Positions 1 to 64,000 of a DNA stretch of 64,000 bases are shown here, one piece after another (within the stretch, counting starts at the first letter, position 1; each line of letters starts with the position of its first letter). The stretch spans positions 744,001-808,000 of the forward strand of contig NZ_CP084266.1 in assembly GCF_022879595.1 (NCBI RefSeq), written 5' to 3'. The translations under genes and the position numbers were made by a program. This stretch comes from Caballeronia sp. Lep1P3 (lineage in GTDB: Bacteria; Pseudomonadota; Gammaproteobacteria; Burkholderiales; Burkholderiaceae). The notes beneath the pieces were generated by a model. That model saw only the letters and a list, made by a program, of their open reading frames with translations. It was not told where the DNA came from and did no database searches.

Positions 1-196
1 GAGGTTCAGGATTGCGCGCGACAGCGTGGACTTGCCGCAGCCCGATTCGCCGACGACGCCGAGCGTTTCGCCCGCGCGCAAGTCGAAGCTCACGCCGTCG
101 ACGGCTTTCAGGGTGCGCCCCGCCGCCCACGGCAAGCGGCTCTTCGCCTTCACCTTGAAATGCACGCGCATGTCGCGCACGGAGAGAATCGTTGCG

Positions 197-204
<8 letters not shown>
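1..204 (-). CDS. oppF: Oligopeptide ABC transporter ATPase OppF, 5' part only
   Basis: Second ATPase of a peptide importer. Only the first 68 codons lie in the window; the rest continues past the left edge. The translated start reads MSDATILSVRDMRVHFKVK, and a Walker A motif GESGCGKST is visible around residues 52-60. The ATG lies inside the 3' end of oppD (8-nt overlap), which indicates translational coupling. OppF pairs with OppD to energise import through OppB/OppC. The family call rests on the N-terminal third and operon position, so the substrate (di- or oligopeptide) is open. Confidence 0.88.
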
Positions 205-1192
<988 letters not shown>

Positions 1193-1195
1193 GAC

Positions 1196-2086
1196 TCACC
1201 GGTCCTTGGGATCGAGCGCATCGCGCAGCCCGTCGCCGACAAAATTGATGCAATAAAGCGTGACCGACAGCAGCGCGGCCGGGAACAGCAGAATCCACGG
1301 CGAGGCTTCCATCACGCCGACGCCGTTCTGAATCAGCACGCCCCAGCTTGTCATCGGCTCCTGAACGCCAAGGCCGAGAAACGACAGGACGGACTCCGTG
1401 AGAATCACGCCCGGCACGGTGACGGTCGTATAAATCGCGACGATGCCGAGCAGATTAGGCACGACATGCCGCGCGATGATGCGCCGCGTCGGCACGCCGA
1501 TGGCGCGCGCGGCCTCGACGTATTCCTTCGAACGGATCGCGAGCGTCTGGCCGCGCACCACGCGCGCCATGTCCATCCACGAGAACACGGTGATGGTCAG
1601 CACAACCAGGTAGAACTCGCGTCCGAGCAACGTCACCATCAAAATCGCGATGAGCAGATACGGAATGGCGTACATCATGTCGACGACGCGCATCATCGCG
1701 TTATCCACGCGCCCGCCGACGAAGCCCGCAATCGCGCCCCACACGATGCCGAGCGTGACCGAACTCAGCGTGGCGAGCGCGCCGATCATCAGCGACACGC
1801 GCCCGCCCACGAGACAGCGCACAAGCAGATCGCGGCCGGTTTCGTCGGTGCCGAAGAGGTGCCAGTTGGTGAAAGTGGGCGGCACGCTCATCGCGTTCCA
1901 GTCGGCGGAATCGAACTGATTCGGCAAGAACCACGGCCCGGCGATGCATGCGAGCGTGATCGCGACGAGAAGCGCGAGGCTCGCCACCGCCGCCCGGTTG
2001 CGCACGAATCGCGCGCGAGCGTCCTGCCACGGACTGCGGCCCGCGACGGCCTTTTCCAACATGGGCGCCAGAGAAGCAGATTTCAT
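1196..2086 (-). CDS. oppC: Oligopeptide ABC transporter permease OppC
   Basis: Inner-membrane permease of the peptide importer, 296 aa. The start at MKSASLAPML is chosen because GAAAGG lies about 8 nt upstream; an in-frame ATG 14 codons earlier has no such site and would sit inside oppB. One N-terminal transmembrane segment (AAVASLALLVAITLACIAGP) is followed by a periplasmic loop with the GTDETGRD motif common to OppC/DppC, then the BPD_transp_1 domain with an EAA loop (EAARAIGVP...). It is 10 nt from oppB. Confidence 0.92.
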   Translation of the reverse strand: MKSASLAPMLEKAVAGRSPWQDARARFVRNRAAVASLALLVAITLACIAGPWFLPNQFDSADWNAMSVPPTFTNWHLFGTDETGRDLLVRCLVGGRVSLMIGALATLSSVTLGIVWGAIAGFVGGRVDNAMMRVVDMMYAIPYLLIAILMVTLLGREFYLVVLTITVFSWMDMARVVRGQTLAIRSKEYVEAARAIGVPTRRIIARHVVPNLLGIVAIYTTVTVPGVILTESVLSFLGLGVQEPMTSWGVLIQNGVGVMEASPWILLFPAALLSVTLYCINFVGDGLRDALDPKDR

Positions 2087-2096
2087 CGCACGCCTT

Positions 2097-3017
2097 TCAG
2101 TAGCGAATTTTCGGGTCGAGCCACGCATACGCGAGATCGACCAGCAGATTGAGCAGCACGGCGACGACGGTGACCAGCACGACGAGACCCAGCACGAGCG
2201 TGTAGTCGCGATTGGCGGCGCCGTTCACGATCAGCTTGCCGATGCCCGGCAGCGAGAACACGGATTCGGTGACGACCGCCGCCGTGATCGACGAGATCGC
2301 CAGCGGCCCGATGACGGACACCACAGGAATGAGCGTGGGCTTGAGCGCGTGGCGCAGCACGATGGCGCGCAGCGGCAGACCCTTTGCGCGCGCGGTGCGA
2401 ATGTACGGCGCGTTCATCACTTCGATCAGGCTCGCGCGCGTGACACGGCCGACCGTCGCGACGTTGATCATGACGAGCAGCGCGACCGGCAGCACCATGT
2501 AGCGCACGTCGAAGCCGTTCCAGCCGCCGGCGGGCAGCCACTTGAGACCGATGGCGAACACGAGAATCAGCACCGGGCCGATGACGAACGACGGAAACGC
2601 GTTGCCCGCATTGCTGACGAGCATCACCGCGTAATCCGCGATGCTGTTGCGCCGCAGCGCCGCCGCCATGCCGAGCAGCACGCCGGTGACGATGGCGAGC
2701 GCCATCGACACGCCGCCGATTGCCAGCGACACCGGCAGCGCGCGCAACACGAGATCGTTCACGCTCCAGTCCGCATAGCGGAAAGAAGCGCCGAGGTCGC
2801 CGTGCAAGAGGCCGTCGAGATAGAGCAGGTACTGCTTCCACAACGGCTCGCCGAGGCGATACTTGGCCTGCAGGTTCGCAAGCACTTCGGCGGACACCTT
2901 GCGCTCGCTGTCGAACGGGCCGCCGGGCGTCGCGTGCAGAAGCAGATAGCAGACCGTGACCACGATCAGCAGCGTCGGCAGCGTAAGCAGCACGCGCCGC
3001 AACGTATAAGACCACAT
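2097..3017 (-). CDS. oppB: Oligopeptide ABC transporter permease OppB
   Basis: Partner permease of OppC, 306 aa. It starts with a classic OppB/DppB first membrane helix (YTLRRVLLTLPTLLIVVTVCY), followed by the motif ATPGGPFDSER and five further hydrophobic segments. The EAA-type coupling loop (ARAKGLPLRAIVLRHALKP) contacts the ATPases. The C-terminal sequence AWLDPKIRY is a family hallmark. It lies 16 nt downstream of the binding-protein gene, so it is read from the same promoter. Confidence 0.93.
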   Translation of the reverse strand: MWSYTLRRVLLTLPTLLIVVTVCYLLLHATPGGPFDSERKVSAEVLANLQAKYRLGEPLWKQYLLYLDGLLHGDLGASFRYADWSVNDLVLRALPVSLAIGGVSMALAIVTGVLLGMAAALRRNSIADYAVMLVSNAGNAFPSFVIGPVLILVFAIGLKWLPAGGWNGFDVRYMVLPVALLVMINVATVGRVTRASLIEVMNAPYIRTARAKGLPLRAIVLRHALKPTLIPVVSVIGPLAISSITAAVVTESVFSLPGIGKLIVNGAANRDYTLVLGLVVLVTVVAVLLNLLVDLAYAWLDPKIRY

Positions 3018-3033
3018 GAGAGCTTCCTTGCCG

Positions 3034-4644
3034 TCAATGCTTGACGATGTAGAGGTCCTTGCTGCCGTAGTGATCCATCGGATTCTTCACGGAATAACCG
3101 CCGACATAGCTCCCGACGAGGCGCGGCAAGCCGTACTGGAGCAGCGGCAGCATCGGATAGTCGTCCATCACGGTCTTCGCCGCTTCCGTCATCAGGCGCC
3201 TGCGCTTGACGAGATCGGTGCTCTCGCCCGCTTCCTTGATGAGCGCCTCGGCTTTCGGATTGCAGTTGAAGTTGTCGTTCTGTTCGGACTTGCACTGCAC
3301 GAGCGTCAGAAAGGTCGTTGCGTCGTTGTAATCCGCCACCCAGCCGTTGCGCGCGATCTGATAGTCGCCGTCATGGCGCTTCTTTAGCAGCACCTTGAAC
3401 TCCATCGATTCGATGTCCATCGCGAGGCCGAGCTTCGTCTTCCATTCGGACGCCATGAAGATCGCCATCTTCTTGTTGTAGTCGCTCGTGTTCATCGCGA
3501 AGCGCAATTTCGTGCCGGGCTTCACGCCCGCCTGCTCCAGGAGCTTCTTCGCTTCGGCGACGCGCTTGTCCATCGGCCAGGCGGCCCACTCGTAGCTGGA
3601 CACATCCGCGCCGCTCACGCCCTGCGGCATCAGGCCGTAGCTCGGCGTCTGGCCGTCGGCTGTGACGCGCTGCGCGAGCAGTTCGCGGTCGATCACCATC
3701 GAAAGCGCCTTGCGCACGCGAACGTCTTTCAAAAGCGGGTCGCGGTTGTTGAAACTGTAGTAGCGCGTGCCGAGAATCAGCGAGTTGCGGATGTCGTTCG
3801 GAAACTGCTGGCGATATTTCGCGTAGGTGCCGGTCGGCAACTGATACGTCATGTCGTTCTCGCCGGACTGGAAGAGCTTGACGTCGGTGTTTTCGTCTTC
3901 GATCGGCAGATAAGTCACCTGCGTCAACTGGACGTGATCCTTGTCCCAGTAAGTCGCGTTCTTCGCGATCACGAGCTTGCTGTTGACCTGCCAGTCTTTC
4001 AACTGGAACGGACCATTGCTGACGAGCTTGCCGGGCTTGGTCCAGTCCTTGCCGAACTTCTCGACGCTCGCGCGATGCACCGGCGCGAAGTTCGCGTTCG
4101 ACATCAGTTCGGGCAAGAACGGCACGGGACTCGCGGTCTTGACTTCGAGCGTGTTCGCGTCAATGGCGCGCACGCCGAGCGCGCTCACCGGCTTCTTGCC
4201 CGCGACGATGTCCGCGCCGTTCAGCAGGAACGGCCCGAATACGCTGGCATACGGCGACGCCGTTTTCGGGGCGATGAAGCGCTGGCATCCGTAGACGAAG
4301 TCGTTCGCGGTGACGCTCTCGCCATTGGACCAGCGCGCGTTGTTGCGCAGATGGAAGATCCACGTCGTCGCGTCTTTTTGCTCCCACTTTTCCGCGACGC
4401 CCGGCACGACCGCGCCGTCGCCATTGGTGGCAGTCAGGCCCTCGAAAAGATCGCGCGCGAGATTCGCCGCGCCGACGCTCTCGACGAGCGCCGGATCGAG
4501 CGTCTCGACCTCGGAACCGTTGTTGCGCACCAGTTCCTGCTTCGCGGCGAGCGTGACGCCCGGCGGCACGACGGCGGCCGCCGCGGTATGGGACAGTGCG
4601 GCGAGCGCGAGCGCCGTCGTGGCAAAAGCAGCGAATGACTTCAT
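3034..4644 (-). CDS. oppA: Periplasmic oligopeptide-binding protein OppA
   Basis: Substrate receptor (SBP_bac_5 family) for the peptide importer, 536 aa. The start is set at MKSFAAFATT, which has AAGAGG about 7 nt upstream and begins a signal peptide (about residues 1-24, ending near SHTAAA). The frame stays open far upstream, but that part has no signal sequence or homology. Family signatures include NGSEVETLDPALVES near the N-terminus and the loop YGCQRFIAPKTASPYA. It is the first gene of oppABCDF. A leader hairpin lies about 60 nt upstream. Confidence 0.92.
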   Translation of the reverse strand: MKSFAAFATTALALAALSHTAAAAVVPPGVTLAAKQELVRNNGSEVETLDPALVESVGAANLARDLFEGLTATNGDGAVVPGVAEKWEQKDATTWIFHLRNNARWSNGESVTANDFVYGCQRFIAPKTASPYASVFGPFLLNGADIVAGKKPVSALGVRAIDANTLEVKTASPVPFLPELMSNANFAPVHRASVEKFGKDWTKPGKLVSNGPFQLKDWQVNSKLVIAKNATYWDKDHVQLTQVTYLPIEDENTDVKLFQSGENDMTYQLPTGTYAKYRQQFPNDIRNSLILGTRYYSFNNRDPLLKDVRVRKALSMVIDRELLAQRVTADGQTPSYGLMPQGVSGADVSSYEWAAWPMDKRVAEAKKLLEQAGVKPGTKLRFAMNTSDYNKKMAIFMASEWKTKLGLAMDIESMEFKVLLKKRHDGDYQIARNGWVADYNDATTFLTLVQCKSEQNDNFNCNPKAEALIKEAGESTDLVKRRRLMTEAAKTVMDDYPMLPLLQYGLPRLVGSYVGGYSVKNPMDHYGSKDLYIVKH

Positions 4645-4703
4645 CGAATTCCTCTTTCCTGTCTCGTTTGGTCTTGTCGTGAATGCATCGTCCCGGAGGC
4701 CGG

Positions 4704-4722
4704 TCCTTAGTGCGACTAAGGA
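4704..4722 (-). repeat. Perfect 8-bp inverted repeat in the oppA leader
   Basis: TCCTTAGT and ACTAAGGA are separated by GCG, about 60 nt before the oppA start. It could be an operator dyad or an mRNA hairpin. It is not followed by a T-run on the minus strand, so a terminator is unlikely. Confidence 0.45.
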
Positions 4723-4890
4723 AATGCGGCGAAGCGCGCCGGAACGCCGCAAGCATCCACGAGCGGTATTCAGTGCGCGTCCGGCTGCCGGCGAGTATTT
4801 CCCATGGACACGGCAGACGCCACCACTTATTCGCCCGATGACGAAATTTTTCGAATGACCGCGCGAAGCGGCGAAGAGAACAACAGACCA

Positions 4891-4925
4891 GCGCAGCGTC
4901 TCGCGAGAAATCCGCGACGCTGCGC
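4891..4925 (-). terminator. Possible terminator hairpin after the VOC gene
   Basis: GCGCAGCGTC pairs with GACGCTGCGC around an AT-richer loop, and the stem can be extended by a few pairs with a small bulge. It lies about 40 nt past the VOC stop codon. No T-run follows, so intrinsic termination is uncertain. Confidence 0.4.
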
Positions 4926-4963
4926 CGACAGGCGGGAAGAAACGAGAAGAAAGCGGAAAAGAA

Positions 4964-5437
4964 TCAGGCGCCGCCGCCGAAAAGCCGTTCGGCGCGGGCG
5001 CGCAACTCGTCGGGCGGCACGTCCTCCTTGTGAGTTGCGATCCACCAAACATGGCCGAACGGATCGCGCAGCTTGCCGCCGCGATCGCCGTAGAACTGGT
5101 CCGCGACCGCGCGCAGGATGGTCGCGCCCTCGTCTACCGCGCGTTGCACGACTGCATCGACGTCTTCCACGTATAGATGGAGCATGACCGGCGTGCCGCC
5201 GACCGCGAGCGGCCCCTTCACGTCCATTTCGGGAAACTCGTCGCTCAGATAGAACGGATTGCCGCCGATCAGCAATTCCGCATGCCCGATGCGCCCGCCC
5301 GGTTCCTGCATGCTGAAGACTTCGGTCGCGCCGAAAGCCTTCTTGTAGAAATCGATGGCCGTGACGCCGCCCGCCACCGCGATATACGGGATCACGCCAT
5401 GACGGCCTTCGGGGATCGGATCGACGTGTGCATTCAT
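4964..5437 (-). CDS. VOC-family (glyoxalase/bleomycin-resistance fold) protein
   Basis: 157-residue protein of the vicinal-oxygen-chelate superfamily, PhnB/YdfO-like subgroup. Two beta-alpha-beta-beta-beta modules are visible: one starts VIPYIAVAGGVTAIDFYKKAFGA and the second runs through LHLYVEDVDAVVQRAVDEGA to the C-terminal signature DPFGHVWWIATH. Candidate metal ligands are the His of RIGHAELLI, the acidic residues in the second module and His in GHVWW. The reaction cannot be named; such proteins range from dioxygenases to antibiotic-binding proteins. It is divergent from the SDR gene. Confidence 0.82.
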   Translation of the reverse strand: MNAHVDPIPEGRHGVIPYIAVAGGVTAIDFYKKAFGATEVFSMQEPGGRIGHAELLIGGNPFYLSDEFPEMDVKGPLAVGGTPVMLHLYVEDVDAVVQRAVDEGATILRAVADQFYGDRGGKLRDPFGHVWWIATHKEDVPPDELRARAERLFGGGA

Positions 5438-5617
5438 GACTGCCTCCTGAATTAGGCAAGGTTAGCGAGCGCCTGCGCTGCGAAAAGGCGCAACCGTCAT
5501 GGTGCCGTTTCCGGCCGTGCGCCGTAAAGCGCTGACCGGCGCACGCCGCGTCGAAGAACATAATTTCACCAATCGCTTCATACTCTCGATCATTCCCCTG
5601 AACGAAACGGAGCACTC

Positions 5618-6379
5618 ATGCACGACCTCAAAGGCAAGTCGGTCCTGATCACCGGCGCGAGCACCGGCATCGGCGCGGCGGCGGCGCGCGCGTTCGGGCG
5701 TTACGGCGCGAACGTCGCCGTGCACTACAACAACTCGAAGGACAAGGCGGAGGACGTTGCGAAGGACGTGCGCGCGCTCGGCGTCTCGGCGATCACCGTA
5801 CACGCGGACGTGCGCGATTCGAACGCGATCGCCGCCGCCGTCGCGCAGACCGTCGATGCGTTCGGGAAGATCGACGTGCTCATCAACAACGCGGGCAGTC
5901 TCGTGAAACGCGAGCCGCTCGAATCCGCGAGCGACGAACTCTTCGACGAGATCATGCATATCAACGCGCGTTCGGTCGTCGCGTTCACGCGCGCCGCGCT
6001 GCCGTCGCTGCGCTCGGGCGGCGGCGGCTCGATCATCAACGTGACCTCGGTGGCGGCGCGCAACGGCGGCGGGCCGGGCGCGCTGCTGTATGCCGCATCG
6101 AAGGGATTCGTCAGCACCATCACGAAAGGCATGGCGAAGGAGTTCGTCGCGGACCGCATCCGCGTGAACGCTGTCGCGCCGGGCGTCATCGAAACGCCGT
6201 TTCACGACCGCTTCACGACGCCGGAGCAACTCGACGCGTTTCGCAAGGCCATTCCGATGGGCTTCGTCGGCGAGCCGGACGATTGCAGCGGCGCGTTTCT
6301 GTACCTCGCGTCCGAGGCGATGTCGCGTTACGTGACCGGGCAGATCATCGACGTCAATGGCGGCCAGTTGATGCCCTGA
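5618..6379 (+). CDS. Short-chain dehydrogenase/reductase (SDR)
   Basis: 253-residue classical SDR, probably NAD(P)-dependent. The cofactor motif TGASTGIG is at residues 12-19, NNAG at 90-93, and the catalytic set Ser144, Tyr158, Lys162 (YAASK) is complete. The C-terminal VNAVAPGVIETPF and GQIIDVNGGQLMP are standard for the 3-oxoacyl-ACP reductase/glucose dehydrogenase-like group. GGAGCACTC precedes the ATG. It stands alone: the next gene downstream has its own ribosome site and an unrelated role. The substrate is unknown. Confidence 0.88.
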   Translation: MHDLKGKSVLITGASTGIGAAAARAFGRYGANVAVHYNNSKDKAEDVAKDVRALGVSAITVHADVRDSNAIAAAVAQTVDAFGKIDVLINNAGSLVKREPLESASDELFDEIMHINARSVVAFTRAALPSLRSGGGGSIINVTSVAARNGGGPGALLYAASKGFVSTITKGMAKEFVADRIRVNAVAPGVIETPFHDRFTTPEQLDAFRKAIPMGFVGEPDDCSGAFLYLASEAMSRYVTGQIIDVNGGQLMP

Positions 6380-6427
6380 GCGTGGTATAAGCCAGGACTT
6401 CCCGTCGAAGAAAGGAGAACGCAGGAG

Positions 6428-8161
6428 ATGCCGTTGAACCAGCAACATCGCTTTCGATCCCTCGCGCTCGCGGCCGTTGCCGCCGCCGCGTTCAGCGTGG
6501 CGGGCTTCGTCGAAACGTCGCCCGCGTATGCAAAGACTTCGGGCACGCAGCCCCAGGTTCTGACTGCCTCGGCGGTTGCCGTCGCCGACAAGTTCGCCGC
6601 CGACACCGCCGCGCAGATCTTCAGGCAAGGCGGCAACGCGGTCGATGCCGCCGTCGCCATCGCGTTCACGCTCGCGGTCACGTATCCGGAAGCCGGCAAC
6701 ATCGGCGGCGGCGGATTCATGACGCTCTACGTGGACCATCGGCCGTACTTCCTCGACTATCGCGAACGCGCGCCGATGTCCGCGACGCGCAACATGTATC
6801 TCGACGACAAGGGCGAAGTCATCAAGGGCATGAGCCTTTACGGGCATCGCGCGGTGGGCGTGCCGGGCACCGTCGAAGGCATGTGGGAAGCGCAGAAGCG
6901 CTTCGGCAAGCTGAAGTGGAAACAGGTGCTCGCGCCCGCGATCAAGTACGCGCAGGACGGTTTCGTCGTCGACGATCAGCTCATCCAGCGGCGCGACCGC
7001 GCATCGAAGGACTTCGCCGGCAAGACGAACTTCGATCTCTACTTCGGCAGCATGAAGGCGGGCGAGGTCTTCAAGCAGCCGGATCTCGCGCAGACGCTGC
7101 AGCGCATCGCCGACAAGGGCGCGAAAGGCTTCTACGAAGGCAAGACCGCCGAACTGATCGCGACGTCGATGACCGGCCACGGCCTCATCACCGCGCGCGA
7201 TCTCGCGGACTACAAGGCGGTATGGCGTCAGCCGGTCGTCGCGAGCTGGAACGGCTATCGCGTGATCACCGCGCCGCCGCCGAGTTCGGGCGGCGTCGGC
7301 CTCGTCCAGTTGCTGAAGATGAAAGCCGATCTCAAGGACAAGTTCGACGGCGTGCCGCTCGACTCCGCGCAGTACATTCACCTCGTCGCGGAAATCGAAA
7401 AACGCGTGTTCGCCGACCGCGCGCAGTATCTCGGCGATCCGGACTTCTACAAGGTGCCCGTCGCGCAACTGATCGACGACGACTACATCCTCAAGCGCGC
7501 GCAGGAAGTGAATCCCGATGTGCCGTCCGACACGAAGAGCGTGCAGCCGGGCCTCGGCACGTCGATGCCGGAGAAGGCCGAAACCACGCACTTTTCGGTC
7601 GTCGACAAGTGGGGCAACGCAGTGTCGAACACGTACACGATCAACGGCTATTTCGGCTCGGGCGTGGTCGCTGAAGGCACGGGCATCGTGTTGAACGACG
7701 AAATGGACGACTTCTCCGCGAAGCCGGGCGTCGCGAACATGTTCGGCGTGGTCGGCAGCGATGCGAACGCCATCGCGCCGAAGAAGCGCCCGCTCTCGTC
7801 GATGACGCCGACCATCCTCACGAAGGACGACCAGGTCGCGATGGTGATCGGCACGCCGGGCGGCTCGCGCATCTTCACGTCGATCTTCCAGGTGCTCTCG
7901 AACGTGTACGACTTCGAGATGCCGCTGCCGGAAGCCGTCGGCGCAACGCGCTTTCATCATCAGTTGCTGCCGCCGAACACGATCTACCAGGAGCCGTATC
8001 ACCAGCTCGATCCGGATGTCGTGAAGGCGCTCGAAGCGAAGGGCTACACGTTCACGATGCAGGGCTTCAACGGCGACATCCAGGCGATCCGCATCAACGG
8101 CGAAACGCCCGAGCCGATGTCCGATCCGCGCGGACGCGGCGTATCGCGCGTCATTCAGTGA
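6428..8161 (+). CDS. ggt: Gamma-glutamyltransferase (glutathione hydrolase) precursor
   Basis: 577-residue Ntn-hydrolase that cleaves gamma-glutamyl bonds of glutathione in the periplasm. A signal peptide ends around AYA (residue 36). The self-processing and catalytic threonine is Thr386 in ETTHFSVVD, equivalent to the T391 region of the E. coli enzyme. Other hallmarks are GGNAVDAA, GGGGFMT, the substrate-binding RERAPM, and PLSSMTPT and GTPGGSRI in the small subunit. The ATG follows AGGAG. A strong terminator hairpin follows the stop codon. Confidence 0.95.
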   Translation: MPLNQQHRFRSLALAAVAAAAFSVAGFVETSPAYAKTSGTQPQVLTASAVAVADKFAADTAAQIFRQGGNAVDAAVAIAFTLAVTYPEAGNIGGGGFMTLYVDHRPYFLDYRERAPMSATRNMYLDDKGEVIKGMSLYGHRAVGVPGTVEGMWEAQKRFGKLKWKQVLAPAIKYAQDGFVVDDQLIQRRDRASKDFAGKTNFDLYFGSMKAGEVFKQPDLAQTLQRIADKGAKGFYEGKTAELIATSMTGHGLITARDLADYKAVWRQPVVASWNGYRVITAPPPSSGGVGLVQLLKMKADLKDKFDGVPLDSAQYIHLVAEIEKRVFADRAQYLGDPDFYKVPVAQLIDDDYILKRAQEVNPDVPSDTKSVQPGLGTSMPEKAETTHFSVVDKWGNAVSNTYTINGYFGSGVVAEGTGIVLNDEMDDFSAKPGVANMFGVVGSDANAIAPKKRPLSSMTPTILTKDDQVAMVIGTPGGSRIFTSIFQVLSNVYDFEMPLPEAVGATRFHHQLLPPNTIYQEPYHQLDPDVVKALEAKGYTFTMQGFNGDIQAIRINGETPEPMSDPRGRGVSRVIQ

Positions 8162-8190
8162 AGCGCCCGCGCGCCGGATGACTGCTCGCT

Positions 8191-8223
8191 GCCGGACTAG
8201 GCGTTTGCCCTAGTCCGGCTTTC
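8191..8223 (+). terminator. Intrinsic terminator after ggt
   Basis: An 11-bp perfect stem GCCGGACTAGG / CCTAGTCCGGC with a 7-nt loop, followed by a short T stretch (TTTC). It lies 30 nt past the ggt stop codon. Confidence 0.75.
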
Positions 8224-8486
8224 GCAGCGTCCGCTCCTAAGCCCGCGCCGCGTGGATTCTCAGAAATATAAGAATGTTGGCATGAGCGGCATGTTTTTCG
8301 CGGGATTGGACCCCGCGTTTCCTTCCCCTAGTCTCTGTCCTGACCGAGTGCAGCTTCTTCCCGAATCGCGCGACGCACCCGGCGCCATCCAGAACATATA
8401 TACGAGACGACCCTGACGACGGACCCGCAGCACGCATCGACGCGCGCACGGCTGTCCGTTTCAGCGTGCTGATAAAGGAGCAGCTC
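8224..8486 (+). promoter_or_regulatory. Leader region of the NCS2 permease gene
   Basis: Noncoding stretch between the ggt terminator and the permease. AT-rich patches (AAATATAAGAATG and AACATATATACG) could be promoter elements. A small stem CGCGGG...CCCGCG lies about 170 nt before the start codon. A purine- or xanthine-sensing RNA would suit the gene, but I cannot match a known aptamer. Confidence 0.3.
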
Positions 8487-9887
8487 ATGTTGGAATCCCC
8501 CGCGCAGCAGCTTGGCGATATCCCTTCCGCCGAATCCGAGGTGCGCGTCGAGCGCGCCGGCGGCGGCTTTCTCGATCGCTATTTCGGCATTTCCAGAGCC
8601 GGCAGTACGCAGAAACGCGAAGTCGTCGCGGGCGTGACGACCTTCCTCGCGATGGTCTATTCCGTCTTCGTCGTGCCGGGCATGCTCGGCAAGGCGGGGT
8701 TCGACACGAGCGCGGTGTTCGTCGCCGTGTGTCTCACGACGGCGTTCGGCTCGCTCCTGATGGGCGTGTGGGCGCGCCTGCCGATCGCCATCGGCTGCGC
8801 GATTTCGCTCACGGCGTTCACCGCGTTCGGACTCGTGCTGGGCAAGGGGCTGTCGCCCGCCATCGCGCTCGGCGCGGTGTTTCTCATGGGCGTGGTTTTC
8901 ACGGCGATCTCCGTGACCGGCGTGCGCTCGTGGATTCTGCGTAATCTGCCGACGGGCGTGGCGCACGGCACGGGCATCGGCATCGGGCTGTTTCTGCTGC
9001 TGATCGCATCGAACGATGTCGGGCTGATCGTCAAGAATCCCGCGCCCGGCATGCCGGTTTCGCTCGGGCACATCACGGCGTTTCCGGTGCTGATGTCCGT
9101 GCTCGGTCTCGCTGCCATCTTCGGACTGGAGCGCCGGCGCGTGCCGGGCGGCATCTTGCTCGTGGTGATCGGACTGTCGGCGATCGGGCTCGTCTTCGAT
9201 CCGTCCGTGCGCTATCACGGCGTCTTCGCGTGGCCGGCGTTGTCCGCGCCGGGCCACGCGTCGCTGATCGGCGCAATGGACATCAAGGGCGCGCTGTCGA
9301 TGGCGGTGCTGCCGAGCGTGCTGGCGCTCGTGATGACCGCCGTGTTCGACGCCACCGGCACGATCCGCGCCGTCGCGGGGCAGGCGGGCCAGATCGACGC
9401 GAACGGGCGCATCGTCAACGGCGGCCGCGCGCTGACGGCCGATTCGCTCAGTTCCATTTTCTCGGCGTGCTTTGGCGGCGCGCCGGCGGCGGCTTACATC
9501 GAATCGTCGGTGGGCGTCGCGGCGGGCGCGAAGACCGGTCTCGCGGCGAGCGTCGTCGGCGCGCTGTTTCTCGCCGTGATGTTCCTGTCGCCGCTCGCGG
9601 GCCTCGTGCCCTCCTACGCGACCGCGCCGGCGCTCATGTACGTCGGCCTGCTGATGCTCGGCAACGTCAGCAAATTGCATATGGACGACACCGTCGACAC
9701 GATGTCCGGCCTCGTCTGCGCGGTGTTCATCGTGCTGACGGCGAACATCGTGACGGGCATCATGCTGGGGTTCTGCACGCTGGTGATCGGCCGGATCGTC
9801 GCGGGCGAGATCCGCAAGCTGAACGTGGGCACGGTGGCGATCGCGGTCGTGCTGGCGGTGTTCTATCTCGGCGGCTGGGCGATCTGA
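8487..9887 (+). CDS. NCS2-family purine permease
   Basis: 466-residue proton-driven nucleobase permease of the AzgA/PbuG/AdeP subgroup of NCS2. The start ATG is 6 nt after AAAGGAG; a GTG seven codons upstream has no ribosome site. Family motifs include [19 protein letters not shown] at the N-terminus, [12 protein letters not shown] and [15 protein letters not shown], where substrate-binding residues lie in this subgroup, and [14 protein letters not shown]. About a dozen hydrophobic segments are present. Guanine, hypoxanthine or adenine is the likely substrate; the sequence does not decide. Confidence 0.88.
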
Positions 9888-9931
9888 CGCGGTTCGATCG
9901 CTGAAAACGCGCTTGCGCGACGTCCAGACGA

Positions 9932-9967
9932 CAAAGCCCCCGGAAGCTGTTGCTTCCGGGGGCTTTG
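9932..9967 (+). terminator. Strong bidirectional terminator
   Basis: A 16-bp perfect stem (CAAAGCCCCCGGAAGC with its complement) closes a TGTT loop. A/T ends on both sides allow use by the permease gene and by the small minus-strand gene. Confidence 0.88.
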
Positions 9968-10012
9968 TCTCAATGCGAATGCGCTTTGACCGGGCGTCTG
10001 GCTGAATCCGTC

Positions 10013-10162
10013 TTACTTACGGCGATACGCTTCAACCATGATCTCGCAGTTTTGCAGATGCAGTTGCAGCGCGCGATTCCACTCGCGACGCACGACAGCC
10101 TTCGCTGCGCGCACCCACGAACCGAACGAAACGAGAACAGATTGTTGAGTGGTGGTCTTCAT
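10013..10162 (-). CDS. 49-residue basic hypothetical protein
   Basis: A short frame starting MKTTTQQSVLVSFGSWVRAA and ending EIMVEAYRRK, rich in Arg/Lys (an RREWNR segment), probably one amphipathic helix. Support comes from good third-position GC, isolation between a strong terminator on its 3' side and an AT-rich 5' region with a TATAGT box and the dyad-like GGGTTATCCCC, and the lack of any alternative gene. The ribosome site (GAGAG) is modest. I recognise no family. It could be a small regulator or a nucleic-acid-binding peptide; function unknown. Confidence 0.55.
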   Translation of the reverse strand: MKTTTQQSVLVSFGSWVRAAKAVVRREWNRALQLHLQNCEIMVEAYRRK

Positions 10163-10319
10163 GAGTGTCTCTCAGGGTAACTAGCTAGGGGATAACCCTA
10201 CTATACGCTTTTCATGCTGCATTGCAACCAAATCTTAAAAAGATGCAACATTTCTGCGACACGCTCGCTGTCGTTTTTTCCGATTTCGACGCTGGCGCGA
10301 TGCGCTTGCTCGCCCTGAT

Positions 10320-10347
10320 TAAAAAAGGCACCGCGAGCGGTGCCTTT
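10320..10347 (-). terminator. Intrinsic terminator of the amino-acid binding-protein gene
   Basis: On the minus strand, the stem GGCACCG/CGGTGCC is flanked by A and T runs, ending in six or more T residues. It lies about 30 nt past the stop codon. Confidence 0.85.
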
Positions 10348-10375
10348 CGACGAAACAGGACGGTTGCGCGGCGGC

Positions 10376-11185
10376 TTACCGGATGGAAACGTCCGTCTCG
10401 AAGTACTTCGCCATGATGCGCTTGAATGTGCCGTCCTTCTGGATCGCGTCGAACGCCTGATCCAGGCCCTTCTGCAGATCGGCGTCGCCCTTGCGCAAGC
10501 CGATCGCCGTGCCCGGACCGATGATCGCCTTGTCCTCGACGATCGGCCCCACGAGCGCGAACGGCTTGCCCTGCGGCTTTTTCAGAAAGCCGATGGCGGC
10601 TTGCGCGGCGTCGGTGAACATGGCGTCGATGCGGCCCGCGACCAGATCACCCTCGACCTGTTCCTCGTCGCCGTAAGCCACGATGGTTACGCCCTGCGGC
10701 TCCCACTTCGCCTTGGCATAGCGTTCCTGCACCGTGCCCTGCTCCACGCCGACGCGCTTGCCCTTGAGCGCCTGCGGCGTCGGCAAGAGATGGGAGTCCG
10801 CGCGCGCGACGAGCTGCGCGTGCGTGTTATAGAGCGGCTTCGTGAAGTCGATCTGCTTCAGGCGCTCTTCGGTGATGCCCATGTCGGAAAGCACGGCGTC
10901 GAATTTGCGGGCCTTCAGGCCGGGAATCATGCCGTCGAAGCTATTCTCGACCCACACGCACTTGGCCTTCATCTGCGCGCAGAGCGCATTGCCGAGATCG
11001 ATGTCGAAACCGACGAGCTTGCCGTCCGCCTGCTTCGATTCGAACGGCGGATACGAAGGATCGACGGCGAAGCGGATTTGCGTGATGTCTCGCGCGTGAG
11101 CGGAGAACGAGGTGACGGCGAGTGCGGCGAGCATCGCGCGCAGGGCGAACGATGCGGACTTGCTGACGGACTTCTTGTGCGACAT
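10376..11185 (-). CDS. Polar amino-acid ABC transporter substrate-binding protein (ArgT/HisJ type)
   Basis: 269-residue periplasmic receptor of SBP family 3. The start MSHKKSVSKS follows GAAGGATTGGA and opens a signal peptide cleaved near SAHA (about residue 31). The mature part begins ITQIRFAVDPSYPPFESK, the classic lysine/arginine/ornithine-binding opening, followed by GFDIDLGNALC and the Asp-Gly-Met loop FDGMIPGLKARKFDA. No permease or ATPase gene is adjacent, so it is an orphan that must use a transporter encoded elsewhere. A cationic amino acid is the likely ligand by family. Confidence 0.88.
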   Translation of the reverse strand: MSHKKSVSKSASFALRAMLAALAVTSFSAHARDITQIRFAVDPSYPPFESKQADGKLVGFDIDLGNALCAQMKAKCVWVENSFDGMIPGLKARKFDAVLSDMGITEERLKQIDFTKPLYNTHAQLVARADSHLLPTPQALKGKRVGVEQGTVQERYAKAKWEPQGVTIVAYGDEEQVEGDLVAGRIDAMFTDAAQAAIGFLKKPQGKPFALVGPIVEDKAIIGPGTAIGLRKGDADLQKGLDQAFDAIQKDGTFKRIMAKYFETDVSIR

Positions 11186-11293
11186 TCCAATCCTTCGTGA
11201 CTTGCGGTGATTGCAGGCGCGCCGCGCACGCGTAACGAGACCGCGTGACCGGCGCGCAAGGGAAAACCCTGATGTTAGCAAACCGCGCAGGAT

Positions 11294-12400
11294 TTACGGG
11301 ACGACGGAAAGGAACAGGAACGTCGCGAAGATGACGAGATGCACGACGCCTTGCAGCACTGTCGAGCGCCCGGTGCCGAGCGTGATAACGGAGACGAGCA
11401 GCGTGAGCGCGAGCATCGTGATTTCCTTGGGCGCGAGGCCGAGCGAGATGGGCTGCGCCATGCCGATCGACACGAGCGCGACGGTGGGAATCGTCAGCCC
11501 GATGCTCGCGAGCGCCGAGCCGAGCGCGAGATTCAGGCTCGTCTGGAGCCGATCCAGCCGCGCCGCGCGCAACGCCGCCAGCCCTTCGGGAAGCAGCACC
11601 AGCGCGGCGATCACCACGCCCACCACCGCTTCGGGCGCGCCCGCCGCGGCCACGCCCGCTTCGACCGTCGGCGAAAGCAGCTTCGCCAGCCCGACCACCG
11701 CGACGAGCGACAGCAGCAATAGCGCGAGCGCGAACCACGCTTCGCCGTTGCTGGGCGGCGGCGCGTGCGGCGCGCCGTGCGCATCGTCGTCGGATGGCGT
11801 CGGGTTCGCCACCGCGCGGGGCGTCGGCGCAAGAAAGTAATCGCGGTGACGAATCGTCTGCACGAACACGAAGACGACATACAGCACGAGCGAAACGACG
11901 CCCACGAACACGAGCTGCGACGTCGACAACGCCGGTCCCACCACCGTGCTCGTGAAATTCGGCAGCACGAGCGTGAGCACGGACAGAGCGCAAAGCGTGG
12001 CAAGCGCGGCGCTCGCGCCCTGCAACTGGAAGTCCTGAACGTGATGCCGCAAGCCGCCCACCAGAAGACACAGCCCGACGATGCCGCTGCTGCAGATCAT
12101 GATCGCGGCGAACACCGTATCGCGCGGCAAGCCCGCCTTCTCCGGACCGCCCGACAGCATCACGGAGACGATCAGCGCAACTTCGATCACCGTCACCGCA
12201 ACGGCGAGCACCAGCGTGCCGAACGGCTCGCCGACGCGATGCGCCACGACTTCCGCGTGATGCACCGCCGCGAAGACCGCGAACGCGAGCGCGATCGCGG
12301 CGAGCACCGTCAACACCGCGCCGTGGATCAACGCGGCGCACGCCAGCACGACGATTGCGAGGATCGGCGTCAGGGTGGTCCAGTTCAGCTTGTTTTTCAT
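11294..12400 (-). CDS. chaA: Calcium/sodium:proton antiporter (ChaA type)
   Basis: 368-residue inner-membrane antiporter with about 11 hydrophobic segments. The two alpha-repeats of the CaCA superfamily are present: GTLVLAVAVTVIEVALIVSVM in the first half (acidic Glu in the helix) and LLPEGLAALRAARLDRLQTS followed by LNLALGSALASIGLTIP in the second. A central cytoplasmic acidic/polar loop (PTPSDDDAHG) separates them. The start MKNKLNW is preceded by GGAGCG; the frame is open far upstream but that part overlaps osmC antisense. Roles in Ca2+, Na+ or K+ export at alkaline pH are known for the family. Confidence 0.86.
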   Translation of the reverse strand: MKNKLNWTTLTPILAIVVLACAALIHGAVLTVLAAIALAFAVFAAVHHAEVVAHRVGEPFGTLVLAVAVTVIEVALIVSVMLSGGPEKAGLPRDTVFAAIMICSSGIVGLCLLVGGLRHHVQDFQLQGASAALATLCALSVLTLVLPNFTSTVVGPALSTSQLVFVGVVSLVLYVVFVFVQTIRHRDYFLAPTPRAVANPTPSDDDAHGAPHAPPPSNGEAWFALALLLLSLVAVVGLAKLLSPTVEAGVAAAGAPEAVVGVVIAALVLLPEGLAALRAARLDRLQTSLNLALGSALASIGLTIPTVALVSIGMAQPISLGLAPKEITMLALTLLVSVITLGTGRSTVLQGVVHLVIFATFLFLSVVP

Positions 12401-12524
12401 CGGCGCTCCGGGCGGATCGGGTCGGTGGGTCGTCGGGTCATGGCGATTCGGCTTCCGCGATGATAGCGCCGGCGGCGCGCTGAAATGGCTTACCTGCGCG
12501 CGCACGCACGCTGACTGTCGCGGC

Positions 12525-12557
12525 AAAAAAAACGGACGGCATGCACCGTCCGTTTTT
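12525..12557 (-). terminator. Intrinsic terminator after osmC
   Basis: CGGACGG / CCGTCCG stem with a CATGCA loop, flanked by A8 and T5 so it can work both ways. It lies about 20 nt beyond the osmC stop codon and upstream of chaA. Confidence 0.82.
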
Positions 12558-12576
12558 AGCCGCGATCGTCGAACGC

Positions 12577-13008
12577 TTACGACACGAGTTCCGCGTTGAG
12601 CGTGATCTTCGCGTTGCCCGCGAAGAGCTTCGAAACCGGGCAGCCTTCCTTCGCCGCCTGCGCGGCCTTGTCGAACGCGGCCTGGTCCGCGCCGGGAATC
12701 TTCGCCTTCAGGTCGAGCTGGCACGCGGTGATCGAGAAGCCCTCGCCGTCCTTTTCCAGCGTGACCGTCGATTTCGTTTCGAGGCTTTCGGCCTTCATGC
12801 CCGCCTGCTCGAGTTGGAGGGAAAGCGCCATCGTGAAGCAGCCCGCATGAGCGGCGCCGATCAGTTCCTCGGGGTTCGTGCCCGGACCTTCCTCGAAACG
12901 CGACTTGAAACCATAAGGCGCGTCGTTGAGCACGCCGGTTTGCGTCGAGATGAAACCCTTGCCATCCTTGATGCCGCCGCTCCATTTTGCCGATGCAGTC
13001 TTTTGCAC
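12577..13008 (-). CDS. osmC: OsmC-type organic hydroperoxide peroxidase
   Basis: 143-residue thiol peroxidase of the OsmC/Ohr superfamily, OsmC branch. The start is a GTG (read MQKTASAKWSGG), chosen because GGAGA lies 6 nt upstream and the length then matches OsmC exactly; an ATG about 47 codons earlier only adds an Arg-rich tail. The redox pair is Cys57 (HAGCFTMAL) and Cys123 (EGCPVSKLF), and the activating Arg37 is present. It detoxifies organic peroxides with lipoyl or thiol reductants in the cytoplasm. Confidence 0.9.
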   Translation of the reverse strand: MQKTASAKWSGGIKDGKGFISTQTGVLNDAPYGFKSRFEEGPGTNPEELIGAAHAGCFTMALSLQLEQAGMKAESLETKSTVTLEKDGEGFSITACQLDLKAKIPGADQAAFDKAAQAAKEGCPVSKLFAGNAKITLNAELVS

Positions 13009-13270
13009 GAGAGTTCTCCATGTAGATGCGTGGAATTGCGTTGACCGGTTTCGCGCCCGCATTCCGATGCACGGGCGCACCGCGCCGGTCTCGATGACGC
13101 GCGTCGGTGGACGCATCGCGCGGCAGTGCGCGCGAGGCATCGCGTTCATCGTAGCGGATCGGGGCTGGCGGCGCAGGGAGCGCGCAGAGCGCCACTTTTG
13201 TCCAGGTGGCCAACCGCCGCCGATTCCCTTAGCATGCTTGGCCCTTCCTCACTTCAATGGACGACACAGC

Positions 13271-14611
13271 ATGGGACCGCCGACCGAACGCATCGCGGAA
13301 GACCGTGACTTGCCGGAACGCGTCGACGTGGTCGTCGTGGGCGGCGGCGTCATCGGGATCAGCACGGCGCGTTTTCTCGCGGAAAAAGGGCTGACGGTCG
13401 CCGTCTGCGAGAAAGGGCACGTCGCGGGCGAGCAGTCGAGCCGCAACTGGGGCTGGTGCCGCGCGACGCATCGCGATCTGCGCGAACTCGAATTGAGCCT
13501 CGAAAGCCTCAAGCTCTGGCGGCGCATCGATGCCGAGATGGGCATCGACAGCGGCTATCGCGAGTGCGGCATCCTCTACGCCGCCGACGACAGCCAAGCC
13601 CTCGCCGATCACGAAGCCTGGCTCGCGCGCGCGGTCGCGAAAGTCGGGCGCGGCGCGCTCGATTCGCGCATCGTGTCGCCCGAGGAGACGGCCGCGTTGA
13701 TGCCGGGCGCGGCGCGCCGCTTCGCGGGCGGTATCTACACGCCGAGCGATGGCCGCGCCGAGCCGCAGCGCGCCGTGCCCGCGATGGCGGCGGCGTTGCG
13801 CGCGCGCGGCGTGAAGATCGCGATGCCGTGCGCGGTGCGCGGCGTCGAAACGAGCGGCGGCGCGGTGAGCGGCGTCGTCACCGAATACGGGCGGATTCGC
13901 TGCGACAGCGTCGTGATCGCGGGCGGCGCATGGACGCGGCTTTTCGCGGGCAACCTCGGCGTGGACGTGCCGCAATTGATGGTGCGCTCGTCGGTCGTGC
14001 GCACCGCGCCGCTTCCGGATGGCCCCGAAGTCAGCGCGTGCAACCACGCGCTGGGTTATCGCAAGCGGCTCGACGGCGGCTATTCGATCGCGAACGCGTT
14101 TCGCAGTTATAGCGACATCACGCCCGACAGCTTTCGCCTCTTCGTCAAGTTCCTGCCCGCGCTCAAAAGCCAGTTGGGGTCCATCAAGCTCAGTCTCAAC
14201 GCGCGGTTCTTCGAGGAACTGCGCCGCCCGCGCCGCTGGCCGCTCGACCAGCCGACCGTCTTCGAGACCGTGCGCACGCTGGACCCCGCGCCCGTCGAAG
14301 CGTTCAACCAGACGGCGCTCGACGAATTCCGCTCGATCTTTCCCGCGCTCGCCCATCTCACGGTCGAACAGGCGTGGGCCGGTTACATCGACGTAACGCC
14401 CGACGCCGTGCCGGTCATCGGCGGCGTCGAGCGCGTGCCGGGACTTTTCATCGCAACGGGATTTTCTGGCCACGGCTTCGGCATCGGGCCCGGTGCGGGC
14501 AAGCTGATGGCCGACCTCGTCGCGAACGATACGCCGCTCGTCGATCCTCACGCGTTTCGTCTCTCGCGCTTTTTCGACGGCACCAAGATCGAGATCGACG
14601 GCGGATTCTGA
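13271..14611 (+). CDS. FAD-dependent oxidoreductase, DadA/glycine-oxidase-like
   Basis: 446-residue flavoprotein of the DAO family. The dinucleotide fold VDVVVVGGGVIGISTARFL sits near residues 18-36, with the adenine-binding acid in CEKG. The loop EQSSRNWGWCRATHRDLREL resembles the segment of D-amino-acid dehydrogenase and sarcosine/hydrogen-cyanide-synthase-like subunits that covers the flavin. The C-terminal GYIDVTPDAVPVIGG and ATGFSGHGFGIGPG are also typical. Only a weak ribosome site precedes the ATG. The substrate, probably an amino acid or amine, cannot be read from the sequence. Confidence 0.82.
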   Translation: MGPPTERIAEDRDLPERVDVVVVGGGVIGISTARFLAEKGLTVAVCEKGHVAGEQSSRNWGWCRATHRDLRELELSLESLKLWRRIDAEMGIDSGYRECGILYAADDSQALADHEAWLARAVAKVGRGALDSRIVSPEETAALMPGAARRFAGGIYTPSDGRAEPQRAVPAMAAALRARGVKIAMPCAVRGVETSGGAVSGVVTEYGRIRCDSVVIAGGAWTRLFAGNLGVDVPQLMVRSSVVRTAPLPDGPEVSACNHALGYRKRLDGGYSIANAFRSYSDITPDSFRLFVKFLPALKSQLGSIKLSLNARFFEELRRPRRWPLDQPTVFETVRTLDPAPVEAFNQTALDEFRSIFPALAHLTVEQAWAGYIDVTPDAVPVIGGVERVPGLFIATGFSGHGFGIGPGAGKLMADLVANDTPLVDPHAFRLSRFFDGTKIEIDGGF

Positions 14612-14710
14612 CGCTCGAAGTAGCCGCAAGCGCCACGCGCTAACATACCGGTTTTGCGGCTGACGCCTCTCGCGCGCAGCCGATGAAACCCTTTGTTTTC
14701 GAGGCTTGTC

Positions 14711-15364
14711 ATGGCATCCACGCCCCTTCTTTTTGTCGATGTCTGGTCCGATTTTGTGTGCCCGTTCTGCTATCTCGAAACGCCGGTGCTCGACCAGTTG
14801 CGCAACGCTTACGGGGACGCCGTCGAGATTCGCTGGCACGCGTTCGAATTGCGCCCCGAACCTGCGCCGCTGCTCGATCCGAAAAGCGACCAGATCGCCG
14901 AAGCTTGGGAAAAGTCGGTGCGTCCGCTTGCCGACGAGCGCGGGCTTCTCATGCGCCTGCCGCCGGTTGCGCCGCGCAGCCGCAAGGCGTTGGAAACGGC
15001 GCTTTTCGCGCGCGAATCGGGCCGCCACGACGCCGTTCATCGCGCGATCTTCAAGGCGTATTTCGAGGAAGGCATCGATATCGGCGATCCGGACGCGCTC
15101 ATCGACATTGCCGCGACCTGCGGCGTCGATCCGGAACTGCTCGAAGAATCGCTCGATGACGGCACGTACACCGATCTCGTCATCGAGGACGAAGAATTCG
15201 CGAAGAAGCTCGGCGTGAGCGGCGTGCCGTTCGCCGTGCTTTCGCGTGAAGCCGCGCCCGGCAAGGAACCGCCGCCGCCCATCGCGCTGCGTGGCGCGGC
15301 GCCGGTTCAGCATTTCGAGGCGGCGATCGAACGGCTCTTTCCGGACGGCTTTCCGGGCAGTTGA
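14711..15364 (+). CDS. DsbA-family oxidoreductase, FrnE-like
   Basis: 217-residue thioredoxin-fold protein. The N-terminal FVDVWSDFVCPFC gives a CPFC redox motif (Cys17, Cys20), and the helical insertion includes ALETALFARE and the FrnE hallmark GVSGVPFAVLSRE near the C-terminus. No signal peptide is seen, so it is probably cytoplasmic like FrnE and HCCA isomerase relatives. The ATG follows a GAGG sequence; an in-frame ATG six codons earlier is possible. It lies about 100 nt after the FAD enzyme and may be cotranscribed. Confidence 0.85.
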   Translation: MASTPLLFVDVWSDFVCPFCYLETPVLDQLRNAYGDAVEIRWHAFELRPEPAPLLDPKSDQIAEAWEKSVRPLADERGLLMRLPPVAPRSRKALETALFARESGRHDAVHRAIFKAYFEEGIDIGDPDALIDIAATCGVDPELLEESLDDGTYTDLVIEDEEFAKKLGVSGVPFAVLSREAAPGKEPPPPIALRGAAPVQHFEAAIERLFPDGFPGS

Positions 15365-15395
15365 TTCCGCCCCACGGCTGGCGCGGGCGCTCGTA

Positions 15396-16298
15396 CTAGC
15401 TGTGCTCCGCCATGAACGACTTCAGCGCGATGCGCTCGGACGGCCGCAACGTCTCGAACTCCAGTCCATAGGCGATGCCCGCGCCGCCGGGCTCCTCGGC
15501 GCCGACATGACGCACGACGGCGAACGCGTCGATGTCCACGTCCACGCCATCCGTGCTGAAGCGAAACGACAGCCGCAGGCGGTCGCCGGCGAGCGCCGTC
15601 GGGCGGGGCGCCGTCAACGACATCCCATACGGACTGATATCGCTCACGCGGCCGAATTGCAGCGGCGCGTGACGGTCACGTTCGACCGCGAAACGCACCG
15701 GCAGCCGCGTCGGCATGCGCGCGAATTTGCGCGCGCGCAGCCGGCGGATTGCGCCCGGCGCGGACAGCACCGCATAGTTGAACGGCTCGCGGCATACGGC
15801 ATCGACGGTGCAGGCAAAGCGGAACACGCCGCGATTCGTCAGCGCGACGAGATCGAGCAGTTCGCCGCGCGTCAGTTCGAGCGGCGCGAAGCCGGTCATC
15901 AACGGCTGAGTGACGAAGAGCGAGCGCTCACCGTTGCGGCGCGGATTCGAAAAACCGATGACGCGGCTCGCGTACATGACCGGGCCGAGACCGCCGCTGC
16001 CACGCAAGCCGACTCGCCCGCCGATGACGAGCCCGATGTCGTCGAGCGACGGCGGTCCGTCAGGGCTCGCGTCGTCACGCGGCTCGACCACGGCGGCCTG
16101 CCCCGACGCCCGATGCGGCTCGAAGTGATGAAAGAGGAAATCGCGCACGGCATCGTCCGGGACGGTCATGCCCGTGTCGAAGAGCACGGCGCCGTCTGCG
16201 CCGAGAATCGGCGCGTCGAGCGGCGTGTCGAGAGGAATATCGGCGGAATGAAGACGAACGAGGGCCGGCGGCTGTAGCGAGACGGATACTTCAGTCAT
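15396..16298 (-). CDS. Flagellar brake protein YcgR-type, PilZ domain
   Basis: 300-residue c-di-GMP receptor. The N-terminal half is a YcgR-N-like beta-rich domain. The C-terminal PilZ domain carries both ligand motifs: RKFAR (RxxxR) about residue 187 and DISPYG (DxSxxG) about residue 220. By family it binds c-di-GMP and slows flagellar rotation. It is convergent with the FrnE-like gene and 32 nt from it. I see no flagellar genes in the window, so it is a stand-alone copy. Confidence 0.85.
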   Translation of the reverse strand: MTEVSVSLQPPALVRLHSADIPLDTPLDAPILGADGAVLFDTGMTVPDDAVRDFLFHHFEPHRASGQAAVVEPRDDASPDGPPSLDDIGLVIGGRVGLRGSGGLGPVMYASRVIGFSNPRRNGERSLFVTQPLMTGFAPLELTRGELLDLVALTNRGVFRFACTVDAVCREPFNYAVLSAPGAIRRLRARKFARMPTRLPVRFAVERDRHAPLQFGRVSDISPYGMSLTAPRPTALAGDRLRLSFRFSTDGVDVDIDAFAVVRHVGAEEPGGAGIAYGLEFETLRPSERIALKSFMAEHS

Positions 16299-16491
16299 TG
16301 TTCAGACGATTCTTAACTGTTTGGTGCAATCGTCGGTGTTCAGTGGCCTGGCGTCAAGCCCCTTTTCGGAAACATTTACGTTTTTGCATCCCCGAAATGT
16401 CGCTGTTCGGTCGCTTTGACTTGGGCGAAGTGTTATGCGCAAAAAGTTTCACGCGTTGCGCCTCGCCCGTGCGCGTAAAAGCCGCGACAAG

Positions 16492-17364
16492 CTACAGCGT
16501 TTGCGCCGAAAACGTATCGCACTGACGAATATCGCCACTCGACAACCCCCGCCGCAGCCAGCGCTGACGCTGCGCGCTCGTTCCGTGCGTGAACGCTTCG
16601 GGCACCACACGCCCTTGCGTCTGTTGCTGTAAGCGGTCGTCACCTATAGCGCCTGCCGCATTCAACCCTTGTTCGAAGTCGCCGGGCTCGATCAGCTTCG
16701 CGTTGTCGCGCTGGGCGACTGCCGCCCACACGCCGGCAAAACAGTCGGCCTGCAACTCGACGCGCACCGAAAGGGCGTTCGCCTGCGCGGGCGCCATCCG
16801 CGAGCGCGCGCGATCCACCTTGTCGGAGATGCCGAGCACGTTCTGGACGTGATGCCCGACTTCATGCGCGATCACATACGCCTGCGCGAAGTCGCCGCCC
16901 GCGCCGAAGCGGTCGCGCAGTTCGCGATAGAACGAGAGATCGATGTACACCTTGCGATCGGCGGGACAGTAGAACGGTCCCATCGCCGATTCGCCCATGC
17001 CGCAGCCCGTTTGCGTGCCGCCCGAGAAGAGCACGAGCTTCGGCGCCGGGTAATCCTGGTTGAACTGGGTGCGGAAGATGTGCTCCCACGTCCGCTCGGT
17101 GTTGCCGAGCACGCGCCGCACGAAGACCGCGCCGGAATCGTTGGCCGGCGGCGCGTTGCTGGGCGCGGCTTGCTGCTGCGGCGCATTGCCGTGCAGCACT
17201 TGCGCGCCGTTGATGATCGTCATCGGATTGATGCCGAAAAAGTACGATGCCGCGAGCGCAACGACGATGGTGCCGATCCCGATCGATCCCCCACCGATGC
17301 TAATTCCGCCCGAGCCACGCCGGTCTTCGACGTTTTGACTTTCCGCTTCATCATCGAGGCGCAT
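16492..17364 (-). CDS. ypfJ: Membrane-anchored neutral zinc metallopeptidase (YpfJ family)
   Basis: 290-residue protein of the PF04228 family. A Gly-rich N-terminus (RRGSGGISIGGG) is followed by one membrane helix (GTIVVALAASYFFG), then the conserved domain with FSGGTQTGCGMG, YCPADRKVYIDLSF and the zinc-binding HEVGH at residues 167-171. Later conserved Cys and Glu residues (LQADCFAGVWA, where Glu/Asp would be the third ligand region) are present. Physiological substrates of the family are poorly defined. It is divergent from the cytochrome bd operon. Confidence 0.88.
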   Translation of the reverse strand: MRLDDEAESQNVEDRRGSGGISIGGGSIGIGTIVVALAASYFFGINPMTIINGAQVLHGNAPQQQAAPSNAPPANDSGAVFVRRVLGNTERTWEHIFRTQFNQDYPAPKLVLFSGGTQTGCGMGESAMGPFYCPADRKVYIDLSFYRELRDRFGAGGDFAQAYVIAHEVGHHVQNVLGISDKVDRARSRMAPAQANALSVRVELQADCFAGVWAAVAQRDNAKLIEPGDFEQGLNAAGAIGDDRLQQQTQGRVVPEAFTHGTSAQRQRWLRRGLSSGDIRQCDTFSAQTL

Positions 17365-17744
17365 ATTGGTTCTCCGTTCTGTCCGCGCGTCATGCGCTGC
17401 ACTGAAAAGCGATTATCGTACCCGCGTCCGCGCCGGTCTCGCCGGTAGGCATCGGTCAAAGTTCGTTTGCGCTCCCGCGGGTAGTGCAGTGCGGTCGATT
17501 GTCGCGAAAAAGACGCTGCGGCTTTCTATCGTCGCGCCGGCTCAGCGTCCCAAAAGATTCGGTGGAACAAGGGGTTAACGCACGCGCAAACCGCAGAACT
17601 GCGGCATTTGCGCACAACGCGTGTTCGCTGACGCAGCGCAACACATCGCAAGAATCGGCGCTAAGCTGCGCCCCGTTATCCGACTCCATTCGACTTTCAT
17701 CATCCGAGGACCGGCCCGGCCTCGTCGACACAGACACAGTCATC
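17365..17744 (+). promoter_or_regulatory. Divergent intergenic region ypfJ / cydA
   Basis: About 380 nt that must hold both promoters. A clear dyad spans 17585-17612: CGCAAACCGCAG opposite CTGCGG-CA-TTTGCG, about 130 nt before cydA. I find no FNR/ANR box (TTGAT-N4-ATCAA) and no strong sigma-70 pair. Open frames here lack start sites and homology. Confidence 0.4.
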
Positions 17745-19163
17745 ATGCATTCGACTCCCGAAGCACTCGATCTAGCGCGGATTCAGTTCGCGTTCACCGT
17801 CTCGTTTCACATCATCTTTCCGGCGCTTTCCATCGGCCTCGCGAGCTTCATCGCCGTGCTCGAAGGCGCATGGCTCAAAACCGGCAAGCCGGTCTACAAG
17901 GAGTTGTGTCTTTTCTGGTCGAAGGTATTTGCCGTCGCCTTCGGGATGGGCGTCGTCTCCGGCGTCGTCATGGCCTACGAGTTCGGGACGAACTGGGGCG
18001 GCTTCTCCAGCTTCGCCGGCCCGGTCACTGGCCCGCTTCTGACCTACGAAGTGATGACCGCGTTTTTCCTCGAGGCGGGTTTTCTCGGCATCATGCTCTT
18101 CGGCTGGAACAAGGTCGGCCCGAAGGCGCATTTCGGCGCGACGCTGATGGTCGCCATCGGCACGCTCATCTCGACCTTCTGGATTCTCGCGTCGAATAGC
18201 TGGATGCAGACGCCGCAAGGCTTTCGCATCGAAGGCGATCACGTCGTTCCCGTCGACTGGTTTGCGATCATCTTCAATCCGTCGTTCCCGTACCGCCTCG
18301 CGCACATGGCGATTGCCGCATTCATCGTCGCGGCGCTCGTCGTGGCCGCGACGGGCGCGTGGCATCTGCTGAAAGGCCGGCGCGATCCCGCGATCAAAAA
18401 GACCTTCTCGATGGCGCTCTGGCTGCTGCTCGCGCTCGCGCCGATTCAGGCGATCGTCGGCGACGCGCACGGCCTCAACACGCGCGAGCATCAGCCGGCG
18501 AAGATCGCGGCGATCGAAGGCATCTGGGACACCGAGAAAGGCGGGACCGCGCTCAACCTCTTCGGCATTCCGGACATGCAGGCCGAAACGACGAAGTACG
18601 CGGTGCAGATTCCGCATCTCGGCAGCCTGATCCTCACGCATAGCTGGAACGGCGAGATTCGCGGCCTCAAGTCGTTCCCGAAGGACGAGCGCCCGAATTC
18701 GACGCTCGTGTTCTGGAGCTTTCGCGTGATGGCGGGCCTGGGCGTGCTGATGATTCTGATGTCGATGGCGGCGTGGCTGCTGCATCGCAAGCGCAGGCTT
18801 TTCGAAGCGCGCTGGTTTCATCGCTTCGCACTCGCGATGGGTCCGAGCGGCTTCGTCACGCTGCTCGCCGGTTGGGTGACGACCGAAGCGGGCCGCCAGC
18901 CGTGGGTGGTCTATGGCGTGATGCGCACCGCCGATGCCGTATCGCCCGTGACCGCGCAGCAAGTGGGCGTGTCGCTGCTTGCGTTCGTCATCGTCTACAC
19001 CATCGTTTTCGGAACGGGCATCTACTACATGCTCAAGCTATTGCGCGAAGGGCCGGCGCTGCCGGGAACGCCCACGCATACGCATACGCACGCGCCAACA
19101 TCGGCTGACGGCACCGCGCGCCGGCCGATGAGCCTGCCGCACCAGTCCATCGAAGGAGCGTAA
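17745..19163 (+). CDS. cydA: Cytochrome bd ubiquinol oxidase subunit I, short-Q-loop (CIO-like) type
   Basis: 472-residue haem-bearing subunit of the quinol:O2 oxidoreductase. The N-terminal RIQFAFTVSFHIIFPALSIG contains the haem b595 His, AHMAIAAFIVA holds a b558 ligand His, and GRQPWVVYG is the universal CydA motif. The protein is about 50 residues shorter than E. coli CydA, with a short Q-loop after the conserved EGIWDTEKGG segment, as in cyanide-insensitive oxidases. A His/Thr-rich stretch (THTHTHAPT) ends the protein. No strong Shine-Dalgarno precedes the chosen ATG, but this start gives the family N-terminus. Confidence 0.93.
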   Translation: MHSTPEALDLARIQFAFTVSFHIIFPALSIGLASFIAVLEGAWLKTGKPVYKELCLFWSKVFAVAFGMGVVSGVVMAYEFGTNWGGFSSFAGPVTGPLLTYEVMTAFFLEAGFLGIMLFGWNKVGPKAHFGATLMVAIGTLISTFWILASNSWMQTPQGFRIEGDHVVPVDWFAIIFNPSFPYRLAHMAIAAFIVAALVVAATGAWHLLKGRRDPAIKKTFSMALWLLLALAPIQAIVGDAHGLNTREHQPAKIAAIEGIWDTEKGGTALNLFGIPDMQAETTKYAVQIPHLGSLILTHSWNGEIRGLKSFPKDERPNSTLVFWSFRVMAGLGVLMILMSMAAWLLHRKRRLFEARWFHRFALAMGPSGFVTLLAGWVTTEAGRQPWVVYGVMRTADAVSPVTAQQVGVSLLAFVIVYTIVFGTGIYYMLKLLREGPALPGTPTHTHTHAPTSADGTARRPMSLPHQSIEGA

Positions 19164-19167
19164 GAAC

Positions 19168-20169
19168 ATGGACCTCACACTCGCCTGGGCCGCGAACATT
19201 GCGTTGGGCCTGCTCATGTACGTCGTGCTGGACGGCTTCGACCTCGGCATCGGCATTCTCTTTCCGTTCTTTCCCGATCAGCATGACCGCGACGTGATGA
19301 TGAACACCGTCGCGCCTGTCTGGGACGGCAACGAAACGTGGCTCGTGCTCGGCGGCGCGGGACTTTTCGCCGCCTTTCCGATGGTCTATTCCACCGTGCT
19401 TTCGGCGCTTTATCTGCCGCTCGTGCTGATGCTCGTCTGCCTGATTTTTCGCGGCGTCTCGTTCGAGATTCGCGCGAAGGCGCAGCGCACGAAGCATCTA
19501 TGGGATCTCGCGTTCATCGGCGGATCGGCGGGCGCGACCTTCTTCCAGGGCGTCGCGCTCGGCGCGTTTCTCGACGGCATTCCGGTCGCGGACGGCCGCT
19601 TCTCCGGCGACGCCTTCGGCTGGTTCACGCCATTTTCGATGTTCACGGGGGGCGCGCTCGTCGTCACGTATGCGCTGCTCGGCGCGTGCTGGTTGATCGC
19701 GAAAACGGAAGGCGACCTGCAGCGGCGCATGTATCGCGTCGTGTGGCCGCTCACGCTTCTGCAACTCGCGACGATTGCCGTCGTCAGCGTGTGGACGCCG
19801 CTTGGCGTTGCGGGCATCGCCTCGCGCTGGTTCGATTCGCCGCTGTTTTATCGGATGCTGCCCGTGCCGGCGCTCGTCGCCGCGTGCGCCTGGGCGATGC
19901 GCCGCTCGATCGCGTCGCGCCACGAGAAGCGCCCGTTCGCGATGGCGCTCGGCTTCGTGCTGCTCGGCTATGCGGGACTGGTCGCGAGCATTTCGCCGCA
20001 CGACATTTTCCCCGGCGTTTCGATCTGGGATGCCGCCGCGCCGCGCTCGAGCCAGCTATTCACGATCGTCGGCGCGGCCGTGATTCTGCCGGTGATCGTC
20101 GCGTACACGACGCTCGGCTATTGGATTTTCAGAGGAAAGGTGCGTCATGGCGAACATCACTATCACTGA
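19168..20169 (+). CDS. cydB: Cytochrome bd ubiquinol oxidase subunit II
   Basis: 333-residue membrane partner of CydA with 8-9 hydrophobic segments. The N-terminal sequence includes VVLDGFDLGIGILFPF, and the following DRDVMMNTVAPVWDGNETWLVLGG is the CydB signature. It starts 4 nt after cydA, so the two are cotranslated. Its 3' end overlaps a micro-subunit gene. Confidence 0.94.
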   Translation: MDLTLAWAANIALGLLMYVVLDGFDLGIGILFPFFPDQHDRDVMMNTVAPVWDGNETWLVLGGAGLFAAFPMVYSTVLSALYLPLVLMLVCLIFRGVSFEIRAKAQRTKHLWDLAFIGGSAGATFFQGVALGAFLDGIPVADGRFSGDAFGWFTPFSMFTGGALVVTYALLGACWLIAKTEGDLQRRMYRVVWPLTLLQLATIAVVSVWTPLGVAGIASRWFDSPLFYRMLPVPALVAACAWAMRRSIASRHEKRPFAMALGFVLLGYAGLVASISPHDIFPGVSIWDAAAPRSSQLFTIVGAAVILPVIVAYTTLGYWIFRGKVRHGEHHYH

Positions 20170-20308
20170 GCGAAGCGGCTCGCCGGCAATGTCGCGCGCG
20201 AAGAAGCTGTTCTGGTTCGTCGCGCTGTGGATGGCGGGCGTCGGCGGCGCGATGCTGCTCGCGCTGCCGTTCAAGCTGTTGATCCGCCTCGGCACTGCGA
20301 TTCATTGA
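20147..20308 (+). CDS. DUF2474-type small membrane subunit of the bd oxidase
   Basis: 53-residue single-span protein. The tail of cydB carries AGAGGAAAGG about 7 nt upstream, and the start overlaps cydB by 23 nt. The translation begins MANITITERSGSPAMSRAKK and has one helix (FVALWMAGVGGAMLLALPF), then LLIRLGTAIH. Position and topology match DUF2474 proteins, which occur directly after cydAB/cioAB and may act like CydX. This is inference from context; no catalytic residues are expected. Confidence 0.82.
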   Translation: MANITITERSGSPAMSRAKKLFWFVALWMAGVGGAMLLALPFKLLIRLGTAIH

Positions 20309-20336
20309 CCGCAGCGCGCCGCGCTTTTCGACGACG

Positions 20337-21386
20337 TCAGAAGAACGCGGCCGCAATCGCGCCGCCGAGTATCCCGAACACCACGACCGCCAGCGCGACG
20401 AACGTCAGCACCTTCGCCGGGAACGACCGTGCGAGCATCGCGAGCGACGGCACGCTGACGGGCGGCAGCGTCATCAGAAGCGCGCCCGCCGGACCGGCCG
20501 CCATGCCGAGCGAAAGCATCGCCTGGATGATCGGCACTTCGCCGGCCGTCGGAATCACGAAAAGCATGCCGGCCACCGCGAACGCGATAATCCACAGCAC
20601 GCCATTGTCGATATCCGGCCCGATGTGCGGAAAGAGCCACGCGCGCGCCGCGCCGAGCAGCAGCACGAGCACGATGTACTCCGGCACGAGGCGCAGCGTC
20701 ATGCGGCCGAGAATCTTGATCCAGCGCGAGAACGCGGTGCCCGGCTCGTCCTCGTCGATGAGTTTCGCGAGCGCCTCGCGCGATGCCGCCGCCTGCGCGG
20801 GCGTCACCATGCGATTCACCACGTAGCCGAGCCCGAAGACCATCAGCGCGCCCAGCACGAGACGCAGGCCGGTCCATTGCCAGCCGAGCACGAAGCCCAT
20901 GAACACCAGCGCGGCGGGATTGAGCACCGTATTGCCGAGCCAGAACGCGATGGCCGCGCCCGGCGCCGCCTGACGCGCACGCAAGCCCGCGACGACCGGC
21001 GCGGCGCAGCACGTGCACATCATGCCGGGCAGCGACATCAACCCGCCGTTCACCACGCTTCCGAACCCATGCTCGCCGAGGGAGCGCGCGACCCAGCGCG
21101 GCGGAATGAGCGCCTGCACCGCCGAGCCGAGCAGAAGGCCAAGGACCATTGCCTGCCAGATCGCCTTGCCGTAGGCCATCGCGTAGTCGAGCGCGGCTTG
21201 CCAGGACGGCTCGGGCGCGCGCGCGGCGGCGCCCATCAAAATCGACTTGCCGATCGAATGCTGGCTCGCCGCGACAAACGCGCGGTTGTAGTACGGGAAC
21301 CATTTGACGTAGAAGAGGCCCGCGACGGCGATGAGCAGGAACACCATCCAGCCGAGCGCGACGCGAGGTTGTCGAAGCGTGGTCAT
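20337..21386 (-). CDS. ArsP_1/DUF318-family permease
   Basis: 349-residue permease with about 8 membrane segments. The core motif GMMCTCCAAPVVAGLR and its repeat-like counterpart PTAGEVPIIQAMLSLGMAAGPAGALL identify the ArsP_1/YraQ family, whose cysteines in CTCC are shared with organoarsenical exporters. The start MTTLRQPRVALGW lies 25 nt after mnmH; the ribosome site is weak, which suggests coupling. Substrate unknown. The pairing with the sulfur/selenium tRNA enzyme MnmH is noted but unproven as a functional link. Confidence 0.78.
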   Translation of the reverse strand: MTTLRQPRVALGWMVFLLIAVAGLFYVKWFPYYNRAFVAASQHSIGKSILMGAAARAPEPSWQAALDYAMAYGKAIWQAMVLGLLLGSAVQALIPPRWVARSLGEHGFGSVVNGGLMSLPGMMCTCCAAPVVAGLRARQAAPGAAIAFWLGNTVLNPAALVFMGFVLGWQWTGLRLVLGALMVFGLGYVVNRMVTPAQAAASREALAKLIDEDEPGTAFSRWIKILGRMTLRLVPEYIVLVLLLGAARAWLFPHIGPDIDNGVLWIIAFAVAGMLFVIPTAGEVPIIQAMLSLGMAAGPAGALLMTLPPVSVPSLAMLARSFPAKVLTFVALAVVVFGILGGAIAAAFF

Positions 21387-21411
21387 AATCGTTTGTTGTT
21401 TGAGATAAAAA

Positions 21412-22479
21412 TCAGCCGAGCGCGGGGGACGTCTCGGACAACTGCGCGAGCAGCGCCTTGGCCTGATCGAGGCTGTCGGCGTCGTTCGGGCGAAACAGCA
21501 TATGCGCCGCGTGGGGCAACTGCGTGTACAGCGCGCGGCTGCTGCGGCCATAAGCCGGATCGTAGTGCCGGTCGATGAGTTCGGCGAAAAGCTCCGCGCG
21601 CGCGCCTTCGTCGATCAAATGGTGCCAATGCCCAACGCGCTCGTGGCTATGCAACGCGACGAGCTTCGACAACTGCGCCTTGAAAAACGCGGGATCGTCG
21701 AAGAGATGCGCGTAGTCCTGCAGCAGAAACGCGATGCGGTCTTCGCGGCGCGCTTCCACTTCCACGCACGCGGCGGCGTGCAAGCTGTCGAGCATCGCGT
21801 CGGGCAGCGTGACCGCGCCGATGCGCCGCCCTTCCGCCTCGATGAAAACCGGCTTCGCGGGGTCGAAGCCGCGCAAGGTCGCGATGAGCGCGGAATCGAA
21901 CGCTTTCTGCGACGGCTGCGCCTGCCCCGGCAGCGCGCCGAGCAGCGACCCGCGATGCGCCGCGAGCCCTTCCAGATCGAGCGCTTGCGCGCCCGCCTGT
22001 GCGAGCGCCTGCAAGAGCCGCGTCTTGCCGCTGCCCGTGTGCCCGATCAGCACGACATAGCGAAAGCGCCCCGGCAGTTCCGTCAGCTTGCCGACCACGT
22101 CGCGCCGGTAGCTCTTGTAGCCGCCGTCGAGCTGCCGCGCCTGCCAGCCGATCATGTTGAGCCACGTCGTCATGGAGCCGGAGCGCTTGCCGCCGCGCCA
22201 GCAATAGATGAGCGGACGCCAGTTGCGCGGACGGTCCGCGAAAAGCGTATCCAGATGACGCGCGATATTGCGCGCGACCATCGCCGCGCCCACGCGCGTG
22301 GCCTCGAACGGCGAGACCTGCTTGTACATCGTGCCGACGATCACGCGCTCTTCGTTTTCGAGCACGGGTGCGTTGATGGCGCCGGGAATATGGTCCTCGG
22401 CGAATTCCAGCGGAGTGCGGACGTCGACGATTTCATCGAAATCGGCGAGACGATCGATGGGAACGAGCAGGTTTTTCAC
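21412..22479 (-). CDS. mnmH: tRNA 2-selenouridine synthase MnmH (SelU/YbbB)
   Basis: 355-residue two-domain enzyme. The N-terminal rhodanese domain has its catalytic Cys93 in YCWRGGKRSG, and the C-terminal P-loop domain has GHTGSGKT at 146-153. It geranylates and selenates s2U at the tRNA wobble position using selenophosphate. No selD is in the window. The length is typical. It is divergent from eutB and the first gene of a likely two-gene unit with the ArsP-type permease. Confidence 0.92.
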   Translation of the reverse strand: MKNLLVPIDRLADFDEIVDVRTPLEFAEDHIPGAINAPVLENEERVIVGTMYKQVSPFEATRVGAAMVARNIARHLDTLFADRPRNWRPLIYCWRGGKRSGSMTTWLNMIGWQARQLDGGYKSYRRDVVGKLTELPGRFRYVVLIGHTGSGKTRLLQALAQAGAQALDLEGLAAHRGSLLGALPGQAQPSQKAFDSALIATLRGFDPAKPVFIEAEGRRIGAVTLPDAMLDSLHAAACVEVEARREDRIAFLLQDYAHLFDDPAFFKAQLSKLVALHSHERVGHWHHLIDEGARAELFAELIDRHYDPAYGRSSRALYTQLPHAAHMLFRPNDADSLDQAKALLAQLSETSPALG

Positions 22480-22632
22480 GGGCGATGGACGACGATGTGG
22501 GACATTTGAAGCCGGCGGCGAAGGCCGGGATTATCTCATGGCGGCGATTTGGCTTCCGAGCGCGGATTTCGACTGCCCATTGCCCGCTCGCAATGCGTTT
22601 AAAGTGACGGCATCGGGCCGCGAGGAAACGCG

Positions 22633-24027
22633 ATGAGCTATCACGAAACGATCGGCGCACGCCGCTACCGCTTCGACGACTTGAAGACGCTGCTCGCGCG
22701 CGCGAGTCCGCCGCGCTCCGGCGATGAACTCGCGGGCGTCGCGGCGGCAACGGAGGAAGAACGCGTCGCGGCGAAGATGGCGCTTGCGCAAGTGCCGCTG
22801 CGCGCGTTCCTGAACGAAACGCTCATTCCCTACGAAAGCGACGAAGTCACGCGCCTGATCGTCGATACGCACGATTTGCAAGCCTTCGCGCCGATCGCGC
22901 ATCTGACGGTCGGCGAGTTCCGCGAATGGCTGCTCTCCGACGCCACCGACACCGCCGCTGTCGAAAGCGTGACTTTCGGCCTCACGCCGGAAATGGTCGC
23001 CGCCGTTTCCAAGCTGATGCGCAATCAGGACCTGATTCTCGCCGCGCGAAAGCGCCCCGTCGTCACGCGCTTTCGCACGACCATCGGCTTGCCGGGGCGC
23101 CTGTCGGTGCGTCTTCAGCCCAATCACCCGACCGACGATCCCAAGGGCATCGCCGCATCCATCCTCGACGGTCTCCTGTACGGCTGCGGCGACGCGGTGA
23201 TCGGCATCAATCCGGCTTCGGATTCGCCCGCCGCCATCGCCGCGCTCCTCACGATGCTCGACGACTTCCGCCAGCGCTACGACGTGCCGATGCAGTCGTG
23301 CGTCCTCGCGCACGTCACGAATACGCTCGCCGCAATCGAGCACGGCGCGCCGGTGGACCTCGTTTTCCAGTCGATCGCGGGCACCGAGCGCGCGAATGCG
23401 AGCTTCGGCGTGTCGCTTGCGCTGTTGCAGGAAGCGCACGACGCGGCGCGCGCGCTCGCACGCGGCAACGTCGGCGACAACGTGATGTACTTCGAGACGG
23501 GACAAGGCAGCGCGCTCTCGGCGAACGCGCATCATGGCGTCGATCAGCAGACTTGCGAGGCGCGCGCCTACGCGGTCGCGCGCCGCTTCGAGCCGCTTCT
23601 GACGAACACGGTGGTCGGTTTCATCGGTCCGGAATATCTCTACGATGGCCGGCAGATCATCCGCGCGGGCCTCGAAGATCACTTTTGCGGCAAGCTGCTC
23701 GGCGTGCCGATGGGCTGCGACATCTGCTACACCAATCACGCGCAGGCGGATCAGGACGACATGGACACGCTTCTGACACTGCTCGGCGTCGCGAACGTGA
23801 ACTTCATCATGGGCGTGCCCGGCGCCGACGACGTGATGCTCAACTATCAGAGCACGTCGTTTCACGATGCGCTTTATATCCGCCGCGTGCTGAATCTCAG
23901 GCGCGCGCCCGAATTCGAGGCGTGGCTTGCGAGGATGCGCGTCACGGACACTCATGGCGCGCTGCTTTCCCCTGCGAGCGACGCCAGCGCGCCCGGCCAA
24001 CCGCTGCTCGACTGGATCGACGAATGA
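22633..24027 (+). CDS. eutB: Ethanolamine ammonia-lyase large subunit
   Basis: 464-residue AdoCbl-dependent subunit that converts ethanolamine to acetaldehyde and ammonia. Family landmarks are FLNETLIPYESDEVTRLI, GLPGRLSVRLQPNHPTDDP, the active-site stretch MYFETGQGSALSANAHHGVDQQ and the C-terminal NFIMGVPGADDVMLNYQSTS. The ATG is preceded by GAGGAAACGCG. No eutA reactivase, microcompartment shell or regulator is adjacent, so this is the minimal cytosolic type common in proteobacteria. The B12 cofactor can be made by the nearby cob genes. Confidence 0.95.
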   Translation: MSYHETIGARRYRFDDLKTLLARASPPRSGDELAGVAAATEEERVAAKMALAQVPLRAFLNETLIPYESDEVTRLIVDTHDLQAFAPIAHLTVGEFREWLLSDATDTAAVESVTFGLTPEMVAAVSKLMRNQDLILAARKRPVVTRFRTTIGLPGRLSVRLQPNHPTDDPKGIAASILDGLLYGCGDAVIGINPASDSPAAIAALLTMLDDFRQRYDVPMQSCVLAHVTNTLAAIEHGAPVDLVFQSIAGTERANASFGVSLALLQEAHDAARALARGNVGDNVMYFETGQGSALSANAHHGVDQQTCEARAYAVARRFEPLLTNTVVGFIGPEYLYDGRQIIRAGLEDHFCGKLLGVPMGCDICYTNHAQADQDDMDTLLTLLGVANVNFIMGVPGADDVMLNYQSTSFHDALYIRRVLNLRRAPEFEAWLARMRVTDTHGALLSPASDASAPGQPLLDWIDE

Positions 24028-24815
24028 CGCACGCCAATCCCTGGGATGCGCTCAGGCGCTTCACGAACGCGCGCATCGCGCTCGGACGCACCGGAAGCAG
24101 CCTGCCGACCGCGCCGTTGCTCGCGTTCCAGCTCGCGCATGCGCAAGCGCGCGACGCGGTGCACCAGCCGCTCGATACGGCGGCGCTCATCGATGCCATC
24201 CATGCCGCTGGCTTCGACACACTCCAGGCGGCAAGCGCCGCGCCGGATCGCGATCACTATCTGCGCCGCCCCGATCTCGGCCGCGCGCTCGACGATGCCA
24301 GCGCCGCGCGACTTGCCGCGCACGTGGCGGCGTCGAACGATGCGCCCGAGGTCGTCTTCGTCGCCGCCGACGGGTTATCGGCGTTCGCGCCTCAGCGACA
24401 CGTCGCGCCGCTGCTCGCAGAACTGCGCGCGATGCTCGACGGCTGGACGATCGGCCCAGTCGTCGTCGCCACGCAGGCGCGCGTCGCGCTCGGCGACTGC
24501 ATCGGTGAGCTTTTACGGGCGCGGATCGTCGTCGTGATGATCGGCGAGCGGCCGGGTCTCAGTTCACCGGACAGCCTCGGCCTCTATGTCACCTATGCGC
24601 CGCGCGCGGGCCGCAGCGACGCGGAGCGCAACTGCATCTCGAACGTGCGGCCCGAGGGACTCGGCTACGATGCCGCCGCGTTCAAACTGCATTGGCTGCT
24701 GAACGAAGCGCGGCGCCTGAAGCTGACGGGCGTCGGCCTCAAGGATCAGAGCGGCGCGCTGCCATCGGGGGCATCGGGCGCATCGGACGCGGGTGCGATC
24801 GAAGGAAGCGCCTAA
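24024..24815 (+). CDS. eutC: Ethanolamine ammonia-lyase small subunit
   Basis: 263-residue partner of EutB. It starts in the ATGA overlap with eutB. The N-terminal NPWDALRRFTNARIALGRTGSS is the EutC signature; TQARVALGDCIGELL and RNCISNVRPEGLGYDAAA follow. It contributes to the AdoCbl-binding interface of the (EutB-EutC)6 complex. The last 20 residues are Gly/Ser/Ala-rich and probably disordered. It is convergent with a DUF1328 gene. Confidence 0.94.
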   Translation: MTHANPWDALRRFTNARIALGRTGSSLPTAPLLAFQLAHAQARDAVHQPLDTAALIDAIHAAGFDTLQAASAAPDRDHYLRRPDLGRALDDASAARLAAHVAASNDAPEVVFVAADGLSAFAPQRHVAPLLAELRAMLDGWTIGPVVVATQARVALGDCIGELLRARIVVVMIGERPGLSSPDSLGLYVTYAPRAGRSDAERNCISNVRPEGLGYDAAAFKLHWLLNEARRLKLTGVGLKDQSGALPSGASGASDAGAIEGSA

Positions 24816-24837
24816 ACGCGGCGATCGACCCGCGGCG

Positions 24838-25011
24838 TCAGAGCACGAGCGACCCAGCCGAAATCGCGACGACGAGGAAGATGACGAACAGGACGAGGAA
24901 GATAAAGAAGCAGATCTTCGCGATGCCTGCCGCGCCTGACGACACGCGTCCAAAGCCGAAGAAGCCGGCGATGACGGAAATAATCGCGAAGAGAATGGCG
25001 AGTTTGAGCAT
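24838..25011 (-). CDS. DUF1328 (YtjA-type) small membrane protein
   Basis: 57-residue protein with two hydrophobic helices: [20 protein letters not shown] at the start, and [16 protein letters not shown] near the end. This pattern, with [13 protein letters not shown] between the helices, is the DUF1328/UPF0391 family. AAAGG lies about 7 nt before the ATG. The role is unknown, though homologues are often stress-linked. It sits between the 3' end of eutC and a terminator of the upstream minus-strand gene. Confidence 0.85.
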
Positions 25012-25124
25012 GGCGAGCCTTTTGTTGGTTATCGATGCGGCCCTGATTGCAAAGTTCGTGCCGCGTCGATGCCGTGCTTCGTTCGCGGTCGTCGGCGCGA
25101 TCGACGGTTAGTTGCTTCCCTGCG

Positions 25125-25151
25125 AAAAAAAGCACCGCTAAAAAGCGGTGC
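25125..25151 (-). terminator. Intrinsic terminator after the OpgC-type gene
   Basis: GCACCGCT-AAAA-AGCGGTGC, followed on the minus strand by seven T residues, about 17 nt past the stop codon. Confidence 0.88.
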
Positions 25152-25167
25152 GTTCAGGCCGAGGCGG

Positions 25168-26295
25168 TCAGCGTGCGCCAGTGTCGGTGGCAGGAACAGC
25201 CGCCGGTACGCGCTGGCGCGCACTGAGCCACGCGGCGACGGGCTGTCGCAGGCGCGGCACCGCAAGCAGCGCGGATATCGCGATCGCATCGGCGGCGAGT
25301 CCCGCCGGCACGTTGATGAGGCCGTCGGTCAACGTGAACAAGATCGAATCGACGACGAGCGAAATGACCGCGCCCGCGATGAAGCTGACCATGCCGTCGC
25401 GCCCTACCGCGCCGACCCACGGCAACCGTTGCGCGACGGCCTTAACCACGCCGTAGCGCGCGAGATTCGCCGCCACCCACGCAATCGCAAGGAAATTGAC
25501 GACGCGCGCGCCCGCGAGGTCGCGCTTGAACGCGCTGTCGAGCACGGGCGGCAGCACGAGCAGCTTGTAATACGCCATGCCGACGATCAGCGCGAGCGCC
25601 ATTGCGCTCACGGTCCAGCCGAAACGGTGCGACGCGACGCGCTGATATACCGGCTGGCAGCGCGCGAGCACGCCGAGCATGAACATCAGTTGCCAGGCGG
25701 CCGGATTGAAGTCCCAAAGATTGTCATCGACCGAAGGCATGTATTCGCCGATCTGCGGCGCGAGCGCCCACAGCGCGAGACTCGCCGCCAGAAGCAGCCA
25801 CGGCTTGCTGCGCGCGAGCGGCAGCGCGAGCGGCACGGCGAGCGCGAAAAGCGCGTACATAGGCAGGACGGCGGCCAGATACGGCTGGCGCTCGAACGTC
25901 AGGATTTGCGCGATGGATGCCGCCGGCGCGGTCACGAGGCTGTCGAGATCGTGCAGCACGAGATTCGGCGCGTGGCCGAAGAGCGGCCGCAGCACGAAAG
26001 TCGTGACGAGCATCAGCGCGGCGGTGACGAGAAACGCGCGATAGATCTCGAACGCGCGCTTGACGAAGCGCAGACGCGCGGCGTTTTCCGAGCGGCGTTC
26101 GGCGAGCGACGCGTAAGCCGTCGCGGTCGCGAAGCCGCCGAGAAATACGAAGACTTCGGCGGCGTCGTTGAGCGCGAACGCGTGCAGCGTGAAGCGCGAC
26201 ACCATGCTGCCGCCGATATGATCGACGACGATGATGAGCAGAACCAGCCCCCGAAAAAAGTCCAGCTCGACGAGGCGTTGCGATTTTCCGGACAT
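25168..26295 (-). CDS. OpgC-domain membrane acyltransferase-like protein
   Basis: 375-residue polytopic protein (about 10 segments) of the OpgC/acyltransferase_3-like group. The start MSGKSQRLVELDFFRG gives the conserved N-terminus in which an Arg-Asp/Glu-Phe-Arg-Gly motif opens the first helix; an upstream TTG or ATG would add only a basic tail. DHIGG and VFVFLGGFATATAY follow as in OpgC, which succinylates periplasmic glucans in E. coli. No opgG/opgH is near, so the actual acceptor is unknown. Confidence 0.82.
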   Translation of the reverse strand: MSGKSQRLVELDFFRGLVLLIIVVDHIGGSMVSRFTLHAFALNDAAEVFVFLGGFATATAYASLAERRSENAARLRFVKRAFEIYRAFLVTAALMLVTTFVLRPLFGHAPNLVLHDLDSLVTAPAASIAQILTFERQPYLAAVLPMYALFALAVPLALPLARSKPWLLLAASLALWALAPQIGEYMPSVDDNLWDFNPAAWQLMFMLGVLARCQPVYQRVASHRFGWTVSAMALALIVGMAYYKLLVLPPVLDSAFKRDLAGARVVNFLAIAWVAANLARYGVVKAVAQRLPWVGAVGRDGMVSFIAGAVISLVVDSILFTLTDGLINVPAGLAADAIAISALLAVPRLRQPVAAWLSARQRVPAAVPATDTGAR

Positions 26296-26587
26296 ACGGC
26301 CTAACGGTGTTGTCCTGCGCTGCGCAGGGATTGACAGGGGCCGCTTTTCATACGGCATCGAAGCATGAGAGTTTACCCGTAAATGCGGCGGCGCATCATC
26401 GGAAAAAGGGAAGATTTTCGTTTTAATTCGCGCATTTGCGCGATTCCGCCGCCGAAATTACCGCGTCGAGATCAACCGTGGCGACTCTCCGGCGGCGCCC
26501 GCCTCGAAACATTTCATTATGCTTTCATTCGGCCGCGATCGACGCTAATATCGCGTCCACGCTCAATCACCCGAAACCCGTCGCCGC

Positions 26588-27355
26588 ATGAACTACATCG
26601 CCGCCCTCGTCACCGATCCCGCTGCCTGGGCCGCCCTCGCGACGCTCGTCGTGATGGAAGTCGTGCTCGGCATCGACAATCTCATCTTCATTTCCATCCT
26701 CACCAACAAGCTGCCGGCCGAGCGTCGCGCGCGCACGCAGCGCATCGGCATCGGGCTCGCGCTCGTGATGCGGCTCGCGCTGCTCGGCACGGTCGCGCTG
26801 ATCGTGAGGCTCACCACGCCGATCTTCGAGGCGTTCGGACACGGCTTTTCGTGGCGCGACCTGATTCTCGTCGCGGGCGGCGTCTTTCTCGTGTGGAAGG
26901 CGACGACCGAGATTCGCCATCACGTCACGCACGGCGCCGAAGACCACGGCGGCCCGGCGCGCGGCGGGAATCTCACGCCGCTCTCGGCCATCGGCCAGAT
27001 TCTGCTGCTCGATCTGGTGTTTTCCATCGACAGCATCGTGACGGCCGTCGGCATGACCGAGCACATCCCGATCATGTTCGTCGCGGTGATCGCGGCGGTC
27101 ACGGTGATGCTGTTCGCGGCGGGGCCGCTCTCGCGCTTCATCGAGCGCAATCCGACTATCGTGATGCTCGCGCTCGGCTTCCTGCTCGTGATCGGCATGA
27201 CGCTGATCGCGGAAGGCTTCGGCTCTCACGTACCCAAAGGCTACATTTATGCGGCAATGGCCTTCTCCGCGCTCGTCGAAGGCCTCAACATGCTGGCGCG
27301 GCGCGCGAACAGCAAGCGCCGCGTGCAGCAAAGCGCGCAACGAAACCCGCACTGA
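26588..27355 (+). CDS. TerC-family integral membrane protein
   Basis: 255-residue protein with 7 predicted helices. Signature sequences are [19 protein letters not shown] in helix 1 and [18 protein letters not shown] in helix 4, which carry the paired acidic residues (Asp) thought to bind metal in the Alx/MntP-like manganese exporters. The C-terminus ends in a short basic tail. It is single-gene and convergent with the DUF4186 gene, 3 nt away. A Mn2+ export role is plausible from the family but not shown here. Confidence 0.88.
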
Positions 27356-27358
27356 GCG

Positions 27359-27769
27359 TCAAAATGGGAGCTTTTGCTGCGGATCGTCGTGCGGGTCGTT
27401 CTGTGCGCCGGCGGGCGGCAAAGGCTGCGCGCGCAGCCACCGTTCGATGGCATCGACGACATGCTGCCGCTCTGCTCCATCGAGCGCCCTGCCTGCCGCG
27501 ATGCCGTGCCACTTCGCGAGACAACTCCGGCAGCACGTCGCCGTCGCGTGCTGCGCGATGAACACCGGATGCCCGCGAAACGGCGTCTGCTTGCCGTCGT
27601 TGAGCGGCGCCTGCGGCGCGAGCCGCCGCGCGATCAGTTCGTGCGCCTGCGCGATCACCGTCTCCACGCCGCGCTCGCGCATATAGCGCGCTTCCCGCGC
27701 GCCGAGCGCGAAGCGCCGCCGGAAGGCGGATTTGGCGAGCGCATCGAAGACGGCGTCGAGATCGCGCAT
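27359..27769 (-). CDS. DUF4186 protein at the end of the cobL operon
   Basis: 136-residue small protein. The diagnostic DUF4186 core is NDGKQTPFRGHPVFIAQHATATC, then CRSCLAKWHGI, a Cys/His-rich pattern that could bind metal. The C-terminus is Pro/Asp-rich. It starts 6 nt after cobM, so it is probably cotranscribed with corrin genes, though the family is found in many contexts and has no assigned function. Operon membership is the only hint of a B12 link. Confidence 0.8.
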   Translation of the reverse strand: MRDLDAVFDALAKSAFRRRFALGAREARYMRERGVETVIAQAHELIARRLAPQAPLNDGKQTPFRGHPVFIAQHATATCCRSCLAKWHGIAAGRALDGAERQHVVDAIERWLRAQPLPPAGAQNDPHDDPQQKLPF

Positions 27770-27775
27770 GAACGG

Positions 27776-28501
27776 CTAGTCCTTCGCGTAGAGCGTCGAA
27801 TCGGCGAAACCTTCGGCGTCGAGCACGCGGCCAACGAGAATCAATGCGGTGCGCGTGAGCCCCGCCGCGCGCACTTTCTGCGCGATGTCGGCCAGCGTGC
27901 CTTCGACGCGCGCTTCGTCCGGCCAGCTTGCGCGAAACACCACTGCAACCGGACAGTCGGCGCCGTAGTGCGGCAGCAAATCCGCGACGATCCGCTCGAT
28001 ATGACGCACGCCGAGATGAATCGCGAGCGTCGCCCGATGGCGTGCGAGGTCCGCGAGCGCTTCGCCGGGCGGCATCGACGTCTTCGCGGCATAGCGCGTG
28101 AGTATCACGGTCTGCGAGACGCCGGGCAGCGTGAGTTCGCGCCCGAGCGCCGCCGCCGATGCCGCCGCCGCCGTCACGCCCGGCACCACTTCGTAAGGAA
28201 TCCCTAGCGTCTCGATGCGCCGGATTTGCTCGCCTATCGCGCCGTAAAGCGAGGGATCGCCCGAATGCACGCGCGCCACGTCGTCGCCTCTCGCATGCGC
28301 TTCGCGCAACAGTTCGACGATGGCATCGAGGTCCAGCTCCGCCGTATTGACGACCTGCGTCGCGCAATGCCCCGCGAGCACGCCTTCCGGCACGAGCGAT
28401 CCGGCATAGAGAATCACAGGGCACGAGCGGATCAGCCTTTGCCCTTTGACGGTGATGAGTTCGGGGTCTCCCGGCCCCGCGCCGATGAAGTAGACAGTCA
28501 T
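27776..28501 (-). CDS. cobM: Precorrin-4 C11-methyltransferase
   Basis: 241-residue SAM-dependent tetrapyrrole methylase. The opening [18 protein letters not shown] contains the SAM-binding GxGxGD, and [15 protein letters not shown] with [18 protein letters not shown] are the following class III methylase motifs; [12 protein letters not shown] is characteristic of CobM/CbiF. The ATG directly follows the cobK stop codon. It acts after CobJ in ring modification. Confidence 0.93.
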
Positions 28502-29251
28502 TTAAGTTGCAGTACGGCTCTCGTTCAAAGCGAGCAACGCGTCGAGCGCGCTCGCGGGGTCGTTGAATTCGCGGTCGGCGGCGGGCAACGGCGGGCGCGC
28601 GAGCATCACCACGGGCAAGCCGCGTTCGCGCGCGACCGCGAGCTTCGCCTCCGTTGCGCGGCCGCCGCTGTTCTTGCTCACGACGACATCGATGCGCGCC
28701 GCGTCGAACAACGCGCGCTCGCCTGCGATGTCGAACGGTCCGCGCGCATCGACGATGCTCGCCCGCGCGTTGCCTTCGTGCGCGTCGAGACAGCGGATCG
28801 TCCAGTGCTGCAACGCGGGAATCTCGTGCAGATGCGACAGCGGCTCGCGCCCCAGCGTGAACATCGGCCGGCGAAACGGCGCAATGCATTCGACGATGCC
28901 GCGCCAATCCGCCGCCTCGCGCCAGTCGTCGCCCGGCTGCGGATTCCAGGCGCGGCGCCGCACGGCCCAGAGCGGCACATCGGCGAGCGTGCAGGCATCG
29001 CGCGCATGGCGGCTCATTTGCGCGGCATAAGGATGCGTCGCATCGACGACGAGCGCGATCTCCTGCTCACGCAAATAAGCGACAAGCCCCGCCACGCCGC
29101 CGAATCCGCCGACGCGCACCGCGCAGGCGAGATCGTCCGGCACGCGGCCGAGTCCCGCAATGCTGTAGACGTGCGGCGCTTTCAGGCGTCGCGCGATGAA
29201 GAGCGCATCGCCGGTTCCGCCGAGAAGCAGCGCGCGCTTCATGGCGACCAT
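28502..29251 (-). CDS. cobK: Precorrin-6A reductase
   Basis: 249-residue NADPH-dependent reductase of the CobK/CbiJ family. The N-terminal ALLLGGTGDALFIARRL, VDATHPYAAQMSRHA and the C-terminal VSKNSGGRATEAKLAVARERGLPV are family landmarks. The start is placed at the ATG in the TGATG overlap with cbiD, with GGGAG upstream; an internal ATG three codons later is equally possible. It reduces the macrocycle between the C1 methylation and CobL steps. Confidence 0.9.
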   Translation of the reverse strand: MVAMKRALLLGGTGDALFIARRLKAPHVYSIAGLGRVPDDLACAVRVGGFGGVAGLVAYLREQEIALVVDATHPYAAQMSRHARDACTLADVPLWAVRRRAWNPQPGDDWREAADWRGIVECIAPFRRPMFTLGREPLSHLHEIPALQHWTIRCLDAHEGNARASIVDARGPFDIAGERALFDAARIDVVVSKNSGGRATEAKLAVARERGLPVVMLARPPLPAADREFNDPASALDALLALNESRTAT

Positions 29252-30348
29252 CACGCCGCGCTCCCGACGATCACGCCTTGCCGGTCGATGGCAAAGGTTT
29301 CGACTTCGACGCCGCGCGGCACGACGTCGAGCGCGACGTGGCGCGCGCGTTCGCAGACGACATCGCCGAGCGCGATGCCTTCGGCGCGCGCGAGCTTGAG
29401 CGCTTCCTGACTCGTGTTGGACGCGCGTATCGCCGACTGAAGCGCGCTCGTCGCGCCCGACTCCGCCGCCCATTGCGCAAGCAGCGGCAAATCGATGCTC
29501 GACGTGCGGCTATGCAGATCCATATGCCCCGCCGCGAGCTTGCTGAGCTTGCCGAACCCGCCGCACAGACTCAGCTTTTCGACGGGCGCGCGCCGCAGAT
29601 GCTTGAGCACGGCGCCGGCGAAATCGCCCATTTCGATCAGCGCCATGTCCGGCAGCCCGTAACGCGCGCGCATCGCGTCTTCGCTCTGATTGCCGGTGCA
29701 CGCCGCGATATGGCGCACACCGTTCGCGCGCGCGACATCGATGCCCTGATGAATCGACGCGATATACGCCGAGCACGAAAACGGCCTGACGATGCCCGTC
29801 GTCCCCAGAATCGACAAGCCGCCGACGATGCCGAGGCGCGGGTTCATCGTCTTCTGCGCAAGCGCCGCGCCGTTGACGACGCCGATACTCACGTCGAAGC
29901 CGCCCGCGTAGCCGGCGCTGGCCGCGAGCGCATCGAGATGCGCGGTCATCATCTGGCGCGGGACGGGGTTGATGGCCGGCTCGCCGATGGCGAGCGCGAG
30001 GCCCGCGCGTGTGACCGTGCCGACGCCCGGCCCAGCATGAAAGCGCACGCCAACAGCGGCGGACAAACGCACGCGCGCGAAAACGAGCGCGCCGTGCGTG
30101 ACGTCGGGATCGTCGCCGGCATCCTTGATGACGCCGGCTTCGGCTTCGTCGCCCGCGCTTGAAACGACGCGGCAATACTCGAGCTTCATCGTGACGCGCT
30201 GGCCCTTCGGCAGCGCGATCTCGGCGCGCTCGCTCGCCTCGCCGGTCAGCAGCAGGCGCGCGGCGGCGAGGCTCGTCGCGGTCGCGCAGCTTCCGGTGGT
30301 GTAGCCGCTTCTGAGCGGCGCGGATTGTTCGGGAGTCTCGTCACGCAT
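29251..30348 (-). CDS. cbiD: Cobalt-precorrin-5B C1-methyltransferase CbiD
   Basis: 365-residue methylase of the CbiD family, not related to the other corrin methylases. The opening [14 protein letters not shown] and the motifs [40 protein letters not shown] and [11 protein letters not shown] are diagnostic. CbiD replaces CobF, whose gene is not seen here. The start MRDETPEQ is chosen by fit to the family; an ATG four codons earlier is possible, and neither has a strong ribosome site, which suggests coupling to cobL. Confidence 0.92.
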
Positions 30349-30368
30349 GGCGCGCAGCATTCGGGCGA

Positions 30369-31577
30369 TCAGCCCTTCCTCGATACGAGCAGCGTGATCG
30401 GCAACGCTTGCCGCCACGTATCGAAGCTGCCGAGCGGCTCCGCATGCGCGAGGGCGATGCGCGTCAGTTCGCCGCCGTGCCGTGCGTGCCAGTCGACGAG
30501 CACGGCCTCGCCCTGCAGCGTGACGGCATTGGCGATCAGCCGGCCGCCCTGACGCAGCCGCGTCCAGCATGCGTCGAGCACGCCCGCCGCCGTCACGCCG
30601 CCGCCGACGAACACGGCATCGGGCGCGGCAAGGCCGTCGAGCGCGCCCGGCGCTTCGCCCTTCACGAGCCTGAGCGCGGGCACGCCGAGCGCATCGCGAT
30701 TATGTTCGATGAGACGCTGCCGCGTTTCGTTCGCTTCGATCGCAATCGCGCGGCAAGACGGATGCGCGCGCATCCATTCGATGCCGATCGAGCCGCACCC
30801 CGCGCCCACGTCCCAAAGCAGTTCGCCGGGCTGCGGCGCAAGGCGCGCGAGCGTGATGGCGCGCACATCGCGCTTGGTGAGCTGGCCGTCGTGCCGGTAC
30901 ATGTCGTCGGGCAAGCCCGGCGTGAGCGGCGGACCCGCGTGCCCCGCATGCGTGCGGCATTCGATGGCGACGAGATTAAGCGCGGCCACGAGCGGCTCGC
31001 GCCAGTCATCGGCGCGTTCGTCGATGCGTCGCTCGTTCGCGCCGCCCAGATGTTCGAACACGGTCATGCGGCTCGCGCCGAAGCCGTGCGCCGTCAAAAG
31101 CGCGGCGATGGCGGCGGGCGTCGCGCCGTCCGCGCTCAGCACGAGAAGACGCTCGCCGCGAAAGGCATGCGCGAGCAGCGAGGCGACCGGACGTCCGACG
31201 AGCGACACGCATCGCGCATCCTGTAACGCCCAGTGCAGCCGCGCCGCCGCGAGCGACAGCGACGATGCCGCCGGAATCACGCGCATCTCGTCGGGAGAAA
31301 GCTCGCGTGCGAGCGTCGCGCCGACGCCGAAGAACATCGGGTCGCCGCTCGCGAGCACGCACGCCTGCGCGCCGCTCGTGCGCTCGGCAAGCACGGCATC
31401 GAGCGAAAACGGGCTTGGCCACGCGATGCGCCGTGCAGCGATGCGTGCAGGCAGGAACGCGAGATGACGCTCGCCGCCGTGAATGGACGCGGCCCGCATG
31501 AGCGCGCGCCGCGCCTCGCGGCTCAAGCCATGCCAGCCGTCCTCGCCGATGCCTACCACGGTCAGCCAGGTCGACAT
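30369..31577 (-). CDS. cobL: Precorrin-6Y C5,15-methyltransferase (decarboxylating), CbiE-CbiT fusion
   Basis: 402-residue bifunctional enzyme. The N-terminal CbiE-type methylase ([18 protein letters not shown], about residues 5-200) is fused to a C-terminal CbiT-type domain with [18 protein letters not shown], a class I SAM motif. It methylates C5 and C15 and removes a carboxyl group. It is the first gene of a minus-strand operon cobL-cbiD-cobK-cobM-DUF4186 and is divergent from the cobG operon. No riboswitch is visible on its own side. Confidence 0.93.
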
Positions 31578-31677
31578 GCGCGGTGCCCTCCTTGCGTTTC
31601 GCCGCGCGCCGGATGCGAAAACCCCATGCGCGAAGCGGTCTGATGGTCGATAAAAGCGGGCATAATAACCCGGTCCG

Positions 31678-31840
31678 TCGGTGCCCGAAGGGAGCGATCC
31701 TCAGGGCCTAACAGGGAACACAGCGAAACTGTGGCTGCCCCCGCAATTGTACGCAGCGAGTCCGCGCTCCACTGCGACTGGTTTATACCGGGAAGGCCGG
31801 CGCGGGCGGCGACCTGCCAGCCAAGAGACCTGCCGACTCC
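31678..31840 (+). ncRNA. Cobalamin riboswitch upstream of cobG
   Basis: A coenzyme-B12 aptamer read on the plus strand. It begins with GGTGCCC, has the conserved AACAGGGAACACAGCGAAAC segment, GGCTGCCCCCGCAA, then GGGAAGGC, and ends with the B12-box-like GCCAGCCAAGAGACCTGCC. A hairpin over the cobG start region follows and could be the expression platform. High AdoCbl would be expected to switch the cobG operon off. Confidence 0.92.
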
Positions 31841-31865
31841 ACGTCTCAATGCATTATTCGCGCGA

Positions 31866-31895
31866 CGCCGACCGGGCGGGGTGTACCGGTCGGCG
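31866..31895 (+). promoter_or_regulatory. Expression-platform hairpin between riboswitch and cobG
   Basis: A perfect 10-bp stem CGCCGACCGG / CCGGTCGGCG with a 10-nt G-rich loop (GCGGGGTGTA), 26 nt after the aptamer. No T-run follows, so control may be by initiation block or Rho rather than intrinsic termination. Confidence 0.6.
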
Positions 31896-31922
31896 CACGC
31901 GCGAAACGCACCGGTCACGCTT

Positions 31923-33185
31923 TTGAACGCTTCTTTTCCGACATCGCGGCCATCGGCTTGTCCCGGCCTCATGCGCGTCGTGCAGGCGCGCGACGGCGGG
32001 CTCGCGCGCCTGCGTCTCGCGGGCGGCGAGCTTCGCGCGGACGCGGCGCATGCGCTTGCGCACGCGGCCATGTGCTGCGGCAGCGGCATCATCGACATTA
32101 CGAATCGCGCGAACCTGCAATTGCGCGGCATCCACGACGACGCGCACGCGCGGCTCGTCGGCATCGCGCTCGACGCCGGGCTCGGCCCGCAAGCGCAAGG
32201 CGGCGACGATCTGCGCAACGTGATGCTGAGTCCGCTCGCAAGCGACGCTACGCGCGCGCTTTGCGACGCCATCGTCGGCGCGATGCAGCGGGATCCCGCG
32301 TTGCACGCGCTGTCGCCCAAATTCGCGCTGCAGCTCGACGGCGGCGAACGGCTCGCGATGCTCGATCATCCTCACGACGTGTGGCTGAGCGCAACGGACG
32401 ACGGATCGCGCTATGCGTTCGGTCTGGGAGGAACGGTGCCGCATCGCATCGGCGATGCGCCGGCGCTCGGCAGCGTCGCGCGCGATGATGTGGTCGCGTT
32501 CGTGCTGTCCGCGCTGCATGCGTTTCTTGCTCGCGCATCGAATGAAGAGCACAGGATGCGGGCGCTGATCGCGCGCATCGGCTTGCCTCTTATTGTGGAT
32601 TCCTTATCATTCGACGCAGTCCGCAGCGACTGGCGACGCGCCCCCGCCGATGCCTCGTTGCGCTTCGGCGCGCATCCGATGCCCGACCGCGCCGCATGGT
32701 ATGTGGGCGCGCAACCGCCATTGGGACGCCTCGACGCCGCCACGCTCGACGCCCTCGCCGATCTCGCCTCCGCGCACGCGCAAGGCCGTCTCGTGATGAC
32801 GCCGTGGCAAGGCGTGCTGCTGCCGGATGTCGCGGAAAGCCGCACGCGGTATGTGATCGAGCGTCTCGATGCGCTCGGTCTCGTCACCGATGCGAACGCG
32901 CCGCTTGCGCGCATGATCGCGTGCAGCGGCTCGACTGGCTGCGCAAGAAGCCATGCCGATACCAAAGCCGATGCACACCGCCTCGCCACGCTGCTGCGCG
33001 CTCCCGTCGACGTGCACCTGAGCGGGTGCGAACGCTCGTGCGCGGCGGCGCATCCGGTCCCCGTCACGATGATGGCGGTGTCGCATGCGCGCTATGACCT
33101 GCATGTGGACGCGCGCATCGCCGCACGCAATTTATCCATCGAAGAGGCGGCCGAATGGCTCGCCCGGAGCCATGCCGATGCTTGA
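31923..33185 (+). CDS. cobG: Precorrin-3B synthase
   Basis: About 420-residue Fe-S, oxygen-using hydroxylase that makes precorrin-3B. The N-terminal TSRPSACPGLMRVVQARDGG is the family opening. The nitrite/sulfite-reductase-type cluster ligands are CSGSTGCARS and VHLSGCERSC. Because RPSACPGL must be included, the first ATG (at codon 17) is too late; a TTG reading MNASFPTS is proposed, with no clear ribosome site. A GTG 14 codons further up falls in a hairpin loop. Its presence points to the oxygen-dependent B12 route. Confidence 0.88.
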   Translation: MNASFPTSRPSACPGLMRVVQARDGGLARLRLAGGELRADAAHALAHAAMCCGSGIIDITNRANLQLRGIHDDAHARLVGIALDAGLGPQAQGGDDLRNVMLSPLASDATRALCDAIVGAMQRDPALHALSPKFALQLDGGERLAMLDHPHDVWLSATDDGSRYAFGLGGTVPHRIGDAPALGSVARDDVVAFVLSALHAFLARASNEEHRMRALIARIGLPLIVDSLSFDAVRSDWRRAPADASLRFGAHPMPDRAAWYVGAQPPLGRLDAATLDALADLASAHAQGRLVMTPWQGVLLPDVAESRTRYVIERLDALGLVTDANAPLARMIACSGSTGCARSHADTKADAHRLATLLRAPVDVHLSGCERSCAAAHPVPVTMMAVSHARYDLHVDARIAARNLSIEEAAEWLARSHADA

Positions 33186-33804
33186 CTACCTACGCGACGG
33201 CGCGCAGATCTATCGTGAATCGTTCGCGACGATCCGCACCGAAGCCGACTTGCGCGCCATTCCAGGCGACCTCGAAAAGCTCGCCGTACGACTGATCCAT
33301 GCATGCGGCATGGTCGATATCGTCGACGATCTGCGCTTCTCTGCCGGCGCAGGCGATGTCGGCCGCAACGCGCTCGCGGCCGGCGCGCCGATACTGTGCG
33401 ATGCCCGCATGGTCGCGGAAGGCATCACGCGCGCGCGCCTGCCCGCCGACAACCGCGTGATCTGCACGCTCGCCGATCCGTCCGTGCCCGAACGTGCCCG
33501 CGCGATGGGCAACACGCGCTCGGCCGCCGCGCTCGAACTGTGGCGGCCGCATCTCGAAGGCGCGATCGTCGCGATCGGCAACGCGCCTACCGCGCTCTTT
33601 CATCTGCTCGACATGCTCGATGCCGGCGCGCCCCGGCCCGCGCTGATTCTCGGCTTTCCTGTCGGGTTCATCGGCGCGGCGGAATCCAAAGCGATGCTTG
33701 CCGCGGATAGCCGCGGCGTGCCTTATGTCGCGCTGCTAGGCCGGCGTGGCGGCAGCGCAATGGCCGCCGCCGCGGTGAACGCACTTGCTTCGGAGACCGA
33801 ATGA
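33178..33804 (+). CDS. cobH: Precorrin-8X methylmutase
   Basis: 208-residue mutase that moves the C11 methyl to C12 to give hydrogenobyrinate. The catalytic His41 lies in [18 protein letters not shown], and [16 protein letters not shown] and [13 protein letters not shown] are further family blocks. The ATG is 8 nt after GGAG and overlaps the end of cobG by 8 nt; an ATG two codons earlier is too close to GGAG. It overlaps cobI by 4 nt. Confidence 0.93.
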
Positions 33805-34529
33805 TGAGCGGCCGGCTCTACGGTCTCGGCGTCGGTCCGGGCGACCCCGAACTCATCACCGTGAAGGCGCTGCGGCTTCTCAAGGCAGTGCCCGTCGTCG
33901 CGTACTTCGTCGCGAAGGGCAAGAAAGGCAATGCGTTCGGCATCATCGAGTCGCATCTGGAGGACGCGCAAACGCGCCTGCCGCTCGTCTATCCCGTCAC
34001 GACCGAAGCGCTCGAACCGCCGCTTTGCTACGAGACGATCATCAGCGGGTTCTACGATGAAGCCGCGCTCGCCATCGCGCATCATCTCGAAGCCGGACGC
34101 GATGTCGCCGTGATTTGCGAAGGCGATCCGTTCTTCTACGGCTCGTACATGTATCTGCACGATCGTCTCGCGGGCCGCTTCGATGCGCTCGTGGTTCCGG
34201 GCGTATGTTCCATGCTCGGCGGCGTATCCGTGCTCGGCACGCCGCTCGTCTATCGCAATCAGAGCCTGAGCGTGCTGTCGGGCGTGCTTCCCGAAGAAGA
34301 ACTCCGCCACAAACTCGAAGCAAGCGATGCGGCGGTCGTCATGAAACTCGGGCGCAACTTCGAGAAGGTGCGGCGCGTGCTCGTCGAACTCGGCCTCGAC
34401 AAGCGCGCGTTGTATGTCGAGCGCGCGACGATGGCGAATCAACGCATCGTGCCGCTCGATGAAGTGGATCCGATGGCTTCGCCCTATTTCTCGCTACTCG
34501 TCGTGCCGGGGGAAAGATGGCGGGCATGA
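33801..34529 (+). CDS. cobI: Precorrin-2 C20-methyltransferase
   Basis: 242-residue SAM-dependent methylase committing uroporphyrinoid precursor to corrin synthesis. The N-terminal [22 protein letters not shown] is the SAM loop, and [16 protein letters not shown] and [15 protein letters not shown] are CobI/CbiL motifs. An ATGATG start overlaps the cobH stop codon, so either ATG may be used. It ends within the start of the cbiG/cobJ gene. Confidence 0.94.
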
Positions 34530-36178
34530 GCGATGTTTCTGCAATGGCCATCGTCGCGCTCGGCGAAGGCTCCATGCACACCGCGCGACGCATTCAGGCG
34601 CGTTACGCGGGGTCGCTCGTGCATGGACTCGCGAGCCGCGTCCATGCGGACGTCCCCTACGACGACTTCGGCGCGCACATACGCGCGCTTTACGTGGCGA
34701 ACACGCCTGTCGTCGCGCTGTGTTCGGCGGGTATCGTCATCCGTGCGCTCGCGCCGTGTCTTGCCGACAAACGCGCGGAGCCTCCCGTGCTTGCCGTCGC
34801 GCAGGACGGCAGCGCGGTCGTGCCGCTTCTCGGCGGCATGAGCGGCGTGAACGTGCTCGCTCGCGAGATCGGCGCGGCGCTCGATACTACGCCCGCCATC
34901 ACGACGAGCGGCGAATTGCGTTTCGGCACATGCCTGCTCGCGCCGCCGCCGGGCTATGCGGTCGCGGACATCGAACGCGGCAAGCGCTTCGTGTCCGACT
35001 TGCTGGCAGGCGAAGCAACGCGCATAGAAGGCCATGCGCCGTGGCTCGACCAAGCCGATTTGCCGCGCGGGAACGATGCACGTCTCGCCGTGCGCGTGAC
35101 GCCGCATGACGCGCGCGATGAACACAGTCTCGTGATTCATCCACGCTGCGTCGTCGCGTGGATCGAGGACGCAAGCGGTTCGACTACGGAGCGGGTGCAT
35201 CTTGCGTTACGCGCGCATCGGCTCTCACCGCTTGCGCTCGCGGCGCTCGTTGCGCCTGCGCGCGACATGCAGTGCGATTCGCTCGCGGATGCCGCCAAAG
35301 CGTTGAACGTACCGCTACGCTTCGGCGATGCATCGCCTGAGCATGATGTGCTTCATGGCGACGGCATTGCACTCACCATCGCCGATGCGCCCGTCGATGC
35401 GCAGTCCATCGGACAGGCACGCGGCACGCTGACGGTGATCGGACTCGGACCCGGCAGCGCGGAACTCATGACACCCGCGGCAAAGGCGGCCCTCGCCGCC
35501 GCTGAAGATGTTTTGGGCTACGAAACATATTTGCGCATGGCCGGACCCTTTCGTGCCGATCAGCGCGTCCACATGACGGACAACCGCGAGGAACTGCAAC
35601 GCGCGCGCCACGCGTTCGAACTCGCGAGCGGCGGTCGCAGAGTCGTCGTCGTTTCGTCCGGCGATCCGGGCGTCTTCGCGATGGCCGCCGCCGTGCTCGA
35701 AGCGCTCGACAAAGGACGCGACGCGCATGCCGAATGGAATGCGGTGAAGCTCGCGATCGTGCCGGGCGTATCGGCATCGCTCGCGACGGCTGCGCGCGCG
35801 GGCGCACCGCTCGGCCATGATTTCTGCGTGTTGTCCCTGTCGGATAACCTGAAGCCGTGGAACGTGATCGAAAAGCGCATCGAGCATGCGAGCCAGGCCG
35901 ATCTCGTGATGGCGTTCTATAACCCGCTATCGAAGGCGCGGCCCTGGCAATTCGATCGCGCCATCGACATCGTGCGGGCACATCGCCATGCGCACACGCC
36001 CGTCGTGCTGGGCCGCGACGTAGGCCGCGCCGGCGAGACCATGCGCATCGTCAGGCTCGGCGAATTGAATGGCGGGCTCGTCGATATGCGCACGATGGTG
36101 ATCGTCGGTTCGTCGACGACACGCGTGATCGGCAACGACGAATGGGTCTATACGCCGCGCTGGTACTCGAGCGACTGA
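34517..36178 (+). CDS. cobJ: CbiG-CobJ fusion: precorrin-3B C17-methyltransferase with CbiG domain
   Basis: 553-residue two-domain protein. Residues up to about 300 are CbiG-like ([42 protein letters not shown]). The C-terminal part from about 305 is a CobJ/CbiH methylase ([47 protein letters not shown]) that drives ring contraction. CbiG opens the delta-lactone in the anaerobic route, so its fusion to CobJ in an operon led by CobG is notable. GGGGGAAAG precedes the ATG used; a second ATG three codons later overlaps the cobI stop. The 3' end overlaps the facing ChlD-like gene by 31 nt. Confidence 0.92.
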
Positions 36179-36909
36179 GCGGGCACATGTAGCGCACGCC
36201 ATTGCGATGCAAGCGCCAGTGCGCCGCCTGTGCGCACGATGCCCTCTTCGAAGTCCACGACGACGACACGATCCGCGCTCGCAGGCACCGCGGGCCGCTC
36301 GTTGGTTCGCCCGTCGGTCAGCACCCATAGCCAGCGACGCTGCGCGGGCCTGCGACGCGCCGCGCGTGCAAGCACCGTCGACGCGCTCGACAAGCCCATC
36401 GCGAGCGGCGTTCCGCCTCCGCCGCCTATCGGCGCAATCCAGCGTTCGTTGAACCAGTGGGCCGCGCCCGGCTGACGACGTACTTCCGCACGCCCGCCGC
36501 CGAAGCACACGAGCGCAACCTCGGCGCGCTCGCGATACGCCTGATCGAAGAGCGCAATCAGCAAGCCCTTCGCGCGCGCGAGACGCTCGCCGCCAAGCAT
36601 GGAACCGGAACAATCGAGCACGAAGCAGTGCAGCGCGGGCGCTTCGCCTTCGCCGCGCCGGAAGCGCACATGATGCGCGGCAAACGGCGTGTTGCGTTTG
36701 ACGCGCAACGTCGCGATCCAGTCGATGGACGGCGACGGCGCGCCGTGACGCGCAGCGACGCGCCCCTTCGACCGCGCTTCCTGCCATCGAAGACGATGCG
36801 CGGGCGCATCGGCGTCGAGCCCTCGATGGCTCAGGCTTTTTTTGTGGCGAGCGGACGCACGCGCTTGAGCTTCGCGGCGCCGGCCGGCTCGGGCGGCAGA
36901 TAACCCCAA
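36148..36909 (-). CDS. VWA-domain chelatase subunit (ChlD/CobT-like)
   Basis: C-terminal VWA/MIDAS protein: CFVLDCSGSMLGGERLARAKG carries the DxSxS-type MIDAS (DCSGSM), and LWVLTDGRTNERP supplies the later Asp. No ATG exists in the frame before the conserved part; the end used here is a TTG inside the preceding gene, and the true start may be shorter. By context it works with the AAA+ subunit just upstream and CobN to insert cobalt, filling the role of CobT. It overlaps the end of cobJ tail to tail. Confidence 0.78.
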   Translation of the reverse strand: MGLSAARAGRRREAQARASARHKKSLSHRGLDADAPAHRLRWQEARSKGRVAARHGAPSPSIDWIATLRVKRNTPFAAHHVRFRRGEGEAPALHCFVLDCSGSMLGGERLARAKGLLIALFDQAYRERAEVALVCFGGGRAEVRRQPGAAHWFNERWIAPIGGGGGTPLAMGLSSASTVLARAARRRPAQRRWLWVLTDGRTNERPAVPASADRVVVVDFEEGIVRTGGALALASQWRALHVPAQSLEYQRGV

Positions 36910-37844
36910 TCGCCGTTCTGCGAGTCGCCTGCCCCTGCTTCATGCCTTGCTTCATGACGCGGCGCTTCGCGCGAAGGCGCCTGCTGCTCGCGCCGCCGAT
37001 GCCGCAACACCGCATCCGCGACACATTCGACATGCTTCGTCTCGACATGCTCCGCGCCTTCGAGCGCGGCAAGCGCACGCGCCGCGCGCAGCATCACGAG
37101 ATCGGCGCGCAAGCCATCGACCTGTGCGGCGATGCATAGTTCGCTGACGCGCGCATGCACGTCGTCATCGAAATCGAACGAGTCGAGTGCAGCGCGCGCG
37201 GCGTCGATGCGTTCCGCGAGCGCGGCCTGGTTATCCGCGTGACCCTCTCGAAATACTTCGGGGTCCGTATCGAACGCAAGACGCGCCTTGACGATGCGCT
37301 GACGCACGCTCGCGTCGAAGCAATTGCTCAACTCGACGGCAAGCCCGAAGCGATCGAGCAATTGCGGACGCAGTTCGCCCTCTTCCGGATTCATCGTGCC
37401 GATGAGCACGAAACGCGCGTCATGGCGATGCGAAATGCCGTCGCGCTCGATGATGTTCACGCCGCTCGAAGCGACATCGAGCAATTGATCGACGAGCGGG
37501 TTCGGCAGCAAGTTCACTTCGTCGACATACAGCACGCCGCGATGCGCTTTCGCGAGCAGGCCCGGCGAGAACTTCACGCCGCCGTCGCGCAGCGCGCTTT
37601 GAATGTCGAGTGTGCCGATCAACTGCTCTTCGCTTGCGCCAAGCGGCAAAGTGACGAGCGTACCTTCGGGCAGCAGTTCGGCAAGCGCGCGCGCCGCCGT
37701 GGATTTCGCGGTGCCGCGCGGCCCGCTGACGAGCACGCCACCGAGCGACGGATCGACGGCCGCGAGCAGCAGCGCTTGTTGCAGCGGCGCCTGCCCGACG
37801 AGGGCGGTGAAAGGAAACGCTGGAAATAAAGAGGTTTCGTTCAA
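36831..37844 (-). CDS. AAA+ chelatase subunit (ChlI/BchI-type, CobS role)
   Basis: 337-residue AAA+ ATPase. Walker A GPRGTAKST is at 41-49, GVLYVDEVNLLPNPLVDQLL is the Walker B region of magnesium-chelatase subunit I, and ARFVLIGTMNPEEGELRPQLLDRFGL is the sensor segment. The C-terminus is His/Arg-rich (EAPRHEARHEAG). The start is a TTG (MNETSLFPAFPF) overlapping the cobN stop codon, with GAAGG upstream; no ATG fits. Sited between cobN and a VWA gene, it most likely powers cobalt rather than magnesium insertion. Confidence 0.87.
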   Translation of the reverse strand: MNETSLFPAFPFTALVGQAPLQQALLLAAVDPSLGGVLVSGPRGTAKSTAARALAELLPEGTLVTLPLGASEEQLIGTLDIQSALRDGGVKFSPGLLAKAHRGVLYVDEVNLLPNPLVDQLLDVASSGVNIIERDGISHRHDARFVLIGTMNPEEGELRPQLLDRFGLAVELSNCFDASVRQRIVKARLAFDTDPEVFREGHADNQAALAERIDAARAALDSFDFDDDVHARVSELCIAAQVDGLRADLVMLRAARALAALEGAEHVETKHVECVADAVLRHRRREQQAPSREAPRHEARHEAGAGDSQNGDWGYLPPEPAGAAKLKRVRPLATKKA

Positions 37845-40800
37845 GTCTGTCGGCCTTCGAGTTGCTGTTCGACATCGAACAGATGCCGCGTGACGGCCTC
37901 GCGATAAACGCCCGGCTCTTGCCACAAGCCTCGCTCCATCGCTTCGAGCAGGCGCTCGCAGATAGACTGAAGCGCATGAGGATTGTGTTGCGCGATGAAG
38001 TCGCGCGTGCCGGCGTCGTTCACGTAAGCATCGGTCACGAGCGCGTATTGATGATCGGATACGACGCGCGCAGTGGCGTCGTAGCCAAAGAGATAGTCCA
38101 CCGTTGCAGCCAGTTCGGATGCGCCCTTGTAGCCATGCCGCTTGATGCCGTCGATCCATTTCGGATTGACGACGCGCGAACGCACCACGCGCGCGATTTC
38201 TTCGTTGAGCGTGCGCACGCGCGGCGAAGCGGGATTGCTGTGATCCGCGTTGTACGCCTGCGGCTGAAGCCCCGAAAGGTAACGCACCGCCGAAACCATG
38301 CCACCCTGAAACTGGTGATAGTCGTTCGAATCGAGCAGGTCGTGCTCACGATTGTCCTGGTTCTGCAGCACGACATCGAGCGTGGAAAGGCGCGCGCCGA
38401 AGCTCGCGCGCGCTTCCATGCCATCGCCGTTCTGCGAATACGCATAACCGCCCGTGCTTTGATACGCCTCGGACAAGTCGGCATCGGTGTGCCACTGCTT
38501 CTGATCGATGAGTTCCTGCAAGCCCGCGCCGTATGCACCGGGCTTGCTGCTAAAAACACGCCAGCCCGCGCGACGTCGCGCCTCTTTCGCATCGACGCCA
38601 CGGCCCATCAGTTCATCGCGCTCGCGCAAGATGCGCGCGCGTATCGGGTTCACGTCCTCCGGTTCGTCGTCGAGATCCGCGACGGCTTGCACGGCGGCAT
38701 CGAAGAGATGCATGAGGTTCGCGAACGCATCGCGAAAGAAGCCGGATACACGCAAGGTCACATCGATGCGAGGCCGGTTGAAGATGGAGACCGGCAGAAT
38801 TTCGAAGTCCGTCACGCGATGACTGCCCGCCGCCCACTTGGGCCGCACGCCGATGAGCGCGAACGCCTGCGCGATATCGTCGCCGCCGGTACGCATCGTC
38901 GCCGTGCCCCATACGGACAGGCCGATTGCGCGCGGATAATCGCCATGATCCTGCACATGCCGTTCCACGAGCATGTTCGCGGACTTGAGCCCGAGCGACC
39001 ACGCCGCTTGCGTCGGCAAGGCGCGCGTATCGACCGAATAGAAATTGCGGCCCGTGGGCAACACATCGGGCCTGCCGCGCGATGGCGAACCGCTCGGTCC
39101 AGGCGGCACGAAGCGACCTTCGAGTCCGCGCTTCAACTGCATCGACTCTTGCGGGCCGCATGCGTCGAGGCGCGCAAGAACATCGTTACGCAAGCGCTGC
39201 AGCACGAGCGCAGTACGCGGGCCGGGCGTATCCGCATTGCCCGCTATGATCTGCGCTGCAAGCGCTTCGAGCCGCTCGCGCGTGTCGCCATGATGACGCC
39301 ACGGCCCGTCGATGGCGGCTTCCAGTACTTGCGGGCGCGGGCCGTTCCATGTTGCGGACCAGTCGGCATCGAGCGGATCGAAGGCATCGCCGAGTTCCAG
39401 ATCACGCGCAAGCGCCGCGATGAGACTCGCGTTCGCACCCTGCCCGTCGCCTGTCGGAAAGCGTCCGAGCGCGAGCAGCGTATCGCGGCGCTGCGCGCCT
39501 TGCGGCGATACGCCGAATATGTGAAGCCCGTCGCGTATCTGCGCTTCCTTGAGCTCGCAGAGATATGCATCGGCGCGCGTGAGCAACGCGTCTTCGCCAG
39601 CCGCATCGCGCGGCGCGGCGAAGCCGAGTTCTTCGTGCAGCCTGTTTTCGACGATGCTCGCGAGGATCGACTTGCGCAGCAGCTTCGCGCGGCGATGATC
39701 GACCATCAATGCTTCGTAGTACTCGTCAACCTGACGCTCCAGATCCTGCAATGGCCCGTAGTTCTCCGCGCGCGTGAGCGGCGGCATCAGATGATCGATG
39801 ATGACCGCCTGTGCCCGCCGCTTCGCCTGACTGCCCTCGCCCGGATCGTTGACGATGAACGGATAGAGATGCGGCATCGGACCGAGAATGAGATCGGGCC
39901 AGCATGAGGCCGATAGCGCGACGCTCTTTCCCGGCAGCCATTCGAGGTTGCCGTGCTTGCCGACATGCACGAGCGCATCGGCATTGAAGCGCTTGCGCAG
40001 CCAGATGTAGAACGCGAGATACGAATGCGGCGGCACGAGTTCGGCGTCGTGATAGCTCGCGTAGTCGTTGCGCTCGCGCGAACGCGACGGCTGAATGCCG
40101 ACGAACACCTGACCACAACGCAAGCCCGCGATCATGAACCGGCCGCGTCTCACCGTTGGGTCTTGCTCGGGCGCGCCCCATGTTTTTTCGAGCGCGGCGC
40201 GCGCGTCCGCAGGCAGCGTTCGATACGCGTCGAGATATTCGTCGAGCGACAGGCTCTGAAGCGCAGGCCGCAGATCGCGCACCACGGGATCGTTCGTCAC
40301 GCCCTGCGTGAGCGCGGCGATGAGCGCATCGCCATGCGGCGGAATATCGCCTGTCCGATAGCCCTCGCTCGCGAGCATCGACAAGATGCCGACCGCCGAT
40401 GCGGGCGTGTCGAGTCCCACGCCATTGCCAATGCGCCCTTCGCTTGCCGGATAGTTCGCGAGCACGAGCGCGATGCGCTTGTCCGCGTTGGGCGTATGCC
40501 GCAGCGCGCACCAGCGCCGGCTCAGTTGAGCGACGAAGCTCACGCGCTCGGCATCGGCCTGATAGCGCACGACGTCCACCTGCGTATGCACACAGCGATA
40601 CGCGAGGCCTTTGAAACTCACTGCGCGCGTGATGATGCGGCCATCGACTTCGGGCAACGCGACATGCATCGCGACATCGCGCGAATTGAGGCCGTGATTG
40701 TCCTTCTCCCAGTCATCGCGATTACCGCCGCTCAGAATGACTTGCAGCACGGGCGCGTCGCCCGCGACTTCGAATGCCTCGCTTTCGCCGATCACGCCCG

Positions 40801-41614
40801 CAGCGAACGCCGTCGTGTTCAGCACGAGCGACGCGCGATGCTGGGCGCACAGTCGCTCGACCACTTCGCGGCTCACGCTGTCCTTCAGCGACGAAATCGC
40901 GACGGGCAGTGGATTCAGGCCTTCTTTTTCGAGTGATTCGATGATCGCGTCGAACACCGCCGTATTACCGGACTGCAAATGCGCGCGATAAAACAGGACC
41001 GCGACGACGGGCGCACCCTCGGTCCAACGCGCGCGCCAGTCGTCGATGACTGCGATCTCGCGCTCGGGGTGATAGATCGCGACGGCAGGAAGCGGGCCTG
41101 GCGGTTGCGGCTCGCGTCCGAAGCCGAATGCGCGATGACCGATCGCGCGCAAGAACTCTTCCGCATTGCGCGCGCCGCCTTCGCGCAAATAGCGCGACAG
41201 TGCGCGGCAAAACGCGGCATCAACCGTGCTCTTGCTGATGAGATTCGGGTCTTCGGTGAGATCGCCCGAGAACATGGCGAGCAATTGATTCTCGCTTCTT
41301 GCAAGCGATACAAGACGTTCGATGCCGTAAGGCCAATACGATTCGCCGCCAAGATGATCGACGATCACGACCTTCGCATGACGCAGCACATCGTCGATAT
41401 AGAAGTCGACGGACGCTGGCTGACGCAGAAAGGACTGGTTCACGAGCCGCACTTCCGGGAAGCCCGCTTCCAGGCGCGGAAACACGCTTGCAAGCAGCGC
41501 GAGCGTGGTGTCGGCGGAACTGAGTATGACAATCGGCGCGCGCGTCTGATCGATTCGTATGACGCCCGCAGCGTCATCGACGAAACGGCCCGGTGTGGTG
41601 CGTAGCAGATGCAT
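37841..41614 (-). CDS. cobN: Cobaltochelatase large subunit CobN
   Basis: 1257-residue tetrapyrrole-binding subunit, normal length for CobN. It begins MHLLRTTPGRFVDDAAGVI, and contains VHVGKHGNLEWLPGKSVALS, the H-subunit signature, and near the C-terminus QNQDNREHDLLDSNDYHQFQGGM. It inserts Co2+ into hydrogenobyrinic acid a,c-diamide with an AAA+/VWA pair. The start lies 5 nt after cobW. The frame is open further upstream, but that region is cobW coding on the same strand. Confidence 0.95.
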   Translation of the reverse strand: MHLLRTTPGRFVDDAAGVIRIDQTRAPIVILSSADTTLALLASVFPRLEAGFPEVRLVNQSFLRQPASVDFYIDDVLRHAKVVIVDHLGGESYWPYGIERLVSLARSENQLLAMFSGDLTEDPNLISKSTVDAAFCRALSRYLREGGARNAEEFLRAIGHRAFGFGREPQPPGPLPAVAIYHPEREIAVIDDWRARWTEGAPVVAVLFYRAHLQSGNTAVFDAIIESLEKEGLNPLPVAISSLKDSVSREVVERLCAQHRASLVLNTTAFAAGVIGESEAFEVAGDAPVLQVILSGGNRDDWEKDNHGLNSRDVAMHVALPEVDGRIITRAVSFKGLAYRCVHTQVDVVRYQADAERVSFVAQLSRRWCALRHTPNADKRIALVLANYPASEGRIGNGVGLDTPASAVGILSMLASEGYRTGDIPPHGDALIAALTQGVTNDPVVRDLRPALQSLSLDEYLDAYRTLPADARAALEKTWGAPEQDPTVRRGRFMIAGLRCGQVFVGIQPSRSRERNDYASYHDAELVPPHSYLAFYIWLRKRFNADALVHVGKHGNLEWLPGKSVALSASCWPDLILGPMPHLYPFIVNDPGEGSQAKRRAQAVIIDHLMPPLTRAENYGPLQDLERQVDEYYEALMVDHRRAKLLRKSILASIVENRLHEELGFAAPRDAAGEDALLTRADAYLCELKEAQIRDGLHIFGVSPQGAQRRDTLLALGRFPTGDGQGANASLIAALARDLELGDAFDPLDADWSATWNGPRPQVLEAAIDGPWRHHGDTRERLEALAAQIIAGNADTPGPRTALVLQRLRNDVLARLDACGPQESMQLKRGLEGRFVPPGPSGSPSRGRPDVLPTGRNFYSVDTRALPTQAAWSLGLKSANMLVERHVQDHGDYPRAIGLSVWGTATMRTGGDDIAQAFALIGVRPKWAAGSHRVTDFEILPVSIFNRPRIDVTLRVSGFFRDAFANLMHLFDAAVQAVADLDDEPEDVNPIRARILRERDELMGRGVDAKEARRRAGWRVFSSKPGAYGAGLQELIDQKQWHTDADLSEAYQSTGGYAYSQNGDGMEARASFGARLSTLDVVLQNQDNREHDLLDSNDYHQFQGGMVSAVRYLSGLQPQAYNADHSNPASPRVRTLNEEIARVVRSRVVNPKWIDGIKRHGYKGASELAATVDYLFGYDATARVVSDHQYALVTDAYVNDAGTRDFIAQHNPHALQSICERLLEAMERGLWQEPGVYREAVTRHLFDVEQQLEGRQT

Positions 41615-41619
41615 TGCGC

Positions 41620-42699
41620 TTAAGCCTGCGCGAGCGCGTTGGCAAGCGCTGCGTCGAATGCGGCCTGCAGCGTTTGCGTATCGAGTCCCTCGCCGATCAG
41701 CACGAAGCGGCTTTCTGCCTCGCCTTGGCGCCAACGCCTGTCGAAATAGCTGTCGAAGCGCCGTCCCACGCCCTGCACGACGAGGCGCATGGCCGCGCCC
41801 GGCAGCGCGGCGAACCCTTTCACGCGATAGATCGTGTGGTGCTCGACGAGCGTATGCAATGCGGCAATCGCTTGCTCGCGCGATTCGATATGCGCTGCAA
41901 CGACGACCGAATCGAACTCGTCGTGATGATGATCCGCGTGGCCTTCATCGTCCGCGGAACCGTGATGATCCTGCCGCAAATGAATGGTCTCTTCCGACGC
42001 CGATTGCAGGCCGAGCAACGCATGGACGTCGAGCTTGCCCATTTGCGCGGGGACGATCTTCACTTCGGGCGGAATCTCCGGACGCACGAGCGCTTCGACC
42101 GATCGCCACGCGTCTTCATTCATCAGGTCCATCTTGTTGACGATGACGAGGTCTGCCGAGGCAAGCTGATCCTCGAATAACTCGTGCAGCGGCGATTCGT
42201 GATCCAGATTCGGATCGGCCCTGCGCTGCGCATCGACGGCTTGCGGGTTCGCGGCGAACTGTCCGCTCGCGGCGGCGGGACCATCGACCACGGTGATGAC
42301 CGCATCGACGGTGAACGCATTCTTGATGGACGGCCAGTTGAACGCCTGCACGAGCGGCTTGGGCAAGGCAAGGCCCGACGTTTCGATGAGGACGTGATCG
42401 ATGCGCTCGCGCCGTTCGAGCAACTGCTCCATCACCGGATAGAACGCCTCCTGCACCGTGCAGCACAGGCACCCGTTTGCAAGCTCATACAGATTGCGGT
42501 CCGACGATGCCGCTTCGTCGTCGCAGCCGATGCCGCAGCCCTTGAGGATTTCGCCATCGATGCCGAGCTCGCCGAACTCGTTGACGATTACAGCGAGACG
42601 CAAGCCTTGCGCGTTCGCGAGGATATGACGCATGAGGGTTGTCTTGCCGCTGCCGAGAAAGCCTGTCACCACCGTGACGGGAATCTTGCGGGTTTGCAT
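41620..42699 (-). CDS. cobW: CobW-type GTPase metallochaperone
   Basis: 359-residue G3E GTPase. The P-loop GFLGSGKT is at 13-20, the metal site GCLCC near 80, ETSGLALP is switch-like, and NKMD is the base-recognition motif. A His/Asp-rich loop (HHGSADDEGHADHHHDE) precedes the C-terminal CobW_C domain. The ATG follows GGAGCTACG; an ATG six codons upstream lacks a site. It probably delivers cobalt to CobN, the next gene. A cobalamin riboswitch lies about 140 nt upstream. Confidence 0.93.
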   Translation of the reverse strand: MQTRKIPVTVVTGFLGSGKTTLMRHILANAQGLRLAVIVNEFGELGIDGEILKGCGIGCDDEAASSDRNLYELANGCLCCTVQEAFYPVMEQLLERRERIDHVLIETSGLALPKPLVQAFNWPSIKNAFTVDAVITVVDGPAAASGQFAANPQAVDAQRRADPNLDHESPLHELFEDQLASADLVIVNKMDLMNEDAWRSVEALVRPEIPPEVKIVPAQMGKLDVHALLGLQSASEETIHLRQDHHGSADDEGHADHHHDEFDSVVVAAHIESREQAIAALHTLVEHHTIYRVKGFAALPGAAMRLVVQGVGRRFDSYFDRRWRQGEAESRFVLIGEGLDTQTLQAAFDAALANALAQA

Positions 42700-42839
42700 C
42701 GTAGCTCCGTGGCTCATGTATGCGTGCGCCGTGCATCGCGCGATGAGTGAATCGCAAGCGAACGACCGGACTGGAATTGCGCACGACTTAGTGGATCGTG
42801 GTCCGTGCCGCCTCCCCGCGGCATCGGGCCCTGCGTAGT

Positions 42840-43060
42840 TTGGCCGGTATCCGGGCTGGCGACATCATTGCGCGGCCTTCCTGCCGTATGACCGACAGTG
42901 GCGCGGTGCGTAATGCGCGGCATTCGATGCGTGAATGCCGCTAGTCGCTTACCGTTGCGGGGGCAGCGCAGGTTGGCGTTCGTCCGTTCGCATGAACACG
43001 CGAGACGCTTCCTGCTTCCCGTTTGACTGCGCGCGAAAGACATCGCGCGCGAGCACCAAA
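42840..43060 (-). ncRNA. Cobalamin riboswitch upstream of cobW
   Basis: Minus-strand B12 aptamer. Reading 5' to 3': GGTGCTCGCGCG, AACGGGAAGCAGGAAG, GCTGCCCCCGCAACGGTAAG, CCACTG, GGAAGGCCGCGC, then GCCAGCCCGGATACCGGCC. Downstream, TGCCGC-GGGGAG-GCGGCA forms a small hairpin holding a Shine-Dalgarno-like loop. It should repress cobW-cobN and the chelatase genes when B12 is abundant. Confidence 0.92.
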
Positions 43061-43070
43061 ACTGCGTGGA

Positions 43071-43099
43071 AGTCTAGGCTGCGCGTGAACGAGCGTCAA
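43071..43099 (-). promoter_or_regulatory. Sigma-70-type promoter for the cobW transcript
   Basis: On the minus strand TTGACG and TAGACT are 17 bp apart. Transcription would start just before the GGTGCTC that opens the riboswitch, which supports the call. Confidence 0.6.
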
Positions 43100-43146
43100 G
43101 AAAGCCGATACCGATATAAGGTGCATGTGTTATCTTTTGCCCGCGT

Positions 43147-43363
43147 CTGGTGCTCGCGCGTTCACACGCAACGCGCAGTTAAACGGGAAACAGGAAGCCG
43201 CCTCTTCAGTTCGCGAAGAACGCGCGCCAGCCTGTGCTGTCCCCGCAACGGTACGCGACTGGCGGCACGCATCGTTGCGATGCCGCGCATCGTGCTTCAC
43301 GCCACTGCCGGTCATCAGGCGGGAAGGCCGCGCGATGAAGTCGCAAGCCCGGATACCGGCCAG
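43147..43363 (+). ncRNA. Cobalamin riboswitch upstream of cobE
   Basis: Plus-strand B12 aptamer nearly identical to the divergent one. Elements in order: GGTGCTCGCGCG, AAACGGGAAACAGGAAG, GCTGTCCCCGCAACGGTACG, GCCACTGCCGG, GGGAAGGCCGCGC and AAGCCCGGATACCGGCC. It precedes cobE-cobO-cobB. A TATAAG box about 30 nt upstream may be its promoter. Confidence 0.92.
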
Positions 43364-43372
43364 CGCAGGGGA

Positions 43373-43407
43373 CGAAACGCAAAGCATGCAACACCGCATG
43401 CGTTTCG
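43373..43407 (+). promoter_or_regulatory. Hairpin between riboswitch and cobE
   Basis: CGAAAC + GCATGC pair with GCATGC + GTTTCG around an AACACC-type loop, with a 5-nt bulge. It lies between the aptamer and the start codon and may be the expression platform. Confidence 0.45.
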
Positions 43408-43435
43408 CCGAACGCCGCGCATCCGCGAGGGACGC

Positions 43436-43831
43436 ATGCACGGCGCCAAGCTTCTCGTTCAGTGCAAATCAATGGAGTCTCATCGCGCGCGGCCGCCTGG
43501 ACTTGCAGTCGGCATCGGCTGCAAACGCGGCGTGAGCGCCGAAGCGATAGAAACGGCCGTGCACATCGCGCTTCGATCTTCAGGGCTTGCGTTCGCGGAT
43601 ATCGCGTGCGTCGCGAGCATCGACATCAAGCAGGATGAAGCGGGCTTGCGCGCGTTTTGCGAGCGTCATCGCCTGCCCTTGAGTTTCTATGGCGCCGACG
43701 ACATCGCCCCCACTCTGCTCGATGGCGTATGCGAGCCTTGCGCGCTGCTCGCAAGCGATGGCGGGCGGTTAGCCGTGCGCAAGACGATCGCGGGCGGCGT
43801 CACGGTCGCCATTGCAGTGAACGAAGCATGA
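43436..43831 (+). CDS. cobE: CobE/CbiG C-terminal-domain protein
   Basis: 131-residue protein matching the CbiG C-terminal/CobE family: GLAVGIGCKRGVSAEAIETAV and FADIACVASIDIKQDEAGL, then LASDGGRLAVRKTI. The ATG used has GAGGGACGC directly upstream; another ATG 12 codons later is possible. CobE is needed for B12 synthesis in pseudomonads but its exact step is unsettled. Here the N-terminal CbiG half is fused to CobJ about 7 kb away, so the two CbiG halves are encoded separately. Confidence 0.85.
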   Translation: MHGAKLLVQCKSMESHRARPPGLAVGIGCKRGVSAEAIETAVHIALRSSGLAFADIACVASIDIKQDEAGLRAFCERHRLPLSFYGADDIAPTLLDGVCEPCALLASDGGRLAVRKTIAGGVTVAIAVNEA

Positions 43832-43847
43832 ACGACACGAAAAGCCC

Positions 43848-44450
43848 ATGAAAACCGATACCGAATCGCATCTGCGCATGACGCAGCGTCGCAAGGAAGG
43901 CCACGAGAAGAAGCAGGCCGCCGCCGATCACGAGAAGGGCTTGCTGATCGTCAATACGGGCAACGGCAAGGGCAAGACCACAGCCGCGTTCGGCATGGCC
44001 GTGCGCGTGCTCGGCCACGGCATGAAGCTCGGCGTCGTGCAGTTCATCAAGGGCGCGCTGCATACGTCCGAACGCGATGTCCTGAGCGCGATGGCGAAGT
44101 GCGATTTCGTCACGATGGGCGACGGCTATACGTGGAATACGCAGAACCGCGAAGCCGACATGGCGACCGCGCGCAAGGGCTGGAGCGAAGCGCGTCGCAT
44201 GATAGAAAGCGGCGCGTATCAGATGGTCGTGCTTGATGAACTCAACACGGTCCTCAAATACGACTATCTGCCGCTAGACGAAGTGCTCGATGTGCTGAAG
44301 GCGCGCCCCGCGATGCTGCATGTGGTCGTTACGGGCCGTCATGCGCCGGATGCGCTCGTCGAGTTGGCCGACCTCGTCACCGAGATGCGGCTCGTGAAAC
44401 ATCCCTATCGCGAGCAAGGCGTGAAGGCGCAACGCGGCGTCGAGTTCTGA
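43848..44450 (+). CDS. cobO: Corrinoid adenosyltransferase
   Basis: 200-residue BtuR/CobO/CobA-type ATP:co(I)rrinoid adenosyltransferase. The P-loop NTGNGKGKTTAAFG is near residue 42, WNTQNREADMATARKGW and YQMVVLDELNTVLKYDYL are family motifs, and VVTGRHAPDALVELADLVTEM closes the fold. It attaches the 5'-deoxyadenosyl ligand to cobalt. Spaced 16 nt from cobE and 4 nt from cobB, so one transcript. Confidence 0.95.
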   Translation: MKTDTESHLRMTQRRKEGHEKKQAAADHEKGLLIVNTGNGKGKTTAAFGMAVRVLGHGMKLGVVQFIKGALHTSERDVLSAMAKCDFVTMGDGYTWNTQNREADMATARKGWSEARRMIESGAYQMVVLDELNTVLKYDYLPLDEVLDVLKARPAMLHVVVTGRHAPDALVELADLVTEMRLVKHPYREQGVKAQRGVEF

Positions 44451-44454
44451 CACG

Positions 44455-45753
44455 ATGCCTGACTGTCCCGCACTTTTCATCGGCGCGAGCGCGTCGCATC
44501 AAGGCAAGACGACGGTAACGGCCGCGCTCGCTCGCCATCACACGCGGCAGGGCCGGCGCGTGCGCGTCTTCAAGACCGGGCCGGATTTTCTCGACCCGAT
44601 GATTCTCGAACGCGCATGCGGATCGCCCGTCTATTCGCTGCATCTTTCGATGGTGGGCCTCGATGCATGCCGCGCGTTGCTTGCAAAGGCCGCGCGCGAT
44701 GCGGACCGGATCCTGATCGAAGGCGTCATGGGCCTTTTCGATGGCACGCCCAGCAGCGCGGATCTTGCCGCCGCGTTCAACGTGCCCGTGCTCGCCGTGA
44801 TCGGCGCGCATGGCATGGCGCAAACCTTCGGCGCAGTGGCATTCGGGCTTGCGCGTTATCGCGCGGATGTTCCGTTTCATGGCGTGCTCGCTAATCGCGT
44901 TGCCTCGCCGCGTCATGCCGACATGCTCGCGCAAGCCATTCCCGAAGGCATTCGCTATTGCGGACATCTTTCGAATGCAGACGATATGACGCTGCCGGAG
45001 CGGCATCTCGGCATCACACAGGCACAGGAGATCGCGGGGCTCGATGCGCGTCTCGATCGCGCGGCCGATGCCATCGCCCAGACCGCGCTTGCAGAACTTC
45101 CGCCGCCTGTTCGCTTCGAAGACGCGACGCTCGAAGCGCCGCCGCGTCTGCTCAATGGGCTGCATATCGCTATCGCGCGCGATGCCGCGTTCTCGTTCAT
45201 CTATCCCGCCAACGTCGATTTGCTGAGAACGCTGGGCGCACGCATCAGCACCTTCTCGCCGCTTGCCGATGAACCCGTTCCCGCCGACGCCGACGCGCTC
45301 TATCTTCCCGGCGGTTATCCGGAACTGCACGCGGCGACGCTCGCATCGAACGCGCGCACGCGGGCATCGATTGCCATGCATGTCGCGAACGAACGCGTTG
45401 TCGTGGCGGAATGCGGAGGCATGCTCTATCTCCTCGATTCGCTCATCGATGTGGAAGGCGTGCGCCATGGCATGCTTGGGATGCTGCCCGGCAACGCATC
45501 GATGCAGCGGCGTCTCGCGCGTCTCGCGATGCAGCGGCTCGATTCATCGCACGGCCCGCTCATGGGTCACACGTTCCACTATTCCACGCTGGAAACGACG
45601 ATGCAGCCGATGCTCATCGCCAGGCACGCGACCACGCATACCGAAGGCGAAGCGCTTTATCGGCAAGGCAAGATCACAGCCACTTATATGCACGCTTACT
45701 GGCCGTCGAATCCGGCGGCAGCCGCAGCCCTCTTTCGCGGCGAACCGCTATGA
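44455..45753 (+). CDS. cobB: Cobyrinic acid a,c-diamide synthase (hydrogenobyrinate form)
   Basis: 432-residue ATP- and glutamine-dependent amidase. The N-terminal dethiobiotin-synthetase-like domain has GASASHQGKTTVTAAL and KTGPDFLDPMI. The C-terminal class I-like amidotransferase has LPGGYPELHA and the nucleophile Cys in VAECGGMLYLLDS, with the later His in GHTFHYSTLE. It amidates the a and c carboxylates before cobalt insertion. Its stop codon overlaps the next ATG. Confidence 0.94.
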   Translation: MPDCPALFIGASASHQGKTTVTAALARHHTRQGRRVRVFKTGPDFLDPMILERACGSPVYSLHLSMVGLDACRALLAKAARDADRILIEGVMGLFDGTPSSADLAAAFNVPVLAVIGAHGMAQTFGAVAFGLARYRADVPFHGVLANRVASPRHADMLAQAIPEGIRYCGHLSNADDMTLPERHLGITQAQEIAGLDARLDRAADAIAQTALAELPPPVRFEDATLEAPPRLLNGLHIAIARDAAFSFIYPANVDLLRTLGARISTFSPLADEPVPADADALYLPGGYPELHAATLASNARTRASIAMHVANERVVVAECGGMLYLLDSLIDVEGVRHGMLGMLPGNASMQRRLARLAMQRLDSSHGPLMGHTFHYSTLETTMQPMLIARHATTHTEGEALYRQGKITATYMHAYWPSNPAAAAALFRGEPL

Positions 45754-45971
45754 CGATCATCGACCTCGCCTTCACCATCGAACGCGCAAAAGCGCAGCAA
45801 CCTATCGGCTCGCCGTGCACCGGCGTATGCAAGCTCGATCCCGCGCACGGCCTGTGCGCGGGATGCTTCCGAAGCCGCGAAGAGATCAAGCAGTTCCGAC
45901 AGATGGACGATGCCGCGAAGCTCGCGCTGCTCGATGCATTACCCGGCAGACAAGCCGCGACGTTGCGCTAG
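45750..45971 (+). CDS. DUF1289 small Cys-rich protein
   Basis: 73-residue protein starting in an ATGA overlap with cobB. The DUF1289 pattern is complete: SPCTGVCKLD, GLCAGCFRSREEI, a CxxxC...CxxC set likely to bind metal, followed by an amphipathic helix. Function is unknown for the family. The coupling to cobB suggests a link to corrin synthesis but proves only cotranscription. Its 3' end overlaps cbtA on the other strand by 33 nt. Confidence 0.85.
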   Translation: MTIIDLAFTIERAKAQQPIGSPCTGVCKLDPAHGLCAGCFRSREEIKQFRQMDDAAKLALLDALPGRQAATLR

Positions 45972-46712
45972 CGCGGGCCGCTCGACTTCACGCGCTGCCA
46001 GTGCGCCGAACAGAAGCCCGAGCGTCGTCCATACGATCACCTGAATGCCGACTGCCACGACGCGAAATTGCCACAGCAAAGACGCGGAGAAATCGGCGGG
46101 CACTTCATCGACGCGCGGCAACGCGATCTGCGCAACCGCTATCAATGCAACATATGAAGCGCCCGCGATGATCGTCGCGTTCCAGTTGCCGTGACGCGCA
46201 TGCAACCGCCTTTGCAGCCATACGGCGAAGACCGCCGCCGCGACCGAAATCGCCAACATGCCAAAGAACAATGCGGTGCGCGGCCCGATGGTCTCGGGGT
46301 TCCCGATGGCGGGCGGATTAGGCGGATATTTGATGAGGGGCACGATGGCGACGCTCACGAAGCCCAACGTCGCGAGCAAGGCCGATGTGCCGCGTGCATG
46401 CAATGCGCCAAGCCGCCCATAGGCGAACGCAAAGACGAGTGAGAAGATGCCGCCAAGCGCGGTGCCGAATACCGCGACGCCGGTGAAAAGACCGAGTCCT
46501 GCCTGCGTATCGCGGCTCACGAGTTCTTCGTCGCCATCATGATCGTGCGCATTGGCCGCGCTTTTATCATCATCATGCGCGTGTTCGTGCTTTTCCTCGA
46601 ACGCAATGGCGCGCGCAACGGCCGGCTCACCAAACGTCCTTGCAAAGCCGAATCCGAGCAGGCCCGCGACGAGTCCCGCGATCATGCCGCGTATGAGCAA
46701 ACTGCGAATCAT
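45939..46712 (-). CDS. cbtA: Cobalt transporter subunit CbtA
   Basis: 257-residue membrane protein with about 6 helices. The N-terminal LLIRGMIAGLVAGLLGFGFA is the CbtA opening, and a His/Asp-rich periplasmic loop (HEHAHDDDKSAANAHDHD) suits metal capture. KYPPNPPAIGNPETIGPRTALFF is a conserved family segment. It follows cbtB by 9 nt under a cobalamin riboswitch. CbtAB are predicted cobalt importers in B12-regulated clusters. Confidence 0.9.
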   Translation of the reverse strand: MIRSLLIRGMIAGLVAGLLGFGFARTFGEPAVARAIAFEEKHEHAHDDDKSAANAHDHDGDEELVSRDTQAGLGLFTGVAVFGTALGGIFSLVFAFAYGRLGALHARGTSALLATLGFVSVAIVPLIKYPPNPPAIGNPETIGPRTALFFGMLAISVAAAVFAVWLQRRLHARHGNWNATIIAGASYVALIAVAQIALPRVDEVPADFSASLLWQFRVVAVGIQVIVWTTLGLLFGALAAREVERPALAQRRGLSAG

Positions 46713-46721
46713 GGCGCGTCC

Positions 46722-46961
46722 TCAGTGGCAGGGAAAGCCGAGCAGATGCCGGCCATCGTGGACGAACTCGTGCACGTACATACCCGAGAAGATCGACGTG
46801 GCGCCTTGTTCCGCGCCGACGAAATAGATCGCGATCAGCAGAATGAGGCCGATAAACACGGCCCAGGGCAAGACTTCGCGCACCGGAATGGGAACCGGCG
46901 CATCGAGCGAAGGCGAAGCGGAAGCAGCGGAATAGACCGGCGCGTGAGAAGAAGCGTTCAT
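46722..46961 (-). CDS. cbtB: Cobalt transporter subunit CbtB
   Basis: 79-residue single-span protein. A Pro/Ala N-terminal tail leads to one helix (VLPWAVFIGLILLIAIYFVG) and then a C-terminal His motif HEFVHDGRHLLGFPCH that is the CbtB signature and probable Co2+ site. GGAGAAATTCA precedes the ATG. It is the first gene after the riboswitch and pairs with CbtA. Confidence 0.9.
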   Translation of the reverse strand: MNASSHAPVYSAASASPSLDAPVPIPVREVLPWAVFIGLILLIAIYFVGAEQGATSIFSGMYVHEFVHDGRHLLGFPCH

Positions 46962-47004
46962 TGAATTTCTCCAGGGGAAAAGCGCGTCCCGATAGACGAA
47001 GAGC

Positions 47005-47108
47005 TTGCAGCGGGGTCTGACTCGCGGGCCGTGTCATTGACGACGAACCGCTTACAGTGGCGCGACCGTGCCGGGTTTGCACCGGCTTCCTCGCATTGCA
47101 AGCTTGCC
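47005..47108 (-). ncRNA. Cobalamin riboswitch upstream of cbtBA
   Basis: Minus-strand aptamer of the compact type: GAGGAAGCCGGTGCAAACC, GGCACGGTCGCGCCACTGT, and GAGTCAGACCCCGC near the 3' end. It differs in layout from the other three in the window but shares the core. A TAGAAT -10-like box lies just 5' of it. It should lower cobalt import when B12 is plentiful. Confidence 0.88.
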
Positions 47109-47120
47109 ATTCTATGATGA

Positions 47121-47726
47121 ATGCCGGCAAAGTACAGCAACGAAATCGCTCTATGCGAGTTTGCTTTGAAATTCATTCTGCTGTGCCACGCCGCCACGCA
47201 TGCGATGAGAGCCGCGCGCTTTCCTTCTCCCGACGATGCCGTTGCACGCGACGAACGCGCTACGCTCGCGCATCTTCGTGCACGGTGCGATGAACGTGTC
47301 ATTGCCAGTCCCGCGGCTGCGGCGCGCGCAACGGCCTCATGGATCACGCATTCATTCGACATCGATCCGGCTTTCGGCGACATCGACTACGGGCGCTGGC
47401 GCGGGCACTCGATACGCGACATGGCCGAATCGGACCCGCAAGGCGTCGCTGCGTGGCTCTCGAACGTCGATGCAAGGCCGCATGGCGGCGAGAGCATCGC
47501 GATGCTGGCGCAACGTGTCACTCAAGCGCTTGCGCGTCTTGCGCGCGAGGCTTCGTGCGAATGTTGCATCGTGGTGACGCATGCGATCGTGCTCAAGGTC
47601 GCGCTCGCGCATGTGCGCGGCGAACCACTCGCGTCTATTCGCTCGGTGGATTTCGCACCGTTATCATCGATTACGCTCGACTATGACGCAGTGCGCGAAG
47701 GCTGGCGCGTGCAAGAAACTTCATAG
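47121..47726 (+). CDS. Histidine-phosphatase-family protein, CobC-like, degenerate motif
   Basis: Up to 201 residues. It has the phosphoglycerate-mutase fold: FILLCHAATHAMRAARFP in place of the usual RHG start, ASPAAAARATA with the second Arg, DIDYGRWRGHSI, HGGES, and VVTHAIVLKVALAH with the second His. The catalytic His is kept, but the flanking Arg and Gly of RHG are Cys and Ala. Position beside B12 genes suggests alpha-ribazole phosphatase (CobC), although the altered motif leaves activity in doubt. A TTG 15 codons downstream (MKFILLCHA) is an attractive alternative start. Confidence 0.72.
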   Translation: MPAKYSNEIALCEFALKFILLCHAATHAMRAARFPSPDDAVARDERATLAHLRARCDERVIASPAAAARATASWITHSFDIDPAFGDIDYGRWRGHSIRDMAESDPQGVAAWLSNVDARPHGGESIAMLAQRVTQALARLAREASCECCIVVTHAIVLKVALAHVRGEPLASIRSVDFAPLSSITLDYDAVREGWRVQETS

Positions 47727-47772
47727 GCCGCCGCGCACTCGAACGATTGCAGCTTTCTTAAAGGAGACGCTC

Positions 47773-48144
47773 ATGACGCACTATGTGGACGGTTTCGTGG
47801 TACCGGTGCGCTTAGACAGGATCGATGCCTATCGCGCGATGGCCGAGGAAGCGGGAAAAATCTGGCTGGAACATGGCGCGCTGCAGTTCGTGGAAACCAT
47901 CGCGGATGACGTCAAGCCCGGCCAGCTCACATCGTTTCCGCAAAGCGTGCAATTGCAGGAAGGCGAGACGGTCGCGTTTTCGTGGATACGTTATGAATCG
48001 CGCGAAGCTCGCGACACGGTCAACGCAAAGGTCATGAACGACCCGCGTCTGAAGGCCATGATGGAAAAGGAAGAGCCGCCTTTCGACGCCCGGCGCATGT
48101 TCTTTGGCGGCTTTGAGACGATCGTCGAACTCGGGCGCGGCTAG
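47773..48144 (+). CDS. DUF1428 protein (YbaA-like)
   Basis: 123-residue protein of the DUF1428 ferredoxin-like-fold group. MTHYVDGFVVPVRLDRIDAY, the WLEHGALQFVE segment and FDARRMFFGGFETIVEL are the family blocks. AAGGAGACGCTC gives an excellent ribosome site. Cytoplasmic, no catalytic assignment. It is followed at 35 nt by another small alpha/beta-barrel-type protein, so the two may form a unit. Confidence 0.87.
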   Translation: MTHYVDGFVVPVRLDRIDAYRAMAEEAGKIWLEHGALQFVETIADDVKPGQLTSFPQSVQLQEGETVAFSWIRYESREARDTVNAKVMNDPRLKAMMEKEEPPFDARRMFFGGFETIVELGRG

Positions 48145-48179
48145 GCTTTTTAGCGCTTGCCCAAAAGGAAAATAGCGAC

Positions 48180-48494
48180 ATGTATATCGCCATGAATCGT
48201 TTCAGAATCGTGCCCGGTGCGGAAGCGGAATTCGAACGCTTGTGGACGAGCCGCGACACGCATCTCAAGGATGTGCCCGGCTTTGTCGAGTTTCACTTGC
48301 TAAAGGGGCCAGTCAAGGACGACTACGTCCTCTATTCGAGCCACACAGTCTGGGCGAATCAGGCGGCGTTCGAGGACTGGACGCGTTCGGACGCGTTTCG
48401 CGCCGCGCATCGCAATGCAGGCGGCGAGACGCGTCGGCTTTATCTTGGCCACCCCGAATTCGAAGGCTTCGAAGTGATTCAAACGGTGAAATAG
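48180..48494 (+). CDS. Antibiotic-biosynthesis-monooxygenase-fold protein (HmoA-like)
   Basis: 104-residue dimeric ABM-fold protein. MYIAMNRFRIVPGAEAEFERLW opens it, and FVEFHLLKGPVKDDYVLYSSHTVW and FRAAHRNAG follow as in HmoA/HmoB and IsdG-like haem-degrading proteins. The His in FRAAHR aligns with the region used for haem in some members, but haem use is not certain. Gene spacing suggests cotranscription with the DUF1428 gene. Confidence 0.8.
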   Translation: MYIAMNRFRIVPGAEAEFERLWTSRDTHLKDVPGFVEFHLLKGPVKDDYVLYSSHTVWANQAAFEDWTRSDAFRAAHRNAGGETRRLYLGHPEFEGFEVIQTVK

Positions 48495-48556
48495 CGCGCT
48501 TCTTTTACACGCGTATGAAAAAACGCGCTCATCGAAGGACTTTTTTAAGGAGACGA

Positions 48557-48868
48557 TTAAGCCTTCGCTCCGCGCGCCATGCGCTGCAACGTTGAAGAAT
48601 CGATGGCCGCCGCGCAGATTCGCACCGCTTCCTTGAGCGTGCGCGGCCTTCCCGCGCCGAACTCGCTCTCGAGCATCGCGACGGCGCGCGCGCGCTCGTC
48701 GTTGCCTAGCTTCTCTCCCGTCGCCAGTTCCAGAACGGAGATGAAGTAGGCCGCAGGCGGTGCAGTGCGTCCTTGGGCGACATGCGCCCTGTCGCCGGCG
48801 CCGCCGTCGTAGGCCTTGCCGCGTACATGGGCCCACGCAGCCCGGTCAGTGTCGTTTCGACTATTCAT
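48557..48868 (-). CDS. Hypothetical protein, 103 aa
   Basis: Soluble, helix-rich protein that I do not recognise. The start MNSRNDTDRAAWAHVRG has GAAGAGACC just upstream; an earlier in-frame ATG only adds basic residues. The middle AAYFISVLELATGEKLGNDERARAVAMLE looks like a folded helical unit, and the C-terminus is basic (LQRMARGAKA). It faces the HmoA-like gene and is read toward it. Third-position GC is high, which supports coding. Confidence 0.68.
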   Translation of the reverse strand: MNSRNDTDRAAWAHVRGKAYDGGAGDRAHVAQGRTAPPAAYFISVLELATGEKLGNDERARAVAMLESEFGAGRPRTLKEAVRICAAAIDSSTLQRMARGAKA

Positions 48869-48954
48869 TGGTCTCTTCATTCGCTGAAATGCTCGAGCGC
48901 CGACGCGCAAACGTCATTGAACAAGCATGCAGCAAAGACCGTTCCACGCTGTCA

Positions 48955-49893
48955 TCAAGCTGTCTTTTTGTCCGACAACAAAGCCTTCGCCACGCGACAC
49001 GCAGCGAGATCCCACGCCGCGCATCCGACCGACTTGAACACGACCGGCCGCCCAGGGCGCTCGCTCGATGCGAGCGCTTCCGCAAGCGGCCGAACCGCGT
49101 TCCAGTCGACGCCCGCGAGAATGAAGTCGCCTGCTTCGTGACGCGCGCCTGCGGCATCGTCGACATAAAGCTCGCTTGCGTGAATAGTCGAAGCGGCGAT
49201 TTCGGCGGCCTCAGCCGTGAATGCGCCCACGCCGATCACGAGCCGCGCGGCGCTTGCCGGCAGCGTATAAACAGGCGTTTTGCTCGTCGTCGCGGCGATC
49301 ACGACATCGACCGATTCGGGAATGGATGCGCTATGAAGCGGCGCGATGTTAGGCGAGAGACCGGCGTGCTTCGCACAGAATGCGCTTGCGCTGCCTTCAC
49401 GCGAGCCGAGCACGAAAACGCGCGCATCCGGATACACGCTCGCCAACGCCTCCACATGCGATGCAGCCTGCTTGCCGGTGCCGATGACGAGCACTTCTCG
49501 CGGCGGCATCGAAGCGAGCGTGCGAATTGCAAGCATCGATACCGCTGCCGTGCGGCGGCCTGTCACGGTCGGTCCGTCGAGCATGAATTGCGGCACGCCC
49601 GTGGCGGCATCGAATGCAGTGACTTGCCCGTGTATCGTCGGCAAGGCGCGCGCACTATTGCCGGGGCAAACGTTGACGAGCTTGTGCATCGCGATATCCT
49701 CGGCGGTCGCGGGCATCGACAACATCACGCCGCCCTCGGCAAGCGGCACGACGAGGCGCTCGGGACTGGCGATGCGGCCCGCCGCATAGTCGAGCATCGT
49801 CGCAGCGAGCGTGTCGACGAGGCGGTCGTATGGCAGAAGGCGCGCTGTTTGCGCTGCATCGAATGCGGGAATTGCGGCGGAGGTGTCGGTCAT
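48955..49893 (-). CDS. Ornithine cyclodeaminase/mu-crystallin family protein
   Basis: 312-residue NAD(P)-binding enzyme. The N-terminal substrate domain contains MLDYAAGRIASPERLVVPL and MHKLVNVCPGNSARALPTIHG; the Rossmann part has REVLVIGTGKQAASHVEAL; and VVIAATTSKTPVY and LYVDDAAGARHEAGDF follow. In this branch many members are delta1-pyrroline-2-carboxylate or delta1-piperideine-2-carboxylate reductases rather than true cyclodeaminases. The start MTDTSAAIP is used because AGAGGCGATT precedes it. Confidence 0.86.
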   Translation of the reverse strand: MTDTSAAIPAFDAAQTARLLPYDRLVDTLAATMLDYAAGRIASPERLVVPLAEGGVMLSMPATAEDIAMHKLVNVCPGNSARALPTIHGQVTAFDAATGVPQFMLDGPTVTGRRTAAVSMLAIRTLASMPPREVLVIGTGKQAASHVEALASVYPDARVFVLGSREGSASAFCAKHAGLSPNIAPLHSASIPESVDVVIAATTSKTPVYTLPASAARLVIGVGAFTAEAAEIAASTIHASELYVDDAAGARHEAGDFILAGVDWNAVRPLAEALASSERPGRPVVFKSVGCAAWDLAACRVAKALLSDKKTA

Positions 49894-50023
49894 CGTTGAA
49901 TCGCCTCTTTGAGTAAGTGCCGTCGGATGCCATCGGGATGCCATTGAAAAGCCCGATCATTCTAAAGGCGGCAGCCCGCGTGTCATAAAGCGCGCGGCTT
50001 TCTACAATCGAACGCATCGGCCG

Positions 50024-50035
50024 AGTCATATGACT
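50024..50035. promoter_or_regulatory. 12-bp perfect palindrome upstream of ppk2
   Basis: AGTCATATGACT lies about 70 nt before the ppk2 start, followed by CTGCAAC at an 11-nt step from GAGTCAT. The pattern is only loosely like a Pho box. It may be an operator for ppk2 or for the divergent cyclodeaminase-type gene. Confidence 0.35.
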
Positions 50036-50104
50036 GCAACATGAAATCGTCATAATCGACCGTTCCGTGCCGCGCACAACGACAGCATGCTTACGGAGCA
50101 CCTC

Positions 50105-51001
50105 ATGACCACGACGGACAAGCAGCGCCGCTTTCACGCCGACCTGATCGACAGCTATGACGAAGAGTTCGAGATGGAGATCGACGACCGCTTTCTCGAC
50201 GGCGAAGCGGCCTTCTCCGATGAAGAGCGTCAGCTTCGCAAGACCTATTTTCGCGAGCTGTTCCGCCTGCAAGGCGAACTCGTCAAGCTGCAGGACTGGG
50301 TGGTGCATACGGGGCACCGCCTCGTCGTGATCTTCGAAGGGCGAGATGCCGCTGGAAAAGGCGGTGCCATCAAGCGCATCACGCAGCGGCTCAATCCGCG
50401 CGTTTGTCGCGTGGCCGCTCTGCCGGCACCGAACAATCGCGAGCGCACGCAGTGGTATTTCCAGCGCTATGTATCGCATCTGCCGGCGGGCGGCGAGATC
50501 GTGCTATTTGATCGAAGCTGGTATAACCGCGCGGGCGTCGAGCGCGTCATGCACTTCTGTACTGACGAAGAGTATGAAGAATTCTTTCGCTCGGTTCCCG
50601 AGTTCGAGAAGATGCTCGTGCGCAGCGGCATTCAGATCATCAAGTACTGGTTCTCCATTACCGACGACGAACAGGAAGTGCGCTTCGAAGCGCGCATCGA
50701 AGATCCGCTCAAGCAGTGGAAGCTAAGTCCGATGGACCTGGAGAGCCGCCGGCGCTGGGAAGCGTACACGGCTGCCAAGGAAGTGATGCTGCAGCGCTCG
50801 CATATTCCCGAAGCGCCGTGGTGGGTGGTGCAGGCCGTCGACAAGAAACGCGCCCGTTTGAATTGCATTCATCACCTGTTGAGTCAGGTGCCGTATCACG
50901 AGGTCGAGCATTCCCCGATCGACTTGCCCGAGCGCGTATTCAATCCGGATTACCTGCGCCAGCCTGTGCCGGAATCGATGTACGTCCCCGAGGTTTACTG
51001 A
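50105..51001 (+). CDS. ppk2: Polyphosphate kinase 2 (class I PPK2)
   Basis: 298-residue single-domain PPK2 that transfers phosphate between polyphosphate and nucleotides. The Walker A GRDAAGKGG is at about 79-87, the lid PAPNNRERTQWYFQRY, Walker B LFDRSWYNRAGVERVM, and SITDDEQEVRFEARIEDPLKQWKLSP is a family block. GGAGCACCTC precedes the ATG; an ATG six codons earlier lacks a site. Residue context fits the GDP/ADP-phosphorylating class I; nucleotide choice is not readable. Confidence 0.93.
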   Translation: MTTTDKQRRFHADLIDSYDEEFEMEIDDRFLDGEAAFSDEERQLRKTYFRELFRLQGELVKLQDWVVHTGHRLVVIFEGRDAAGKGGAIKRITQRLNPRVCRVAALPAPNNRERTQWYFQRYVSHLPAGGEIVLFDRSWYNRAGVERVMHFCTDEEYEEFFRSVPEFEKMLVRSGIQIIKYWFSITDDEQEVRFEARIEDPLKQWKLSPMDLESRRRWEAYTAAKEVMLQRSHIPEAPWWVVQAVDKKRARLNCIHHLLSQVPYHEVEHSPIDLPERVFNPDYLRQPVPESMYVPEVY

Positions 51002-51007
51002 ATCGTT

Positions 51008-51229
51008 TCAGCAGTGACGGCAGGCGATGCGCGTGATCGTCTCGCCGTCATGCTGACGCACCACCGAATGACGCGCGATGAATCGATAAGCATGCTGCGT
51101 GCTCTTGAGCAGCATGACAAACACTACCTGCGCGAGATTGAAGTCGAGCGTCACCATCAGGCGCATTAGAAATAGCAGTGGCAATACCACTGCGGGTTGA
51201 TACATTTGTCTCGCGATCAAGTCTCTCAT
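51008..51229 (-). CDS. Possible small membrane protein, 73 aa
   Basis: MRDLIARQMYQPAVVLPLLF opens a frame with one or two hydrophobic stretches (LPLLFLMRLMVTL, LAQVVFVMLL) and a polar Arg/His-rich tail. AAAGGGGACCGG before the ATG is a fair ribosome site. It fills an otherwise empty gap and ends 6 nt from the ppk2 stop codon on the other strand. I recognise no family; it may be spurious. Confidence 0.4.
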   Translation of the reverse strand: MRDLIARQMYQPAVVLPLLFLMRLMVTLDFNLAQVVFVMLLKSTQHAYRFIARHSVVRQHDGETITRIACRHC

Positions 51230-51337
51230 TCCCGGTCCCCTTTCCCATATCTAGATTCTAGGGATCGCGGCTGACGCGATAAATAGCCCGCAGATGAAGA
51301 CATATGTTCCGCGCTGCGAACAATAGCGTCCGATGCG

Positions 51338-51362
51338 AAAAGCCCCGCATTTAAGCGGGGCT
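51338..51362 (-). terminator. Intrinsic terminator of the efflux operon
   Basis: AGCCCCGC-ATTTAA-GCGGGGCT followed on the minus strand by TTTT. It lies about 12 nt beyond the opcM stop codon. Confidence 0.85.
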
Positions 51363-51373
51363 TGAACGGAACA

Positions 51374-52882
51374 TTACTTCTGCGCGAGACTCGGTTCAGG
51401 TACGGGCGCGGGCATTGCATCACCCCAACCACCGCCAAGCGCGCGAATGAGATTGACCGTGGACACCGCCTGCGCACCGGCAAGCTGCACCGCCGCGCGC
51501 TGCGATTGCAGCACCGTGCGCTCGGCATCGATCACGTCGAGATAATTCACCGCGCCCTCGGTATATTGCGTGCGCGAGAGTTGCGCCGCACGCACCGATG
51601 AACTGACGGCATCGGCTTGCGTCGCGGTCTGAGCTTCGAGAATGCGCAGATCGGAGAGATTGTCTTCGACTTCGCGGAACGCAACGAGCACTTGCTGCCG
51701 ATAATTCGCCACATCCTCTTCATACGTCGCGCGCGCATTCGCGAGATTGCCCTTGCGACGCCCGCCATCGAATAGCGGCAGATTCAGCATGGTGCCCGCA
51801 AAAGGTCCGAGCAGAAACGTGCGGCTCGACCAGTTGAAGAGATCGCCCAGCGTGGCCGATTCGAATCCGCCCGAGCCCGTCAAAGTGAGCGACGGAAAGA
51901 ACGCCGCCTTCGCCACGCCGATACGCGCGTTTGCCGCCGCCATCGACCGTTCCGCCGCGGCGATATCGGGCCGCCGTTCGAGCAACGACGAAGGCAGGCC
52001 CGGCGGCACGCGCACGGTGACGGGCTTGAGCGGGTTCGCGGCGACCGTGAATTCGGCGGGCGTCTTGCCGAGCAGCACCGCCAGGCTATGTTCGGATGCG
52101 GCGCGAAGACGTTGAACGGTCATCGCATCGGAACGCGCGGTCGCGAGTTCGGACTTCGCGCGCGCCACGTCGAGTTCGCTGATGTCTCCTTCGGCAAAGC
52201 GCCGCTGCACGAGTTTGAGTGCTTCCTCGCGTAACGAAACCGTGCGTGCGAAGACATCTGCTTCCGCATCCCGTTCACGCAGATCGAAGTAGTTCTGCGC
52301 GACGTCCGCCTGCAGCGCGAGCTGCACCGAGCGAAAGAGCGCTTCGCTCTGTTGCGTGTCGGCGTTTGCGGCCTGCACCGAGTTCGACACGCGGCCGAAC
52401 AAATCCACTTCATACGACACGCTCGCCTCAGCGCGCCATAACGTCTGCGCGGGGACGTTCGCATCGTGCGGCAGGAGCTGCGACGCGGGCGAGAGCTTTT
52501 CGCGCGTCGGGCCGAAACCCGCATCGAGCGTCGGAAAAAGCCCTGCGCGCGCGGTCTGATTGATTGCGCGCGCTTCCTTCACGCGCGCAGCCGCTGCCTT
52601 GAGGTTCTGGTTTGCATCCTGCGCCTGGCGTTCGAGATCGTTGAGCACGGCATCGTCGAATACGGTCCACCATTCGCCGCGCAGCATCGCTTCGGAAGGC
52701 TGCGCGGTCTTCCATGTGCCCGCTTCGGATGTGGACAGCGCCGGTGTCTCCTTGTACGCGGCGGGTGCATTTACATCCGGCTTCTCGTACGTGGGCGCGA
52801 GAGAGCATCCGGCAACCACCAGCAACGCGCCCGTCAAGGCCGGCAAACCGAACCATCGTTTCATAAGCATGCTCATCATCAT
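51374..52882 (-). CDS. opcM: Outer-membrane efflux lipoprotein (OprM/OpcM type)
   Basis: 502-residue TolC-family channel lipoprotein. The signal ends in LLVVAGC, giving an acylated Cys, followed by SLAPTYEKPDVNAPAAYKE. Two outer-membrane efflux repeats are visible, ending in motifs such as NYFDLRERDAEADVF and DVIDAERTVLQSQRAAVQLAGA. Several ATGs cluster at the start; the first after TGAGG is used. It is the last gene of the RND operon, 5 nt after the pump. Confidence 0.92.
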   Translation of the reverse strand: MMMSMLMKRWFGLPALTGALLVVAGCSLAPTYEKPDVNAPAAYKETPALSTSEAGTWKTAQPSEAMLRGEWWTVFDDAVLNDLERQAQDANQNLKAAAARVKEARAINQTARAGLFPTLDAGFGPTREKLSPASQLLPHDANVPAQTLWRAEASVSYEVDLFGRVSNSVQAANADTQQSEALFRSVQLALQADVAQNYFDLRERDAEADVFARTVSLREEALKLVQRRFAEGDISELDVARAKSELATARSDAMTVQRLRAASEHSLAVLLGKTPAEFTVAANPLKPVTVRVPPGLPSSLLERRPDIAAAERSMAAANARIGVAKAAFFPSLTLTGSGGFESATLGDLFNWSSRTFLLGPFAGTMLNLPLFDGGRRKGNLANARATYEEDVANYRQQVLVAFREVEDNLSDLRILEAQTATQADAVSSSVRAAQLSRTQYTEGAVNYLDVIDAERTVLQSQRAAVQLAGAQAVSTVNLIRALGGGWGDAMPAPVPEPSLAQK

Positions 52883-52887
52883 CGACC

Positions 52888-55800
52888 TCATTGCGCTTCG
52901 TATGAAGCACCGATACCGCGCATCTGCGGATGCGTGCCGTGCTTGTCCGTGACGTGTTCCGCGCGGCTCAGCTTGCGCAGGATCACGTAGAACACGGGCG
53001 TGAGCATCAGACCGAAAAGCGTCACGCCGAGCATGCCGAAGAACACCGCGACGCCCATCGCATGACGCATTTCCGAGCCTGCGCCGGAGGACAACACCAG
53101 CGGCACGACGCCCATGATGAACGCGATCGACGTCATCAGAATCGGACGCAGACGCAGGCGGCTCGCTTCAATTGCGGCCTGCACGATGGAACGTCCCTGC
53201 ATCTCCAGTTCGCGCGCGAATTCCACGATCAGAATTGCGTTCTTCGCGGACAGGCCTACGAGCACCATCAAGCCGATCTGCGTGAAGATGTTGTTGTCGC
53301 CATCGGTGAGCCACACGCCGAGGAGCGCGGACAGAATGCTCATAGGCACGATCAGAATGACCGCGAGCGGGAGCGTCAGGCTTTCATACAACGCGGCGAG
53401 TACGAGGAACACGAGCAGCACGCTGATCGGAAACACCCAGAGCGCCGCGTTGCCCGCGAGGATCTGCTGATACGTGAGGTCCGTCCATTCGAACTTGATT
53501 CCGCGCGGCAGCACTTCCGCCGCGATGCGCTCCGCCGCCGCTTGCGCCTGTCCCGACGAATATCCGGGCGCGGGACCGCCGTTGATGTCCGCCGCCGTAT
53601 AGCCGTTGTAGCGCACCACCATCTCGGGGCCGTAAGTCGGCGTCACTTTGACGAGCGACGACAAAGGCACCATGTCGCCATTCGCGTTACGCGTCTTGAG
53701 CAAGCCGATGTCTTCCGGATTCGCGCGAAACGGCGCATCGGCCTGCACGCGCACCTGATACACGCGTCCGAAGCGATTGAAGTCGTTCACGTAGAGCGAG
53801 CCGAGATAGACCTGCATCGTGTCGAAAACATCGGTGACGGAGACGCCCAGCTGCTTCGCCTTCACGCGGTCCAGATCGACGTTCAACTGTGGAACGTTGA
53901 TCTGATAGCTGGAAAACGTGGGTCCGAGTTCAGGCGTTTGCGATGCGCGCTTGATGAAGGCCTGCGTCGCATCGGCGAGCGCCGCATAGCCGAGCGCGCC
54001 GCGATCCTCGAGCTGCATCTTGAAGCCGCCGAGCGTGCCGAGGCCAAGCACCGGCGGCGGCGGAAACACGGCGATAAAGGAACCCTTGATGCCCGCATAT
54101 TTTTGATTCAGCGCGCCGGCGATCGCGTTCGCGGAGAGCGCCTTGTCGTGCACGCGCTCCTTGAACGGCTTGAGCGTGACGAACACGATGCCCGCGCTCG
54201 ACGAATTCGTGAAGCCATTCACCGACAAGCCCGGAAATTCCACCGCGCTTTCCACGCCCGGCTGCTTCATCGCGATGTCGGTCATCTCGCGAATCACGCC
54301 TTCGGTGCGATCGAGCGATGCGCCATTCGGCAACTGCGCGAAGCTGATCAGATACTCCTTGTCCTGCGCGGGCACGAAGCCGCCCGGCACGACCCTGCTC
54401 ATCAGCACCGCGCCGCCGAGCAGCACCGCGTAGACGACCATCATCAGCGCCTTGCGGTTGATGACGCTCTTCACGCCCTTGCCATACGCATCCGAGCCGC
54501 GATGAAACACCGTGTTGAAGCGCCGGAAGAAGCCGCCGAACACGCGGTCCATGACGCGCGTGAGCCAGTCCTTCGGCTCGTTGTGGCCTTTCAGCAAAAG
54601 CGCGGCCAGTGCGGGCGACAGTGTGAGCGAATTGAACGCGGAGATCACCGTCGAAATGGCGATGGTCATCGCGAACTGCTTGTAGAACTGGCCCGTCAAT
54701 CCGGACATGAACGCGAGCGGCACGAACACGGCAACCAGCGTCAATGCAATCGCGATGATCGGCCCGCTGACTTCGCGCATGGCCTGATACGTGGCTTCTC
54801 TTGCTGACAAGCCCGCTTCGATGTTGCGCTCCACGTTCTCCACGACGACGATCGCATCGTCCACGACGATCCCGATGGCGAGCACCATGCCGAAGAGCGA
54901 CAGCGCATTGATCGAGAAGCCAAACGCCAGCAGCAGCGAGAACGTCCCGACGATCGATACCGGCACCGCGAGCAGCGGAATGATGGATGCGCGCCACGTT
55001 TGCAGGAACACGATCACCACGAGCACGACGAGCGCAATGGCTTCCGCAAGCGTATGAATGACCGCTTCGATGCTCGAGCGCACGAACTGCGTCGGGTCAT
55101 AGACGATCTGGTATTCGAGGCCCGCGGGCATGTCCGCCTGCAACTCCTTCATCGTCTTGCGCACTTCATCGGAGATTTGCAGCGAGTTCGCACCCGGCTG
55201 CTGATTGATCGCAATGGCCACCGCCGACTTGTTGTCGAGCAGCGAGCGCAAGCCGTATTCGGACGCAGCGAGTTCCACGCGCGCGACATCGCCGAGATGC
55301 GTGACCGCGCCATCGGGCGAAGTCTTCAGCACGATGTCGCGAAACTCCGACTCGTTTTGCAGGCGGCCGCGCGCGTTCACGTTCAATTGCAGCGGCACGT
55401 TGGGCAGCGTGGGCGATCCACCGATCACGCCCGCCGCGACCTGCACGTTCTGCTCGCGAATGGCGTTGACGACATCGGTGGCGGTGAGGCCGCGCTGCGC
55501 GACCTTTTGCGGATCGAGCCAGACGCGCATCGAGTAATCGCCGGAGCCCCAAAGCTGCACTTCGCCGACGCCCGTAATGCGCTCGAGCCTGTCCTTTACG
55601 TTGATCAGCGCGTAATTGCGCAGATACGTCATGTCGTATCGGCCGTTCGGCGAGTTGAGGTGGACGACCATCGTGAGCGTCGGCGAGGACTTGATCGTCG
55701 TCACGCCAAGACGCTGAACGTCCTGCGGCAAGCGCGGCAACGCCTGATTCACGCGGTTCTGCACGAGTTGCGTGTTCTTGTCGGGATCGGTGCCGAGCTT

Positions 55801-56088
55801 GAACGTGACCGTGGTCGTGAGGTTGCCGTCGCTATTGGCCTGCGACTGCATGTAGAGCATGTCCTCTACGCCGTTGATCTGCTCTTCGAGCGGCGACGCC
55901 ACCGTTTCCGCGATCACCTTCGGGTTCGCGCCCGGGTACTGCGCATGCACGACGACCGAAGGCGGCACCACTTCCGGGTACTCGGAAATGGGCAGCCTGA
56001 ACATCGCGATGATGCCCGCGAGCAGCACCACCACCGATAGCACGCCCGCGAAGATCGGGCGGTCGATGAAGAATTTGGATATGTTCAT
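52888..56088 (-). CDS. ceoB: RND multidrug efflux pump (CeoB/BpeF-like)
   Basis: 1066-residue HAE1-family inner-membrane transporter. The N-terminal FFIDRPIFAGVLSVVVLLAG, the proton-relay Asp pair in LAIGIVVDDAIVVVENVERN, and SINALSLFGMVLA are present; the second half repeats the fold (PMSILSALLGVWLTDGDNN, GLSAKNAILIVEFARE). It exports hydrophobic drugs with CeoA and OpcM. The operon order with a lipase-like gene first and a divergent LysR gene matches llpE-ceoAB-opcM/bpeEF-oprC of Burkholderia, known for chloramphenicol and trimethoprim efflux; drug range here is inferred. Confidence 0.93.
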   Translation of the reverse strand: MNISKFFIDRPIFAGVLSVVVLLAGIIAMFRLPISEYPEVVPPSVVVHAQYPGANPKVIAETVASPLEEQINGVEDMLYMQSQANSDGNLTTTVTFKLGTDPDKNTQLVQNRVNQALPRLPQDVQRLGVTTIKSSPTLTMVVHLNSPNGRYDMTYLRNYALINVKDRLERITGVGEVQLWGSGDYSMRVWLDPQKVAQRGLTATDVVNAIREQNVQVAAGVIGGSPTLPNVPLQLNVNARGRLQNESEFRDIVLKTSPDGAVTHLGDVARVELAASEYGLRSLLDNKSAVAIAINQQPGANSLQISDEVRKTMKELQADMPAGLEYQIVYDPTQFVRSSIEAVIHTLAEAIALVVLVVIVFLQTWRASIIPLLAVPVSIVGTFSLLLAFGFSINALSLFGMVLAIGIVVDDAIVVVENVERNIEAGLSAREATYQAMREVSGPIIAIALTLVAVFVPLAFMSGLTGQFYKQFAMTIAISTVISAFNSLTLSPALAALLLKGHNEPKDWLTRVMDRVFGGFFRRFNTVFHRGSDAYGKGVKSVINRKALMMVVYAVLLGGAVLMSRVVPGGFVPAQDKEYLISFAQLPNGASLDRTEGVIREMTDIAMKQPGVESAVEFPGLSVNGFTNSSSAGIVFVTLKPFKERVHDKALSANAIAGALNQKYAGIKGSFIAVFPPPPVLGLGTLGGFKMQLEDRGALGYAALADATQAFIKRASQTPELGPTFSSYQINVPQLNVDLDRVKAKQLGVSVTDVFDTMQVYLGSLYVNDFNRFGRVYQVRVQADAPFRANPEDIGLLKTRNANGDMVPLSSLVKVTPTYGPEMVVRYNGYTAADINGGPAPGYSSGQAQAAAERIAAEVLPRGIKFEWTDLTYQQILAGNAALWVFPISVLLVFLVLAALYESLTLPLAVILIVPMSILSALLGVWLTDGDNNIFTQIGLMVLVGLSAKNAILIVEFARELEMQGRSIVQAAIEASRLRLRPILMTSIAFIMGVVPLVLSSGAGSEMRHAMGVAVFFGMLGVTLFGLMLTPVFYVILRKLSRAEHVTDKHGTHPQMRGIGASYEAQ

Positions 56089-56119
56089 GACGAGTATTTT
56101 TCGTTAGCAATCCGATGCA

Positions 56120-57316
56120 TCACTGCGCGGATGCCGTCTTCACGAGAGGCGCATCGCCGCTATTGTTCATCGCGACGGCGTTGACCTTGACGACATCGTT
56201 CGGGCGCACGCGCTGCAAGCCGTTCACTACGATGCGCTCGCCCGGTTGCAGTCCCTTCGCGATGACGCGCAAGCCGTCATGCGTCTGCCCGAGCGTGACT
56301 TCGCGATACTGCGCGTGATTGTCCTTGTCGACGACCATCACGTACTTCTTGTCCTGATCCGTGCCGATCGCGGCATCGTCGACGAGCACGGCCGCATGCG
56401 GCGTGCCGCCGCCCACCTTCACGCGCGCATAGAGGCCGGGCACGAGCGAGCCATCGGGATTGTTGAAGCGCGCGCGAACGCGGATCGTGCCGGAGGTCGT
56501 GTCGAGCCGGTTATCGACGGAATCGACGACGCCCTCGCGCGAATAGCCGTCCTCGTTCGCAAGGCCGAGCGAGACCGGCACGGTGCTGCCGGCATCGCGG
56601 CCCAGATAGCGCAGGTACGTCTGCTCGTCGACGTCGAACGATGCGTAGATCGGCGAGACGGAGACGAGCGTCGTCAGAAGCGGCGCATTCGCGCCCGTCG
56701 AAACGATATTGCCGACGGTCAGTTCCGCACGCGACACGCGGCCCGACACGGGCGCCACGATGCGCGTGTAGGCGAGATTGATCTTCGCGGCTTCGAGCGC
56801 GGCCTGCGCTGCCTTCAGATTGGCGACGGCCTCGCGCGCGGCGTTCTGCTTTTCGTCGTAATCGCGCTTGGCGATGGCGTTGTCCGCAAGCAGACGCTCG
56901 GCGCGCGCCGCATCGGTCGACGTATAGCCGTTGCGCGCCTGTGCCGCCGCGAGCTGCGCCTGAGCGCGATCGACCTCGGCTTCGTAGGGGCGCGGATCGA
57001 TGGTAAAGAGCGGATCGCCCTTGTTCACGAGCGCGCCATCCTTGAAATGCACCGCGACGATCGTGCCGGGCACGAGCGGGCGAATGTCGACGTGATCCAC
57101 CGCTTCGAGCCTGCCGGAATAGCTCTGCCAGTCCGTGATGGTCTTCGAAACGACGGTCGCGACATCGACTTCGGTGGCGGTCGGGCCCTTGGCGGCGGCG
57201 TGCGCTTCGTTGATCGCCGCGTCGCCGTGGCCGCGCCACGCGGTATAACCGCCCGCGCCTGCAATGACCAGCGCAGCGCCTAGCGCGGCGTAGATGCGTT
57301 TGCGAGTGAAGAACAT
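56120..57316 (-). CDS. ceoA: Periplasmic adaptor (CeoA/BpeE-like)
   Basis: 398-residue membrane-fusion protein linking pump and channel. An N-terminal signal anchor (IYAALGAALVIAGAGGYTAW, no lipobox Cys) leads to the lipoyl/hairpin part (VDIRPLVPGTIVAVHFKDGALVNKGDPLF), the alpha-helical arm with AQLAAAQARNGYTSTDAARAERL, and the beta-barrel with RVSRAELTVGNIV. It lies 31 nt before ceoB and 54 nt after llpE. Confidence 0.92.
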   Translation of the reverse strand: MFFTRKRIYAALGAALVIAGAGGYTAWRGHGDAAINEAHAAAKGPTATEVDVATVVSKTITDWQSYSGRLEAVDHVDIRPLVPGTIVAVHFKDGALVNKGDPLFTIDPRPYEAEVDRAQAQLAAAQARNGYTSTDAARAERLLADNAIAKRDYDEKQNAAREAVANLKAAQAALEAAKINLAYTRIVAPVSGRVSRAELTVGNIVSTGANAPLLTTLVSVSPIYASFDVDEQTYLRYLGRDAGSTVPVSLGLANEDGYSREGVVDSVDNRLDTTSGTIRVRARFNNPDGSLVPGLYARVKVGGGTPHAAVLVDDAAIGTDQDKKYVMVVDKDNHAQYREVTLGQTHDGLRVIAKGLQPGERIVVNGLQRVRPNDVVKVNAVAMNNSGDAPLVKTASAQ

Positions 57317-57370
57317 GATGTGAGAACTCCAGTTGCGTTGAATATGTTTTTTTTGGTGCGTGGCCTGCGC

Positions 57371-58231
57371 TCACCGGGTGCGCGCAAGCCGCTTCCTGAA
57401 GAAAGCGACGACATCGGCGAGTGCATCGGGATGCGCGGCAAGCGCCTGATGCGACGCGTTGCAATGCCGCGTCACTTCGGTCGGCACGCCCGCCGCGATC
57501 AATTCCGCTGCGTATTTCTCCGCTTCGATATGCAAGAGGTCATGCTCCGCGCTCGCGATCAATGCAGGAGGCAGGCCAGCGAGACGCCGCGATTCGAGCG
57601 GCGCGGCATACGGATGCAAACGTTGCGACGGATTCGGCAGATACGCGCGATAACAGCGCGCGCATTCGCTCAGTGCGAGATCGGCACACACGACCTTGCG
57701 CTCATCCGCGACGCGCGTCATGCTCGGGTCCAGCAGCGGCGCAAGCAGCGCCTGCGCGGACAGGCGGATATCGCCGCGATCGCGTGCTATCGCGGCCACG
57801 CACGTCGCGAGATTGCCGCCCGCATCGTGGCCCGCCACGCCCATGCGCTCTCCATCGGCGCGCTGCGCGCGTGCATGCGCGACGACCCATTGCGCCGCGC
57901 GATAGCCGTCTTCGGGCGCCGCCGGAAACGGATACTGCGGCGCGAGCGAATAGCCGACGGACACGACCCACGCCGGCGTATCGCGTGCGATGGTCGCGGC
58001 GGCGATGTCGGCATCATCCAGACCGCCGTGTGTAAAACCGCCGCCATGAAAATAGAGGACGATGGGCAACACCGTGCCATCCGACGCGGGGCGATAGCTT
58101 CGCAACGCAATGGGCTGCGCGTGTCCGGCGATGTGCACCTCTTCGATGCACAGCCTCGGACGCGACTCCTGTTCCAGCAGTGTTGCCATGGTTATTTCGT
58201 GCAGGGCCTCGCACGCAAGGCCCACGAGCAT
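57371..58231 (-). CDS. llpE: Lipase-like alpha/beta-hydrolase with Asp in place of the nucleophile Ser (LlpE-like)
   Basis: 286-residue HSL-type hydrolase that leads the efflux operon. The oxyanion motif HGGGF is at about 62-66. The nucleophile elbow reads GHDAGGN (Asp136) where HSL-family esterases have GDSAGG. The acid (ASAEHDLL) and His (NASHQAL) regions remain. In Burkholderia the equivalent gene llpE is cotranscribed with ceoAB-opcM, with unclear purpose. The start is uncertain: an ATG 14 codons later is also possible, and the frame is open upstream. Confidence 0.82.
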   Translation of the reverse strand: MLVGLACEALHEITMATLLEQESRPRLCIEEVHIAGHAQPIALRSYRPASDGTVLPIVLYFHGGGFTHGGLDDADIAAATIARDTPAWVVSVGYSLAPQYPFPAAPEDGYRAAQWVVAHARAQRADGERMGVAGHDAGGNLATCVAAIARDRGDIRLSAQALLAPLLDPSMTRVADERKVVCADLALSECARCYRAYLPNPSQRLHPYAAPLESRRLAGLPPALIASAEHDLLHIEAEKYAAELIAAGVPTEVTRHCNASHQALAAHPDALADVVAFFRKRLARTR

Positions 58232-58406
58232 AAGTTGCGATGCTGCGAATTCTGGAGTCCACGCCTTTTTAGATAAATGCCTATAATCCGGCAACACAAT
58301 TCGGTCGCACCGAACAATAGTCGTTAAGTCCTTTAGCCGTTCGCTTGCCCCTGACTTAGCCACCCGCTTAATTCCCTGCGTCATTCAGCATTGAAGGTAC
58401 GAGAAC
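58232..58406. promoter_or_regulatory. Divergent promoter region llpE / LysR regulator
   Basis: About 175 nt between the efflux operon and its regulator. A consensus-like TATAAT lies at 58282-58287 on the plus strand, with TATCTAAAAAGG on the minus strand in the same AT-rich block. LysR-type sites are expected here, but I cannot fix one T-N11-A box over others. Confidence 0.45.
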
Positions 58407-59417
58407 ATGGATCGCCTACAAGCAATGCAGGTCTTTACACGCGTCGTCGATACGAACAGCTTTTCGCGGGCGGCGGATACGCTCGATTTGCCGCGCGCAT
58501 CGGTCACGACGATCATTCAGAACCTCGAAGCCTTTCTCAATGTGCGCCTGCTTCAGCGCACTACGCGCAGGCTCAATCTCACGCCGGACGGCGCGGCGTA
58601 TTACGAGCGTTGCGTGCGCATTCTCGCGGACATCGAAGAAGCGGAGAGCACCTTCTCGAACAATGGAAAGGGTCCGCATGGCAAGCTGAGAGTCGATATG
58701 CCGGGCGCGATCGGGCGCCTGATCGTCATGCCTCAGCTATGCGATTTCCATACGCGCTATCCGGATATCGAGCTGATGATGGGCTTCGGCGACAAACCCG
58801 TCGATCTCATTCAGGAAGGCGTGGATTGCGTCATTCGCGTCGGCACGCTGCAGGATTCGAGTCTCGTCGCGCGGCGCATCGGCGTGTTTCAGGGCGTGAC
58901 CGTCGCGAGTCCGCAATATCTGGAACGTCACGGCACGCCACGCACGCTCGACGACTTGCAGAACCACACGGCCGTCAACTATTTCTCGAGCCGCACCGGG
59001 CGCATCATGGACATGGATTTCGTCGTCGATGACGAGACCATCGAAGTGAAAATGCGCGGCATGATCGCGGTGAACGACGCGGAAGCGTACATGAGCTGCG
59101 GGCTCAAGGGCGTCGGCATCGTGCAGGTCGCGCGCTTCATGGCGCTGCCTTATCTGCGCTCCGGCGAATTGGTCGAAGTACTTCCGCAATGGAACCCGTT
59201 GCCGATGCCTATTTCGGCGGTCTATCCGCATAACCGGCATCTGTCGCCGAAAGTGCGTGTGTTCGTCGACTGGGTCGCGGAACTCTTCGAGCGCTGCCCG
59301 CTGCTGCAAGGTCAGAAGGACGCCGAGGAGCGCTGCCTGCCGACGAGCACCGCATCGCCGATGATCGTGCGTCACGGCACGCCCGAAGTCGCGGGCACAG
59401 CGGATGTCGTCGTTTAA
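58407..59417 (+). CDS. ceoR: LysR-type regulator of the efflux operon (CeoR/BpeT-like)
   Basis: 336-residue transcription factor. The N-terminal winged helix (MQVFTRVVDTNSFSRAADTL, RASVTTIIQNLEAFLNVRLLQRTTR) is followed by a LysR substrate-binding domain (VDMPGAIGRLIVMPQL onward). The opening residues and placement match the BpeT/CeoR branch, where ligand-binding-domain changes raise efflux. GAAGGTACGAGAAC precedes the ATG. The last 35 residues are a non-conserved tail. Confidence 0.9.
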   Translation: MDRLQAMQVFTRVVDTNSFSRAADTLDLPRASVTTIIQNLEAFLNVRLLQRTTRRLNLTPDGAAYYERCVRILADIEEAESTFSNNGKGPHGKLRVDMPGAIGRLIVMPQLCDFHTRYPDIELMMGFGDKPVDLIQEGVDCVIRVGTLQDSSLVARRIGVFQGVTVASPQYLERHGTPRTLDDLQNHTAVNYFSSRTGRIMDMDFVVDDETIEVKMRGMIAVNDAEAYMSCGLKGVGIVQVARFMALPYLRSGELVEVLPQWNPLPMPISAVYPHNRHLSPKVRVFVDWVAELFERCPLLQGQKDAEERCLPTSTASPMIVRHGTPEVAGTADVVV

Positions 59418-59428
59418 GCGCTTTTTCT

Positions 59429-59469
59429 CCGATGCTTTTCATCGCCTCGACGAAAAGCATCGGTTTTTA
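59429..59469 (+). terminator. Intrinsic terminator after ceoR
   Basis: CCGATGCTTTTC pairs fully with GAAAAGCATCGG over an 11-nt loop, followed by TTTTTA. It lies 12 nt past the stop codon. Confidence 0.9.
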
Positions 59470-59648
59470 TAGAGTTTTTTGCCAAGCGCTCAGCTAACGG
59501 TGCCTGACGCGATTATTCGCTCACATCGATAAATCTATTCGCCAATCGCGCATTTATCCGCGTTGCGCGCGCGACTACAGTTCGTCCTGCCACGGCTTCA
59601 TCCCGCTTCGTTTCCGGATGAGCCGTCATGATCGAAAGGAGTCGCACG

Positions 59649-59993
59649 ATGAAAACCTATCTGCTTACGAGCCTGACCGTTGCCGCTGCGGCGGCCGTTG
59701 TTTCCAGCACGGCGTTCGCCGAAGGCGGTCAAGGCATTGGCCGCGCGGGAACGTATCTCACGCCGACACAGACCACCGCGAGCGCAAGCGAAGCGCCGAA
59801 AACACGCGCGCAAGTCCGCGCGGAGCTTGCGGCAGCGTATTCGAACGGCTCGTTGCCTGCGCTGAACCGCAACACGTATCCCGCGCGCAGCATGTGGGGT
59901 GATGCGGTCGCCGCGCAAGCGGAAGCACGCAACCGCGCCATCGTGAACTATGCGAACGGCTCGCCTGCTCAGGCAAATGTCGCCGAGCGTTGA
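59649..59993 (+). CDS. DUF4148 secreted protein
   Basis: 114-residue small exported protein. The signal peptide (MKTYLLTSLTVAAAAAVVSS, cut after AFA) is followed by the DUF4148 core: KTRAQVRAELAAAYSNGSLPALN and SMWGDAVAAQAEARNRA. The family is abundant in Burkholderiaceae, with many paralogues and no known function; membership supports the taxonomic call. GAAAGGAGTCGCACG precedes the ATG. Confidence 0.88.
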   Translation: MKTYLLTSLTVAAAAAVVSSTAFAEGGQGIGRAGTYLTPTQTTASASEAPKTRAQVRAELAAAYSNGSLPALNRNTYPARSMWGDAVAAQAEARNRAIVNYANGSPAQANVAER

Positions 59994-60035
59994 TCGTTCG
60001 GTTCCCTAACTCTTTAACGAACGAAGAGACCGCTC

Positions 60036-60182
60036 ATGTTCGAAAACATATCGCTGGATCAGTTCTCCGCGCTCGATGACTTCCTGTCGACGACGCCCGT
60101 CTGGAAGCCGTTCGCCCAAGCGCAAGCGCCCTTGCACGAAGACGAACGCACCCGCCACGCCTGCGACGAAACCCCGGCGTAA
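60036..60182 (+). CDS. Possible 48-residue acidic micro-protein
   Basis: MFENISLDQFSALDDFLSTT begins a short acidic frame that ends HACDETPA, with GAAGAGACCGCTC upstream. It lies about 40 nt after the DUF4148 gene and ends 18 nt from the MocR gene on the other strand. The small size and lack of a known family make it tentative. Confidence 0.4.
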   Translation: MFENISLDQFSALDDFLSTTPVWKPFAQAQAPLHEDERTRHACDETPA

Positions 60183-60200
60183 GCACCGGCGAGTCGTCGT

Positions 60201-61700
60201 TCAGAACGCATCGACGGTCATCAATGCAGATTCGATGACGCCCGCGAGCCGCTCGAACGCGGGCGCGATGTCCGCATTCGGCACGCACGCGTAACCGAGC
60301 ATCAAGCCTTTGCGCGCGGCATCGCGATTCATGTAGTACTGCACGAGCGGCCGCGTGACCACGCCCGCAGCAAAGGCGTCGGCGGTCACGGCGCGATCGT
60401 CGGCGCGCCCGGGCAATTCGAGCACGAAGTGCAGCCCGGCTTCGTCGCCACGGACGGCGAGCGAATCGCCAAAGCGCGCCCTGATTGCATTGATCAGCAA
60501 TTCGCGCCTTTCCCCATACAGGCCCCGCATGCGCCGCACATGCGACGTGAGATGGCCGTCGAGAATGAATTCCGTCAATACGGCCTGCTGCATCAACTGC
60601 CCTTCGCGATACAACTCGGCCACGCCCGTGCGAAACGTATCGACGAGATTCTCCGGCACGACCATATAACCCATCCGCAAGCCGGGAAACAGCATCTTGC
60701 CGAGGCTGCCGACATAGATGACCTGCCCCGCGTCGTCGAGTCCCTGTAGCGACGAAAGCGGGCGACTGCCATAGCGGAACTCGCTGTCGTAATCGTCCTC
60801 GATGATCCACACGCCATGCTGCCGCGCGAATTCGAGCAGCGCGCGCCGCCTCGCGAGGCTCATCACCATGCCGAGCGGATATTGATGCGACGGCGTGACG
60901 AGCGCGATGCGCGGCGGCGCGGCCATGTCGCGCGGCGCGGGATTCAGGCCCTCGTCGTCGACCGGCACCGGCACGAGCGTCAGCCCCGACGACTGCAGCA
61001 CGCTGCGCACGCCCCAGTAGCACGGCTCCTCTACCCACGCGCGGTCGCCGGCATCGGCGAGCAGGCGCACGGCCAGATCGATCGACTGATGAATGCCCGT
61101 TGTGATGATGATCTGGTCCGGCGTGCACTTCACGGAGCGCGCGACGCGCAGGTAATCCGACAGCGCGCGGCGCAGCGGCCGGTAGCCGCCGCCCGGCGCA
61201 TACGTGAGCAAGTCGGGACTCGCGCGCTTCCAGAGGCGCGACTGCAGACGGCTCCATGTGTGCGAAGGAAACTCGGCGACATCCGGCACGCCCGGCATGA
61301 ACGCGCCCCACTGCTTCGGTGCGACGCCCGCTTGCGCGATCAGCCGCTCGCCGCGCTTCGAGAGGATGCACGGCTTGCGCGGCGCATCGTCGTCAGCGTG
61401 CATGCGCCCCGGCGACGACGCGCCATCGCGCGGGGCGGTATCGGCGACATAGGTGCCGCTGCCCGTCGTCGACGTGACATAGCCTTCCGCCGTCAGTTGC
61501 TCGTAGACGTGCAGCACCGTATTGCGTGCGATCCCGAGGTCGAGAGCGAGCGTGCGCGAACTCGGCAGCTTGGTGCCCGGCGCGAGCTGGCCGGTCAGAA
61601 TGGCCTGCTGCATCAGTTCGAGCACCTGCCGGTAGACCGGCGCCTCGAGCGCGCGGTCCAGGCGCGTGCTCAGCCAGTCCGCAAGAATGATCGTATCCAC
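60201..61700 (-). CDS. MocR-type regulator (GntR wHTH fused to class I aminotransferase)
   Basis: 499-residue MocR/PdxR/GabR-family protein. The GntR helix-turn-helix (APVYRQVLELMQQAILTGQL, PSSRTLALDLGIARNTVLHVYEQL) lies in the first 80 residues. The PLP-dependent fold follows, with the Schiff-base lysine at about residue 335 in GSLGKMLFPGLRMGY and IIEDDYDSEFRYG. The start is a GTG with GGAAAG upstream, since it gives the family N-terminus and no ATG fits. It is divergent from an ABC transporter, its likely target. Confidence 0.9.
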   Translation of the reverse strand: MDTIILADWLSTRLDRALEAPVYRQVLELMQQAILTGQLAPGTKLPSSRTLALDLGIARNTVLHVYEQLTAEGYVTSTTGSGTYVADTAPRDGASSPGRMHADDDAPRKPCILSKRGERLIAQAGVAPKQWGAFMPGVPDVAEFPSHTWSRLQSRLWKRASPDLLTYAPGGGYRPLRRALSDYLRVARSVKCTPDQIIITTGIHQSIDLAVRLLADAGDRAWVEEPCYWGVRSVLQSSGLTLVPVPVDDEGLNPAPRDMAAPPRIALVTPSHQYPLGMVMSLARRRALLEFARQHGVWIIEDDYDSEFRYGSRPLSSLQGLDDAGQVIYVGSLGKMLFPGLRMGYMVVPENLVDTFRTGVAELYREGQLMQQAVLTEFILDGHLTSHVRRMRGLYGERRELLINAIRARFGDSLAVRGDEAGLHFVLELPGRADDRAVTADAFAAGVVTRPLVQYYMNRDAARKGLMLGYACVPNADIAPAFERLAGVIESALMTVDAF

Positions 61701-61742
61701 CGCACTTTCCGGGTAAGTGGGAGCCGGGCAAAAACGCCGCAA

Positions 61743-61801
61743 GTGGCTCCCCGCTGAATATTGAAATGGTTCCCCATTGTAGAACCGTCCCGGGCTATAG
61801 T
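61743..61801. promoter_or_regulatory. Probable MocR operator and potA-type promoter
   Basis: Direct repeats GTGGCTCCCC and ATGGTTCCCC lie 23 nt apart, the second also forming GGTTC-N9-GAACC. A TATAGT -10-like box follows at 61796. Repeats spaced about two helical turns upstream of a divergent promoter are typical of MocR-family sites. Confidence 0.5.
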
Positions 61802-61937
61802 TAGCGCAATTAGTGGAAAAAATTGCCGGGTTCGCCGGCTCGTTCCGGCACGAACCTGCTTTCGCGAGCGTTTGAACAGCCGTTGGACCTGCAACAAGCG
61901 CAATACGTATTCGGTTTTTCCGAAGGAGACACGGAAG

Positions 61938-63035
61938 ATGAAATCGGATCAGGTGATCGTCAGCTTTCGCGGCGTTCGCAAGACTTACGACGGCGAAACG
62001 CTCGTCGTGAAGTCTCTGGACCTCGACATCTATCAGGGCGAATTCCTGACGCTGCTCGGACCGTCCGGCTCGGGCAAGACGACATGCCTCATGATGCTCG
62101 CCGGCTTCGAGTTCCCGACCGGCGGCGAGATCTGGCTCGACGGCAAGCTGCTCAACAAGGTGCCGCCGCACAAGCGCGACATCGGCATGGTGTTTCAGAA
62201 CTACGCGCTCTTTCCGCATCTGTCGGTGCAGCAGAACGTCGAATATCCACTGACGGTGCGCAAGCTGTCCGCCGCCGAGCGCGCCGAGCGCGTGAACACT
62301 GCGCTGCGGATGGTCCGCATGGAGAGCTTCGCGAAGCGCTATCCGGCGCAGTTGTCGGGCGGCCAGCAGCAACGCATCGCGCTTGCGCGCGCGCTCGTCT
62401 TCGAACCGAAGCTCGTGCTGATGGACGAGCCGCTCGGCGCGCTCGACAAGCAATTGCGCGAACACATGCAGTACGAACTGAAATCGCTGCACGAGAAACT
62501 CGGCGTCACCTTCGTCTACGTGACGCACGATCAGGGCGAAGCGCTCACCATGTCGGACCGCGTCGCCGTGTTCGACAAGGGCATCGTCCAGCAACTCGAT
62601 ACGGTCGATCACCTCTACGAAGCGCCGTGCAACGAGTTCGTCGCGAACTTCATCGGCGATAGCAACCGGCTGCGCGGCGTCATCGAACAAACGCGCGGCG
62701 ATTATTGCGAAATCCGTCTTGCGGACGGCACGCGTCTCTCCGGCCTGAACGTCGCGAAAGCCAAGGCCGGCGCGCCCGCCATCGCCTGCATACGGCCGGA
62801 GCGCATGAAACTCGCGGCGCGCATCGGCGGCATGAACGGGCAGACCAACGCGCTCGCCGGCGAAGCAAAGAGCCTCATCTATTTCGGCGATCACGTCCGC
62901 ATGCGCTGCGGCGTGCGTGAGCAGGACGAGTGCTTCGTCAAGGTGCCGCTCGGCACCGAAGCGCTCGAAGGTTTCGCGCCCGGCGCGCCGGTCGCGCTCG
63001 AGTTTTCGCCCGAGCATTTGCGCGTGTTCGCGTGA
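61938..63035 (+). CDS. Polyamine-type ABC transporter ATPase (PotA-like)
   Basis: 365-residue importer ATPase of the CUT1/MOI group. Walker A GPSGSGKTT is at about 38-46, Q-loop MVFQNYALFPHLSV, signature LSGGQQQR, Walker B LVLMDEPLGALD and the switch THDQGEALTMSDR. The C-terminal TOBE domain (CIRPERMKL) is present. AAGGAGAC and GGAAG precede the ATG. With the next gene it encodes a spermidine/putrescine- or similar-solute importer; the permease genes lie beyond the window. Confidence 0.9.
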   Translation: MKSDQVIVSFRGVRKTYDGETLVVKSLDLDIYQGEFLTLLGPSGSGKTTCLMMLAGFEFPTGGEIWLDGKLLNKVPPHKRDIGMVFQNYALFPHLSVQQNVEYPLTVRKLSAAERAERVNTALRMVRMESFAKRYPAQLSGGQQQRIALARALVFEPKLVLMDEPLGALDKQLREHMQYELKSLHEKLGVTFVYVTHDQGEALTMSDRVAVFDKGIVQQLDTVDHLYEAPCNEFVANFIGDSNRLRGVIEQTRGDYCEIRLADGTRLSGLNVAKAKAGAPAIACIRPERMKLAARIGGMNGQTNALAGEAKSLIYFGDHVRMRCGVREQDECFVKVPLGTEALEGFAPGAPVALEFSPEHLRVFA

Positions 63036-63111
63036 GCCGTATCGAACGTGCGGCGCGCGTCATCGTTCTTCGCAGTCCACTGATAAAACCAAGCAGACAG
63101 AGGAAACCATC

Positions 63112-64000
63112 ATGAAGAAGTTCGCACTGTGTTCCATCGCGGCAGCGGCGTTCGTGTGCGCGTCGGGCGTGTCCGGCGTATCGGCTGCGTTCGCGGCGGA
63201 GATTACCGTCGTCAACTTCGGCGGCGCGAACGGCGATGCGCAGAAGGTCGCGTTCAGTCAGCCATTCGAGAAATCGACCAATGACAAGGTGACTGCGGTC
63301 GAATACAACGGCGAACAGGCCAAGGTCAAAGCCATGGTCGAAGCGAAGCACGTCAACTGGGACGTGGTCGAAGTCGAATCCGGCGACCTCGGCCGTGGGT
63401 GCGACGAAGGTCTGTATGAAAAGCTCGACTGGTCGAAAATCGGCAAGAAGTCCGAGTTGGTTCCCGAGTCGCCGCAGACGTGCGGTGCCGGCTTCTTCGT
63501 TTGGTCGACGGCGCTCGCCTATAACGCCGACAAGCTCAAGAGCGCACCGGCCAGCTGGTCCGATTTCTGGGACACGAAGAAATTTCCCGGCAAGCGCGGC
63601 ATGCGCAAGGGCGCACGCTACAACCTCGAATTCGCGCTGATGGCCGACGGCGTCGCGCCTAAAGACGTCTACAAGGTGCTCGGAACCAAGGCGGGCGCCG
63701 ATCGCGCGTTCAAGAAGCTCGACGAATTGAAGCCGAGTATCCAGTGGTGGGAAGCGGGCGCGCAGCCGCCGCAATTCCTCGTCGCCGGCGATGTCGTGAT
63801 GTCCACCGCTTACAACGGCCGTATCGATGCGGCACGCAAGGAAGGCAAGAACCTCAAGGTCGTGTGGAACGGCAGCATCTATGACCTCGACTACTGGGCC
63901 ATTCCGAAGGGCTCGCCGAACAAGGACGTGGCGACGCAGTTCATCGCGTATTCGGTCTCGCAGAAGCCGCAGGAAATCTACGCGCAGCACATTGCATACG
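63112..64000 (+). CDS. Polyamine-type ABC transporter substrate-binding protein, 3' end missing
   Basis: First 296 codons of a PotD/SBP_bac_8-type receptor; the gene runs off the right edge. The signal peptide (MKKFALCSIAAAAFVCASG, cut near AFAA) is followed by EITVVNFGGANGDAQKVAF, the loop WDVVEVESGDLGRGCDEGL and later LKVVWNGSIYDLDYWAIP, a pattern common in Burkholderia polyamine/ thiamine-like receptors. AGAGGAAACCATC precedes the ATG. It lies 76 nt after the ATPase gene. Confidence 0.88.
   Translation, partial: MKKFALCSIAAAAFVCASGVSGVSAAFAAEITVVNFGGANGDAQKVAFSQPFEKSTNDKVTAVEYNGEQAKVKAMVEAKHVNWDVVEVESGDLGRGCDEGLYEKLDWSKIGKKSELVPESPQTCGAGFFVWSTALAYNADKLKSAPASWSDFWDTKKFPGKRGMRKGARYNLEFALMADGVAPKDVYKVLGTKAGADRAFKKLDELKPSIQWWEAGAQPPQFLVAGDVVMSTAYNGRIDAARKEGKNLKVVWNGSIYDLDYWAIPKGSPNKDVATQFIAYSVSQKPQEIYAQHIAY

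Follow-up and report, generated by a model that had tools for sequence, protein, structure and literature searches.

Two-part likeness of a cobalamin riboswitch in a divergent Caballeronia pair suggests partial gene conversion

Here, we describe two cobalamin riboswitches that stand back to back in a Caballeronia cobalamin gene cluster, one in front of cobW and the other in front of a cobE-like gene, and find that the pair is old while the cobW-side aptamer has a two-part likeness, its 5' half resembling its own orthologues and its 3' half resembling the riboswitch next to it. The reading we favor, and hold to be probable, is that partial gene conversion from the cobE-side to the cobW-side copy in the ancestor of one Caballeronia clade made a hybrid aptamer within an old divergent pair, and that both RNAs repress their operons in response to B12.

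Two aptamers on divergent transcripts

The stretch of DNA analyzed, 64,000 nucleotides long and hereafter the window, is part of contig C2 of a 6.18-Mb genome, and its nearest related loci are those of Caballeronia. Within its cobalamin gene cluster, cobW and cobN run left, and a CbiG-like gene, for which we keep the name cobE given in an earlier sequence-only reading, runs right with cobO and cobB. A cmscan search with RF00174 at the gathering threshold (31.5 bits) matched both strands between these genes, placing one full-length aptamer above the gathering score in the 5' leader of each set of cobalamin synthesis genes, as the sequence-only reading had proposed. We refer to the cobW-side aptamer as W, the cobE-side aptamer as E, and a third, btuB-side aptamer elsewhere in the genome as B. 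The features of the locus are as follows.

37841-41734, minus strand: cobN, cobaltochelatase subunit, next in the W operon (TIGR02257, 1565 bits, over cut-off)
41620-42699, minus strand: cobW (TIGR02475, 471 bits, cut-off 332), followed by cobN
42807-42822, minus strand: hairpin downstream of W (GCCGC GGGGAG GCGGC region), candidate expression platform
42825-43076, minus strand: W aptamer, cobalamin riboswitch (RF00174, 69.7 bits, E 3.8e-15, model positions 1-189 of 189)
43071-43099, minus strand: predicted sigma-70 promoter of the cobW operon (TTGACG-17-TAGACT)
43128-43136, plus strand: predicted extended -10 (TG-t-TATCTT) of the cobE operon promoter, read from the sequence
43130-43378, plus strand: E aptamer, cobalamin riboswitch (RF00174, 71.9 bits, E 9.1e-16, model positions 1-189 of 189)
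43370-43409, plus strand: hairpin downstream of E, candidate expression platform (RNAalifold, 8 sequences)
43436-43831, plus strand: cobE-like gene, resembling the C-terminal part of CbiG (CbiG-family matches below curated cut-offs)
43848-44450, plus strand: cobO, corrinoid adenosyltransferase (NF004637, 286 bits, and TIGR00708, 235 bits, both over cut-off)
44455-45753, plus strand: cobB, cobyrinic acid a,c-diamide synthase (NF002204, 425 bits, over cut-off)

W and E are identical at 190 of the 235 positions aligned (0.809, 81%) with a pairwise score of 102.7, where 200 mononucleotide shuffles gave a mean of -34.3 (sd 4.8, maximum -20), and the likeness weakens towards the aptamer ends. The two copies had been described as near-identical; they are alike, but 81% is not near-identity. 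Other parts of that description held up, as the four shared runs it quoted are present in both copies, the DNA does form an imperfect inverted repeat (arms of 143 nt at 80%, 27 nt at 93% and 13 nt at 100%), and the middle, put at roughly 90 nt, measures 91 nt between GGTGC anchors. A first MAFFT alignment of the aptamers misaligned W with E (0.668, against 0.809 pairwise) and mixed the orientations of loci L086-L115, and its identities were not used.

Both promoters are predicted to lie within about 90 bp. The cobW promoter is the sole promoter-like match in 42700-43500, where 0.2 would be expected, and the pattern TTGAC-16..19-TA(A/C/G)ACT recurs in 64/64 loci with both aptamers by pattern, a count that includes duplicates and for which no chance rate was computed. 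The putative cobE-side promoter has no clear -35 and was missed by a 9-of-12 promoter scan; its -10 reads TGnTATC in 9/9 rows of the window's Caballeronia clade (delimited below), and a loose TAT(C/T) pattern fits 64/64 loci.

Downstream of the aptamers, cobW starts at an ATG (42699-42697) with GGAG upstream, and the start region is kept in 9/9 clade rows; the cobE-like gene starts at 43436 with GAGGG upstream, and GAGGGACGCATG is present in 9/9 clade rows. These conserved Shine-Dalgarno-like motifs, together with the hairpins that lie between each aptamer and its start, would make translational control the likelier mode for both leaders, whose coding strands showed no intrinsic terminator. 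The W hairpin is without covariation support because its five outer pairs are invariant in 8/8 sequences, and the one case of covariation in the W-leader analysis falls in another stem. In the E hairpin, one pair has changed on both sides, one alternates between G-C and G-U, and six are broken in one sequence each (8 sequences). For a kissing loop between L5 and an expression-platform loop L13, hairpins are present downstream of both aptamers, and a search by eye established no partner.

By family, the W and E RNAs should sense adenosylcobalamin or related corrinoids, each most likely repressing its own operon when B12 is plentiful, probably through blocked translation initiation. The gene families on the two sides fit the earlier proposal of matched B12 control over chelation (cobW-cobN) and adenosylation/amidation (cobO, cobB).

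Mosaic of the cobW-side aptamer

When the aptamers are compared by halves, the 5' half of the window's W is W-type and the 3' half, covering the P6 accessory region (about 42948-42842), is E-type. Segment identities, a breakpoint scan and sequence types together delimit a putative tract.

42842-42948, minus strand: inferred gene-conversion tract in W, E-type, comprising the P6 accessory region and the 3' end

The limits of this tract are approximate, its 5' breakpoint being estimated after 42949 and its 3' limit being the end of the compared segment. When positions of the window's W were permuted in the breakpoint scan, the two-block value of the real order was equalled or exceeded 22 times in 5000, though adjacent positions depend on one another. 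Within-locus W-E identity in the 3' half is 0.75-0.83 in nine clade loci (8 genomes; L007 and L092 carry identical cobW) versus 0.47-0.64 in the 50 loci outside the clade, which hold 42 distinct pairs, and the two ranges stay apart. In the 5' half the two ranges overlap, at 0.66-0.74 and 0.57-0.76 respectively.

Beyond CCCCGCAACGGTAAGCGA, the 3' half of W comes in two kinds. The W form, which typically ends GGGAAGGCGAAGCGGC...TCGTCAGCCCGG, occurs in Paraburkholderia, Burkholderia, Trinickia and most Caballeronia, and the E form in the window and its closest relatives. Among 111 W aptamers recovered, 94 are W-type, 3 are a near variant and 14 are E-type (65, 3 and 8 of 76 distinct sequences), the 14 E-type loci representing 8 distinct genomes; 16 of 127 cobW loci gave no W by pattern and were left unclassified. 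Strict patterns had found both aptamers in 18 of 126 loci, and loosened ones were used for these counts. The W signature is present in 0/65 E aptamers, for which "E-type" is the default label when that signature is absent. An ad hoc positive E signature matched 43 of the 65 but missed the window's own E, and was dropped.

The 3' halves of clade W aptamers are closest to the E aptamers of other clade members (means 0.73-0.79), ahead of other W aptamers (means 0.56-0.58, n=97, highest single values 0.64-0.71) and btuB-side aptamers (means 0.49-0.52, n=16). Since identity with the btuB-side aptamers reaches at most 0.56, the donor was not of that type. By identity, then, W is like E in its 3' half and like its own orthologues in its 5' half, the pattern sought for gene conversion. 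The RF00174 score is unharmed in the hybrid, at 69.7 bits for the window's W versus 69.1 and 68.8 for the unconverted W of L010 and L018.

The cobW gene tree (62 sequences) gives this pattern a direction. The E-type W loci form one clade with a support of 100, and symbiont species join it, likewise at 100; W was classified in two of these and is W-type in both. Farther out, the W aptamers of Paraburkholderia, Trinickia and Burkholderia are W-type. Some backbone nodes are poorly supported (22-55), and the deeper Caballeronia part is weak in places. Because the two classified symbiont W aptamers and those of the outer genera are W-type, the E-type state of W is derived.

A tree of whole aptamers, in which the window's two aptamers fall with the W and the E of the clade, respectively, misplaced long branches (the cobG type and genome G376) and left the mosaic invisible; it was replaced by separate trees of the two halves. 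The half-aptamer trees and tests used chosen subsets of 56 and 37 sequences with about 110 sites. In the 3'-half tree, clade W lies inside the E sequences, beside same-clade E, and clade W and E together are split from all other W in the set with a support of 99.9/100. Likelihood tests rejected clade W as one group within W for the 3' half (AU 0.036 and 0.040), with KH and SH not significant. For the 5' half, two topologies were unseparated at 5% (0.906 versus 0.094), and no tested group forms a clean split.

The same tests leave all-W monophyly of the 3' half unrejected (AU p 0.153; 0.363 and 0.238 in a second test set), as would be expected had there been no recombination, with clade W either converging on an E-like P6 accessory sequence or keeping an ancestral E-like state lost elsewhere. 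All-W monophyly can, however, be satisfied on an unrooted three-group tree by placing clade W between E and the other W aptamers, so that the topology tests favor conversion weakly and the case depends mostly on the gene tree and on identity ranges that do not overlap. Convergence would demand about 100 nt in the most variable part of the aptamer; PMC9600662, in the excerpt consulted, calls the P6 accessory region highly variable, and constraint would therefore not be expected to keep its sequence alike. Ancestral retention would require the E-like sequence to have been replaced in parallel in the W of Paraburkholderia, Burkholderia, Trinickia and the remaining Caballeronia, and the E-type clade is nested within the cobW tree. 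We consider either course unlikely.

A second alternative, that the hybrid W arrived by horizontal transfer from another species instead of from the neighboring E, seems less likely again. In its favor, the window's locus is on contig C2, and three Caballeronia records have theirs on large plasmid-type replicons, which may exchange DNA. Against transfer, the nearest sequences are same-clade E aptamers, the W promoter and 5' half are still W-type, and no hybrid lies outside the clade among the 111 W aptamers recovered, a sample short of every species.

Partial conversion within the locus, the reading we prefer, would have taken place in the ancestor of the window's Caballeronia clade, where about 100 nt of E, from the P6 accessory region to the 3' side of the core, would have replaced the W counterpart. 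The mechanism would be a single gene conversion between the inverted copies, and W would have retained its own 5' half and promoter.

Inside the clade, 26 of 720 pairings of six loci reach the observed same-genome mean in the 3' half (671 of 720 in the 5' half), and this slight same-genome excess is a hint only. A count of diagnostic sites in six clade members gave 0-3 exchanged sites per copy and was first read as showing no conversion; it is uninformative on the question because it is blind to an event older than all six members. As a separate observation, the P6 hairpin of E in L007, L090 and L093 has W-like arms (GGTATCGGCT...ATATCGC) that the E of L009 and L089 does not share, a hint that a second exchange, this time from W to E, may have followed later.

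Age of the pair and other RF00174 members

Both aptamers are present in 45 of 81 loci (the window and 80 related loci), from Caballeronia, Paraburkholderia and Burkholderia, and in two of the 45 (L060 and L077) they stand about 1 kb apart. By Rfam coordinates, 9 of 21 Caballeronia genomes have a divergent pair with a gap of under 400 nt, as do 4 of the 31 in the family sample (G000, G009, G011 and G020). The order sample gave 0 among its 40 other genomes and the phylum sample 1 of 49 (G376), both scored with stricter filters under which weak matches are lost. The pair is old and common to relatives in other genera; it would already have been present in the common ancestor of the examined Caballeronia, Paraburkholderia and Burkholderia loci, its aptamers mostly diverging since.

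Over the 45 pairs, mean identities of W with W (0.835) and of E with E (0.855) both exceed that of W with E. Taking the loci two at a time (990 pairs), the four aptamers group by orthology in 909 cases, by locus in 20 and crosswise in 61. W-E identity within a locus averages 0.755 (n=45), the same as between loci (0.758, n=1980), and general concerted evolution is therefore absent. The earlier suggestion of gene conversion between the copies is supported in part; among the W aptamers recovered, it applies to the 3' (P6 accessory) half of W in the window's clade only. The window's own pair ranks first of the 45 in within-locus identity (0.809), and same-locus grouping is favored in 9 of its 44 comparisons.

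Three further RF00174 members bring the genome-wide count to five.

31662-31851, plus strand: RF00174 aptamer before cobG, the strongest RF00174 match in the window
46992-47115, minus strand: RF00174 aptamer before cbtA (gene identified by Pfam PF09490, 273 bits), short and weak (34.4 bits, 124 nt)
Contig C1: RF00174 aptamer before a btuB-like gene (best gene family TIGR01779, below cut-off for a partial protein)

Overall identity is a poor guide to the origin of the pair in this company. In the window's genome the identities are 0.827 for W-B, 0.793 for E-B and 0.809 for W-E, with the cobG-side aptamer more distant (0.62-0.70), and same-genome means in the Caballeronia sample are 0.800 (n=17), 0.796 (n=6) and 0.773 (n=9), respectively. 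Because B, on another contig, is equally close to each, a high W-E identity is no proof of local duplication. A recent local duplication and inversion of one riboswitch unit, which would explain the inverted arms, the high W-E identity and the window's first rank among the 45 pairs by the youth of the copies, is the least credible history we considered, as it is contradicted by the orthologous pairs in Paraburkholderia and Burkholderia, by the orthologous grouping in 909 of 990 quartets, by 5' halves no more alike than elsewhere, and by the equal overall closeness of B. Duplication and inversion of one control unit, as the sequence-only reading suggested, is thus unsupported as a specific or recent event, the pair being ancient; an older local duplication behind it is neither shown nor excluded.

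Two observations concern the flanking members. Short RF00174 matches like the cbtA-side one recur near the cluster in several relatives. On the cobG side, the divergent cobL (CbiE/CbiT, minus strand, start 31577) has no RF00174 match on its strand, opposite the riboswitch-led cobG operon.

Related systems and gene context

W and E are alike other RF00174 aptamers in matching the full model, in their scores and in their cobalamin-gene context; W differs in that its P6 accessory half is like its neighbor's and not like its orthologues'. The divergent arrangement recurs independently in G376, a genome of the same phylum and another class, where two RF00174 copies (L188, 4902-5399) lie 68 nt apart and are 0.789 identical. 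That pair differs in its genes, which are a BtuB-like receptor one way and a DUF4198 protein with a CbiM cobalt transporter the other way. Ours is an ordinary riboswitch pair in a recurrent arrangement, whose uncommon feature is a W resembling a natural hybrid from partial conversion. Among the literature matches listed (titles and abstract beginnings), none concerns riboswitch gene conversion or the Burkholderiaceae pair, and the part of PMC545781 consulted has no bearing on either; classic surveys of B12 elements may already print the divergent arrangement.

Laboratory chimeric cobalamin riboswitches, as presented in the excerpt of PMC9600662, likewise join parts of different cobalamin riboswitches and address the role of the P6 accessory region; those were built, whereas the W hybrid would be natural. 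In tandem glycine riboswitches, according to an excerpt of PMC6944388, homologous aptamers are likewise paired, with conservation varying with gene context, but these act together in one arrangement, whereas W and E belong to two separate divergent transcripts. The W leader would offer a riboswitch domain exchanged by nature, for which relatives lacking the exchange could serve as controls, and a comparison of clade W leaders with other Caballeronia W leaders would be a direct test of what the variable P6 accessory region does. More broadly, likeness of adjacent riboswitches can stem from partial copying as well as from common descent or constraint, and detecting it takes a comparison segment by segment. 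A more speculative idea, which we rate as doubtful, is that inverted pairs act as a natural workshop in which repeated copying of the P6 accessory region, still going on slowly in the clade, brings one operon's corrinoid selectivity or response into line with its neighbor's.

Gene content beside the pair also varies. In a neighborhood table covering 65 of the 81 loci, cobA (SUMT, uroporphyrinogen-III C-methyltransferase) is nearby, in the E-side operon, in all 37 loci with a W-type (35) or variant (2) W and an E by pattern. In the five loci with a hybrid W, E is present and cobA is missing beside it, the place in the window being 43379-43436. A further 19 loci have neither cobA nor E by pattern, their cobE-cobO-cobB apparently being left without its riboswitch. 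Three loci (L060, L067 and L081) have cobA and no E by pattern; Rfam finds E in L081 and none in L067. It also finds W alone in the pair region of L010, L013 and L018. In the window's genome, two cobA-like genes (48% and 43% identical) lie beyond the window itself, whose own two weaker cobA matches are corrin methyltransferase genes.
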